Program-made: the position numbers and the translations under genes
Notes under the pieces: model-generated
What the model saw: only the letters and a program-made list of their open reading frames with translations
Told to the model about the DNA's origin: nothing
The model's database searches: none
Source: Thermoplasmatota archaeon
Lineage (GTDB): Archaea; Thermoplasmatota; Thermoplasmata; Thermoplasmatales; Thermoplasmataceae
Direction of reading: 5' to 3'
NCBI GenBank assembly: GCA_023379825.1
Contig: JAMCPQ010000051.1
Coordinates: 1 to 45,105, forward strand
DNA: 45,105 nucleotides
Shown here: piece by piece, positions 1-45,105 of the stretch
Layout: every line of letters starts with the position of its first letter
How positions within the stretch are numbered: position 1 is the stretch's first letter

Positions 1-149
1 ACTACATAATCTATCTGTAGAAGGTTTGACAACCCCGGGTTAGCCACGTAAAAAGTACTGAGTAAAAACTTCAAAAGGAAGAACGCTACTACCCCAATTA
101 TAATAGATACTACTAAAATTGAAGCGATAAGCTTTCTGCTATCGTCCAT
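1..149 (-). CDS. N-terminus of a membrane protein, cut by the window edge
   Basis: A minus-strand reading frame opens with ATG at 147-149 and stays open to base 1, giving about 49 residues. It begins MDDSRKLIASILVV and has one strongly hydrophobic segment (about residues 8-32) that would act as a signal anchor. An AT-rich TATA-like stretch lies about 25 nt upstream, around 168-178, in the same pattern as other genes here. The family cannot be named from so short a piece. The frame could be chance, but the start, hydrophobic segment and promoter agree. Confidence 0.5.
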   Translation of the reverse strand, partial: MDDSRKLIASILVVSIIIGVVAFFLLKFLLSTFYVANPGLSNLLQIDYV

Positions 150-276
150 GCGATTGGATAGAAAAATGTTATATTAAGATTTCCTAAGGCACTAGGAAAT
201 TAGACACTCTGTCACTACTTTATATAAGATGAATCCTTAATTTTATACTCCCGCACGAAAAGAAAAAATGGAGAGT

Positions 277-1434
277 TTAATCCACGTCCTTTGTGGATAA
301 TTTAACTTCTCTCTTCTTGGACTGGGATTCTATTACTTCAAATTTCCCTTTGAATTTTTCCAATACCCTTGGAAGGGAAGTATATTCCATCTCATCCTCA
401 GGCAGTCTGTGTGGCTCAAATGGGCCCATTCTTCTGAGATAATCAACAACCTGGGTTGCTGTCCTTCTGGCTCCGTCGAAAGCTGGATCATCAAACATAT
501 CAACTGGTCCAGCAAGTTTTCCATCCTTCAACACAAATCCAAGTCCGATAACTTTCGGTGGACCGTCAAATCTTGACATCTTTGCATCTTTCAAACCAAC
601 TGGCATGAGCGGGCCATTGAAAGACCCCCTCATCCATCCTGAAACCATGTAAGGAAAAGAAAACGCTTCCATTGCTTCACCTGAGGCGGGAAGTCCAGAC
701 TGTATCCTCACAATTCCTGCAGGATCGTCCTTTCCGACATATTCTCCTGCAATAAAGGAAAGCTTGTCTGTACTGATAACCGCTACATTTTCATCGGGCA
801 ATTTTTCATGGCTTTTCTTCGTATAGACTCTTTTTATGACATATCTGCTCTTTGAGCCGATAAGGCCCAGTAGATCATACATATGTTCCGGGCAGTCAAG
901 GAAGATTTTCTTGGCCTCCACGATATCCCAGACCTCAAATCTGAACCCATCATGCATATTTGTGTCTATTACCAGTCCAGGCGTATTATAAGGATCAGCA
1001 AACATTTTGAATATAGGGAAATTAAACGCTCCGGGCTCAGTCTTGTCCATCATGTACACAATGAAAGGTTCAGACTTCCTTGGGGTTATTTCCATCTCAG
1101 CTATTCCTGGACCCATTCCCTTAATATTTCCGGAAAATGAGTCCTTGAGAAGATCCTGGCCTGCACCATACAATCCGTACTTCTTTGCGACAGACGTCCC
1201 AGCTTTAAAAGCATTCCATGCCAGTTCATGAACCTCTGGAGAGTCAACCCCTCTGTCATGAATCATGGTGATCTGAATATCATCCCCCACACTTGAAATA
1301 TGAAAATCAGAAATTAGACCCTCGCCATTTTTCTTCACATATGATCCCACTTCATCAACAACCGGACCATAGACCGTTGTATGGCCAGGTAAACTCCCAA
1401 TATCTGCTTTTATGTGTGAAATTGTAACTTTCAT
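277..1434 (-). CDS. fbp: Fructose-1,6-bisphosphate aldolase/phosphatase (archaeal bifunctional type)
   Basis: Makes fructose-6-phosphate from triose phosphates through fructose-1,6-bisphosphate, the one-way gluconeogenic enzyme of archaea, in the cytosol. The N-terminus MKVTISHIKADIGSLPGH matches the family, whose first residues contribute to the Mg-binding active site; the length (385 aa) is also typical. The frame can be opened at TTG 1443, but ATG 1434 is preferred: it gives the family N-terminus and lies about 25 nt from the centre of a TATA box (1455-1462), so the mRNA is probably leaderless. It is divergent from the downstream protease gene across a 163-nt spacer. Nothing looks truncated. 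Confidence 0.93.
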   Translation of the reverse strand: MKVTISHIKADIGSLPGHTTVYGPVVDEVGSYVKKNGEGLISDFHISSVGDDIQITMIHDRGVDSPEVHELAWNAFKAGTSVAKKYGLYGAGQDLLKDSFSGNIKGMGPGIAEMEITPRKSEPFIVYMMDKTEPGAFNFPIFKMFADPYNTPGLVIDTNMHDGFRFEVWDIVEAKKIFLDCPEHMYDLLGLIGSKSRYVIKRVYTKKSHEKLPDENVAVISTDKLSFIAGEYVGKDDPAGIVRIQSGLPASGEAMEAFSFPYMVSGWMRGSFNGPLMPVGLKDAKMSRFDGPPKVIGLGFVLKDGKLAGPVDMFDDPAFDGARRTATQVVDYLRRMGPFEPHRLPEDEMEYTSLPRVLEKFKGKFEVIESQSKKREVKLSTKDVD

Positions 1435-1454
1435 AATTTTCAATTGTCTTTCTA

Positions 1455-1462
1455 TATTTAAA
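1455..1462 (-). promoter_or_regulatory. TATA box for the FBP aldolase/phosphatase gene
   Basis: On the minus strand the bases read TTTAAATA. The centre is about 24-25 nt upstream of ATG 1434, which places the expected transcription start at the start codon. Confidence 0.6.
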
Positions 1463-1570
1463 TTTTATTCAACAGCAATTCTTGTTTCGTCTATTGATTA
1501 AAAAATCTAGATAGGAGTTCGTCATTATTATAACACAAATATCAGTCCACTTTTCGCTTGGAAAAATGTA

Positions 1571-1580
1571 TTAATTAAAA
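1571..1580 (+). promoter_or_regulatory. TATA box for the site-2 protease gene
   Basis: The AT-only stretch TTAATTAAAA is centred about 23 nt before the TTG start at 1598. This fits a leaderless transcript beginning at or next to the start codon. Confidence 0.5.
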
Positions 1581-1597
1581 TTCCTTTACGAGTCCCG

Positions 1598-3166
1598 TTG
1601 ATATCAGATCTCTTAATAGTTCTATTCGCGGTAATCATTTGGGTTGCCCTCATCTATTATTTTGCACCCGGCATCAGGAAGACCAGGAACTTCTCTCCGT
1701 ATGGTCCTGCTCTGATGGTAAAAATAACTAAGAATAGAGGACTTTTAGATAAAGTTTCCAAGAGATTCCCCGGAAGAGCCTTTTCCCGAATATCAGTTGT
1801 TATAGTGATTGCAAGCGCGATAATTGCCATTGCAATGCTAGGCTACGGTATTTTTCTTGGCATTCTTGATCTGAAATCAGGTGTTTCAAGTGCAGCACTA
1901 CCTGTTACAGAGCTGATTGGCTTACCTGGAATTAACCCCGTGATTCCCATCGGTTATGGAGCTGCTGCTCTTATTTCTGCTGTGGTCATTCATGAGGTGT
2001 TTCATGGCATCGTCGCAAGAAAGCACGGTATAAAAGTCAAGTCTGTTGGTGCCCTGTTCTTCATCATCCCCATCGGTGCTTTCGTTGAACCAGATGAGGA
2101 TGAAATGTTGAAAGCTGACCCCGTTGTTAGGAGAAGGATTGTTGCTGCCGGCCCCGGAATAAATATAGTTATCGGTGTTGTTGCCATTTTAATACTTATC
2201 TTTCTGATGGCCCCTTCAGTTCATCCCATACACAATGGTGCTTATCTTGAGGAATCCGGATCAAAATATATTTCAGTTCCAACCGGTTCAGAAATAATCA
2301 AATTTGGAAATTACAGTGGAAATAATGTTAACAGTCTGGCAATGAACTCCACACTTGTCCCGGGAAAGATTTACAATGTCACATATTTGGATAAAGGCAA
2401 AGAAAAAAATACTACCATGGCAGGTGGAATCATGATCATTTCAACTCTTCCTGGTTATCCTGCATACGATAACCTGACACCCGGAGGAATAATACTTTCA
2501 GTAGATAATGCCACCATCAGAAATGATACGCAGTTGAACTCAGTTCTGGATGCCGTTAAACCCGGTGATACAGTTAACATTTCAGAGGCAATATTCTCCA
2601 CAAGTTCTGCGACAGGATTGAAAGTAAAGAATGCAACAATAGGTACTGTTTCCAAATACTCATATTATGCAGAATATGATCCTTCTGCAAACAAGGCTTC
2701 CTATAAGAATGAAAGTTTCATAGGTGTTACGGTGGACTATGCAGGGCTTGGAACAGTAGCCATATCAGATTTATCCCCAATTATAACTGGAGGGATCATA
2801 GTTAAAAACCCTGTGCCCAATTTTCTCGGATACCTTGGCCTGCCATTTGAGGGTCTATCACCGGTACCATCTGGTGTGGCAGCTCTTTTCAGTGTTCCGT
2901 TTACACCTCTTGTGTTCTGGGGAATTCTTAATACACTTTACTGGGTATTCTGGCTTAATTTCCTTCTGGGTATAACCAATGCCCTCCCATTTGTTGTTCT
3001 GGATGGTGGGCAGTTTTTCAGAGATACACTTTTCATAGGAGAAAGAAGAAAATCATTATCCTTCCTAAAAAATGACAAGGTAAAAATTGGAATAAGTACA
3101 TTCCTGAACATGCTGGTGTTTCTTTTACTATTTGGCTCAGTAATACTTGCTGTGCATGGTGTATAA
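1598..3166 (+). CDS. Site-2 protease-like intramembrane metalloprotease (M50)
   Basis: Predicted to cut substrates inside the membrane. The zinc motif HEVFH is at residues 132-136 within a hydrophobic segment, and the third-ligand motif LDGG is near residues 468-471 (Asp469) in the C-terminal membrane part. Hydrophobic segments lie at about 4-22, 66-90, 116-140, 180-204 and 425-470, plus one at the C-terminus. Between the two halves of the active site sits a large extracytoplasmic region (about 205-420) with a PDZ-like core around 290-320 and many N-x-S/T sites. At 522 aa it is longer than minimal S2Ps because of this insert. The start is TTG; the next in-frame Met (residue 40) would remove the first membrane helix. 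The substrate is unknown. Confidence 0.88.
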   Translation: MISDLLIVLFAVIIWVALIYYFAPGIRKTRNFSPYGPALMVKITKNRGLLDKVSKRFPGRAFSRISVVIVIASAIIAIAMLGYGIFLGILDLKSGVSSAALPVTELIGLPGINPVIPIGYGAAALISAVVIHEVFHGIVARKHGIKVKSVGALFFIIPIGAFVEPDEDEMLKADPVVRRRIVAAGPGINIVIGVVAILILIFLMAPSVHPIHNGAYLEESGSKYISVPTGSEIIKFGNYSGNNVNSLAMNSTLVPGKIYNVTYLDKGKEKNTTMAGGIMIISTLPGYPAYDNLTPGGIILSVDNATIRNDTQLNSVLDAVKPGDTVNISEAIFSTSSATGLKVKNATIGTVSKYSYYAEYDPSANKASYKNESFIGVTVDYAGLGTVAISDLSPIITGGIIVKNPVPNFLGYLGLPFEGLSPVPSGVAALFSVPFTPLVFWGILNTLYWVFWLNFLLGITNALPFVVLDGGQFFRDTLFIGERRKSLSFLKNDKVKIGISTFLNMLVFLLLFGSVILAVHGV

Positions 3167-3279
3167 TCCATGAAAATTCCACTGGGTCTGAAGCGATGAA
3201 TTAATAATACCAGATGAAATTCACGTAAGGCAGTAGATTAAATTGAGTAATACAACTGTCGTTTCATGGTTGATATAAT

Positions 3280-3429
3280 ATGGCATTTCCAGAAGCTGTT
3301 GAAAGAAGACTGAACAAGAAAATATGCATGAGATGCGACGCCAGGAATTCCCCAAATGCGACCAGCTGCAGGAAGTGTGGATATACTGGTCTGAGATTCA
3401 AAGCAAAGGAAAGAAGAGGGGGACAATAA
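3280..3429 (+). CDS. rpl40e: Large-subunit ribosomal protein L40e
   Basis: A 49-residue protein starting [19 protein letters not shown] and ending KERRGGQ. Two CxxC pairs (Cys16/Cys19 and Cys30/Cys33) form the zinc ribbon of archaeal L40e, and the very basic composition and length agree. The stop codon TAA (3427-3429) overlaps the proposed start of purQ, and the gene's last codons contain a Shine-Dalgarno-like GAGG at 3416-3419. It is too short for most ORF cut-offs and easily missed. Confidence 0.9.
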
Positions 3430-4208
3430 CAGGAAAAGAACCTCCCAAGGTTGGTATTTTACGGATGGAGGGGACTAACAACGAGTACGAGGCTTACAAT
3501 GCTTTCCTCGAGTCTGGTTGTGAGCCCCAATATGTGCATTTGAACCAGCTGAAAAGAAGAGAGGTATCCCTGGAAGTGTTTTCCGGGCTATTTCTGCCTG
3601 GTGGCTTCTCCGCTGGCGATTATATAAGGGCAGGTGCAATTTTCGCAAGCAGGTTAAAAAGTTCAAGCTTCACAGATCTAATCAGATTTATCGATTCAGG
3701 AAAACCAGTCGTTGGTGTATGCAATGGCTTTCAGGTTCTTTCTGAGCTGGGGTTTCTTCCGGGGTCTGGTCATAAGAGATCCATAGCACTGGATCATAAC
3801 GATTCAAACAGATACGAATGCCGATTGACTTACATTAGAAGGGTTTCCAAGAGCCCTGTTTTCAAGAGTCATCTTAAACCGGACCTGCCTTACATTGTTC
3901 CAGTAGCCCATGCTGAGGGAAAAATTAGATTTGATGACCAGACAACATATGAGAAACTTATTGATAAAGGTCAGATAATTTTTAAATATTCAACACCGGA
4001 TGGTCTTGATGGAGATTACCCATGGAACCCGAATGGAACAGCTGGTTCTATTTCCGGCCTCTCAAATCCTGAGGGTAATGTAATAGGTCTCATGCCTCAT
4101 CCGGAGAGGCTGATGGACCATAATATCAGATACGGTGGAGGAAAAACAGACGAGACCATAGGAAAGGCATTTTTCAGTGATCTCAGAGAATATCTGTCCG
4201 CATTCTAA
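3426..4208 (+). CDS. purQ: Phosphoribosylformylglycinamidine synthase, glutaminase subunit PurQ
   Basis: Supplies ammonia from glutamine to PurL in the fourth step of purine synthesis. Class I amidotransferase motifs are clear: first strand [12 protein letters not shown], oxyanion region [10 protein letters not shown], nucleophile in GVCNGFQ, and the His/Glu pair in MPHPER near the C-terminus. The start is unusual. The first strand (KVGILR) needs a start upstream of ATG 3465, yet there is no ATG, GTG or TTG between GTG 3375 and that ATG. ATA at 3426 overlaps the L40e stop by 4 nt and follows GAGG by 6 nt, so I place the start there. GTG 3375 or ATG 3324/3333 would overlap L40e by 55-106 nt. 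The function is firm; the start is not. Confidence 0.88.
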
Positions 4209-4750
4209 TTTGAATTATATCCCCTTGAAATTGAATTTAAGAGCTCAGCGGCATTATCTCTGAATTCTTGAAGCGTTCTGTCATTAACCAGCATGAAATC
4301 CGAAAGTGAGATTGTTCTGCCTATTCCCCATTCAAGCTCACGCGTGTCCCTCTTAACAAGGCCAGCTTCATCTTTTATATCATCAGGGCGGCTTCTCTTC
4401 TTTATCCTTCTCAACCTTTCCTCCTGATTGGCATAGATTGCAATAACCCTCACATTTGAGAATTTATTCCTGAAAAAATCTAGTTCTTCAATGTTTCTGA
4501 GGCCATCCACTATTGTCCTGTCTGGATCTTTTATAAGTTCCGAAGTCCTCCTGGCCCAAACATCCATCCCATGTAATTTTCTCTCCTCTGATGCGAATTT
4601 GCCTATCTGGGAGTCGTCCTCAGGAACCCCATGTTTTTTTGCATAATCCTTAACTGTGTTTCCCATATGAACGTCCATCCAGCCCAGTTGCTTTGCTACC
4701 TGAACAAATTCATCCTTTCCTGATCCTGGCATTCCTGTTACTATCAGCAT
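4205..4750 (-). CDS. Archaeal P-loop nucleotide kinase-like protein (UPF0200 type)
   Basis: A 181-residue protein starting MLIVTGMPGSGKDEF, with the P-loop at residues 6-13. A D-G-L-R-N motif follows mid-protein, and the C-terminal half is rich in Arg (ERLRRIKKRSRPDD), where a lid would lie. The layout is that of adenylate- or dephospho-CoA-kinase-like proteins, and the best match I recognise is the archaeal UPF0200 family, whose substrate I do not know. The frame stays open upstream to 4906, but the added 52 residues do not resemble the family, so ATG 4750 is preferred. It converges on purQ with a 4-nt overlap of the 3' ends. Confidence 0.8.
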   Translation of the reverse strand: MLIVTGMPGSGKDEFVQVAKQLGWMDVHMGNTVKDYAKKHGVPEDDSQIGKFASEERKLHGMDVWARRTSELIKDPDRTIVDGLRNIEELDFFRNKFSNVRVIAIYANQEERLRRIKKRSRPDDIKDEAGLVKRDTRELEWGIGRTISLSDFMLVNDRTLQEFRDNAAELLNSISRGYNSN

Positions 4751-4906
4751 TATCTCCTGAAGTATTGTATTGCTCAATATATTTTTCAGAAGCTTGAGAG
4801 CGATTTTATATTCAGTAATGAAGGCTAAGGAAAAATTCCTGAAGGCACTCTTAAAGCAAATCCCATTAAGCTTTTTAACAAAATAAGCATTACGTATCGA
4901 TTCCAA

Positions 4907-6805
4907 ATGGATCTGAACTTAACACTTGGCGGTCCTCAGGGTGGTGGAATAGATACTTCTTCTAACATGATTACCCGGGCCTTTGCTGCTGCAGGATATA
5001 ATGTTTTTGGAGTTAGAGAGTACCATTCCAACATAAAGGGGAGACACAGCTACAATCACCTCAGGGTGAAGGAAGAAAGACCACGGTCTTTGAAATATCC
5101 GGTTGATATTCTTATTGCCCTGGATCCCGACACAATCTTTGAGCATATTGAGGATGTTGGTGAAGGCACAAAAATAGTATACGATAAACAATTCGAAACC
5201 TCTGACCTTGCCTCAGCAAGAATGATAATGAGGGACACTGCAAAAAGAATAAGGGAAACGCTACAGGAGGAAAAACTGCCCCTTAACATAAAGGGTGCAC
5301 TTCAGCTTATGCAGAAAAAAGGAGGCATACCCATTGCAGTTCCTTTCAACGAGGTTGTCTCATCTGCAATTTCAGATGGAGTTCCCACAAGATACTTCAA
5401 TACACTGGGTTCTGCGATTACCCTTGCTATTGCAGGTCTTCCAGTGGAGTTTGGAGAAGAATCTATCAAACAGGTATTCTCCGCAAAAGAAAAAGTGGTT
5501 GCTGAGAATGTCAAGGTAGTGAAAGCTGCATATGATTACTGCAGCAGCAATAAACTTGCGGGAAAACCGATTCCCAAGCTGGCAAAGAAGAGGAGATTTC
5601 TCATAACCGGAAACGATGGTTCAGCCATTGGTAAGCTGATGGGCGGTCTCAGATTCCAGACATATTACCCCATAACCCCTGCAAGTGACGAGAGCTCCAT
5701 ACTGGAAGAACATGGTGCTATAGCATTTATTGAAAATGAGAACAGAAAACTCAAGGATTCCGGGATTGTTATCGTCCAGACTGAAGACGAAATATCAGCA
5801 GTAACAATGGCTCAGGGGGCAGCAATCACAGGAGCCCGTGCATCTACGGCGACAAGCGGACCTGGTTTTTCACTGATGGCAGAAGGCATCTCTTTCGCAG
5901 GTATGGACGAGGTACCGATACTGATAACATTATATCAGAGGGGGGGACCAAGCACAGGTCTTCCCACAAGAAACGGTCAGTCAGATCTTCTCTTCGCTCT
6001 CAACACGGGCCATGGTGAATTTCCAAGAATAGTGATTTCATCAGGAGATGTTGAGGAATGCATATATGATGCAATGAAAGGTCTGAATTATGCTCAAAGA
6101 TATCAGATGCCCGTACTTCATCTCATTGACAAGAATCTTGCAAATACAAGTGATCTGGTTCCTGAAATAGACTCCAAGAGAGTTAAAGTTAGCCAGGTCC
6201 TGGCAACACAGGATTCAGAATCATTCAGGAGATACAACCTTGATACAGACAACGGTATTTCAAACGCAGGATACCTGGGTAAGAACATATTCTGGATGAC
6301 AGGAGACGAGCACGATGAGCTTGGACATGTAACAGAGGACCCGGAAATCAGGGACAGAATGATGAGGAAAAGATTCCAGAAGCTTAAAACTGTTGAAGAA
6401 GAGGTCCCAATGAACGACAGAGCAGTTCTCTATGGTCCCTCTGATGCAGAGATCACCTTCGTAACATGGGGAAGCCAGAAAGGAGTAATTCTTGACGTTA
6501 TGGAGGATCTCAAAGCTAAAGGAATAACAGCTAATCTACTTTACATCAAGATGTTTGAACCATTCCCGTCAGAATTTGTTTCTGGAGTTCTTAAGAAGGC
6601 AAAGCTTGTCATTGATGTTGAAAGCAATATGCTGGCTCAGGCAGCCCGTGTCATAAGGACCAACACCGGAATCAATATTGAGAAAAGTATCCTGAAATAC
6701 AATGGGCGGCACATAACAGAGGATGAACTTCTGAATTCAGCACTGAATATTTACAACAACAGAAAGGAAGAGAAATTAGAGGAGGTTTTGGAAAATGGCG
6801 CATAA
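4907..6805 (+). CDS. 2-oxoacid:ferredoxin oxidoreductase, fused gamma-alpha subunit
   Basis: Oxidatively decarboxylates 2-oxoacids (pyruvate, 2-oxoglutarate) to acyl-CoA with ferredoxin as acceptor. Residues 1 to about 190 are the gamma domain (starts with GGPQGGGIDTSSN). From about 230 on is the alpha part, with the YPITP signature near residues 252-256 and the TSGPGFSLM segment. The 632-residue gamma-alpha fusion is the Sulfolobus-type two-subunit arrangement. The beta subunit follows with an 11-nt overlap, so the two are co-translated. An AT-rich stretch about 25 nt upstream suggests a leaderless start at ATG 4907. Substrate preference cannot be told from sequence alone. Confidence 0.93.
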   Translation: MDLNLTLGGPQGGGIDTSSNMITRAFAAAGYNVFGVREYHSNIKGRHSYNHLRVKEERPRSLKYPVDILIALDPDTIFEHIEDVGEGTKIVYDKQFETSDLASARMIMRDTAKRIRETLQEEKLPLNIKGALQLMQKKGGIPIAVPFNEVVSSAISDGVPTRYFNTLGSAITLAIAGLPVEFGEESIKQVFSAKEKVVAENVKVVKAAYDYCSSNKLAGKPIPKLAKKRRFLITGNDGSAIGKLMGGLRFQTYYPITPASDESSILEEHGAIAFIENENRKLKDSGIVIVQTEDEISAVTMAQGAAITGARASTATSGPGFSLMAEGISFAGMDEVPILITLYQRGGPSTGLPTRNGQSDLLFALNTGHGEFPRIVISSGDVEECIYDAMKGLNYAQRYQMPVLHLIDKNLANTSDLVPEIDSKRVKVSQVLATQDSESFRRYNLDTDNGISNAGYLGKNIFWMTGDEHDELGHVTEDPEIRDRMMRKRFQKLKTVEEEVPMNDRAVLYGPSDAEITFVTWGSQKGVILDVMEDLKAKGITANLLYIKMFEPFPSEFVSGVLKKAKLVIDVESNMLAQAARVIRTNTGINIEKSILKYNGRHITEDELLNSALNIYNNRKEEKLEEVLENGA

Positions 6806-7718
6806 TTTTAAGAGCGATGTAACTGTGGACTGGTGCCCGGGATGCGGGGATTTTGGAATACTCACATCAATTACACAGGCACTGTCCGAATTGAATCTAG
6901 ACCCGCATAATGTGGTAGCTGTTTCAGGGATAGGTTGTTCAGGCAAGACACCGCATTACCTGAATATTGGCGGGATCCACACCCTGCATGGAAGGTCCAT
7001 TCCATTTGCCACTGGTGTGAAACTTTCAAACCCAAATCTGAAAGTAATCGTACCCGGTGGAGATGGAGATATGCTGGGAATAGGTGCAGGCCACTTCGTA
7101 GCGGAGGGGAGAAGAAACAGTGGACTGACGATAATAATCTTTGATAACGAGGTTTACGGCCTTACAAAAGGCCAGGCAGCACCTACTATGCAGCTGGGTG
7201 AGAAGACAAAGGGACTCAGCAGAGCAAACATATTCGGTAAGGTGAATCCAATTGCCCTCGCCCTGGCCGCTGGTTACTCATTCGTCGCGAGAGGTTTCTC
7301 TTTCGACATGAAGCAGCTTAAGGAGATCATAAAGACAGCCATATTGCATGAGGGTTCATCTGTCATAGATGTTCTTCAGCCATGCCCTACCTATAACAAC
7401 ATAAACACAATGGAATTCTACAGAAAGAAGGTCTACAAACTGGAAGATGACAAGACCTGGGATCCTGTAGTTACTGGGGAAAGCATGGACAGAGCTGTTG
7501 AACAGTTCCAGAAGGCTTACAACAAGGGGCTTGAATGGGAGGAAAGAATCCCAACCGGAATATTCTATGACAACAGGGCAATCCCGTCTTTCACAAAGAG
7601 ATTAAACGAATTTGTTCCGCAGTATTTCACCAATCCACCTTCTGATCAGATTGTCTCAGGAACTGATGGCTTTACTCCGGTTGATGTCCTGAAGACTTTT
7701 GCGGATAAGACCATTTAA
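6795..7718 (+). CDS. 2-oxoacid:ferredoxin oxidoreductase, beta subunit
   Basis: The thiamine diphosphate- and 4Fe-4S-binding partner of the upstream gamma-alpha chain. Cys14, Cys17, Cys48 and Cys197 match the four cluster ligands of the two-subunit archaeal enzymes, which lack a separate ferredoxin domain. The TPP/Mg motif PGGDGDMLGIGAGHF is at about 87-101. Length (307 aa) is normal. The start lies inside the end of the alpha gene; a GAGG-containing stretch (GAGGAGG around 6779-6785) just before ATG 6795 could serve as ribosome binding site. It provides acyl-CoA, the same pool used by the succinyl-CoA synthetase encoded at 31.8-33.7 kb. Confidence 0.93.
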   Translation: MAHNFKSDVTVDWCPGCGDFGILTSITQALSELNLDPHNVVAVSGIGCSGKTPHYLNIGGIHTLHGRSIPFATGVKLSNPNLKVIVPGGDGDMLGIGAGHFVAEGRRNSGLTIIIFDNEVYGLTKGQAAPTMQLGEKTKGLSRANIFGKVNPIALALAAGYSFVARGFSFDMKQLKEIIKTAILHEGSSVIDVLQPCPTYNNINTMEFYRKKVYKLEDDKTWDPVVTGESMDRAVEQFQKAYNKGLEWEERIPTGIFYDNRAIPSFTKRLNEFVPQYFTNPPSDQIVSGTDGFTPVDVLKTFADKTI

Positions 7719-8287
7719 ACAAAAAACAGATATATAAAAACAGCTCCGAAGATGAAGAGAAACCCGGAGCTGAATACTTTTACAATATTTTCCATTTTGT
7801 CCTCAAACCTTTTAGTGGCAACCCTCACTGCACCGGTAAGGATGAACACCCAGAGCAGGGCACCTGCAAAGAGAAAAATTATTGTTATTATCCCAAATCT
7901 TTCATATACTCCCAGGCCGGCAGTGAGCCACCAGCCTATCTGAAGTGGATTCAGCAATCCCACAGAAACTCCGGCAACGTAGCCTCCTGTTCTGTTTGTG
8001 TTTGATGAATCATGAGATGTCAATATTCTGTATCCAAGATAGATGAAGAATGCCGCACCCACCGGATAAATGTAGTGGACGTAACGGTACAGCGAGAACT
8101 CCGTACCAATTAAAATTGTCAGAAGCATAAGGATGAAATCTGCGGTCATTGCCCCAAGGCCAACAGAGACAGCACCGGGAATGCTTCTGGTAGCCCTGTT
8201 GATCAGCATTGACGTTATTGGCCCAGGTGGAGCTGCCAGTGAAATCCCCAGTAAGAGACCCCCAGACGCAAGGAGAATAAGATCCAT
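7715..8287 (-). CDS. LysE/RhtB-family amino acid exporter
   Basis: A 190-residue, very hydrophobic protein with five or six membrane segments. The N-terminal motif LAAPPGPITSMLINRATRS and the G-x-G-A-M-T-A-D stretch after it are typical of LysE/RhtB translocators, which export amino acids or related small molecules. The gene converges on the oxidoreductase beta gene with a 4-nt overlap and is divergent from the methyltransferase gene. The substrate cannot be predicted. Confidence 0.82.
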   Translation of the reverse strand: MDLILLASGGLLLGISLAAPPGPITSMLINRATRSIPGAVSVGLGAMTADFILMLLTILIGTEFSLYRYVHYIYPVGAAFFIYLGYRILTSHDSSNTNRTGGYVAGVSVGLLNPLQIGWWLTAGLGVYERFGIITIIFLFAGALLWVFILTGAVRVATKRFEDKMENIVKVFSSGFLFIFGAVFIYLFFV

Positions 8288-8348
8288 TCAGACGCACTTC
8301 TGTATTTCCAATGCCAAATAGTAAAATAATTCAAAATGGTATTGGATC

Positions 8349-8966
8349 ATGGACGTTCAGGATAAATTCTTCAGCTACCTGAAGACTGACAGAAAAAATT
8401 TCGAAGTGACTGCAAAGGAAGCAGAACCCATCAATGAGGAGGTAAAGAGGAGAATAGGATCAAGGGATTACTGGCAGGTCTCCGAACGAGAACTTGAATA
8501 CATATATGCATCTGTCAAACTGTTTGGCGGAAGGATCGTTGCTGAGACAGGGGTAGGGCCTGGAACAACATCCTATGCAATACTTAAGGCTACGGAGGAT
8601 TTCAGCGGCCACCTTTACAGTTTTGACCTTGGTCAACCCTTTGGAAAAGAGAAGGACATGCCTGTGGGCTTCATGATTCCGGATTCACTAAGGGACAGAT
8701 TCACGCTCATTCTTGGGGATACAAAGAAAACACTGGAAAAGAACCTCATATATTTTGGCCCTTTCGATGTTTTCTTCCATGATTCAGAGCATACCTATGA
8801 GCACGTGAAATTCGAACTTGAGACTGCTAGAAAAAACCTGAGAAGCAAATTCCTAATTATTGTTGACAATTATGACTGGACTCATGCACCAGATGAATTC
8901 GCATCTGCAAATGGCTATAACCTGTTTCACCCCTTTGATGATATCTGCTTTATATTTCCTGACTGA
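8349..8966 (+). CDS. Class I SAM-dependent methyltransferase, substrate unknown
   Basis: A 205-residue protein with the nucleotide-binding glycine motif AETGVGPGTTS (about residues 59-69), a second-strand acidic position in the YSFDLG segment, and a D-V-F-F-H-D-S-E-H-T-Y-E-H-V stretch (about 138-151) as in Methyltransf_24-type enzymes. A long N-terminal helical part precedes the Rossmann fold. Its stop codon is inside a hairpin shared with the converging cdc6 gene. No neighbour suggests a substrate. Confidence 0.7.
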   Translation: MDVQDKFFSYLKTDRKNFEVTAKEAEPINEEVKRRIGSRDYWQVSERELEYIYASVKLFGGRIVAETGVGPGTTSYAILKATEDFSGHLYSFDLGQPFGKEKDMPVGFMIPDSLRDRFTLILGDTKKTLEKNLIYFGPFDVFFHDSEHTYEHVKFELETARKNLRSKFLIIVDNYDWTHAPDEFASANGYNLFHPFDDICFIFPD

Positions 8967-8987
8967 TCCGTGTTGAATGGATCAGTC
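8961..8987. terminator. Hairpin spanning both stop codons of convergent genes
   Basis: GACTGATCC (8961-8969) and GGATCAGTC (8979-8987) form a perfect 9-bp stem with a 9-nt loop. The stem contains the stop of the methyltransferase gene on one strand and of cdc6 on the other. Because it is symmetric it would fold in both transcripts. A terminator or 3'-end protection role is inferred; no long T-run follows. Confidence 0.5.
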
Positions 8988-10271
8988 GTCAGCAGGTTTT
9001 GAATCCCTTATGTTTCCCAGGAACTTCTCAGCTTCATCCTGATCTATGGAGTCAAATCTCGCCTGCCTGACCATTCTGCTTCCCTTGAAAGACGATAGAA
9101 CCTCGTCTTCCAGCAGATATTTTCTGTAATGGCTTATCTCTCCGTTTGTCCTGAAAAATCTGGTTCTTCCATATCTGCCTAGACTTTTGGTTATGGATGT
9201 TAGAAGACCATAATCCTGCAATTCGGATAATATGTCGCTGATTCTCCTGATTGAAAGAGGAGATATGCCAAGTTCAACAGCCATGTTCCTGTAATTCTCC
9301 TGAATCTCTCCTGTGGTAATCTGACCATTTGAAGTCTCCTGAGAAATTATTGTGCTGAGGAGAACCATCTTTGAATGAAGAGGGAGTGTTGTTATGGCTT
9401 CCCTGACAACATTCATGTCGAACTTGTCTCTTGCCTCATAAATCTCCCTGTCTGTCAGCTTGTCCCTCTTCTCTCTCACGGCAATTTCGATGGCTATTCT
9501 CATTAGATCCAGTGCTTTTCTTGCGTCACCGTGTTCCTGCGCCCCGATGGCCGAACAGAGGCTTATTGCAGAAGGTTCAACGCTTTCCTCCTTGACCACA
9601 CCCTTAAGTCGGTAACTGATTATGTCCCTGAGTTGATCAGCATTATATGGGGCAAATACTACACTCTCCTGATTAAGTCTGCTCTTGATTCTAGGCTCAA
9701 GTGTCTCTATGAAATGCGCATCATTGGTTATACCGATTATTGAAGTTATTGTCCTTACTGAATCATCTATAATCTTCAGTATAACATACAGGGAATCTCC
9801 TCCGTTTTTCAGGATCAACTTGTCGAGTTCATCCAGAATTATAACAAGTGCCCCGCCCTCTCTTGAAAGAAGACCCATCAGTTCAAGATATATGCGATCG
9901 AGTGGCCAACCAAGGGAAGGAATCTGCTCCTCTGTATCTCCCTTTATTGTATTCACTATGTTGACAAGAATTGAATATGGAGAATCATAAATCTGGCAGT
10001 TGCAGTAAATCACCTTTGTGGAAGGTCCAGTAGCCTCAGATAACAGTTTTGTCACATGATGAGCGGCAGATGTTTTTCCTGTTCCGGTTTTGCCATAAAG
10101 AATAAGATTGGAGGGCCTCTGTTTTCTCATTATACTGGCCAGAATCCTGACCATGTGCTCAATCTCCTTTTCACGGTGAGGAAGCTTTTCAGGTACAAAG
10201 GAGCTGCCAAGGGTATCCAGATTTCCTGTGATAATACCGGAATTTTCTGTAAAATTGAAGAAAGGATTCAT
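8982..10271 (-). CDS. cdc6: Cdc6/Orc1 replication initiator
   Basis: Binds replication origins and loads the MCM helicase. AAA+ features: Walker A GKTGTGKT (60-67), Walker B LVIILDELD (142-150) and a sensor-1-like IIGITND. The lid follows, and a C-terminal winged-helix domain starts at about residue 300. Length (429 aa) is normal for archaeal Orc1/Cdc6. Archaeal cdc6 genes often sit beside an origin; the 102-nt spacer upstream (10272-10373) is short and shows no obvious repeated origin-recognition boxes, so I do not call one. Confidence 0.93.
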   Translation of the reverse strand: MNPFFNFTENSGIITGNLDTLGSSFVPEKLPHREKEIEHMVRILASIMRKQRPSNLILYGKTGTGKTSAAHHVTKLLSEATGPSTKVIYCNCQIYDSPYSILVNIVNTIKGDTEEQIPSLGWPLDRIYLELMGLLSREGGALVIILDELDKLILKNGGDSLYVILKIIDDSVRTITSIIGITNDAHFIETLEPRIKSRLNQESVVFAPYNADQLRDIISYRLKGVVKEESVEPSAISLCSAIGAQEHGDARKALDLMRIAIEIAVREKRDKLTDREIYEARDKFDMNVVREAITTLPLHSKMVLLSTIISQETSNGQITTGEIQENYRNMAVELGISPLSIRRISDILSELQDYGLLTSITKSLGRYGRTRFFRTNGEISHYRKYLLEDEVLSSFKGSRMVRQARFDSIDQDEAEKFLGNIRDSKPADD

Positions 10272-10373
10272 TGAATTTACCTGGAATTATGACAAGCCTT
10301 CGGTTATACAAAAATCTTTTTTGATTCCGTGAGATCGATTTTTAACAGTGGTGCATGTTGATCGTAAAAGGGC

Positions 10374-11657
10374 TCATTCCTTATTGAAGAATTTAACCTT
10401 CATACCCTTTTCCTTCATTATCTTACCGAGAAGATACATTGAGCCTGTTACAAGAACATCGGAACCTGAAGAGATGCACTGCTCATATGCACTTACAGGG
10501 TCTTCTATCACTCTTGCTTCCCTGAAAAGCCCCGCATACATGCTGTACATTTCAGCAGGAGGTATTGCTCTCTCCGGCTCTTCAGGAGTGGTGAAAACTA
10601 TACGTCCGCTGAGGCCCCTGAGTATTCTCAGGTAGCTATCCACATCCTTGTCTGAAAGCATTCCCACAAGAAGAAGCGGTTCACGTTGAGATATTGCCCT
10701 GTAACTGGAGACCAGGGAATGAGCCGCTGGTGGGTTATGAGAGGAATCCATCATTATCAGCGGGTCCTTTGAAATAACCTGCATACGCCCTGGCCAGAGG
10801 GTATTGGCGATGCCCTTTTCTATCCTTGTTCTGGAAAGTGATTCACCTGAACTCTCTATTGCCAGTACTGAGCAGATAATATTATTCTTCTGGAAAAGTC
10901 CTGGAAGCGCAGAGGAAATTCTGTATTCCCTTGAATCTGTATTTAATCGGAATTTCACTCCGTCAACAGATACATTGAAGTCCTCAGCTCTGGCATCTTT
11001 CCAGGTACATTTAAGTGGGGAATCTCTGGACTCTGCTATCCTCCTGACTGTTGCATAAACTTCCGGTTTGTTGTCTCCAAGAACTACTGGAACTCCTCTT
11101 TTGATTATTCCCCCCTTCTCGAATGATATTGATGTGAGGGAACATCCAAGCTTCATTGCATGTTCATAGCCAACCTGGGTTATGACGCTTACCATGGGGG
11201 TAATTATATTTGTAGAGTCAAGTCTTCCTCCAAGGCCGACTTCAACCGATGAGTATTTGCATCCTGTCTCCTGAAAATATTTGAAAGCCATGACAGTTGT
11301 AAGTTCAAAAAACGTGGGATTCCTGTTCTTTTCCTTGAGATTATCTATGGTGCCCCTGTATTCATTGATAAAATGCTCTATGTAAGAATCCGGGATGTAT
11401 TCACGCCCAGACAGGATCCTCTCATTGAAATCAACAAGATGCGGTGAGGTGTAGATTCCTGTTCTTGCTGAATTCTGGAGAATGTTGTAAACAAAAGCCG
11501 AGGTGGAACCCTTTCCATTCGATCCTGCAATATGAACTGACTGGAAGCTTTTATCCGGATCCCCCAGCATTCTGTTGAATTCCCTGGTAACATCAAGGTC
11601 CAGCTTTATGCCCTCCCTCATAAGAGAATACATATAATCAAGCACAGAAGAGTCCAT
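10374..11657 (-). CDS. folC: Folylpolyglutamate/dihydrofolate synthase-type Mur ligase
   Basis: An ATP-dependent ligase that adds glutamate to (di)hydrofolate-type pteridine cofactors. Motifs: P-loop AGSNGKGSTSAF, the following TSPHLVDFNERI, and GLGGRLDSTN in the central domain. The frame begins at TTG 11675, but ATG 11657 (MDSSVLDYMYS) has GGTGA 5 nt ahead and is preferred, giving 427 aa. Thermoplasmata may use modified or low folate, so the exact acceptor is uncertain. It is divergent from the AlaX-like gene. Confidence 0.88.
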   Translation of the reverse strand: MDSSVLDYMYSLMREGIKLDLDVTREFNRMLGDPDKSFQSVHIAGSNGKGSTSAFVYNILQNSARTGIYTSPHLVDFNERILSGREYIPDSYIEHFINEYRGTIDNLKEKNRNPTFFELTTVMAFKYFQETGCKYSSVEVGLGGRLDSTNIITPMVSVITQVGYEHAMKLGCSLTSISFEKGGIIKRGVPVVLGDNKPEVYATVRRIAESRDSPLKCTWKDARAEDFNVSVDGVKFRLNTDSREYRISSALPGLFQKNNIICSVLAIESSGESLSRTRIEKGIANTLWPGRMQVISKDPLIMMDSSHNPPAAHSLVSSYRAISQREPLLLVGMLSDKDVDSYLRILRGLSGRIVFTTPEEPERAIPPAEMYSMYAGLFREARVIEDPVSAYEQCISSGSDVLVTGSMYLLGKIMKEKGMKVKFFNKE

Positions 11658-11791
11658 GAGATTCACCAGAGACAAAAGAAATTCTTTCCCGTGTGAATTG
11701 CAGCTCCGGATATTAGGATTTGCCTGTGCCCATAAACTGGTTTTCCCAGGGATCTCTCCCTCAAAACTTTATATGACTCTACATTCATGTA

Positions 11792-12508
11792 ATGATGGAG
11801 ACAGAATTTCTATTCCTGAAAGATCAGTATGCAAGAGAAGCCGACAGCAAAGTTGTATGGCACGAGTTCACTGATCTTGTTCTTGACAGGTCAGTATTTT
11901 TCCCGACGGGGCATGGGCAGCCTAATGACCGTGGGAAGGTAATCATCGAGGGGAGAGAATACATAATTGTAGACACCTGGCTTGACGGGGAAAGCATACA
12001 CCTCATGTCACATGATACTTTTCCTGATGATGTCGACGGAAAAACCGCACATCAGGTCCTCGACTGGGATGTCAGATACATGCATATGAGATTCAGAACA
12101 GCACTCAAGATACTCATGGGTCTTTCATACAAACTATTCAAGGCGACTGTGAGGATTAACCAGACCTATGATGATTCTGCTTGGATGGATCTTGAACTGG
12201 ATAACATAACGGAAGATATGGTTTCAGAGCTCTTCAGCAAAGCTAACGAGATAGTGAAGGCGGATCTTGAGGTGAAGTTCTCAGAGATGCCCAGAGAGCA
12301 GTTCATGAAGGAGGAGGAGATGCTTGCCATATGCAAGTCCGTTGTGCCTGATTATGACAGTATAAGGATCATGCACCTGGATGGTATTCCTGATCAGATG
12401 GAGTTCGGCACAGATGTCCTGAGAACTTCCGAGGTTGGAAAAATTAACTTTAAAACAAATCTGGTCAAGGGAAAGATATCGAGGAGAATAAACATAACAC
12501 TTGAATAA
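11792..12508 (+). CDS. AlaX/alanyl-tRNA editing-domain-like protein lacking the zinc ligands
   Basis: The fold signature of AlaX proteins (trans-editing of misacylated tRNA-Ala) is visible: FFPTGHGQPNDRG at 37-49 matches the FFPxGGGQPxDxG motif, and the second-domain pattern GTDVLRTSEVGKI at 206-218 matches GTHVxxTGEIG. The metal ligands are replaced: HxxxH becomes Arg102-T-A-L-Lys106, and CxxxH becomes Glu204-F-G-T-Asp208. All four ligands are therefore changed to two basic and two acidic residues. The usual zinc-dependent deacylase is unlikely; RNA binding, another metal, or a salt-bridged site are possible. A TATA box (11768-11774) lies about 24 nt before ATG 11795, the second of two adjacent ATGs, suggesting a leaderless mRNA. 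Confidence 0.72.
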   Translation: MMETEFLFLKDQYAREADSKVVWHEFTDLVLDRSVFFPTGHGQPNDRGKVIIEGREYIIVDTWLDGESIHLMSHDTFPDDVDGKTAHQVLDWDVRYMHMRFRTALKILMGLSYKLFKATVRINQTYDDSAWMDLELDNITEDMVSELFSKANEIVKADLEVKFSEMPREQFMKEEEMLAICKSVVPDYDSIRIMHLDGIPDQMEFGTDVLRTSEVGKINFKTNLVKGKISRRINITLE

Positions 12509-12528
12509 GAAATAATCATCTCTTAAAA

Positions 12529-13617
12529 ATGGACAGGGAAGCAGGAACATTTGAAAAAGTCCTCACAATCCTATCTATTATTCTCCTATTGGTAGTGCTT
12601 CTTACGGTTCTGTACGCAGTATTTGATTCTATCCAGAATCTTCCTGTGATAGAATCTCTGAATACTGCTGATTTCCTCTTCTTCAGCTTTAGCCTGTCTC
12701 CCTCCATTATTTACACTGTCCTTGCCCTGGTACTCATCATTCCTGTGGTGGCACTTCTTACTTTCTTCACTAAAGATAGAATAGGAACTGGTAAGGAGGG
12801 GAACACCTCTTGGGAGTTTGGGAAGTACTTTTCCATCTTTATACTCATTGAGCTTGTTTTTTCTGAAATAGAGAGCTATATTGACCCTTCAGTATCAACA
12901 TCTTTTCCGTACAATATTCCTATACCGGGAGAGAATTTTGTGCTTTCCTCGTCTCTTCTGTCTGAGACACTTGTCCAGATCACCATTCTTGGAATTGCTC
13001 TTTTTGTTTTCTACGGGTTTTCCAGACGCATGAGTGAAAAGAGCTTCTTTTCCATGCCAGTTCCAACAAGAACTGCAGCCCTTATATCTATGCTCTCAGC
13101 TATTCCAGTCGCGGTTTTATTCGGTGGAGGAATTGTCTCAACACTCTTCACATTTGTTATCTTCACATTTTTGAATATTGCGTTCATCCGAATTGGTTTT
13201 CTCAAGGGCTTTACTCTTAATTTTGCAGTTACCATGAGCAACGTGCTGATTTCACTTGCTGGTTCTGCATCAATATATTCAACAGCATTCACTTTCGTTC
13301 TTCTCTTCTTCGCCTTCCTGGGAATGGTGTCTATTTTCACCCTGGTCCCAAGAAGGACAGGCTTAACTGCACCAAATAGCGGCAGCACTTATCCAGGTTT
13401 TGAGGATATGCAGAATTTAAAGCCGGAAAAACCTGAACCTGTTACCAATTTCAGAGACCTGTTCATCCGGTCCACCTGCCCTTCATGTGGGAACTACACA
13501 TTTCAGGTTGAAGATAACATGGAACTGAAGTGTCTTAAATGTGGACACGAGATAGAAAGGGATGCTGTCGCTGAACCAAACATCACACTGAGAAGGTTAA
13601 GAGGATCTGGTTACTGA
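12529..13617 (+). CDS. Polytopic membrane protein with C-terminal zinc ribbon
   Basis: Family not recognised. The 362 residues contain about seven hydrophobic segments (about 11-32, 48-80, 99-112, 145-163, 183-220, 228-248 and 252-272), a flexible linker (about 275-310), then a zinc ribbon with Cys317/Cys320 and Cys335/Cys338. The ribbon would be cytoplasmic or nucleic-acid facing. The gene starts 20 nt after the AlaX-like gene on the same strand, so the two may be co-transcribed. Its 3' end overlaps the convergent MFS gene by 21 nt. Confidence 0.75.
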   Translation: MDREAGTFEKVLTILSIILLLVVLLTVLYAVFDSIQNLPVIESLNTADFLFFSFSLSPSIIYTVLALVLIIPVVALLTFFTKDRIGTGKEGNTSWEFGKYFSIFILIELVFSEIESYIDPSVSTSFPYNIPIPGENFVLSSSLLSETLVQITILGIALFVFYGFSRRMSEKSFFSMPVPTRTAALISMLSAIPVAVLFGGGIVSTLFTFVIFTFLNIAFIRIGFLKGFTLNFAVTMSNVLISLAGSASIYSTAFTFVLLFFAFLGMVSIFTLVPRRTGLTAPNSGSTYPGFEDMQNLKPEKPEPVTNFRDLFIRSTCPSCGNYTFQVEDNMELKCLKCGHEIERDAVAEPNITLRRLRGSGY

Positions 13618-14697
13618 GGTCTCTCTGCCATATGAGCTGGACATTATAATTGCATAGGCTATCGTTGGAAACAGTATGATCAGAAGTATGGATCTGCCCA
13701 CCAGCTGAAAAGCAGAATCCAGCCCGAATGAACCTATGATAAATCCGACACCGAAAAATGTTTCATAGAAAAATACACCTTTTCTGGGGGGATATATTCC
13801 AATGAGGTGGGAGAGAATCTTTGACATTGCCAGTGAAACTCCCAGACCCCCAAGCACTACCACTGTGATTATCACATAGATCTGGAAGAAAAATCCCAGA
13901 AATCCAACAGGTGCTATCAGTATAGCTGAAAGGACAGAGTAACCTCTGAGCCCTATATCGTGAACATAGTTCAGTGATATATAGGAAGCAGCCGAGGATA
14001 TGCCGTAGATTCCAATGACAGTACCAATTATCCCGTATGAGAACCCGGAAGTTCTCATTGTGGGCTCCAGGATAAAATAGAGGAAGCCTGAAAAAAGGCC
14101 GGCAAACAGTAAAGCTATGCTGTAACGGACTTCAACCCGATCCTTCCTTACTATTCTCTTTTTCGCCCCTACCCTGGGTGTAAAAAACATTCCTGCTATG
14201 AAAGCTCCAAACGCGAAAAGGAACAGCACATAAATACTGCTGAACTGAAGGATGAAACCCATAAGAATAGGTATAACAGCATTAGGGATCCCCCAGCCTA
14301 CAGAATATTTCTCTGCGTTTCCGGAGCTTTCAAGCGAATTAAGGTTAATCTCGGTGGCGATCCACCACGGGGCCTGCAAAATGCAGGCCAGAATAGCAAA
14401 CAGGAGCATCTCCCGGGAGTAGAAGAATATAAGCGTTATGGAAACTATTGCCAGGAATACTACGGGAAATAAAATCCCGTAACGAATCATTCTTTTCCCT
14501 GAATACAGGTATAGAGCTGCCATAACTGGAAATGGCGCGGAGCTTGCCAGACCCAGTACACCTATTATTTCGTAACCGTATCCCTGACCCAGAAGTATTA
14601 GCGGAAATGCAAATGAAAGCGTGAACCAGCCAGAGGAAAAGAAGAAACTGTTTAAAAACAGCCGTCTGGAATCATCACTGGCATAGTCCTCCACCAT
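13597..14697 (-). CDS. MFS-type transporter
   Basis: A 366-residue protein with about ten to eleven hydrophobic segments spread over its whole length, Gly/Ala-rich helices and short basic loops (GAKKRIVRKDR in the middle), as in major facilitator carriers. It is shorter than the usual 400 residues or so. No substrate-specific motif is visible. It converges on the zinc-ribbon membrane protein with a 21-nt overlap of coding 3' ends. Confidence 0.7.
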   Translation of the reverse strand: MVEDYASDDSRRLFLNSFFFSSGWFTLSFAFPLILLGQGYGYEIIGVLGLASSAPFPVMAALYLYSGKRMIRYGILFPVVFLAIVSITLIFFYSREMLLFAILACILQAPWWIATEINLNSLESSGNAEKYSVGWGIPNAVIPILMGFILQFSSIYVLFLFAFGAFIAGMFFTPRVGAKKRIVRKDRVEVRYSIALLFAGLFSGFLYFILEPTMRTSGFSYGIIGTVIGIYGISSAASYISLNYVHDIGLRGYSVLSAILIAPVGFLGFFFQIYVIITVVVLGGLGVSLAMSKILSHLIGIYPPRKGVFFYETFFGVGFIIGSFGLDSAFQLVGRSILLIILFPTIAYAIIMSSSYGRETSVTRSS

Positions 14698-14774
14698 GGT
14701 ACCTGATGGGACGGATGGTAAAAAATCTCTCTGAAAGACCGGATAATATTATGTTTGTGAATTTGTCAGTTCAG

Positions 14775-14936
14775 TTATTGCAACTTATCGATCTTAACCC
14801 CTTCATCATCATAGAAGGCTACTATATCCTCTGGACCAAGATTGAGCTTCTTGACCACTCTCTGAGGAATAGTTATCCTGAATGAGGTGCCTCTGGAAGT
14901 AATGTGGGCTACATCGATTAATGTCCGTTTGGTCAT
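14775..14936 (-). CDS. Small AbrB/SpoVT-type DNA-binding protein
   Basis: A 53-residue protein starting MTKRTLIDVAHITSRG and continuing SFRITIPQRVVKKLNLGPED, the swapped-hairpin AbrB pattern (S-x-R-I-T-I-P-x-x-V-x-x-x-L-x-L), then a short strand IVAFYDDEGVKI. The ATG at 14934-14936 is preceded by GAGG about 5 nt upstream. Such proteins act as transcriptional regulators or antitoxins; no toxin gene is adjacent. It occupies the 417-nt gap between the MFS gene and L10e and could act on the L10e promoter region, which is inference only. The rest of the gap holds the L10e promoter (AT-rich around 15074-15085). Confidence 0.78.
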   Translation of the reverse strand: MTKRTLIDVAHITSRGTSFRITIPQRVVKKLNLGPEDIVAFYDDEGVKIDKLQ

Positions 14937-15114
14937 TGTTCCTCAATGTATTACTTTAATAAATATGTTATTAATTGCATACCATTAAATATTCCCGCAA
15001 ACGGGAAATTACCCATAGAACGGAAAGACCATTCTCCACTGAAAAGTAAGCTCAATTGTTAGACTCAAAATCGCTTAATATTTATAGGTACTCAGAATCA
15101 CGAGAGAGATTCAG

Positions 15115-15645
15115 ATGGTAACCAAACCTGCTAGAATGTACACCAAGATTTCCGGGCCTGCGTACACGAGAAGGGAGTTCATGGGAGGTGTACCATATCC
15201 AAAGATTACAACCTTTGTTCAGGGAAATCAGAACAAGGATTTTGAACTGGAGTTCAGACTCATTGCAGAAGAGAGCTGCCAGATAAGGCATGTTGCTCTT
15301 GAAGCCGCTAGGATTTCAGTCAACAGGAAAATGCTGGAGGGAGCATCCGCTGATGCATATTATCTGCAGATAAGACCATATCCTCATCAGGTCATAAGGG
15401 AACATAAAATGGCCACGGGAGCTGGAGCAGACAGAATTTCAAGCGGAATGAGAAATGCCTTTGGAAAACCTGTTGGGACCGCAGCCAGGGTCCATTCCGG
15501 TGACATAATAATGGTGGCACGTACCACACCGGACAAGGCCAAAAAATTAAGGGATGCCCTTCACAAGGCCTCAATTAAGCTACCTACCCCTTGTAAAATA
15601 GAAATAACAAAGGGAAAGGATCTGGCAGGAAGGCTGGGTCTGTAA
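15115..15645 (+). CDS. rpl10e: Large-subunit ribosomal protein L10e (uL16)
   Basis: A 176-residue basic protein starting MVTKPARMYTKISGPAYTRR, with YLQIRPYPHQVIREHKMATG and the G-A-D-R-I-S-S-G-M-R segment typical of archaeal L10e/uL16. It sits in the 50S subunit near the tRNA-binding sites. A TATA-like stretch at about 15077-15084 would start transcription roughly 10 nt before ATG 15115. It stands as a single gene between divergent and convergent neighbours. Confidence 0.94.
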   Translation: MVTKPARMYTKISGPAYTRREFMGGVPYPKITTFVQGNQNKDFELEFRLIAEESCQIRHVALEAARISVNRKMLEGASADAYYLQIRPYPHQVIREHKMATGAGADRISSGMRNAFGKPVGTAARVHSGDIIMVARTTPDKAKKLRDALHKASIKLPTPCKIEITKGKDLAGRLGL

Positions 15646-15652
15646 ATTTTTT

Positions 15653-16558
15653 TCAGAACTTTCTTTTCCCTTCTCTGCTCCCTATAAAATCCTGAATAAA
15701 TTTTGCTGCAAGCATTGAGGTATTCCCATTATCATAGACAGGCGTGATCTCAACTATATCGAACCCCTCTATAATTGGGGAAAGTTCGTTTATCATATAC
15801 CTGACATCTGAATCCCGCAGACCGTATGGTTCGGGGGTACCCACACCTGGAGCATATGACGGGTCTATTCCGTCCATGTCTATCGAGAAGTAGATGCTTC
15901 CTGGACTGTAGTCCAGTATCTCCCTTACCACCTTACCTATTCCTGATTGTGAGACCTCTCTGGAAGAGATGAACCTCACATCCTTCCATTGGTCACTTTG
16001 AAACTCTTCCATAGATACTGATCTGGTTCCCACAGATATGCATCTTCCAGGACCCAGTAACTCAAGTGCCCTTCTGGTTACACAGGCATGGTTGAAGGGA
16101 TTTCCAAAGTATTCGAGCCTGAAATCAGAATGTGCGTCTATTACAACAAAAAGTGAGTCCCTGAAGTTCCTGACAGCACCAACGGTGATTGAGTGCTCGC
16201 CCCCAAGCATGATTGGTATTTTTCCATCTGAGCGTATTATCCTCACTATGTTTTCTACTTCATTGACAACCTCTTCAGCGTCCTCCCCAACAGAGAGATC
16301 ACCAAGATCGGCTATGGGAATATCCGGATAGTTTATGCCGTAATTGAAGTCAAACGACTCCAGATTGTCGTAATGTTCCCTTATAGCAGCAGGAGCTTTC
16401 CTCGATCCTCGCCTGAAGCTTGAGGTACAGTCAAAGGGCACGCCAAAAATTACGTACTTTGAATCCTCATAACTGGAAGTGGCATCAGCTACCTTCTTTA
16501 AACTGAGGAATTCCCTCAGTTCTGAAGCATGATCTTCCTGACGCCCATTGCCTCCCAA
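15653..16558 (-). CDS. speB: Agmatinase (ureohydrolase family)
   Basis: Hydrolyses agmatine to putrescine and urea, the archaeal route to polyamines. Binuclear manganese ligands are all present: His122 (GGEHS), Asp141/His143/Asp145 (DAHSD), and Asp227/Asp229 (SIDMDGIDP), followed by [12 protein letters not shown]. Agmatinase is more likely than arginase because archaeal homologues with this context serve polyamine synthesis, but sequence alone does not prove it. The start is TTG 16558, inside the end of the aIF5A gene (43-nt overlap), with a good GAGGTG about 6 nt upstream. Pairing with aIF5A makes sense: its hypusine is built from spermidine. Confidence 0.9.
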
Positions 16559-16905
16559 TAAGACACCTCTGTTCCGGCCTGAATTTTCCCAAGTTCCTCC
16601 TCGGTAACCTGGACAAGGAATGTTTCGAATGTCTCTGAGTCCATCAACTGTACTTCATTATTTGATATGGAGAGAACCTGGGCATTCTTCTTCTCTATTA
16701 TAGGCACCTTAACCTTGTGTTTCACGGGAAAAACTGCGCTTCTCTTTGCATTATCGAAAACTCCAATAGCAACAATTCTGGCCTTTGCCTCACCATGTTT
16801 TCCAGGTTTGGACATTGTGATTTCCATAATCTTGCATGGAGCGTCATCCAAAAGCATGTATCTTCCAACTTTAAGTTCTCTTACTTCGGCTTCCTGCCAA
16901 CTCAT
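16516..16905 (-). CDS. eif5A: Translation initiation factor aIF5A
   Basis: Helps ribosomes through difficult peptide bonds. The hypusine loop [13 protein letters not shown] is present with the modified lysine at residue 36 (GKHG). The N-terminal SH3-like barrel is followed by a C-terminal OB-fold; total length 129 aa is normal for archaea. The gene comes first in an overlapping pair with agmatinase, whose ribosome binding site lies in its last codons. Confidence 0.95.
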
Positions 16906-16992
16906 GATATTCCTCTCCGCATTACTCTGGGCTTTAAATATTTTCTATATCCTTTTTAGAATAGAATTGACTGTGGTCCATGCAGATCAGGC

Positions 16993-18258
16993 CTATACAA
17001 GACTACCTCTTTCCCACTTCACATAGGGGGCTGAAATCAGATTCCCGGAACGCTTCCTGAATCTCCCGTTTACCATGACGTCGGAAACGCAGGAAGAATC
17101 AGCGGAATATACAACATTTGATATGGCATTTTCCTCATCTGTTGGAAAGAGACGGGGATTATTCGTATCCAGTGTTATTATATCCGCCTTTTTGCCAGCC
17201 TCTATTGAACCGATATCGTCCGCATGAAGTGATTGGGCAGCCACAACCGTTGCCATATCCAGTATCTGCTGAGCCCTCATTACAGATGGATCCCATCTCT
17301 GATTCTTGACCATTAGTGCCCCCATCTTCATGGATTGCAAAACATCTAGGGAATTATTGCTGCCTGAACTGTCAGAGCCAATGCTTACCTTGACACCTTT
17401 CTGCGTCATCTCTATCACAGGAGCTATACCCCCTACCCCTAGCTTGCTGTTGCTCACAGGATTCCACGAAACTCTGACATCATCCTTTGCCAGATAGGAA
17501 ATTTCGCTGGAGTTAGCCCAAACGCAATGTGCAGCAAACACTGAACTGTTGAGGAACCCAATGCGGTGGAGATGTTCTATGGGCCTTTCCCCGCCGTGGC
17601 TTTTGGCAAAATTATAGACCTCCTCCCTAGTTTCTGCAAGGTGAATATGCACCAGAGTTCCGTATCTTTCAGAAACTTCCCTTGCCTTCAGGAATATATC
17701 GTCTTCTGCAACATAAATTCCCTGGACTCCTATAGATGGCCTTACCAGAACAGAGTCCCTGTGTTTTCTTATAAAATTCTCAGCATTTGAAATGGTGTTT
17801 CCGCTCTGGGTGGTCTTATCCTGATCAAGTGTAACCCATGAAAGAAACCCCCTGATTCCACAATCAATGCAGGCCCTGGAGATGACATCCTCGCTGTAAT
17901 ACAGATCCAGAAAGGATGTTATCCCGGAATTGAGCATTTCCATTGACCCAAGAACCGCAGACCTGTATAATCCTGATTCAGATCTCCTGCCATCCAGAGA
18001 AAAAGTCTTATCAAGAAAAGATGAAAGTGGAATGTCATCAAGTTGCCCCTTAAGATGGGACATTGCTACATGTGTATGGGTATTTATCAGACCGGGCATC
18101 ACAATTTTTTCCGAGCAGTCTATGACTTCATCGGCCTGCTTTGTGTCCTTTCCTGCATATTCAATAATGCCGTCGTTAACCAGAACACTGCCACGGAATA
18201 CTTCTCTGCTCCTGTTCTGTGATATGACTATGCCATTCCTGAAGAGAACTGTGGACAT
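16993..18258 (-). CDS. Amidohydrolase: MTA/SAH or 5'-deoxyadenosine deaminase type
   Basis: A metal-dependent deaminase of the TrzN/MtaD group, expected to deaminate 5'-methylthioadenosine, S-adenosylhomocysteine or 5'-deoxyadenosine. Ligands: His61 and His63 (NTHTHV), His206 with Glu209 (HLAET), His244 (AAHCVW) and Asp296 (SIGSDSSGSNNS). N- and C-terminal strands form the usual composite beta-sandwich. Length 421 aa is normal. It is next to the agmatinase-aIF5A pair on the same strand; methylthioadenosine is a by-product of spermidine synthesis, so a salvage role fits, but that is inferred. Confidence 0.85.
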   Translation of the reverse strand: MSTVLFRNGIVISQNRSREVFRGSVLVNDGIIEYAGKDTKQADEVIDCSEKIVMPGLINTHTHVAMSHLKGQLDDIPLSSFLDKTFSLDGRRSESGLYRSAVLGSMEMLNSGITSFLDLYYSEDVISRACIDCGIRGFLSWVTLDQDKTTQSGNTISNAENFIRKHRDSVLVRPSIGVQGIYVAEDDIFLKAREVSERYGTLVHIHLAETREEVYNFAKSHGGERPIEHLHRIGFLNSSVFAAHCVWANSSEISYLAKDDVRVSWNPVSNSKLGVGGIAPVIEMTQKGVKVSIGSDSSGSNNSLDVLQSMKMGALMVKNQRWDPSVMRAQQILDMATVVAAQSLHADDIGSIEAGKKADIITLDTNNPRLFPTDEENAISNVVYSADSSCVSDVMVNGRFRKRSGNLISAPYVKWERGSLV

Positions 18259-18273
18259 TTGACCTAATATTGA

Positions 18274-19143
18274 TCATTTGCTAATAACTGTAGCTTTCTT
18301 CTTCTGCCTTTTTCTCCTTCGTTCAGGAGAGGATCTTGACATATATATCAGGGTGGCCATCACTGCTACGGCACCTCCAAGGAGCTGCAGATTCACAGAT
18401 TCCAGAATCACTATTGCTGCGAATGTTATTACACCTATGACCGCACCCACGAATATGGGCGCAGACATGAGGGATACAGTTTCAGATCTGTGCCTGTCAT
18501 CAACAACAAGAATGAAATAAAGTATGAAACCAATTATGGCTATTATCATTGCAACAAGTACAAAACTGTTCAGTGGAGACTGAAAAGTGGAGAGCGGAGG
18601 CGGAAACTTAACTCCGTCTATATTTGTAGATCCTGTGAATATGAGAGCAAGTATGGATATGAACTGATAGGAATAGGCCTCTGACAGCGCCGCAAAATAT
18701 GAAAGGCCCTGTGTCATCAGAAAAACTGTGAACACCTGGTCAAGAAGCGGGAGAATAGAGACAAACAGTGCTGAAACTGCCCTGTTGACATTCCTTGCAA
18801 GTATACCCTCTATCACCGATACCGAGGAAACAGAGATGAACAGCGTTATGAATGTTTGAGTATCCAACGGTATTCGGAATAAACTGACAAATCTTGAATC
18901 AGCAATAAGATTCAGGTCCACAAGGAATGATACCAGAACCAGGATAGCTATGACAAGGAGGGCAAGCAGATAAACATCCTCCTGATGCTTCTTAGGAAGA
19001 AACCGCTTGATGATTGGAAGAGCAGTTATCACCGCAAATGGAACCACGTCTATAACATGAACAAGTTCCGGAAAAACATAAAAGAATAACACAATTGAAG
19101 GCAGAAGAACCATTGTGTTCAGAATGTATTTCGTTATGTTCAT
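18274..19143 (-). CDS. Polytopic membrane protein, last gene of MoxR-DUF58 operon
   Basis: Family not recognised. The 289 residues hold about eight hydrophobic segments spread evenly (about 5-25, 33-48, 56-75, 88-108, 122-145, 155-172, 190-215 and 225-270), with a strongly basic C-terminal tail (RSSPERRRKRQKKK). The ATG is 2 nt after the stop of the DUF58 gene, so translation is probably coupled. As membrane partner of a MoxR-DUF58 pair it could anchor or receive the complex; this is inferred from position only. Confidence 0.72.
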   Translation of the reverse strand: MNITKYILNTMVLLPSIVLFFYVFPELVHVIDVVPFAVITALPIIKRFLPKKHQEDVYLLALLVIAILVLVSFLVDLNLIADSRFVSLFRIPLDTQTFITLFISVSSVSVIEGILARNVNRAVSALFVSILPLLDQVFTVFLMTQGLSYFAALSEAYSYQFISILALIFTGSTNIDGVKFPPPLSTFQSPLNSFVLVAMIIAIIGFILYFILVVDDRHRSETVSLMSAPIFVGAVIGVITFAAIVILESVNLQLLGGAVAVMATLIYMSRSSPERRRKRQKKKATVISK

Positions 19144-19145
19144 GA

Positions 19146-20459
19146 TCAGCTCCCCAGATTCAGAGTCCTTGCATATCTGTATTCCGCAAGTATCCTGGCA
19201 ATCAGCTCCTTGTCACGGGCAACTATTGCCTTTATGCCTACGCCATTGAAAAATGAAGTAACTCCCTTAAGATTCCTCCGCTGTTTGATCTCAAGGCTCA
19301 TGAGAAGTTTCTTTCCAACATCGCTCTCAGACTGTGGTTCGAAGTCATATCTGTCCGGGATGAACAGATATGTTGGGTGACCAGTGTTAAACTGTGATCT
19401 GTTAAGTGCCCTGAAATTTTCAGGGTATGAAAAAGGAGAAACGATGAAGACCACGGCATTCTTCTTGAAATTCTGCCTGATCTTCTTCAGGGCATCATAA
19501 ATGTAGAAATCCCCTGAAGGCCGTAACTCAGCAACCTTCTTTTCCAGATTCTTTATTGGATCCTCTGATTTTTTCGCCGGAATAAATTCATCTATTTCAG
19601 AGGACAGGATCTGGAAGCCAATTCCATCATGGTTCTTGAGAATAGAGTATGATGCATTTATGACCGCTGAGATCATTCTGTCATACATTCTCATTCCATT
19701 GTATCCAGCGTTAACGCCAGTGCTGTAATCGATAACAAAATACACATCGATCTGCCTTTCCTCCTCCATCTGTTTTATGTAGAGATCTTCACCGTCAATA
19801 GCACCATAACGGTTCCATGCCACATAACGGAAATCATCGGATTCAACATACTGCCTTATCCCATAGAAATCGTACCCCTGACCGCTCTTTCTTGAGAAAT
19901 GAATCCCAACTGTGAAGAGGAAATTGCTCAGGCGCTCACTCCTCTGGGTGAAAACATCTGACATTGATGGTCCAACCTTTATGGTGCTTGCTTTATCTAT
20001 GGCAACATTCTCCAGGCAGAGTTTCATAGGATCCTCTGTATAAAGACGAAGAGGACCGATCTCAAATTTTCCTATTGAGAGACACTTGAAACTGTAACTC
20101 ACACTCCTTGTCTCTCCTGGCTTCAGAGCAAGCTCCCCTTCGAAATCTCCAGAGGTGCTGAAGTTATCTGAGAGTGTGTCGTAATAATGGAACTTGACAA
20201 GGTTCCTGTTGGGATTTGAGAATTTCAGGGTTACCTGCTTCTCAAGGTACTTCCTTGTGAAGTCGTTTTCCATGACCCTTTCCACCCTTATCCTTTCAAG
20301 TGCTGGACTTGTAAACTTATTGAAGAGTATAATGTCAGAGCTGATGATGAAGAATAGAATGAATGAAAAAACTATGAAGTAATCATAGCCAAAGATGATC
20401 GATTCCACTATTCCATATGACATAACCCCAAGCAGGGCCAGCCCTGACTTCTTTATCAT
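19146..20459 (-). CDS. DUF58-domain membrane protein
   Basis: Two N-terminal hydrophobic segments (about 4-24 and 26-47) are followed by an Ig-like beta region (about 70-165) and the DUF58 signature ESDDFRYVAWNRYGA (206-220). A von Willebrand A-like fold begins at DVYFVIDYSTG (238-248), with a partly conserved MIDAS (Asp244-x-Ser246). DUF58 proteins work with MoxR AAA+ ATPases. The start ATG overlaps the MoxR stop by 4 nt (ATGA). At 437 aa it is a complete family member. Its substrate in this organism is unknown; the giant surface protein upstream is a candidate. Confidence 0.88.
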   Translation of the reverse strand: MIKKSGLALLGVMSYGIVESIIFGYDYFIVFSFILFFIISSDIILFNKFTSPALERIRVERVMENDFTRKYLEKQVTLKFSNPNRNLVKFHYYDTLSDNFSTSGDFEGELALKPGETRSVSYSFKCLSIGKFEIGPLRLYTEDPMKLCLENVAIDKASTIKVGPSMSDVFTQRSERLSNFLFTVGIHFSRKSGQGYDFYGIRQYVESDDFRYVAWNRYGAIDGEDLYIKQMEEERQIDVYFVIDYSTGVNAGYNGMRMYDRMISAVINASYSILKNHDGIGFQILSSEIDEFIPAKKSEDPIKNLEKKVAELRPSGDFYIYDALKKIRQNFKKNAVVFIVSPFSYPENFRALNRSQFNTGHPTYLFIPDRYDFEPQSESDVGKKLLMSLEIKQRRNLKGVTSFFNGVGIKAIVARDKELIARILAEYRYARTLNLGS

Positions 20460-21427
20460 CTTGGAGACACGACTGAGTTTACTATTCTCTCTATTATCCT
20501 GTTTGATGTGCTGTATCCGTCCCCGCCACTTTCCAGAAGTGCTTCAGGCCTCAGAATAAGCCTGTGGTTCAGCAGTGCCTGGGAGAGGAACCTTATATCT
20601 TCCGGAATCACATAGTCCCTGGCGTTCAGCAAAGCATTAACCTTTGCTGCCATGAGATATTTGGCTGAGGTTCTGGGACTAGCGCCGACAAGGACAAGAT
20701 CGTTTGTTCTGGTCTGCCTGATTATGTCCACTATGTATGTTATTATCTCCTCACTGGCATAAACCTGTCTTGCCTCTTTTCTCAGAGCAATTATCTTGTT
20801 TGAGTCTATGAGAAATTCATCATCTTCCTGATCTACGCTTATGGATCTCAGTATTCCCATTTCCTGCTCCCTGGAAGGATATGTCAGGATATATCTGAAG
20901 AGGAACCTGTCCATGAGAGCTTCTGCCAGGGGAAATGTTCCCTCCTGTTCTATAGGATTCTGTGTAGCGATGACCAGGAAGGGCTCCGGGAGAGGATAGT
21001 CCTCACCTCCGACAGACACCTTCATTTCCTCCATCCCCTCCAGAAGTGCCGACTGAACCTTTGCAGGTGTTCTGTTTATTTCATCTGCAAGCAGTACGTT
21101 GGCGAAAATGGGGCCCTTCCTGAATTCCAGCTTCCTCTGCTCAAGGTTGAACACAATACTCCCTGTGATATCGCTTGGGAGCATATCTGGCGTGAATTGA
21201 ATCCTTTTGAAATCCATATTAAGGTTTCTTGAGAATTCACTGGCCAGCATTGTCTTTGCAAGCCCTGGAACTCCCTCCAGAAGCATATGGTTTCTGCTGA
21301 TCAGGGAAATGAACAGGAACCGCACAATTGGCTCAGATCCTATAACCTTCCTTCCAATTCTCTGTTCAATCTTTCTTATTGTATTCCTGAGTTCGATTAC
21401 CTCTCCATCACTGTATTCCTCTGTCAT
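20456..21427 (-). CDS. moxR: MoxR-family AAA+ ATPase
   Basis: A chaperone-like ATPase that remodels or helps mature partner proteins, usually with vWA/DUF58 proteins. Walker A GVPGLAKT (52-59), Walker B LLADEINR (111-118), the family segment ATQNPIEQEGTFPLAEALMD and a C-terminal lid are all visible. The frame opens at TTG 21463, but ATG 21427 is preferred: it lies 1 nt after the upstream stop with GGAGG 12 nt ahead, giving 323 aa. It overlaps the DUF58 gene by 4 nt, so a fixed ratio of the two products is likely. Confidence 0.92.
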   Translation of the reverse strand: MTEEYSDGEVIELRNTIRKIEQRIGRKVIGSEPIVRFLFISLISRNHMLLEGVPGLAKTMLASEFSRNLNMDFKRIQFTPDMLPSDITGSIVFNLEQRKLEFRKGPIFANVLLADEINRTPAKVQSALLEGMEEMKVSVGGEDYPLPEPFLVIATQNPIEQEGTFPLAEALMDRFLFRYILTYPSREQEMGILRSISVDQEDDEFLIDSNKIIALRKEARQVYASEEIITYIVDIIRQTRTNDLVLVGASPRTSAKYLMAAKVNALLNARDYVIPEDIRFLSQALLNHRLILRPEALLESGGDGYSTSNRIIERIVNSVVSPR

Positions 21428-21428
21428 T

Positions 21429-21929
21429 TCAGCTTTCTTCCTCCTCAAATTCAACCGTTTCAAACTTCGATCTCCTGAGCCTGTTGTAGAGATTCAGCAT
21501 TTCATTGAATGTTTTCATCTTCCCCTCCTCTCCTCTTTTCTTCTTCTTTGGCCGACTGCTCTCTGCCATTCTGGAGAATTTGCTGTATCTTTTTTCCAGG
21601 GATTCAAAATACTGCGGATACCCTTTCAGAACCTCAAAATCGTGTTTTATGGGAACTAAAAAATGCTCAATATCCATTTTCCTGACATGCTCAGCCTCTT
21701 CCGTGAAGAAGTCTCTAGGGATGACAAATTTCTCTCTCTTCTGCTCCAGAGTGGGGGGAGCATCAATCTTGGTTCGCCGGGCGAAACCTCTGATTGCGAT
21801 TGATGAGATCCAGATAATCAGAATCGGAATAACAAAACTCAGAAGCATAAGGGGATTTGATTCTACCCTGGATGGAAAACCTTCTATCAGAGAGAGAAGG
21901 GTTGAGCCTATGTAGGTCCCGCTAACCAT
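21429..21929 (-). CDS. Small single-pass membrane protein in MoxR operon
   Basis: Not recognised. The 166 residues have one clear hydrophobic segment (about 27-47) after a short N-terminal part. A long, highly charged cytoplasmic region follows, including the basic patch RPKKKKRGEEGK (about 125-136), and the tail is acidic (ETVEFEEEES). The charged part is probably helical. It starts 3 nt after the preceding stop. By position it corresponds to the variable membrane component seen in MoxR-DUF58 loci; a scaffold role is inferred. Confidence 0.68.
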   Translation of the reverse strand: MVSGTYIGSTLLSLIEGFPSRVESNPLMLLSFVIPILIIWISSIAIRGFARRTKIDAPPTLEQKREKFVIPRDFFTEEAEHVRKMDIEHFLVPIKHDFEVLKGYPQYFESLEKRYSKFSRMAESSRPKKKKRGEEGKMKTFNEMLNLYNRLRRSKFETVEFEEEES

Positions 21930-21932
21930 TTA

Positions 21933-22499
21933 TCACTCCCGCATTGCATCAGCGAAGTACAGTTTCATAATGTCCATATAGTTGTAAATGCCCTCAAATT
22001 TGTCAAGCATCTCGTCACCTGAAAACTGGACTGACTTTGCAAATCTAGCTGGCTCATAATAGTTCAGGAAATATGTTACCAAGCGTTTCAGGGCATTGAG
22101 CCTCTCTTTTTCCATATCACTTGATGGAGTAATGCCATCAAGGGCCTCATGCATAGAATACCCATCCACAAGGGCCCCACTTCCTATTGTACCCTTCAGG
22201 TCTTTGATCTCCCTTATGATGAATTCTCTTTCACCTGTTCCTGAAGGTTTAGGGCGGGAAAAATATCTGCAGTAATCGTCCCTTGCAGCCCGGTATGTAA
22301 CTGAAGCTGCCTTTTCAAGATGTTCCTCACCAAGGAGCTTTCTGGCCTCTAGCATTGGAGGTATGTCCCCAACTGTTTTTACTTCCACAACTGTCTCGAC
22401 AGTCTGAACATTCTTTCCAGCTCTTGATTTCTGCCTGGCTGGTTTGCTGCTCTTCTTAACTGTTTTTACTTTTTTCTTATCATTGGAGAATAGGCCCAT
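21933..22499 (-). CDS. Cytosolic helical protein in MoxR operon (possible DUF4129-like)
   Basis: Not recognised with confidence. A Lys-rich N-terminal stretch (about 7-28) is followed by a mostly helical domain (about 48-188). Part of it (EARKLLGEEHLEKAASVTYR) and a later S-D-x-E-x-E-R-L-N-A-L-K-R-L-V pattern resemble the C-terminal helical domain of DUF4129 proteins found in MoxR operons, but the match is weak. Its ATG has a strong GAGGTG 5 nt upstream, in the 9-nt spacer after the giant gene and its last bases. No signal peptide. Confidence 0.65.
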   Translation of the reverse strand: MGLFSNDKKKVKTVKKSSKPARQKSRAGKNVQTVETVVEVKTVGDIPPMLEARKLLGEEHLEKAASVTYRAARDDYCRYFSRPKPSGTGEREFIIREIKDLKGTIGSGALVDGYSMHEALDGITPSSDMEKERLNALKRLVTYFLNYYEPARFAKSVQFSGDEMLDKFEGIYNYMDIMKLYFADAMRE

Positions 22500-22508
22500 A
22501 AATTCACC

Positions 22509-25301
22509 TCAATTTAGATCCACTGTCAGATAGTTTACATTTACATTTTGGCGTAGATGCCCGGCAATAACATAATAGGAGAGAATAAATGTATTTGCCC
22601 CTTTAGAATCGATTTTGAAATAATTCGTGAACTTTAATATATCACTGTTTTGAACGCTCACATCGGTGTTTCTGGTACCGTTGATGGTCAGATTGAAATT
22701 CGGGTTTATGCTTATGTTTCCATAATCAATTGAAGTCAGGTACTCATTCTGAGATCCACCATTTAGTGTGAAATTGAAATAAGCATAGTTCTGCTGATTA
22801 CGATACTCGGTGCTAGGTTCGTAGGCTGTATGATTGGTTATGCTGAGATTCAATACTTTCACAGATGATGTATCAGTAAGGGTATATGATGTGGTGTTCA
22901 CCTGTGTACTGTTAAGGAATATTGATGTGGAAACTGTTCCTGATTCTTCGATGAAGTAGGATGTGCCTGACCCGGTAAGACCTTCAGTGTATGATAAAGG
23001 CCCACTGAAATATGCGTCGAACTTTACCGGGCTGGAATAGTTGAGGATAACAAGGAATGGCTCAAGCTTCATTGTTTCTGATATGGTACCCGAAATGTTC
23101 AGTAATCTGGAAGCAGGAACAAACTCATTATTTGTGTAATTGAATATATATGTACCTTCAGGAAGTGAATAGTTGAGCACCGTCATGTTAGTGCCTTTAG
23201 TATAGGTTGAACTGTATAAAACAGGAAGCAGATAATTGCTGCTGTTTATTCCTGATGCCGGGGGAGCTGCACCTGAGTAACTGTATGGATTCTGCAGTGT
23301 TAAGGTGAGAGAATAAAGGACCTTCTCTGTCATGTTATCTGTGAAAATGTGCCCTGAAGACGGGATGGACGATGTTTTGACGCTGAATGGAACACCACTG
23401 TAGTCCACCGTCTCCGGAAGAACTGTGAAGATACCACCATAGATAAGTGAAACATTCATCTCTCCAGAGGAATTTGTGATACCTTTCAGAATATAATATT
23501 GAGAGTTGACGTAGATTAAAACTGCCACATTAACTCCTGAAATTGGCTTTGAATCATTCATCAATCTTATAATGAAGGAACTGTGTGAATAACTTGTTGT
23601 AGTGGGAACTGGAAGTGTGCTGTTCATGGAACTCTCCATACTGGAGGAATTTGTTCCGGGTAATCCCTCTGTGCGAGACCATACAGAAGTGCCATTTCCT
23701 ATTGAACTGACAGTTGAAAGGCTCTCATTTATGCTTGTATTACCTGGAGATATACTGACGGTTTTGTTGACATAACCCGGTTTAGATAAATGTATAGAGT
23801 AACCTCCCGAAGTAAGGTTTAGACTTATGTTTCCATTTCCACCAGTATAATTTGAATAAATGGATGGGCCGTTTGTGCCTGATGTCACATTAACTCCTAC
23901 TCCTGAAAGGCCGCTGCCATTCAGCCCAGTTGTGTGTATGTGAATATTCTCTACACCATTTGAACCTGGGACAAGATTAAGGTTCTTCAGGATTGTCCCT
24001 CCCTGAAGATTGCCGGAAAGATTGAACGGTTTAGAAAGATTAGAAATTATGGTAAAATTGTAATGACCGGGAAAAGTCATGTTGAAGGAGTACTGGCCAT
24101 TTGCATTTGTGGTTATGTTCTTTATGAAATAGGTGCCATTGACACTTGTGAGAACTTCGAAGTTCTGTGATGCCGCTACTCCTGAAGTACCGTTCAGTTT
24201 CATCTGTCCGGTGATCCTTGTATACATATTGACAGCATAATCAGGATGAGAGGCATTGTTTCCAATATATGAAGCGAAATATGACGAAAATTGCTGAGAA
24301 ACAGTGTAGGTAGACTGCTGGACAGTTTCATGGAATGGATTTTCTGATGCAAGAGTGAAGTTATAATATGTGGGGCTGGATCTAACAGCAACATATACAG
24401 ATTGGGTCTGATAACCCAGCGAACTGGCCCCGATCAGATTATTTCCGAAATCAGCGGGCACGGAATATTCTCCAGCTCCTACCGTTGCGCTCTGTTTTGT
24501 TGTATTGGATGATACTGAATAGTTGTAAATCTCCTGGTTTAGCATATTACTTGCAAATCCTTTAATTATTGCTCCTGTCTGATTGTTTGATATGAGATTT
24601 ATGTTGAAACCTGTAATTGCCGAATTTTTCACATTTACATAACCGGGTATTGTGACATTAGAAAAACCGCGCTTGGAAGCAGAGATGCTGAAATTTCCGG
24701 CTACTGCATCCAGTGAAAAATGACCTGAGGATGAAGAGGAAGTTGCATAGTTGCCCCATGGATCAGAAAATTTCAGTCCCACTCCTCCTACCGCAGTTCC
24801 GTTATAGAGAGTGGAGCCACTCACTTCGTACTTCGGTGAAGGGACAAAACTCAGATTGTTCCATACTGTTGCATTGACTGGAAGATAATTTTGTGTGTAA
24901 ATAACATTGTACTGGAATATCTCAAAAGCGAATTTTCCGTATCCGCTTTGCAGAAAGACAATCTGATAGTACCCGCTGCTGTTTGTCTGCACTACAGTGC
25001 TCGCAGAGAGCACAGCGGAATACATTATCTGGTTCCCCAGTGGAGCACCGTCTGAAGCATTTCTGGCATATCCCTGCATTATAACAGTTGAATTTCCGTA
25101 ATCCTTGAAAGAAGTTTTATTGTTTCCAAGGCCATTATGATTGTAATTTTCGTACTTGTATATCTGAGGAGGCTGATAACCCTTAGGAGGAGTTATTGTT
25201 ATTTGAGCGGGTGAGGCAGGATAATCAACATGAAAGAATACGAATACTCCAGAGATAAGAACCATCCCGACTACCAGGAGGGCTATCGATTTTGGTGACA
25301 A
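22509..25301 (-). CDS. Giant sequon-rich surface protein with repeated beta-sandwich domains
   Basis: A 930-residue protein with an uncleaved-looking N-terminal anchor (about residues 5-24) and an all-beta extracellular part. Several repeats look like carboxypeptidase-regulatory or Ig-like domains: G-x-x-L-x-G-V-x-V patterns followed by Y-x-F/L-N-x-T and G-Y-x-N/K (for example around 160-225, 360-450 and 455-530). By hand I count about fifty N-x-S/T sites, so it should be densely N-glycosylated; Lys and Arg are scarce. There is no C-terminal anchor. The start is TTG with a TATA box 25 nt upstream, so it leads the MoxR-DUF58 operon. It is probably a surface-layer-like or adhesive protein; function is inferred. 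Confidence 0.78.
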   Translation of the reverse strand: MSPKSIALLVVGMVLISGVFVFFHVDYPASPAQITITPPKGYQPPQIYKYENYNHNGLGNNKTSFKDYGNSTVIMQGYARNASDGAPLGNQIMYSAVLSASTVVQTNSSGYYQIVFLQSGYGKFAFEIFQYNVIYTQNYLPVNATVWNNLSFVPSPKYEVSGSTLYNGTAVGGVGLKFSDPWGNYATSSSSSGHFSLDAVAGNFSISASKRGFSNVTIPGYVNVKNSAITGFNINLISNNQTGAIIKGFASNMLNQEIYNYSVSSNTTKQSATVGAGEYSVPADFGNNLIGASSLGYQTQSVYVAVRSSPTYYNFTLASENPFHETVQQSTYTVSQQFSSYFASYIGNNASHPDYAVNMYTRITGQMKLNGTSGVAASQNFEVLTSVNGTYFIKNITTNANGQYSFNMTFPGHYNFTIISNLSKPFNLSGNLQGGTILKNLNLVPGSNGVENIHIHTTGLNGSGLSGVGVNVTSGTNGPSIYSNYTGGNGNISLNLTSGGYSIHLSKPGYVNKTVSISPGNTSINESLSTVSSIGNGTSVWSRTEGLPGTNSSSMESSMNSTLPVPTTTSYSHSSFIIRLMNDSKPISGVNVAVLIYVNSQYYILKGITNSSGEMNVSLIYGGIFTVLPETVDYSGVPFSVKTSSIPSSGHIFTDNMTEKVLYSLTLTLQNPYSYSGAAPPASGINSSNYLLPVLYSSTYTKGTNMTVLNYSLPEGTYIFNYTNNEFVPASRLLNISGTISETMKLEPFLVILNYSSPVKFDAYFSGPLSYTEGLTGSGTSYFIEESGTVSTSIFLNSTQVNTTSYTLTDTSSVKVLNLSITNHTAYEPSTEYRNQQNYAYFNFTLNGGSQNEYLTSIDYGNISINPNFNLTINGTRNTDVSVQNSDILKFTNYFKIDSKGANTFILSYYVIAGHLRQNVNVNYLTVDLN

Positions 25302-25321
25302 ACACTATAACAGAGAAGCCA

Positions 25322-25333
25322 TGTATTAAAAGT
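25322..25333 (-). promoter_or_regulatory. TATA box of the surface-protein/MoxR operon
   Basis: The minus strand reads CTTTTTAATACAT across 25321-25333, centred about 25 nt from the TTG start at 25301. It is the only clear promoter seen for the six-gene run; downstream genes are spaced by 9 nt or less, or overlap. Confidence 0.55.
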
Positions 25334-25399
25334 TTTGTACAGTCACAATTTTCATGAAGAGTGTCGATTCAGCGGCTTCTTGCATCTCCGTTGATAACC

Positions 25400-26953
25400 T
25401 CAGTTCCTCACCTTCACTGCAACCCCCTTCCTGAGTGAGGTCATTGCCTCAACCGGCATTTTTGCAATACCCACACCCCGTACATCCCCTGAATGGTGCA
25501 GGACAACCTCATCTCCCGGCCTTATTTCCTGCGATGCCCCCTTTATCCCCACAGCATAGATGTTTGCTGTGGGCTTGAAGTCGTCTATCTCCACAAGAAA
25601 CTTAGAATTCTCAATGAACCACTGTGCTGCATGCCTGGTGATTGAGAACATACCTCTGTCCTCATGGAAAACAAGTGCGGGCTTTCCATCATATACAAGC
25701 ATATCCCGGTCATAGTTTCTGATAATCCTTGAACTGGAAACATATGGCACAATCCAGTCTCCGAACTGATACTTTGCTATAGATATGAATTCCTCAAGTC
25801 TTGTGTTTCTCTTTTGCTGTTTCTGCTCATTTTTCTCACTGTCTATGGATGAAAGGAGCAGATCAAATTCAGAATCTCCTGAATGCTTGTTCCAGAAAAT
25901 TATTTCAGATTCTTGAGGAAGGTGATCTCTGATGAACTCAAGGCTTTCATCTATGAATGCAATGACCCTTCTGTAATGGTTTCTTGAAAAATAGTGTTCC
26001 AGCATGGAATTTATCATCCTCTGTTCTTCAAGGTACCACTGCCCTGTAACGGGAATATCATAGAATGCAGGAGGATAGGTTCTCTCCAGGTCCCTAGGTA
26101 CGAGACCCACAGGGGAAGTCACGATGATTTCGTGCAGATTTTTACGCCTGTTTCCAAGAGCTCTTAACAGTCTTTGGTGTGTCCTGGATGTAGAATAGGG
26201 TTTTCTGGCAGTACAAGGAATCAGAAGGGCTATCTGCCCGTCATATTGATGTTTGTACTCTTCAGAAATATAGGACCTGAATCTTCTGAGATCAGGCCTG
26301 TTAAGTGACTCGATGCTTCCAGCTATGAGGCTTGGAGTGTATCTCGGAAAACCTGATTCTACCTGATTGTAAAGAACGTCATCAGAAAGCCTCAGTATCT
26401 CAACTGCCCTTGAACTTACTGTTGCCCTTTCCACCAGTTCCCTCAATTTACCACCTTCCAGAGCCAATCCACAGAATCTGGCTATTTCCGAGACATATTC
26501 TGAATTTGATTCAGAGTTATCTTCACCATTTCTAATTCTCCCGAACGGCGTGTATCTTATCCCATCAGCGCCTTCCAGAATTGCCTGAGTATTGTCAAAA
26601 AATGAAATTCCCAGATAGACAAGTACAGGAATCAGATATGGATCGCTGAAGCCCTGTGCATAGATAAGCTTCGAGAAACCATACCTCTTTCTGATCTCCT
26701 TGATTACCCTGATGAGATTTCTTGGTCTCTGAACGATTGCACTCATGTCCGGGATGATGAGCAAATCTTCACCTGCCTCGATGAAATGGTTTTCGGACGA
26801 GCTGAAATTCCAGAGAGCCCTAGTTATATCAGGCAGACCACCAAATACATTGGCATAATCCTCAGACGCTGGATCCAGCACTGATGGATATGGAATTCTG
26901 TTCTCAAGTATACCTGACCTTCCTGAAGCAAAAAATGATCTGTCTTCAAACAA
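25400..26953 (-). CDS. arcS: Archaeosine synthase ArcS (tRNA-guanine transglycosylase-like)
   Basis: Acts at position 15 of tRNA, turning preQ0 toward archaeosine. The ArcS signature PCTARKPYSTSRTH is at 246-259, close to the known PCSxxKPYSxSxSH pattern with Thr in two Ser positions. It is followed by SPVGLVPRDLERTYP (280-294). The first 200 or so residues are a reduced TGT-like domain without clear catalytic aspartates; the last 75 or so form a PUA RNA-binding domain (EIRPGDEVVLHHSGDVRGVG). Length 517 aa. In Euryarchaeota ArcS usually works with the radical-SAM partner RaSEA, which is not in this window. Confidence 0.87.
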   Translation of the reverse strand: MFEDRSFFASGRSGILENRIPYPSVLDPASEDYANVFGGLPDITRALWNFSSSENHFIEAGEDLLIIPDMSAIVQRPRNLIRVIKEIRKRYGFSKLIYAQGFSDPYLIPVLVYLGISFFDNTQAILEGADGIRYTPFGRIRNGEDNSESNSEYVSEIARFCGLALEGGKLRELVERATVSSRAVEILRLSDDVLYNQVESGFPRYTPSLIAGSIESLNRPDLRRFRSYISEEYKHQYDGQIALLIPCTARKPYSTSRTHQRLLRALGNRRKNLHEIIVTSPVGLVPRDLERTYPPAFYDIPVTGQWYLEEQRMINSMLEHYFSRNHYRRVIAFIDESLEFIRDHLPQESEIIFWNKHSGDSEFDLLLSSIDSEKNEQKQQKRNTRLEEFISIAKYQFGDWIVPYVSSSRIIRNYDRDMLVYDGKPALVFHEDRGMFSITRHAAQWFIENSKFLVEIDDFKPTANIYAVGIKGASQEIRPGDEVVLHHSGDVRGVGIAKMPVEAMTSLRKGVAVKVRN

Positions 26954-27045
26954 TGTATTTCCGGATGCAGACTTCGCTTATCATAATTTTGAAACCAGGT
27001 GGAAAATTTTAGTGGTCATGAACCAAGAACCATTTAATTCGCCCA

Positions 27046-27225
27046 TTATTTGGAATGCCCCCGAATGCCTACCCATTTGATGTGCTCCAGAACCTTTGGT
27101 ATATTTATGCCAACCGGGCACACTTCCCTGCAGCCACCTGAATGAGTGCAGAATATGGCTTGCAAATTCCCTGATCTGTTTTCTTGTTCTACCTCCTATG
27201 AGATCGGATACAGATATCTCAAGGC
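27046..27225 (-). pseudogene. Frameshifted remnant of an iron-sulfur protein
   Basis: On the minus strand, 27150-27046 encodes [20 protein letters not shown] followed by about 14 more residues and a stop, which is the ferredoxin-like CxxxxxCxxxCP segment of HdrC/LutB/SdhB-type proteins. Just upstream, in the next frame, 27225 to about 27151 reads [20 protein letters not shown], which would join it after a one-base shift. There is no start codon and the rest of the gene is missing. It lies in the 519-nt gap 26954-27472; the remainder of that gap shows no other gene. Confidence 0.6.
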
Positions 27226-27475
27226 TTAGGGCGTAAAGATCCTACTTCATCAGGTTAATCACAATTATAGAATGCATTGAGATCCCTTACAAAACTCTGA
27301 GAACAGAAATGGAGTTTGAAGGCGTTGTATCGACAGAATGAATAACCAATTAAAATGTTCCGGCATGAATAGGAGATGTGTAATGGGCGAAAGGTGTGCG
27401 AAAATGTATTGGAAAGATTAATTAGTCTTAGTTCACTTGGCTAACTCATACAGTAACAAGGATCAGTGAAATTTG

Positions 27476-28054
27476 ATGGACGTTGAGAGCATACCAAAAG
27501 AACAGGCTTTTCCTGGTGATGTTATAGCCCTTGCAGAGGAATATATTCCGGGAAGAAATTCTACTGATGAAAATGGTGAAATTGTATCGAACGTCTTTGG
27601 GGAAATTGTTCGTGACGATCAGGAGCTGAATATTTCAGTAAGACCATATAAAGAAAGACAGACAATTCACCGGAATGATATTGCATATGCAAGAGTTCTT
27701 AAAGTTGATCAGAGAAGGGCATCATTGAGGATAGGGGCAATCTATAACAGAAAGATGGGTCTTGTCAGTTACGATGCGGAGGTTTCTCTTGGACTTGGTG
27801 GAAGATTCTCCAGAGGTCCTCCACTGGTTCTGAGAATCGGAGACCTCATTAGAGTCAGGGTCCTCCGGACAGGCAGCAGAGGTATAGAACTTGGAATTTA
27901 CGGGGACAATCTGGGCGTACTCAGAACAACATGCTACAGGTGCAGAAACATACTTGAGCTTAAGAATGGAGCACTCTACTGCGAGAATTGCGATAAAACC
28001 GAGATGAGAAAGGTTGCACCTGACTACGGCAACATAAATTTTGAAGAGGAATGA
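27476..28054 (+). CDS. csl4: Exosome RNA-binding subunit Csl4
   Basis: Part of the cap of the archaeal exosome, which degrades and tails RNA. The N-terminal domain is followed by an S1 domain (about 60-145, with VFGEIVRDD before it and GDLIRVRVLRTGSRGIEL at its end). A C-terminal zinc ribbon has Cys pairs CYRC and CENC. Length 192 aa from ATG 27476; an adjacent TTG at 27473 would add one Met. The stop overlaps the start of the 55-residue gene by 4 nt (ATGA), and the Sm-like gene follows, forming a small RNA-metabolism operon. Confidence 0.92.
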   Translation: MDVESIPKEQAFPGDVIALAEEYIPGRNSTDENGEIVSNVFGEIVRDDQELNISVRPYKERQTIHRNDIAYARVLKVDQRRASLRIGAIYNRKMGLVSYDAEVSLGLGGRFSRGPPLVLRIGDLIRVRVLRTGSRGIELGIYGDNLGVLRTTCYRCRNILELKNGALYCENCDKTEMRKVAPDYGNINFEEE

Positions 28055-28218
28055 TGATGAAAGATAATGTTGGTGGGAAGATTAAAGATGTGGAAAGGCT
28101 TTCCAATGAGCTGACCTCCATGAGAAAGGAGCTGGATGATGTCAAGGAAGTGCTGAAAGGACTTATCCAGGTCATTATGAGCAGAGAGGAAGGCATGGAC
28201 GAGGATGAATACAACTAG
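28051..28218 (+). CDS. 55-residue acidic coiled-coil protein between csl4 and the Sm-like gene
   Basis: Not recognised. ATG 28051 overlaps the csl4 stop. The protein begins MMMKDNVGGKIKDVERL and has heptad-like Leu/Val spacing from about residue 12 to 45 (V-x-x-L-x-x-E-L-x-x-M-x-x-E-L-x-x-V), then an acidic end (EEGMDEDEYN). A coiled coil or helical hairpin is likely. GGTGA just after its stop serves the Sm-like gene. Its position between an exosome subunit and an Sm-like protein suggests a role as an adaptor in RNA handling, by context only. Confidence 0.72.
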   Translation: MMMKDNVGGKIKDVERLSNELTSMRKELDDVKEVLKGLIQVIMSREEGMDEDEYN

Positions 28219-28230
28219 GTGAAAAGATAA

Positions 28231-28446
28231 ATGATAATGCCCATGAAAATGCTTGAAGAAAATCTGAACAAGAAGGTCGCCCTGCTGCTTAAGGATAACA
28301 GAACTCTCCTTGGAGTTCTTTCCGGGTTTGATGAATACATGAACATGGTTCTTGACAACGTTGAGGAAAACTCCGAAACACTGAACAGGAAACTTGGTAC
28401 TGTCATAATAAGAGGAAGTAACGTAGTGAGAATTGTTCCTGTCTGA
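28231..28446 (+). CDS. Archaeal Sm-like protein (SmAP/Lsm)
   Basis: A 71-residue protein with Sm1 (KKVALLLKDNRTLLGVLSGF, then DEYMNMVLDN) and Sm2 (LGTVIIRGSNVVRIVPV) motifs, forming a heptameric RNA-binding ring. ATG 28231 and ATG 28237 are both possible; GGTGA at about 28218-28222 sits at good spacing for either. It is the third gene of the csl4 operon. Confidence 0.93.
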   Translation: MIMPMKMLEENLNKKVALLLKDNRTLLGVLSGFDEYMNMVLDNVEENSETLNRKLGTVIIRGSNVVRIVPV

Positions 28447-28480
28447 GATTATTCATCTCACCACTTATATTTATTTCATA
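28444..28480 (+). terminator. Hairpin and T-rich tract after the Sm-like gene
   Basis: TGAGAT (28444-28449, containing the stop) pairs with ATCTCA (28455-28460) across a 5-nt loop. A T-rich stretch follows. It probably marks the end of the csl4 operon. Confidence 0.5.
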
Positions 28481-28587
28481 GATTCAGCATAAAAACTGCA
28501 ATTTTTTGCCAGATAATCTTTCCAATTTTCATATACCATCCTGATTGGAAAATTTCAAGTTATTTCAACTGAGGTTTTATTTCAGAT

Positions 28588-29469
28588 CTATCCCCCGTTG
28601 TTTATAAGATTTCTTAAAGCCATGCCCCCGGCACCTCTTCTCTTTATTGCCAGGTCTATCTCCTGTTCATTGAACCCCTCTGGAAGGCCCTTGCCATTTG
28701 CATAGTCGAACAGTACCAGTTTGAGGATATTCATGTAAGTGAAATTCAATATTAGGCCTACCATCAGAAGTATGACCCCGGCTGCTATTAGAACTGGAGG
28801 TATTATCACACCAGGGGATGAACCGATCGGAATTATGCCCAGTATGAAAAGTCCCGCTCCTGAAAGTGTAAAGATAAGCGTATACAGATCTATGTAGGCA
28901 ACTCCCCCGAATGTCTGCCCAAAATTTCTTCGAATCACGTAAACACCCTGCTCTACCGCCTTTATGGGTCCTGATCGGTAGTCCAGCATAGCAGGCACAG
29001 CGAAGAAGGTGGCAGCGGCAATTATGAAACCCCCTATTGCACCGAATATGATTCCTCCAATTCCTTTTATTCTGGACTCTATTATTCTCAGAATCATCAT
29101 CAGTACCCCATAGAATAAGCCCCATTCGAAAGCAACAAGTCTGTATGACCATGTCTTGGCGAATGCTGTTCTAATTGAAACAGGTGAACCACTGTTAAAT
29201 GACCTGTAAGAAATTAGCATGGAAAGAACCAAAAGCGTGGACAGAAACCATACCAGCGCGTACGCAATAAAGAGACCTATGAAGTAAATGAAATACAGGT
29301 AAGGGCTGCTTGACGGTACAGATATAAAAAGAGCAATTATTGTTGCAGCAAAAACAATCACTGAAACCAGTCCGGAAATAACCGGATACAGATAGATGCC
29401 TCTATCGCGGGACACACTTCTTCTTACGCTCCTGGCTAACCTCCATCCCGCTTTCATTCTATCAAACAT
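28588..29469 (-). CDS. DUF6159-type membrane protein
   Basis: A 293-residue protein with an N-terminal amphipathic, basic helix (MKAGWRLARSVRRSVSRDRG) followed by about six membrane segments (about 30-52, 60-88, 117-145, 150-170, 197-222 and 228-252) and a short charged C-terminal tail. The arrangement matches the DUF6159 family, whose function I do not know. An imperfect promoter region with a 7-bp inverted repeat (29540-29559) lies upstream. Confidence 0.72.
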   Translation of the reverse strand: MFDRMKAGWRLARSVRRSVSRDRGIYLYPVISGLVSVIVFAATIIALFISVPSSSPYLYFIYFIGLFIAYALVWFLSTLLVLSMLISYRSFNSGSPVSIRTAFAKTWSYRLVAFEWGLFYGVLMMILRIIESRIKGIGGIIFGAIGGFIIAAATFFAVPAMLDYRSGPIKAVEQGVYVIRRNFGQTFGGVAYIDLYTLIFTLSGAGLFILGIIPIGSSPGVIIPPVLIAAGVILLMVGLILNFTYMNILKLVLFDYANGKGLPEGFNEQEIDLAIKRRGAGGMALRNLINNGG

Positions 29470-29539
29470 ACTGCCGCAAGTAACCCTGGGAATGGATAAA
29501 AATTTTCTTGAATATAGAAAATGGAGAGCTAAATGTCAT

Positions 29540-29559
29540 GTGAGTATTCATTTACTCAC
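29540..29559. repeat. Inverted repeat upstream of the DUF6159 gene
   Basis: GTGAGTA and TACTCAC flank a 6-nt centre. The site is 71 nt upstream of the DUF6159 start and downstream of tRNA-His. It could be a regulator binding site; it is not needed for tRNA termination, because a T-run comes first. Confidence 0.45.
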
Positions 29560-29618
29560 CATTTATTTCGTATTTCCGGTTTCTGAAATAAAAATGCCAG
29601 GATCAATTTATCCATGGT

Positions 29619-29626
29619 AAAAAAAA
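29619..29626 (-). terminator. T-run ending tRNA-His transcription
   Basis: Eight consecutive T on the minus strand, 24 nt downstream of the tRNA-His 3' end. T-runs terminate archaeal RNA polymerase. Confidence 0.55.
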
Positions 29627-29650
29627 TAGGAATTTCAAAAATATGATAAG

Positions 29651-29723
29651 GGCCGGGACCGGGAATTGAACCCGGGTCCGGGGATCCACAGTCCCCAAGG
29701 ATGCCCACTACCCCACCCCGGCC
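29651..29723 (-). tRNA. trnH: tRNA-His (GTG)
   Basis: Minus-strand cloverleaf. The acceptor stem GCCGGGG pairs with TCCCGGC, and an encoded G at -1 (29723) pairs with C73 (29651), the identity element of tRNA-His. The anticodon loop CTGTGGA gives anticodon GTG. The T arm is CCGGG-TTCAATT-CCCGG. CCA is not encoded. Confidence 0.96.
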
Positions 29724-29797
29724 ATCCGAACCTTATAACTTATGGCTTAATTATTATTTTCCTGCACTCTTTCCGGGCAATAATTATGCTCTGGATA

Positions 29798-30400
29798 TTA
29801 TCTCGATACCTTCACACAGAACAGAGTTGAATCTATTGTATCATAATCGTGCCTGTGGTGCGGATATATTCTGGCAACCCTGATTTGCATCTCCACCATT
29901 CGGAATATCTCCCCTGCAGATTCGTAAAAATTTCGGACGAATTCCCTGGATTTACTGTTATGCAAAGAATAGATGAAATTTGAGACCTCAACAGCCTTTT
30001 CCATGAATTTAAAATCGGCCCCTCTTTTCACTGAGCCGAATGGGGGATTCATGACTACAGTATCTACCCTGTCTTTAAAATCGGCGACACTGGCGTTTAT
30101 TATGGTGATGCCAAATCCAGAGCTATTTTCCCTGAGGATTGAAATAAGTGCCGGGTCAATCTCCACCGAATATACTGTTGCAGCCCCAAGCATTGCTGAA
30201 CCTACTGAAAAAATACCATTTCCGGCCCCGAAATCAGCAACTTTTCTTGACTCAATGTTGCCATCAATGAATGCAAGGTTGAGAATGAACGAAGCCGAAT
30301 GTGCATCCGTAGGATACTGCTCTAGAAAATTGGAATAAGTTTTCTGCGCTCTTAGCCTCTGAAGCGCAATCTCTAAATTCTTCTGGTTCAGCAGTGGCAT
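29798..30400 (-). CDS. METTL5-like RNA adenine methyltransferase
   Basis: A 200-residue SAM-dependent methyltransferase with the binding motif DFGAGNG (56-62) and catalytic NPPFG (118-122), characteristic of N6-adenine methylation. The N-terminal LEQYPTDAHSASFIL and size match the METTL5/COG2263 group, which modifies small-subunit rRNA in eukaryotes. It abuts the preceding 108-residue gene with no spacer (30400/30401). The rRNA target is inferred from the family. Confidence 0.87.
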   Translation of the reverse strand: MPLLNQKNLEIALQRLRAQKTYSNFLEQYPTDAHSASFILNLAFIDGNIESRKVADFGAGNGIFSVGSAMLGAATVYSVEIDPALISILRENSSGFGITIINASVADFKDRVDTVVMNPPFGSVKRGADFKFMEKAVEVSNFIYSLHNSKSREFVRNFYESAGEIFRMVEMQIRVARIYPHHRHDYDTIDSTLFCVKVSR

Positions 30401-30727
30401 CTACTGTTCTGGTGTTCCCACGGCGAGATCAACAACCTGCCTGGCCTTTCTGGCGGAATCCTCAACAGAATCTCCTCTCTTCTGGAAAATCTTCTCTATT
30501 TTCCTGATAGCCCTCTGCCTCCTCCACGTACCTCTTTCATGGGCTGCCAGAACTATGTATTCGGCAATCTCTCTGTCAACGGAAATTCCAAATCTCTCCC
30601 TTATCTTTATCTGCCATACTGGAACAAGGACTGATGGTAATTCTCTCAGGTTTGAATGGTTTCTCTGTTCCTCTATGACCCTGTTAAGATTGATCCTTCC
30701 ATTTTTACTCACAGAGGATTTTGACAT
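30401..30727 (-). CDS. Small basic protein upstream of the METTL5-like gene
   Basis: Not recognised. The 108 residues are charged, mostly helical and Arg-rich (RERFGISVDREIAEY at about 44-58, then GTWRRQRAIRKIEKIF at about 70-85), with no cysteine, membrane segment or signal peptide. It is directly followed by the methyltransferase gene, so the two are translated together. A nucleic-acid-binding role is plausible from composition. It is not Trm112-like, as no zinc-binding Cys is present. Confidence 0.65.
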   Translation of the reverse strand: MSKSSVSKNGRINLNRVIEEQRNHSNLRELPSVLVPVWQIKIRERFGISVDREIAEYIVLAAHERGTWRRQRAIRKIEKIFQKRGDSVEDSARKARQVVDLAVGTPEQ

Positions 30728-30849
30728 TAGGGTGTCATTATGTTCTTAGACTTAAAAGTTTCCCGCACGAAATAATTTCTTATAAATGGAATAATAATTG
30801 TCAAAAAAAATTAATTGAGGATCCAAGATTTTTCAAGGTGGAAGTAGAA

Positions 30850-31770
30850 TCATGATAAAAGGGTGAATATAAGTGCCTTGGACGTGTGAAGCCTGTTCTC
30901 AGCTTCCTGAAATACAGCGCTGTGAATGCCGTCAATGACACCTGCTGATACCTCAAGCCCTCTGTGCGCAGGTAGACAGTGAAGAAATACGTGATCTTTG
31001 TCAGCATGCTCCATAATGGATTCATTTACCTGATATCTGGAGAAAATTTTTTCCTTTGCCTCCCTCTCCTTCTCTTCCCCCATAGATACCCAAACGTCTG
31101 TGTAAACAACATTGGCATTTTCCACTGCCTTTACCGGGTCGTTCTGTATTTCCAGCCTGGATTTTGTTTCCTTTCCAATCTCCAGTGCCTTCTGCCATAT
31201 CCTGCTGTCCGGCTCGTGCCCTGCAGGGCAGCCAATGGTGAAATCTGAGCCACTCACTGCACAGGAAAGCGCGAGTGAATTTGCAACGTTATTTCCATCC
31301 CCCACATATGTTACCTTCAGGCCATTGATTTTGCCAAAGATCTCCTTTATTGTCATGAAATCAGCAAGCATCTGCACAGGATGTTCTCTATCGTCAAGTG
31401 CGTTTATCACTGGTATCCTAGAGCTTTTTGCAAGAGATGCCACACTTTCATGCCTGAAGGCTCTGTAGGAAATAACATCAAGAAATCCTGACAGAACCCT
31501 GCCAGTATCCTCTATAGTCTCCCCACGCCCAATCTGCATGTCATTTGGGTTCAGGTATATTGCATGGCCTCCCATCTGCTCCATTGCAGTTTCCAGAGAG
31601 ATTCTTGTCCTGGTGCTGGGTTTCTCGAATATCATGCCCAGCATTCTGTTTTGCATTTCTGGAAAAGCAGTGTACCTCTGTTTCTTCATTCGGATTGAAA
31701 GATCGATAATGTCCTCGAAATCCGATGACATATCAGTGACAGAAAGAATGTCCCTCTTCATAGGAATCAC
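30850..31770 (-). CDS. argF: Ornithine carbamoyltransferase
   Basis: Forms citrulline from ornithine and carbamoyl phosphate in arginine synthesis. The carbamoyl-phosphate motif STRTR (52-56), HPVQMLADF and HCLPAHRG near the C-terminus are all present; the length (306 aa) is normal. The GTG at 31770 overlaps the sucD stop by 4 nt (GTGA). ATG 31761 (MKRDILS) is an alternative start with GTGAT upstream. It is the last gene of an operon with succinyl-CoA synthetase. Confidence 0.94.
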   Translation of the reverse strand: MIPMKRDILSVTDMSSDFEDIIDLSIRMKKQRYTAFPEMQNRMLGMIFEKPSTRTRISLETAMEQMGGHAIYLNPNDMQIGRGETIEDTGRVLSGFLDVISYRAFRHESVASLAKSSRIPVINALDDREHPVQMLADFMTIKEIFGKINGLKVTYVGDGNNVANSLALSCAVSGSDFTIGCPAGHEPDSRIWQKALEIGKETKSRLEIQNDPVKAVENANVVYTDVWVSMGEEKEREAKEKIFSRYQVNESIMEHADKDHVFLHCLPAHRGLEVSAGVIDGIHSAVFQEAENRLHTSKALIFTLLS

Positions 31771-32624
31771 TTCAGCAGTCCGGGTACATCGGTGGGATAG
31801 TCGGCTACCTTGACTCCAGCTTCGTTGAAGGCCTTTATCTTTGACTCTGCAGTTCCAACTCCCTTCTCTATGATGGCACCGGCATGGCCCATTCTTTTTC
31901 CTGGAGGAGCACTTCTTCCTGTAATATAGGCAACCACTTTCTTCTTTATGTGTTCTTTTATATATCTGGCTGCAAGTTCCTCGTTGTTTCCTCCTATCTC
32001 TCCCACAAGAACTATCTTCTTTGTCTTCGGATCTGCCTCAAAGAGTTTCAGGACATCGATGTAATTCATTCCAACTACGGGATCACCACCGAGACCAATC
32101 ACAGCACTCTGACCCATTCCACTCCTTGTAAGTGATTCCACTATTTCGTATGTAAGGGTACCGCTTCTTGAAGCGACAGCCACATCACCCTCCTTGAAGA
32201 TCTGGTTTGGCATTATTCCTATTTTGCACTCAAATGGAACAGTTATTCCGGGACCATTGGGGCCGATTACCGTAAGACCCCTGTTTCTTGCCTCGCTGAT
32301 CAGATCCATTGAGTCGTGGAAGGGGACGTGCTCAGTCAGGATATAGATCAGCTTTATCCTCTGGTCTATTGCCTCGAATGCTGCATCCTTCACAAATGGC
32401 GCAGGAACTGATATCATAGTTGCGTCCGGTGAGAAGCTCATGGCATCAGCAACAGAATCCACTATTGGAACGGTATCCTGAAACTTTGTTCCGCTCTTTC
32501 CTGGAGATATTCCTGCAACAACCTTTGTGCCGAACTTCATCATCTGCCCTGCGTGGAAAGAACCCTGATGGCCCGTTATTCCCTGAACTATTACCCTGGT
32601 ATTCCTGTCAACAAGTACTCCCAT
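31767..32624 (-). CDS. sucD: Succinyl-CoA synthetase, alpha subunit
   Basis: Substrate-level phosphorylation in the TCA cycle. The CoA-binding GITGHQGSFH is at 15-24, ASRSGTLTYE at 151-160, and the phosphorylated His247 in RMGHAGA. Length 285 aa is normal. ATG 32624 overlaps the sucC stop by one base (TAATG), with GGTGG just upstream. It works with the 2-oxoacid:ferredoxin oxidoreductase encoded earlier, if that enzyme accepts 2-oxoglutarate. Confidence 0.95.
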   Translation of the reverse strand: MGVLVDRNTRVIVQGITGHQGSFHAGQMMKFGTKVVAGISPGKSGTKFQDTVPIVDSVADAMSFSPDATMISVPAPFVKDAAFEAIDQRIKLIYILTEHVPFHDSMDLISEARNRGLTVIGPNGPGITVPFECKIGIMPNQIFKEGDVAVASRSGTLTYEIVESLTRSGMGQSAVIGLGGDPVVGMNYIDVLKLFEADPKTKKIVLVGEIGGNNEELAARYIKEHIKKKVVAYITGRSAPPGKRMGHAGAIIEKGVGTAESKIKAFNEAGVKVADYPTDVPGLLK

Positions 32625-33730
32625 TATGCACCACCTGCTACTTTTACTACCCTCTCAACCGCTTCCATCATGGTCGGGTATGTCTCTATTTTATTCTCAC
32701 TGAGGATCTTTCTCCCTTCATCCTCATTGAAGCCACTGAGCCTCACAACAATAGGCTTAGATATGTTGAATCTCTTCTTTGCCTCCACAATACCTTTGGC
32801 TACCGTATCTGCCTTGGTAACTCCTCCAAATATGTTGATCAGTATTGCCTTCGGATCAGCCTTTAGAACCAGATCAAATGCATTTGCTACTATTTCCACA
32901 TTGTCTGTTCCTCCAAGGTCCAGAAAATTACGTGGTTTCCCGTTATGCAATGTAAGTGCATCCAGTGTTGCCATTGTCAGACCTGCACCGTTTGCTATAA
33001 CACCTATCTTTCCATCCAGTTCTATGAATGAGTAGCCTTTTGCCTGTGCCTCGAGCTCCAGTGGTGTTTTTTCAGGATCGGTGATGCTGAACTCTTTGTG
33101 CCTGTAAAGGGCATCATTGTCTATAATCACCTTTGCGTCAGCAGCGATCAGCTTTCCCTCTTTTGTCTCCACCAGTGGATTTATCTCCACAAGTTCACAG
33201 TCCTCTTCAGTGAATGTCTTGTAAAGTGATCTGAGAATTGACCTGAACTGTGAGGCAATCTCGGGTTTCAGATTCATGAATTTTGAAGCTTCTCTGCCAA
33301 TATAATCAGAATATCCAATAAGCGGATCAATCACTCTTGTGAAAATTTCCTTCTGTGGAACTGACTCGATTTCAACTCCACCTGATGAACTGGCTATAAG
33401 TATGGGTGCCCTGTGCTCTCTGCTGAGAGTTATGCTAACATAATACTCATGCTGAATATTCAACATCTCCTCCACAAGAACCTTTGTGACTGCCAGGCCT
33501 CTTACCTTTGAGCCAATAAGTTCATTGACGGCAGACTTCAGTTCTTCTCCACTTTTTGCAAATTTTATTCCTCCTGACTTGCCTCTTCCGCCGAGGAGTA
33601 TCTGGGACTTGACAACAACCGGTTTCCGGTATTCCTTAAGATCTGACTGTTTTTCCACGACATATCCTTCTGGTACAGGAAGCCCATTCTTCCTGAATAT
33701 GTCCTTACCCATGTATTCGTAAAGATTCAA
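32624..33730 (-). CDS. sucC: Succinyl-CoA synthetase, beta subunit
   Basis: An ATP-grasp subunit that, with SucD, interconverts succinyl-CoA and succinate with nucleotide triphosphate formation. The N-terminus MNLYEYMGKDIFRKNGLPVPEG is split here by a non-ATG start: it is TTG 33730, supported by the family pattern and by AGGTGA 4 nt ahead. Further motifs are LLGGRGKSGGIKFA and the C-terminal LINIFGGVTKADTVA. Length 368 aa. Confidence 0.94.
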   Translation of the reverse strand: MNLYEYMGKDIFRKNGLPVPEGYVVEKQSDLKEYRKPVVVKSQILLGGRGKSGGIKFAKSGEELKSAVNELIGSKVRGLAVTKVLVEEMLNIQHEYYVSITLSREHRAPILIASSSGGVEIESVPQKEIFTRVIDPLIGYSDYIGREASKFMNLKPEIASQFRSILRSLYKTFTEEDCELVEINPLVETKEGKLIAADAKVIIDNDALYRHKEFSITDPEKTPLELEAQAKGYSFIELDGKIGVIANGAGLTMATLDALTLHNGKPRNFLDLGGTDNVEIVANAFDLVLKADPKAILINIFGGVTKADTVAKGIVEAKKRFNISKPIVVRLSGFNEDEGRKILSENKIETYPTMMEAVERVVKVAGGA

Positions 33731-33872
33731 GATGTCACCTTACGGTGATTCCAATAAAATTATTAAATGTGTGCCAACAGAACCATTAAAGGGCTATCCG
33801 GTTAGATTGCCATTTTCCAGTATATTAAAAATTTTGATTGGGAGTTAAGGATAAAAGAATAAAAAAATGAAA

Positions 33873-35510
33873 TCAGTACTGTGGCATGCCACCAGGCATT
33901 CCACCACCCATGCCACCGCCTTCTCCGGGGCTTGGGCCTGATTTCTTGCTGGCGATCACGTCATCGATTCTGAGAATCATTGTCGATACTTCAGCAGCGC
34001 TTTCCAGTGCGTGCTTCTTCACTCTGAGCGGGTCAAATACTCCTGCCTTAGCCATATCACCGACCTTGTTCTCTGTGAAATCGATACCGTAAGTGACTTT
34101 TCCCTTCTCGTGGTCTGCTTTCAGCTGGATCAGAGTGTTTATCGGATCCATTCCTGCGTTCTCAGCGAGGGTTCTTGGTATTATCTCCAGAGCTTTTGCG
34201 AAAGCCTCGATGGCGAGCTGCTCCCTTCCACCAACTGAGTTTGCAAAGTTGCGAACTTTCATTGCAAGTTCAGCCTCGATTGCCCCTCCGCCTGGAAGGT
34301 ATTTTCCATCCTCCTTTGTAAGTGCGACAACCCTGATTGCATCATTCAGTGACCTCTCGATCTCTGAAACGACGTGGTCAGTTCCTCCTCTTATAAGGAT
34401 GCTAACAGCCTTCGGGTTAGCGCAGCCCGTAATGAATGTCATCCTGTCGTCGCTGATCTTCTTTTCCTCTACCTTCTCAGCTTTCCCCAGCGCGGCAGAT
34501 GTCAGGTCATCCAGGTTTGTGACAATCTTTGCCCCAGTTGCCTTGGCAAGCTTCTCCATATCGCTCTTCTTTACCCTTCTGACTGCATATATGCCTTCCT
34601 TTGCAAGGTAGTGCTGTGCAATGTCGTCTATTCCTTTCTGGCAGAGAACAACGTTTGCGCCGCTCTTCTTTATCTTCTCCACCATGTTCTTGAAAGTGTC
34701 TGACTCCTGTGCCAGGAAATCCTGTATCTTTGAGGGATCTGTTATCTGCACCTTGGCCTCTATCTCGGTCTTCTTTATTTCAAGAGCTGAATCGATCAGG
34801 GCTATCTTTGCATCCTTGACAGGAGATGGCATCTTAGGGTGGACTTTTTCCTTGTCTATCACAAGGCCGTTAATGAACTGAGTATCTGTAACAGAGCCTC
34901 CATTTTTCTTGTCAACTTTTATGTTGGCTGTATCAACAACCACTTTGCCATTCCTCTCGTCTGCAACCGCATTGACTGCCTTAACAACCAGATCGGAAAG
35001 GAAATCGCTTGAAAGGCTGGTGTTCTTTCCTGAAAGAGCTGTCATTGAGATTCTCTTCAGGGTCTTGTCATCCTTGGCCTCGAGCGCTATCTGATCAAGA
35101 TGCTTCTTAGCCTCGTTTACTGCCATTCTGAAACCGTTTGTGATCACAGTGGAATGCACTCCCTGGTCAAGAAGCGTCTCGGCCTGTTTCAGGAGTTCAC
35201 CGGCAAGAATGACAGCGGAAGTTGTTCCGTCTCCAACCGCAGAATCCTGGGATTTGGCTACTTCAACAATCATCTTGGCTGTTGGGTGGTCGACGTCCAT
35301 TTCCTTCAGTATTGTGGCGCCATCATTGGAAACAATAATGTCACCGATTGAGTCGACCAGCATCTTGTCCATTCCCTTAGGACCAAGAGTTGTCCTGATA
35401 GCATCTGCGATAGTCTTCGCAGCTTCTATGTTGTTCTTCTGAGCATTCTTTCCCTGTTCTCTCTGTGTCCCTTCTTTAAGCACGAATATTGGCATCTGTC
35501 CTGATAACAT
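33873..35510 (-). CDS. Thermosome subunit (group II chaperonin)
   Basis: An ATP-driven protein-folding ring. LGPKGMDKMLVDS, SNDGATIL, GDGTTSAVILAGELL and LPGGGAIE mark the ATP site; the apical domain is central and the C-terminus is GGM-rich (GGGMGGGMPGGMPQY). Length 545 aa is normal. The ATG follows GAGGTGA by 9 nt. Thermoplasmata usually have alpha and beta subunits; which this is cannot be decided by eye. Confidence 0.97.
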   Translation of the reverse strand: MLSGQMPIFVLKEGTQREQGKNAQKNNIEAAKTIADAIRTTLGPKGMDKMLVDSIGDIIVSNDGATILKEMDVDHPTAKMIVEVAKSQDSAVGDGTTSAVILAGELLKQAETLLDQGVHSTVITNGFRMAVNEAKKHLDQIALEAKDDKTLKRISMTALSGKNTSLSSDFLSDLVVKAVNAVADERNGKVVVDTANIKVDKKNGGSVTDTQFINGLVIDKEKVHPKMPSPVKDAKIALIDSALEIKKTEIEAKVQITDPSKIQDFLAQESDTFKNMVEKIKKSGANVVLCQKGIDDIAQHYLAKEGIYAVRRVKKSDMEKLAKATGAKIVTNLDDLTSAALGKAEKVEEKKISDDRMTFITGCANPKAVSILIRGGTDHVVSEIERSLNDAIRVVALTKEDGKYLPGGGAIEAELAMKVRNFANSVGGREQLAIEAFAKALEIIPRTLAENAGMDPINTLIQLKADHEKGKVTYGIDFTENKVGDMAKAGVFDPLRVKKHALESAAEVSTMILRIDDVIASKKSGPSPGEGGGMGGGMPGGMPQY

Positions 35511-35615
35511 ACCTTAAGTTCACCTCAGGTTGACAGATAAATATGTTCTTCAATATAAACTTTATGAAATCAGATTTTATCAGTTGTTGTTAAAATAAGC
35601 CTCTGCGGAAGAGTA

Positions 35616-37202
35616 TCACCTGTCCATGTCCCTGAGTTTGATCTCCTTCCTCTGCTCAGCTCTTAGCCTCCCAAGTGCATATTCAGCAGTGTCAACAAAT
35701 CTGAACCCTGCTGCAACGGCTGGTGTGCGTTCCTTGATCCCTTCATATATTATTCTGGATAGATTTCTCAGATCGTAATGTGACTGAGGGGTGGATCGCA
35801 GCTCGCAGAAATGTATAAGCTCTCTGACATTTGCATTTATTGAAACAGGATGCACATAGGCAAATGGTATGACATACTGGGCAACATTATGTCCGGTTGC
35901 ATGCCTTATCCTTCCATACAGTTTAGCCGCTTCCTCCATAAGACCGTTGAATCTCTCAAGTGTTGCTGGATCGGATTTGAAAAATTCAGGAACTGTGTAT
36001 CCGTTGTATGGGGTGAGGGGTGGCCTCGATATTGAAAGGAACCTGTGTCTCTGGACATCTCTGAACGCTCCAAAATTTACAGCAACCTGCAGGAAATAGT
36101 TGCATGATTCATATGCCCTTGAAACCTTATCCCTTCTTCCAGAACGTTTGCTGGAATATTTTACAAGTAAGTCTCTCACTTCATCATATCCTCTATTCTG
36201 CATTTCTCTCATTATGGTGGAAAGATCTTCTCCGGTCTTCTGAAATTGCAGGATCGCTGCGACCCTGAATGCCGAGGAGGGTTCCCTGTCCCAGTCGATA
36301 AAACTGCATACAGGAAGACTTTGATGTTTTTCCACTGGATTCACCATCTCCAATTCTTTAGACATGTAGGATATCTGCTTTTCCCCGTATCGGTTTATCG
36401 CCGCATTCATAAGTTCGGGAAGCTCAATGCTCAACTCTCTGTAAAGGGAATCTGCTACCCTCCCTGCTTCTGGAAGATTCAGTGATTTGAGCCTCTGTAT
36501 CAGATATATGAATGCCCTTCCATTGCCACTGATTCCCACATTTGTCTTGGTAGATGCTGGAAGAAGAGCCCTTAGATCGTCCAGAGCCCTGGCACGTATT
36601 GCTGACCTGTATGACTTTTCAGCTGATTCTGCATCCTGTCCATTCAGGGCTCCATACAGAACCTCATTTCCTTCCCTGTCTGGAAATAGAAGTGATTCCT
36701 TTGGCCACTTCCGCTTGAAGAATTCCTGGGCAGGTGAGAGGCATTGTTCATAGAATTCGAAAAGACCATTGCATAATTTATTATAATCTCCGGCAAGATC
36801 AGCAGGTATTCCTATGGAATCCGGTGCGCAGAAAAGATATGCACCTCCAGATTTTTTGCTGTATGATACATATCTTGATGACTTTTCCAGGTAAGACAGA
36901 CCGATCCTCTGTTCCTCGATGATCTTCGTAAGGATGTTTGAAACATTCTGAATTGCTACCTGTGCGGTTACAAGCTCAGCTACCGACTCGTCCCCGTATT
37001 CAAGAAAAACCCTCCTATAGAAGTCTTCACCACGCTTTGAGTCGTTTTCAAACTCCTTAAGGTATACATCCCTGATATCGAGATTGGAGGTTCTGCTGTA
37101 TCTTGACAGAAGGGCACCTCTGTCAATCATCCTTTCCAGTTTCACCAGGAATACGTCGCCATCTGAGTTTGAAAAATCAGGCATGTTTAACCCATATTCC
37201 AT
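35616..37202 (-). CDS. thyX: Double-length ThyX-type flavin-dependent thymidylate synthase
   Basis: Methylates dUMP using FAD and methylene-tetrahydrofolate. At 528 aa it is about twice a normal ThyX and contains two related halves. The first half keeps the end of the signature (S103-x-x-E106-x-S-x-RY, residues 103-111) but has lost the RHR. The second keeps RHRFLS (385-390) but not the N-E-x-S-x-R-Y end. Each half also has the LP...T...N-x-R segment (about 214-230 and 445-461). One chain therefore probably forms a pseudo-dimer with one composite active site. FAD and dUMP binding are inferred from the residual motifs. Confidence 0.82.
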   Translation of the reverse strand: MEYGLNMPDFSNSDGDVFLVKLERMIDRGALLSRYSRTSNLDIRDVYLKEFENDSKRGEDFYRRVFLEYGDESVAELVTAQVAIQNVSNILTKIIEEQRIGLSYLEKSSRYVSYSKKSGGAYLFCAPDSIGIPADLAGDYNKLCNGLFEFYEQCLSPAQEFFKRKWPKESLLFPDREGNEVLYGALNGQDAESAEKSYRSAIRARALDDLRALLPASTKTNVGISGNGRAFIYLIQRLKSLNLPEAGRVADSLYRELSIELPELMNAAINRYGEKQISYMSKELEMVNPVEKHQSLPVCSFIDWDREPSSAFRVAAILQFQKTGEDLSTIMREMQNRGYDEVRDLLVKYSSKRSGRRDKVSRAYESCNYFLQVAVNFGAFRDVQRHRFLSISRPPLTPYNGYTVPEFFKSDPATLERFNGLMEEAAKLYGRIRHATGHNVAQYVIPFAYVHPVSINANVRELIHFCELRSTPQSHYDLRNLSRIIYEGIKERTPAVAAGFRFVDTAEYALGRLRAEQRKEIKLRDMDR

Positions 37203-37219
37203 TTGATAAAGAACTTTTG

Positions 37220-37711
37220 TCAGGGGCCCGAAGGTACGAAATACACATCGGTTGCTGAGAAATGAAGGTTTCTTCTGAACCGTACCTTCACATCCATGCC
37301 TATACTTATGTCATCCTCGTCAGCTCCGATGAGCCTGCCCATGAAAAGGGAGTCCACACCCTTGAATTCTACCATAACAAGATGAAAAGGAACCTCATTG
37401 AGAAAACTTTCACTTCCTGAATAGCATGTTGTGTAAGTGTGTATCTTTCCCTCCTTCGGCAGTTCATGCCATTCCGTCTCTGATCCGCACATCATGCAAT
37501 GTCCTCTAGGGGTGGCATATACGTAGCCACACTTTCTGCATTTGCTTCCCATCAGCTTTCCTTTTCCAATCTGCCTGAAAAACTCGCTGTCCTGTGCGTA
37601 GCTGTGGAGGTAATCTATCTCATAATGTTCTTTTACAATAAGCGGATCCACGTTTGTTACTACTCTTGATCCTTCAGTTTCCTCAATTCTGGCCTTCGGG
37701 TTGATGGTCAT
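37220..37711 (-). CDS. DUF35 OB-fold protein with rubredoxin-like zinc ribbon
   Basis: A 163-residue partner of thiolase-fold enzymes. An N-terminal helix region precedes the zinc ribbon (Cys58, Cys61, Cys72, Cys75), and an OB-fold follows (about 85-155). DUF35 proteins gate or complete CoA-substrate pockets in thiolase/HMG-CoA synthase and aldolase complexes. Its start overlaps the stop of the thiolase-like gene by 4 nt, so the two are made together. Confidence 0.88.
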   Translation of the reverse strand: MTINPKARIEETEGSRVVTNVDPLIVKEHYEIDYLHSYAQDSEFFRQIGKGKLMGSKCRKCGYVYATPRGHCMMCGSETEWHELPKEGKIHTYTTCYSGSESFLNEVPFHLVMVEFKGVDSLFMGRLIGADEDDISIGMDVKVRFRRNLHFSATDVYFVPSGP

Positions 37712-38970
37712 CTTACCCCCTCCATGACCGTGACCGCTTCATAGGTACCTGTGCCGGCGTGAGTGTGAACAATACCTCTTTTTGCGTTTTTCACCTGAGA
37801 TTTATCACTTCCAAAATGTTTCCTGATGCTGTGCTGAAGCTGCCAGAACAGGAAGACGGATTGCATAACGCCAGTTGCACCGATAGCATGGCCTGCTCCA
37901 ATGAGACCACCTGATGGATTCACGGGTATCTTTCCACCAAGCAACGCCTTTCCCTCCTCTATGAAACTGCCTCCTTCACCATATCTGCACAGACCGAGAT
38001 CCTCATAAGCCTGAAGCTCCGCAGATGAGTATGAATCGTAAGCTTCAACCACATCTATCTCTGCTGGCGGATCTGTTATCCCGGCAGCTGAGTATGCTTC
38101 GATTGCTGCCATTCTACCTGCTCTGAAGGAATGCAGCCCCGGATATTTCAGACCTGCATAATCCGATTTCTTCTCATTCGGCAAAAGAGGGACTTCACCG
38201 AATGGCCTGTCTGAAAGCCTCATTGTATCTGTTCCTCCGCCAATTCCGGCAATTCTGACTGGGTGATCACATATTTCAAATGCCTTTTCCTCTGATGCCA
38301 GAATTGCAACTGCGGCCCCATCAGACATATTACATATATCCAGTCGTGTGAGCGGTGTTGAAACCATTGGTGAGTTTCTGACATCTTCCACTGTGATCTT
38401 CATGGGACTCTGCGCAAATTTATTATAAATAGCATTTCCATGATTCTTCACAGATACCATTGCGAACTGTTCAACGGTGGTGCCGAATTCATGCATGTGT
38501 CTCCTGGCCATCATTGCATAGTAACCGGTATAGAAACCCCCAACAGGATAGTCAAAATCTGTATCACTGGCTAGAGCAATGAATTCATTGCCTTTCCAGG
38601 TATTTACCTGCGACATTGTCTCGAATCCCATTACAGCGCACACATCCATTCTCCCTGAAGCTACCTCCTGGAAACCTGACTGAAGGGCAAGGCCTCCTGT
38701 TGCTCCACCACCTTCCAGCCTCTTACTTGGTTTTGGATTCAATCCAAGATAGTCCTGCACCATGGCTCCGGCCATTACCTGCCTCATAAAGTGATCGGAA
38801 AAATAACAGGAAACGGAACCATCGATATCTGAAACTGAAAGATTCACATCATTAATAGCGTAATCAAAGGCGTCCTTAACCCTAAGGCGGAAATCCCTTG
38901 ATGGATCAGCCTTTCTGAAATCTGTAACCCCTCCTGAAACCATATAAACATCAGATGATCTGCCTTTCAT
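37708..38970 (-). CDS. Thiolase-fold protein without catalytic cysteine (SCPx/Ltp2-like)
   Basis: A 420-residue SCP-x-type thiolase fold. At the nucleophile site, where thiolases have E-x-x-C-A-S-G, this has LEGGGATGG with Gly89 replacing Cys. The usual HDCF motif is AYDSYS (Tyr311 for His), while GHAIGATG (His361) is kept. A Claisen thiolase is therefore unlikely. Ltp2-type retro-aldolases, which also lack the Cys, rely on tyrosines and pair with DUF35, are a better model. The DUF35 gene follows with a 4-nt overlap. Databases may label it acetyl-CoA acetyltransferase, which the active site does not support. Confidence 0.82.
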   Translation of the reverse strand: MKGRSSDVYMVSGGVTDFRKADPSRDFRLRVKDAFDYAINDVNLSVSDIDGSVSCYFSDHFMRQVMAGAMVQDYLGLNPKPSKRLEGGGATGGLALQSGFQEVASGRMDVCAVMGFETMSQVNTWKGNEFIALASDTDFDYPVGGFYTGYYAMMARRHMHEFGTTVEQFAMVSVKNHGNAIYNKFAQSPMKITVEDVRNSPMVSTPLTRLDICNMSDGAAVAILASEEKAFEICDHPVRIAGIGGGTDTMRLSDRPFGEVPLLPNEKKSDYAGLKYPGLHSFRAGRMAAIEAYSAAGITDPPAEIDVVEAYDSYSSAELQAYEDLGLCRYGEGGSFIEEGKALLGGKIPVNPSGGLIGAGHAIGATGVMQSVFLFWQLQHSIRKHFGSDKSQVKNAKRGIVHTHAGTGTYEAVTVMEGVR

Positions 38971-39034
38971 TCAAGATCATGCTTCAGATTGGGGATTTCG
39001 TAATTAATGTTGCGCAATGTCCACTGACAGATGT

Positions 39035-39859
39035 TCAGTGGATGCATTTTTCAATAAATCTCTCCGATATCCCCATTATGGTTTCTCTTGTTACTGATGA
39101 AAATACCCCCATATCTGTTACAAGTTTTCCTATCAACCTTACAGGCACCCTTTCAAACAGCTCAAATTCTTCATTGCTTGCAGGCAATCTGACTGTGAAT
39201 AGGCGCAATTCATCCGAATTCAAATTTGAGAACTTGAAACTTGAGGAAACAACCACTGCAGTTTTTCCATTATATTCAGCAGATAATAACAGAGGAAGAG
39301 TGCCGGTTTTGTTAGTATAGAAGCCGTCTGAATAAAATCCATCTGAGCCGGTTAAAATATAATCTGATCTGGCAGCAAAAGAAGCTATTGCTGAATCAGG
39401 AATCATTTCAACTTCAGTGAACTGACTCATTTCATGCGAAGCAAGATCTGCCTCAGTTCCAGGCCTTGATTCCATAAGATATACCCTGTCAGGACGGCAA
39501 ACTTTAATCAGATTTAGAACCTCGCTGCTCCTGCTTACAGTGAGAAACGTACCTTTCAATCCTGATCTCGCAAGATTTTCAGAGAGGGCGGCATCGGACC
39601 ATTTAATGTAAGACCTAAGGAAAGCGGCTACCTCAAAAGCATCCATTCCATTTTCAAATGCTTTGCCAATAACCATGGACAGGTTATTGAGACTGCCCAT
39701 TCCAGGTCTAACTGAGTTTAGATCTGCAGAAATTTTTTCAATTGACTCATACTTCGAAGCCTCAATCAGGTCTATTCCTCTTCTGAAATACCAGGAAGAG
39801 CCTTCTGAATAGTTCTTCTTCATGCTCCTCAGTACAGAGTTGTATGATTCATCAGCCAT
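39035..39859 (-). CDS. eIF2B-alpha/MtnA-related protein
   Basis: A 274-residue member of the eIF2B/ribose-1,5-bisphosphate isomerase/MtnA superfamily. It shows TFLTVSRSSEVLNLI (mid), ESRPGTEADLAS, and GSDGFYSDGFYTNKTGTLPL, corresponding to the GADx...NGxxxNKxGT motif. The N-terminal third is helical. It lacks the NCNAGALAT-type cysteine motif of the isomerases, so an eIF2B-like regulatory role or a diverged sugar-phosphate function is more likely than isomerase activity. It lies 64 nt upstream of the thiolase-like gene on the same strand. Confidence 0.75.
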   Translation of the reverse strand: MADESYNSVLRSMKKNYSEGSSWYFRRGIDLIEASKYESIEKISADLNSVRPGMGSLNNLSMVIGKAFENGMDAFEVAAFLRSYIKWSDAALSENLARSGLKGTFLTVSRSSEVLNLIKVCRPDRVYLMESRPGTEADLASHEMSQFTEVEMIPDSAIASFAARSDYILTGSDGFYSDGFYTNKTGTLPLLLSAEYNGKTAVVVSSSFKFSNLNSDELRLFTVRLPASNEEFELFERVPVRLIGKLVTDMGVFSSVTRETIMGISERFIEKCIH

Positions 39860-40015
39860 AGCTTCTGATATTGTCCCTATCTTTTACTAAATTTTTGTTT
39901 CTATTTCCATTTCATATTCATGGAAGTGGATCATTATTTTATTTCCGGTGCTAAAAGTAAAACAACATAAGCTGGAAAATATATATTAGGAAACCAGCGC
40001 TCCCCTGTATGTATC

Positions 40016-40858
40016 ATGAAGGTTTTGGTCATAGGAGGATCAGGCTATGTGGGCAGAAATATAGTCAAATTGATCAGCGCTGACGAGGTAAAATACTTCT
40101 CCAGAAATGAGAGCACTGAACTCAAGGAGAAGGGTTTCCAGTGGATCAAGGGAGATATTACCGATCCAGAACAGGTTACAGCTGCAGTAAAGGATTATGA
40201 CATGGTGATAGACGCAGCTGGTGTAGAATCCCCTGCCGAACAGGCTTTTGCTGTTAATGTCAATGGAATAAAGAATATAGCGGCTGCTCTGAATAAAAAC
40301 GATACAAACCAGAGGCTGGTATATCTTTCATCAATTAACGTTCATTATGGAACAACTGACTTCTTCAGGACAAAGAGAACCGGCGAGGACAATGCTGCAC
40401 TTGTCAAAAACCATCTTAACGTCAGGCCTTCTGTAATTTTTGGAAATGGAGATTCATTCACTGAAAAAATTAAAAAACTCACATCTGAACACTCACTTGG
40501 AAAGCTCCCATCCGGGGGCTCCCTTTCACCTGTCCACATTGAGGATGTTGTTAAGGTAATAGAGGCGTCCAAAGACCTCAGGGGGGCGGTTGACATTTCA
40601 TCAAGAGACAAATTGTCACTTGCCGGAATAATTAACCTGTCTCTGGAATTGCAGAATAAGAAAGCAAAGAAAATAATTGAGGGAAAATTTGGTTGGAAAA
40701 AAGCTGTTGAGAAGCTAAAGTCACTCTCAGTTTTCACCCCGGATGAGGTCGAAAAGTACCTTCTTGATTATTACAGGGAAAACACCTATCTTGATAGGTT
40801 TGTCAAGGAACCTAAATCTTTTAGAGACCATCTGAAATCAGAGGTCTCTAAAGCATGA
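40016..40858 (+). CDS. NAD(P)-binding SDR/epimerase-like protein
   Basis: An extended short-chain dehydrogenase fold: GGSGYVGRNIV at 7-17 binds NAD(P), a D-I-T-D-P segment and VIDAAGVE follow, and YLSSINVHYG takes the place of the catalytic region. No clear Y-x-x-x-K is seen there, so it may be an NmrA- or NDUFA9-like protein rather than an active epimerase. Length 280 aa. A TATA-like AAATATATAT (39978-39987) would give a leader of about 7 nt. It converges on the next gene with an 11-nt overlap. Confidence 0.75.
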   Translation: MKVLVIGGSGYVGRNIVKLISADEVKYFSRNESTELKEKGFQWIKGDITDPEQVTAAVKDYDMVIDAAGVESPAEQAFAVNVNGIKNIAAALNKNDTNQRLVYLSSINVHYGTTDFFRTKRTGEDNAALVKNHLNVRPSVIFGNGDSFTEKIKKLTSEHSLGKLPSGGSLSPVHIEDVVKVIEASKDLRGAVDISSRDKLSLAGIINLSLELQNKKAKKIIEGKFGWKKAVEKLKSLSVFTPDEVEKYLLDYYRENTYLDRFVKEPKSFRDHLKSEVSKA

Positions 40859-41330
40859 CGTGACCTATGGCCTCCCTGTAGGTGAACGTACTCAGTTTTC
40901 CCAGATACTTGAATAGATAATCTGGTATAATATCCCGGAACTGTTCGTCCTCCCTGCTCTTAACCAGATAGGAAAGGGCCAGTTCCATGTGGGCATGAGA
41001 ATCCAGCAGAAAAGCAGCCCTTCTATCACCCTTTGACATCTTATCCTTCATGTCGAGCCATACATCGTCAGCATGATTCAGCATCTTTCTCTGTGGATCT
41101 GGCAGCCTGGATTCAGGGTCTGACAACAACTGGTAAAGTGTATCAAGCATGTCCAGAATTTCCCTGCTGGCCTGAAGCCTGACTCCTTCAGATATTGCCA
41201 GACCAATGGAAGCCTGGGCCATTTTCATCTCTGACTGATACGAGAATATTGGATGGTCCCTTCTGAGATATTCTCCAGTGTATTCACAGAGTGCCATTTC
41301 GTAATTTTCCTCAACATCGCCCTCGGCCAT
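40848..41330 (-). CDS. Helical protein of unknown function
   Basis: Not recognised. The 160 residues look fully helical, acidic at the N-terminus (MAEGDVEENYEM), with a conserved-looking HAHMELALSYLV segment late in the protein and no membrane segment or Cys motif. It lies just downstream of the tRNA-Gln gene on the same strand (56 nt away). The size and composition suggest a small soluble domain, perhaps protein-binding. Confidence 0.62.
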   Translation of the reverse strand: MAEGDVEENYEMALCEYTGEYLRRDHPIFSYQSEMKMAQASIGLAISEGVRLQASREILDMLDTLYQLLSDPESRLPDPQRKMLNHADDVWLDMKDKMSKGDRRAAFLLDSHAHMELALSYLVKSREDEQFRDIIPDYLFKYLGKLSTFTYREAIGHVML

Positions 41331-41377
41331 GGGTTTGGTATTGCCTGTTTTCTATTAGGATTTTCCTTTGAAAATAT

Positions 41378-41385
41378 AAAAAAAA
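41378..41385 (-). terminator. T-run ending tRNA-Gln transcription
   Basis: Eight T on the minus strand directly after the tRNA-Gln discriminator base, followed by a further AT-rich stretch. Confidence 0.55.
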
Positions 41386-41458
41386 TAGCCCCGGGCAGAT
41401 TCGAACTGCCGTCGACGGGTCCAGAGCCCGTAATGCTTGGCCACTACACCACGGGGCT
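41386..41458 (-). tRNA. trnQ: tRNA-Gln (CTG)
   Basis: Minus-strand cloverleaf of 73 nt. The acceptor AGCCCCG pairs with CGGGGCT, the discriminator is A73, and the anticodon loop CTCTGGA gives CTG. The T arm is GGCAG-TTCGAAT-CTGCC. CCA is not encoded. Confidence 0.94.
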
Positions 41459-41625
41459 TCCTAGGGTTATGATTACTGATCTTTTAATGTTTTTCTCTCC
41501 ATCTCAGCCATTTTCCAGTGAGAATCTTTGCATGAAGGAACGGATAAGTGTGAGCACCAATACTGAAAAGGCGGGTTTACTGGAAAATAAAGAACATTTT
41601 TATAAACTCAACCAATGCAGTCGCA

Positions 41626-42012
41626 TTGAAGAACTGGAGTGGACATATTATTTTTGATTCAGCCTTCGAATGGAAGGATCTTGAGAAGGCTTTCCCTGAG
41701 ATATGGGACACCATAGTCAGTGAAACCAAGCAGAATCAGGAGGAGGCACAGTATGACCAGACCTCTATGGAGCTGAACATTGTAGAACTGAAGAAAAACC
41801 GCAAACCTTTCGGCTATTTCAAGGATGGGGCCAAATTCAGAATGATTTTTCCTGATGGGAAGAAAGAAATGATCATTTACAGGGGCACACTTTCAGAGGA
41901 CATTCATGAAATGACTGAGAAGGTTGCAAAGATTCTCAAGGCGAAGAAGATAAAGTTCACAATTGAGTATGACAGAATGCTTCTCTATGAAATACGTAAA
42001 AGGAGAAAGTAA
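41626..42012 (+). CDS. Small conserved-looking archaeal protein, function unknown
   Basis: Not recognised. The 128-residue frame begins at TTG 41626 (MKNWSGHIIFDSAFEW). Alternating strands follow (ELNIVELKKNRKPFGYF, KFRMIFPDGKKEMIIYRG), then helices and a very basic end (EIRKRRK). No other ATG, GTG or TTG start retains the first strand. A TATA box (TTTTATAAAC at 41598-41607) is about 24 nt upstream, so the mRNA is probably leaderless. The fold could be a small alpha/beta domain binding nucleic acid, by composition only. Confidence 0.7.
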   Translation: MKNWSGHIIFDSAFEWKDLEKAFPEIWDTIVSETKQNQEEAQYDQTSMELNIVELKKNRKPFGYFKDGAKFRMIFPDGKKEMIIYRGTLSEDIHEMTEKVAKILKAKKIKFTIEYDRMLLYEIRKRRK

Positions 42013-42118
42013 AAAGAGTTGACCATTAAGCTCTGACACCCTAAGAACAAACACAATATTCTGCTATGCTTTTTCAGGTTAACCCAATCATTATATTTGA
42101 ATGTGCGATACCTAAAGA

Positions 42119-43706
<1,588 letters not shown>

Positions 43707-43767
43707 ATAGTTCTAAGGGCCTTTTAGACTCTCCCGGGTACTGTAGGCACAGGTCAGATTTCACGGA

Positions 43768-44820
43768 CTAAAATATTTTTATCAAAATGTAGCCGGATAT
43801 CACCGGAACATGAATCAGAACCGCCGCCACAATCAGGGAAAGGATATAGGACCATCCAAATCGCCTGTTGAAATTGAGAGCCCCTCTGTGAAACCATAGT
43901 GGCCAGCCCACAAACCCAGCTGGGGGAGATTCTGGTCTGGGTGATGAAAATCTTCTGATTGCCAACACTGCCGCAGGTAAGCTCAAAAGAATAATTACTG
44001 ATGTAGTTGGTATGATGCCGAAAAGAACGGAGACAACCACCGATATATATACCAGAGATACTATAGCAATCCCGGCATTTCTGCTAACTTTTGTGCCAAG
44101 TATAACAGGCATTGTCATGATATTCTTTGATGAATCATATGCTTCCTGATCTATGTGCTTTCCCCAAAGAATTGACATGACCCCAAGACCATACGGTATT
44201 CCTGCCACTACAGGAATGATGGACAGATTGCCGCTTATCACATAATATCCACCTGCTATCATCACTGGCCCCCATGCGAGGAAACTTGCAATCTCCCCTA
44301 GACCTATAGCTTTGAGCGGAGTTGGGGCAGCATCGTAAAAGAAGAGCAGCACTACTCCAAGCCCGAAAAAAAGGAGTGTATATAATCCTACAGTGAATGT
44401 GAAGAATGCTGCTATTGTTATTCCGATGAAGAGCAGAACAACCAGTGACCATTTCGCTTCACTTCTGGTTATCACACCATCAGCGATAGGGTGAATTGTG
44501 TACATCCTCCTGGGAGAATCCGGGGAATCATCGCCACGAAAATATCCAAAATAATCGTTTGAAAGATTGCTGAGTGCATGTGCGTCAATGAAACCTATGA
44601 AAAGGATCACAAATCTGATAGCGTTGAAAGTTGAAAACAGATAATTTAACAGACCTGCAATTATGGCAGCCTGAGCCGATATAACAAGTATAACACTCCT
44701 TGAAGAAAAGAGAAATCTGGCAATAAAATCAGCATTCCGGGAGTTATTTCTGTCATAGAAACCTCTGAATGCACTGTACCAGAGGGCAAGTCTGCTTCTT
44801 CCCTGGTCATTCTTGTCCAT
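43768..44820 (-). CDS. UbiA-family prenyltransferase
   Basis: A membrane enzyme that attaches a polyprenyl chain to an aromatic or glycerol acceptor. The first Asp-rich motif SNDYFGYFRGDDSPD starts at 87, and the second is DQEAYDSSKN in the middle. About nine membrane segments follow the UbiA plan. Length 350 aa is long for the family because of extra N-terminal residues. Menaquinone (MenA-like) or tetraether lipid synthesis are both possible; the first motif looks more like MenA. Confidence 0.85.
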   Translation of the reverse strand: MDKNDQGRSRLALWYSAFRGFYDRNNSRNADFIARFLFSSRSVILVISAQAAIIAGLLNYLFSTFNAIRFVILFIGFIDAHALSNLSNDYFGYFRGDDSPDSPRRMYTIHPIADGVITRSEAKWSLVVLLFIGITIAAFFTFTVGLYTLLFFGLGVVLLFFYDAAPTPLKAIGLGEIASFLAWGPVMIAGGYYVISGNLSIIPVVAGIPYGLGVMSILWGKHIDQEAYDSSKNIMTMPVILGTKVSRNAGIAIVSLVYISVVVSVLFGIIPTTSVIILLSLPAAVLAIRRFSSPRPESPPAGFVGWPLWFHRGALNFNRRFGWSYILSLIVAAVLIHVPVISGYILIKIF

Positions 44821-44948
44821 ATCCAGTTATTTTATCAATAGATATTAATGCGATCTTGCACACGCTTTGATAAGGAAACTTTTAAAATCAAACAAAAGCC
44901 TTGACTGGCGTTTTCCCTATTGGATCAGAGTGTAATTATCAAAATAAG

Positions 44949-44971
44949 GCGGAAACGAAAACGTTTTCCGC
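44949..44971 (-). terminator. Palindromic hairpin after tRNA-Glu
   Basis: GCGGAAA (44949-44955) and TTTCCGC (44965-44971) pair across a 9-nt centre, and the inner bases GAAAACGTTTTC are themselves palindromic. Minus-strand T-rich sequence follows, so it is probably the tRNA-Glu terminator. Confidence 0.5.
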
Positions 44972-44979
44972 AGACTGCA

Positions 44980-45054
44980 TGCTCCGGTCGGGATTTGGAC
45001 CCGAGTCGGGGGATTGAGAGTCCCTAATGCTTGACCGTGCTACACCACCGGAGC
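44980..45054 (-). tRNA. trnE: tRNA-Glu (CTC), with unusual T-loop and anticodon stem
   Basis: Minus-strand cloverleaf of 75 nt. The acceptor GCTCCGG pairs perfectly with CCGGAGC, the discriminator is A73, and the anticodon loop CTCTCAA gives CTC. Two departures stand out: the T-loop reads TCCAAAT, so position 55 is C instead of the nearly universal U, and position 27 (A) faces C43. A TATA-like AAATAAATG lies upstream at about 45074-45086. It could be a working variant or a decaying copy. Confidence 0.85.
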
Positions 45055-45105
45055 GCCAAGCCTTATTGTTTCAGATCATTTATTTCTTTTTGTCCAGACA
45101 GGAAA

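Follow-up and report, generated by a model that had tools for sequence, protein, structure and literature searches.

A tightly conserved AlaX-M paralogue without zinc ligands in an archaeal family, best read as a metal-free pseudo-deacylase

The window (the whole stretch of 45,105 nucleotides that was analysed, contig JAMCPQ010000051.1 of a Thermoplasmatota archaeon) encodes a paralogue of the alanyl-tRNA editing protein AlaX-M in which the residues at the zinc-ligand positions are replaced, followed by the gene of a zinc-ribbon membrane protein. The features of the locus are the following:

11767..11775, + strand: TATA-box-like element CTTTATATG, about 24 nt upstream of the second ATG, candidate for a leaderless-type start as read directly from the sequence
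11792..12508, + strand: AlaX-M-like paralogue lacking zinc ligands; 238 aa, or 237 aa from the probable start at 11795; NCBIfam AlaXM, 167.7 bits
11864..11875, + strand: codons 25-28, EFTD; in the family E, F and T 65/65 and D 64/65, variable in canonical AlaX-M
11906..11929, + strand: codons 39-46, former glycine-rich loop, GGGQPxD changed to TGHGQPND in the alignment
12095..12097, + strand: codon 102, Arg replacing zinc His 1; R in 65/65
12107..12109, + strand: codon 106, Lys replacing zinc His 2; F 22, K 18, R 15, Y 10 among the homologues
12152..12157, + strand: codons 121-122, former TGxQ motif; T to R in 65/65, G to I, V, M or L
12182..12184, + strand: codon 131; R to W in 65/65
12401..12406, + strand: codons 204-205; 204 is ligand position 3 (D 35, E 30, ancestral D), 205 is changed from G to F, M, Y or I, which would fill the pocket
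12413..12415, + strand: codon 208, Asp replacing zinc His 4; Q, N, Y, L, H or D among the homologues
12529..13617, + strand: conserved gene downstream, encoding a helical membrane protein whose C-terminus carries a CxxC...CxxC zinc ribbon; it starts 20 nt past the stop codon of the paralogue

The paralogue probably starts at the second ATG (11795), where Met is invariant in the homologues and upstream of which the TATA-like element is located; a transcript governed by the latter (11767-11775) would be leaderless. A scan for sigma-70 promoters and terminators around the gene, which does not cover archaeal promoters, revealed nothing above chance.

The window protein matched the NCBIfam AlaXM model (NF040865) over its full length with 167.7 bits at a cut-off of 300; the canonical AlaX-M paralogue of the same genome (276 bits) likewise stayed below this value, so the cut-off is a weak test. 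Archaeal AlaRS was matched as well; the Pfam family tRNA_SAD (PF07973) gave no match in the window protein at E≤1, and the protein is not among the three hits of the genome. The AF2 model (pLDDT 94.6, pTM 0.92) was aligned by Foldseek to 2e1b, 9iuw and 2zzf with TM-scores of 0.75-0.90, the best being 0.90 for the AlaRS editing domain 2zzf. By prediction, the paralogue retains the AlaRS/AlaX-M editing fold over its full length.

Homologues of the paralogue (43-94% identity) were present throughout one archaeal family (f1); named carriers are Thermoplasma sp., Ferroplasma acidarmanus, Acidiplasma aeolicum, Cuniculiplasma sp., Thermogymnomonas, E-plasma and the uncultured archaeon ASS_A1. All family genomes with a completeness of at least 90% encode it, and the genomes lacking it are incomplete ones and those of genus g19, in which the flanking genes are present with no paralogue beside them. 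In a class-wide search, full-length paralogues scored 360-404 bits, fragments 202-318 bits and all other sequences at most 186 bits. As the homologue searches, including the class-wide one, found no paralogue-like score outside the family, a horizontal origin was rejected. A tree of 121 sequences unites the 65 paralogues in a single clade (support 100/100, stem length 1.13), support for its exact sister group being low (57/35); common ancestry with canonical AlaX-M is supported by the tree and by approximately 28-37% identity to the canonical paralogues of the order. With dN/dS values of approximately 0.02-0.15, as low as in canonical AlaX-M, the gene is under strong purifying selection. The original prediction of a conserved, metal-free derivative rather than a product of random decay is supported by these 65 monophyletic homologues and their low dN/dS, and a pseudogene or sequencing error was rejected on the same values and on the occurrence in complete genomes. 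In the draft genome of Thermogymnomonas acidicola (L168:3453-4177), the paralogue is broken by several frame changes and the neighbour gene is likewise split, into three pieces, pointing to sequencing errors in this draft. Among the papers covered by the literature search, none described an AlaX without zinc or the paralogue of the Thermoplasma/Ferroplasma family.

At the former zinc site, the window protein contains RxxxK and ExxxD instead of HxxxH and [C/D]xxxH: Arg-102, Lys-106, Glu-204 and Asp-208 occupy the positions held by H/H/D/H in the canonical AlaX-M of this genome and by H/H/C/H in AlaX-M and AlaRS from other sources, which confirms the assignment of these four residues to the ligand positions. 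The canonical AlaX-M proteins of the order carry H/H/D/H in all 39 aligned sequences, and those outside the order mostly H/H/C/H. The Asp replacing the Cys ligand in the order (DGGTH; loci L074-L113, 39/39) is seen in its AlaX-M; the AlaRS of the window genome keeps CGGTH. Residue 204 had been regarded as a substitution of Cys by Glu; it rather represents a change from Asp to Glu, since the canonical paralogue of the order already has Asp. HxxxH is absent from all 65 homologues in the alignment, and no alternative set of conserved His/Cys residues that might have served as the true ligands was found among them, His-70 and His-98 being the only conserved ones.

Two salt-bridged charge pairs in place of the metal, as originally proposed, are not a property of the family. 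Position 102 is Arg in 65/65 and position 204 is always acidic (D 35, E 30); position 106 varies between K, R, F and Y, and position 208 between N, D, Q, H, L and Y, His at 208 (6/65) being the sole His at any ligand position. The combination RKED of the window protein occurs in only three homologues, the frequent patterns being RKEN (15), RYDQ (10), RFDY (10), RREL (9) and RFDQ (9), and the other rare ones RRDH, RREN and RFDH (3 each). According to parsimony, Asp-204 and His-208 are the ancestral states, and Asp-208 arose from Asn twice in small lineages, in G000/G103 and separately in G094 (the genus of the window being one of the two); judged from these alignments, the acidic pair of the window protein is a local state and no designed substitute for zinc. 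The expected covariation of basic and acidic residues was found in part: the invariant Arg-102 is always accompanied by an acid at 204, and position 106 changed from aromatic to basic on the same two branches on which Asp-204 became Glu (E-plasma with RRDH being the exception); residues 106 and 208 otherwise vary. Coupling between 106 and 204 may exist, with two events being too few for firmness, and a single Arg-102–acid-204 ion pair survives as a possible option.

The surrounding motifs, originally described as intact, are only partly so (GGGQP changed to GHGQP and [C/D]GGTH to EFGTD). In the alignment, Gly-41, Gly-122 and Gly-205, invariant in the canonical AlaX-M of the order, are replaced by bulky residues: position 41 (Gly in 39/39 canonical sequences) is His in the window protein and D, Y, E, F, L or another residue in its homologues. 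Asp-200 is substituted by Pro in 63/65. Summed over 16 motif positions, the residue volume is increased by approximately 535 cubic angstroms, mostly at Gly-41, Gly-122, Gly-205 and Thr-121. On the strand of the old active site, Asp-133 is kept and Gln-124 is present in 55/65, otherwise substituted by Glu. In the editing site of E. coli AlaRS, the bulky substitutions T567F/S587W/C666F abolish deacylation (PMC5409826); given this precedent and the pocket filling read from the alignment positions, hydrolysis of Ser/Gly-tRNA(Ala) by the paralogue is unlikely.

Newly fixed sites number 19 in the N-terminal domain versus 14 in the core and lost sites 6 versus 18 (Fisher p 0.017; the test assumes independent sites, and the boundary at residue 92 is our own choice). 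tRNA specificity has been documented for AlaX-M and AlaX-L and is missing in AlaX-S (PMC11295145). The newly fixed residues of the N-terminal domain of the paralogue include EFTD, PND, Asp-65-Gly-66, Ser-73 and Asp-75. AlaX-S has no N-terminal domain; as this unselective form lacks the domain and the M and L forms are selective, the shift of constraint towards it would fit RNA recognition.

The membrane zinc-ribbon gene, the most consistent neighbour of the paralogue, is located near it in 51/52 loci, usually within approximately 110 nt; in some genera the distance is 0.4-0.9 kb, and in Thermoplasma the two genes are convergent. The neighbour in the window (12529-13617) is a helical, fast-evolving membrane protein; its conserved CxxC...CxxC ribbon shows weak similarity to TFIIB-type and eS27 ribbons, its membrane part matched no Pfam family, its AF2 model consists of many helices and a low-confidence tail, and a Foldseek search with it gave no match at E≤0.001. 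In a genome of genus g19 (G115; L225:3512-6350), the genes of rpL10e, the membrane zinc-ribbon protein and an MFS protein lie together without the paralogue, suggesting its insertion into, or loss from, this neighbourhood. Since the neighbour can stand there with no adjoining paralogue, the pairing is no more than suggestive; an operon logic of both genes was retained as weak evidence, given this solitary occurrence and the convergent arrangement in Thermoplasma.

The window genome further encodes an AlaRS with intact editing motifs (HHSATH...CGGTH) and a canonical AlaX-M (H/H/D/H). Canonical AlaX-M was found in 30 of the 34 family genomes checked; it was found neither in any of the three genomes of the E-plasma genus (G070, G071, G073; L130, L134), which keep the zinc-less RRDH paralogue, nor in one further genome among the 34, which also keeps the paralogue.

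The best reading of these data is that the paralogue is an ancient AlaX-M pseudo-deacylase, metal-free. That it binds no metal and no longer acts as a deacylase of the alanine system is very probable on the alignments; its present role as an RNA binder or scaffold is more tentative and somewhat short of an even chance, and the combination of both parts is judged to be evenly balanced. According to this proposal, the pocket would be held shut by the Arg-102–Asp/Glu-204 ion pair together with bulky side chains, so that the site would bind no metal and would not hydrolyse Ser/Gly-tRNA(Ala). The present work of the protein might then be non-catalytic binding via its N-terminal domain, as the weaker part of the proposal, and the most likely role would be that of a scaffold, shield or delivery factor that binds the tRNA acceptor end or another RNA. 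The RNA-binding role originally envisaged is plausible. With a net charge of approximately −8 and a pI of approximately 5.1, the protein is acidic, which is atypical for an RNA binder; canonical AlaX-M of these archaea has an identical median net charge, and RNA binding cannot be told from other roles by charge. The retention of Gln/Glu-124 and Asp-133 would be compatible with some possible ligand-related function in the pocket. By its catalytic features, the protein would be filed as a non-catalytic paralogue of AlaX-M descent and not as a member in function.

A hydrolase that works without metal through new catalytic residues (Arg-102, the acid at 204, Arg-121, Gln-124) and cleaves another aminoacyl-tRNA or an ester, in the manner of the zinc-free ThrRS editing domains, would account for the strong conservation of Arg-102, Arg-121, Trp-131, Tyr-126 and Asp-133 around the old site, and related ThrRS editing domains, which are known to be zinc-independent, were indeed found by the fold search. 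However, the His/Cys residues kept by ThrRS are absent in the paralogue, and its former Gly positions in the pocket are occupied by Phe, Met, Tyr or Ile differing among genera, unlike a substrate pocket; the new catalytic role originally envisaged is disfavored by this filling, and a hydrolase is quite improbable. The two new invariant arginines at the old active site could instead bind an anion (carboxylate or phosphate), the signal being passed to a partner, perhaps the membrane neighbour that accompanies the paralogue in nearly all loci. Such a ligand sensor is considered unlikely: Arg-102 may merely pair with the acid at 204, and the neighbour is convergent in Thermoplasma, 0.7-0.9 kb away in several genera and without an adjoining paralogue in G115.

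Tuning of editing as a non-catalytic partner of canonical AlaX-M or AlaRS would agree with the presence of both in most genomes, but the E-plasma genomes keep the paralogue with no canonical AlaX-M detected (3/3). AlaX-M is consequently not required and is disfavored as an obligatory partner; AlaRS would be possible, and the partner role in general appears to have little probability. A gene copy in decay or only recently dead, for which the loss of catalytic residues is the sole point in favor, is refuted by the dN/dS values and by the presence of the paralogue in every sufficiently complete (at least 90%) family genome; we assign it practically no probability.

Stand-alone editing domains are normally taken as deacylases; a whole archaeal family, in contrast, carries an editing paralogue without metal and probably without a pocket, yet as tightly conserved as an active enzyme; it would, if so, be a clean case of such a domain recruited otherwise. 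Annotation pipelines are likely to label these genes as alanyl-tRNA editing proteins, a name that would be wrong here. The pseudo-deacylase reading is readily testable, as the protein is small and lacks membrane segments, and as it has cultured carriers in Ferroplasma acidarmanus and Acidiplasma.

Compared with known systems, the paralogue resembles AlaX-M (NF040865; 2e1b, 9iuw) in length, domain order and predicted fold, all 32 members of A1 matching the model, and keeps the AlaX-M residues Met-99, Asp-133, Gly-206, Glu-214, KG and Arg-232; it differs by the missing zinc ligands, the broken glycine-rich loop, the filled pocket and the new invariant Arg-102, Arg-121 and Trp-131. The archaeal AlaRS editing domain (2zzf, 3wqy) is the best structural match (TM-score 0.90), from which the paralogue is distinguished by its stand-alone form and the absence of HxxxH/CxxxH. 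The superfamily fold is common with the ThrRS N2 editing domain (1tje), a weak fold match of far lower structural similarity. ThrRS N2 edits without zinc and has catalytic His/Cys at the ligand positions, whereas the paralogue has no His/Cys at the four positions except His-208 in 6/65. Weak Foldseek matches (TM-score approximately 0.3-0.4) were also obtained to mitoribosome chains, which we take to be mL39. mL39/MRPL39 of the mitochondrial ribosome is a tRNA-synthetase-derived protein of the same fold that was reused as a ribosomal part (PMC4099522). It derives from ThrRS and the paralogue from AlaX; the data do not place the paralogue in the ribosome. In a further reading, which is rather unlikely, the lineage-wide pseudo-enzyme would have been permanently built into translation as a factor bound to tRNA ends or to the ribosome, perhaps membrane-associated together with the zinc-ribbon neighbour, and would be an independent archaeal counterpart of mL39. 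As an editing-type domain gone structural, mL39 is the nearest analogy.
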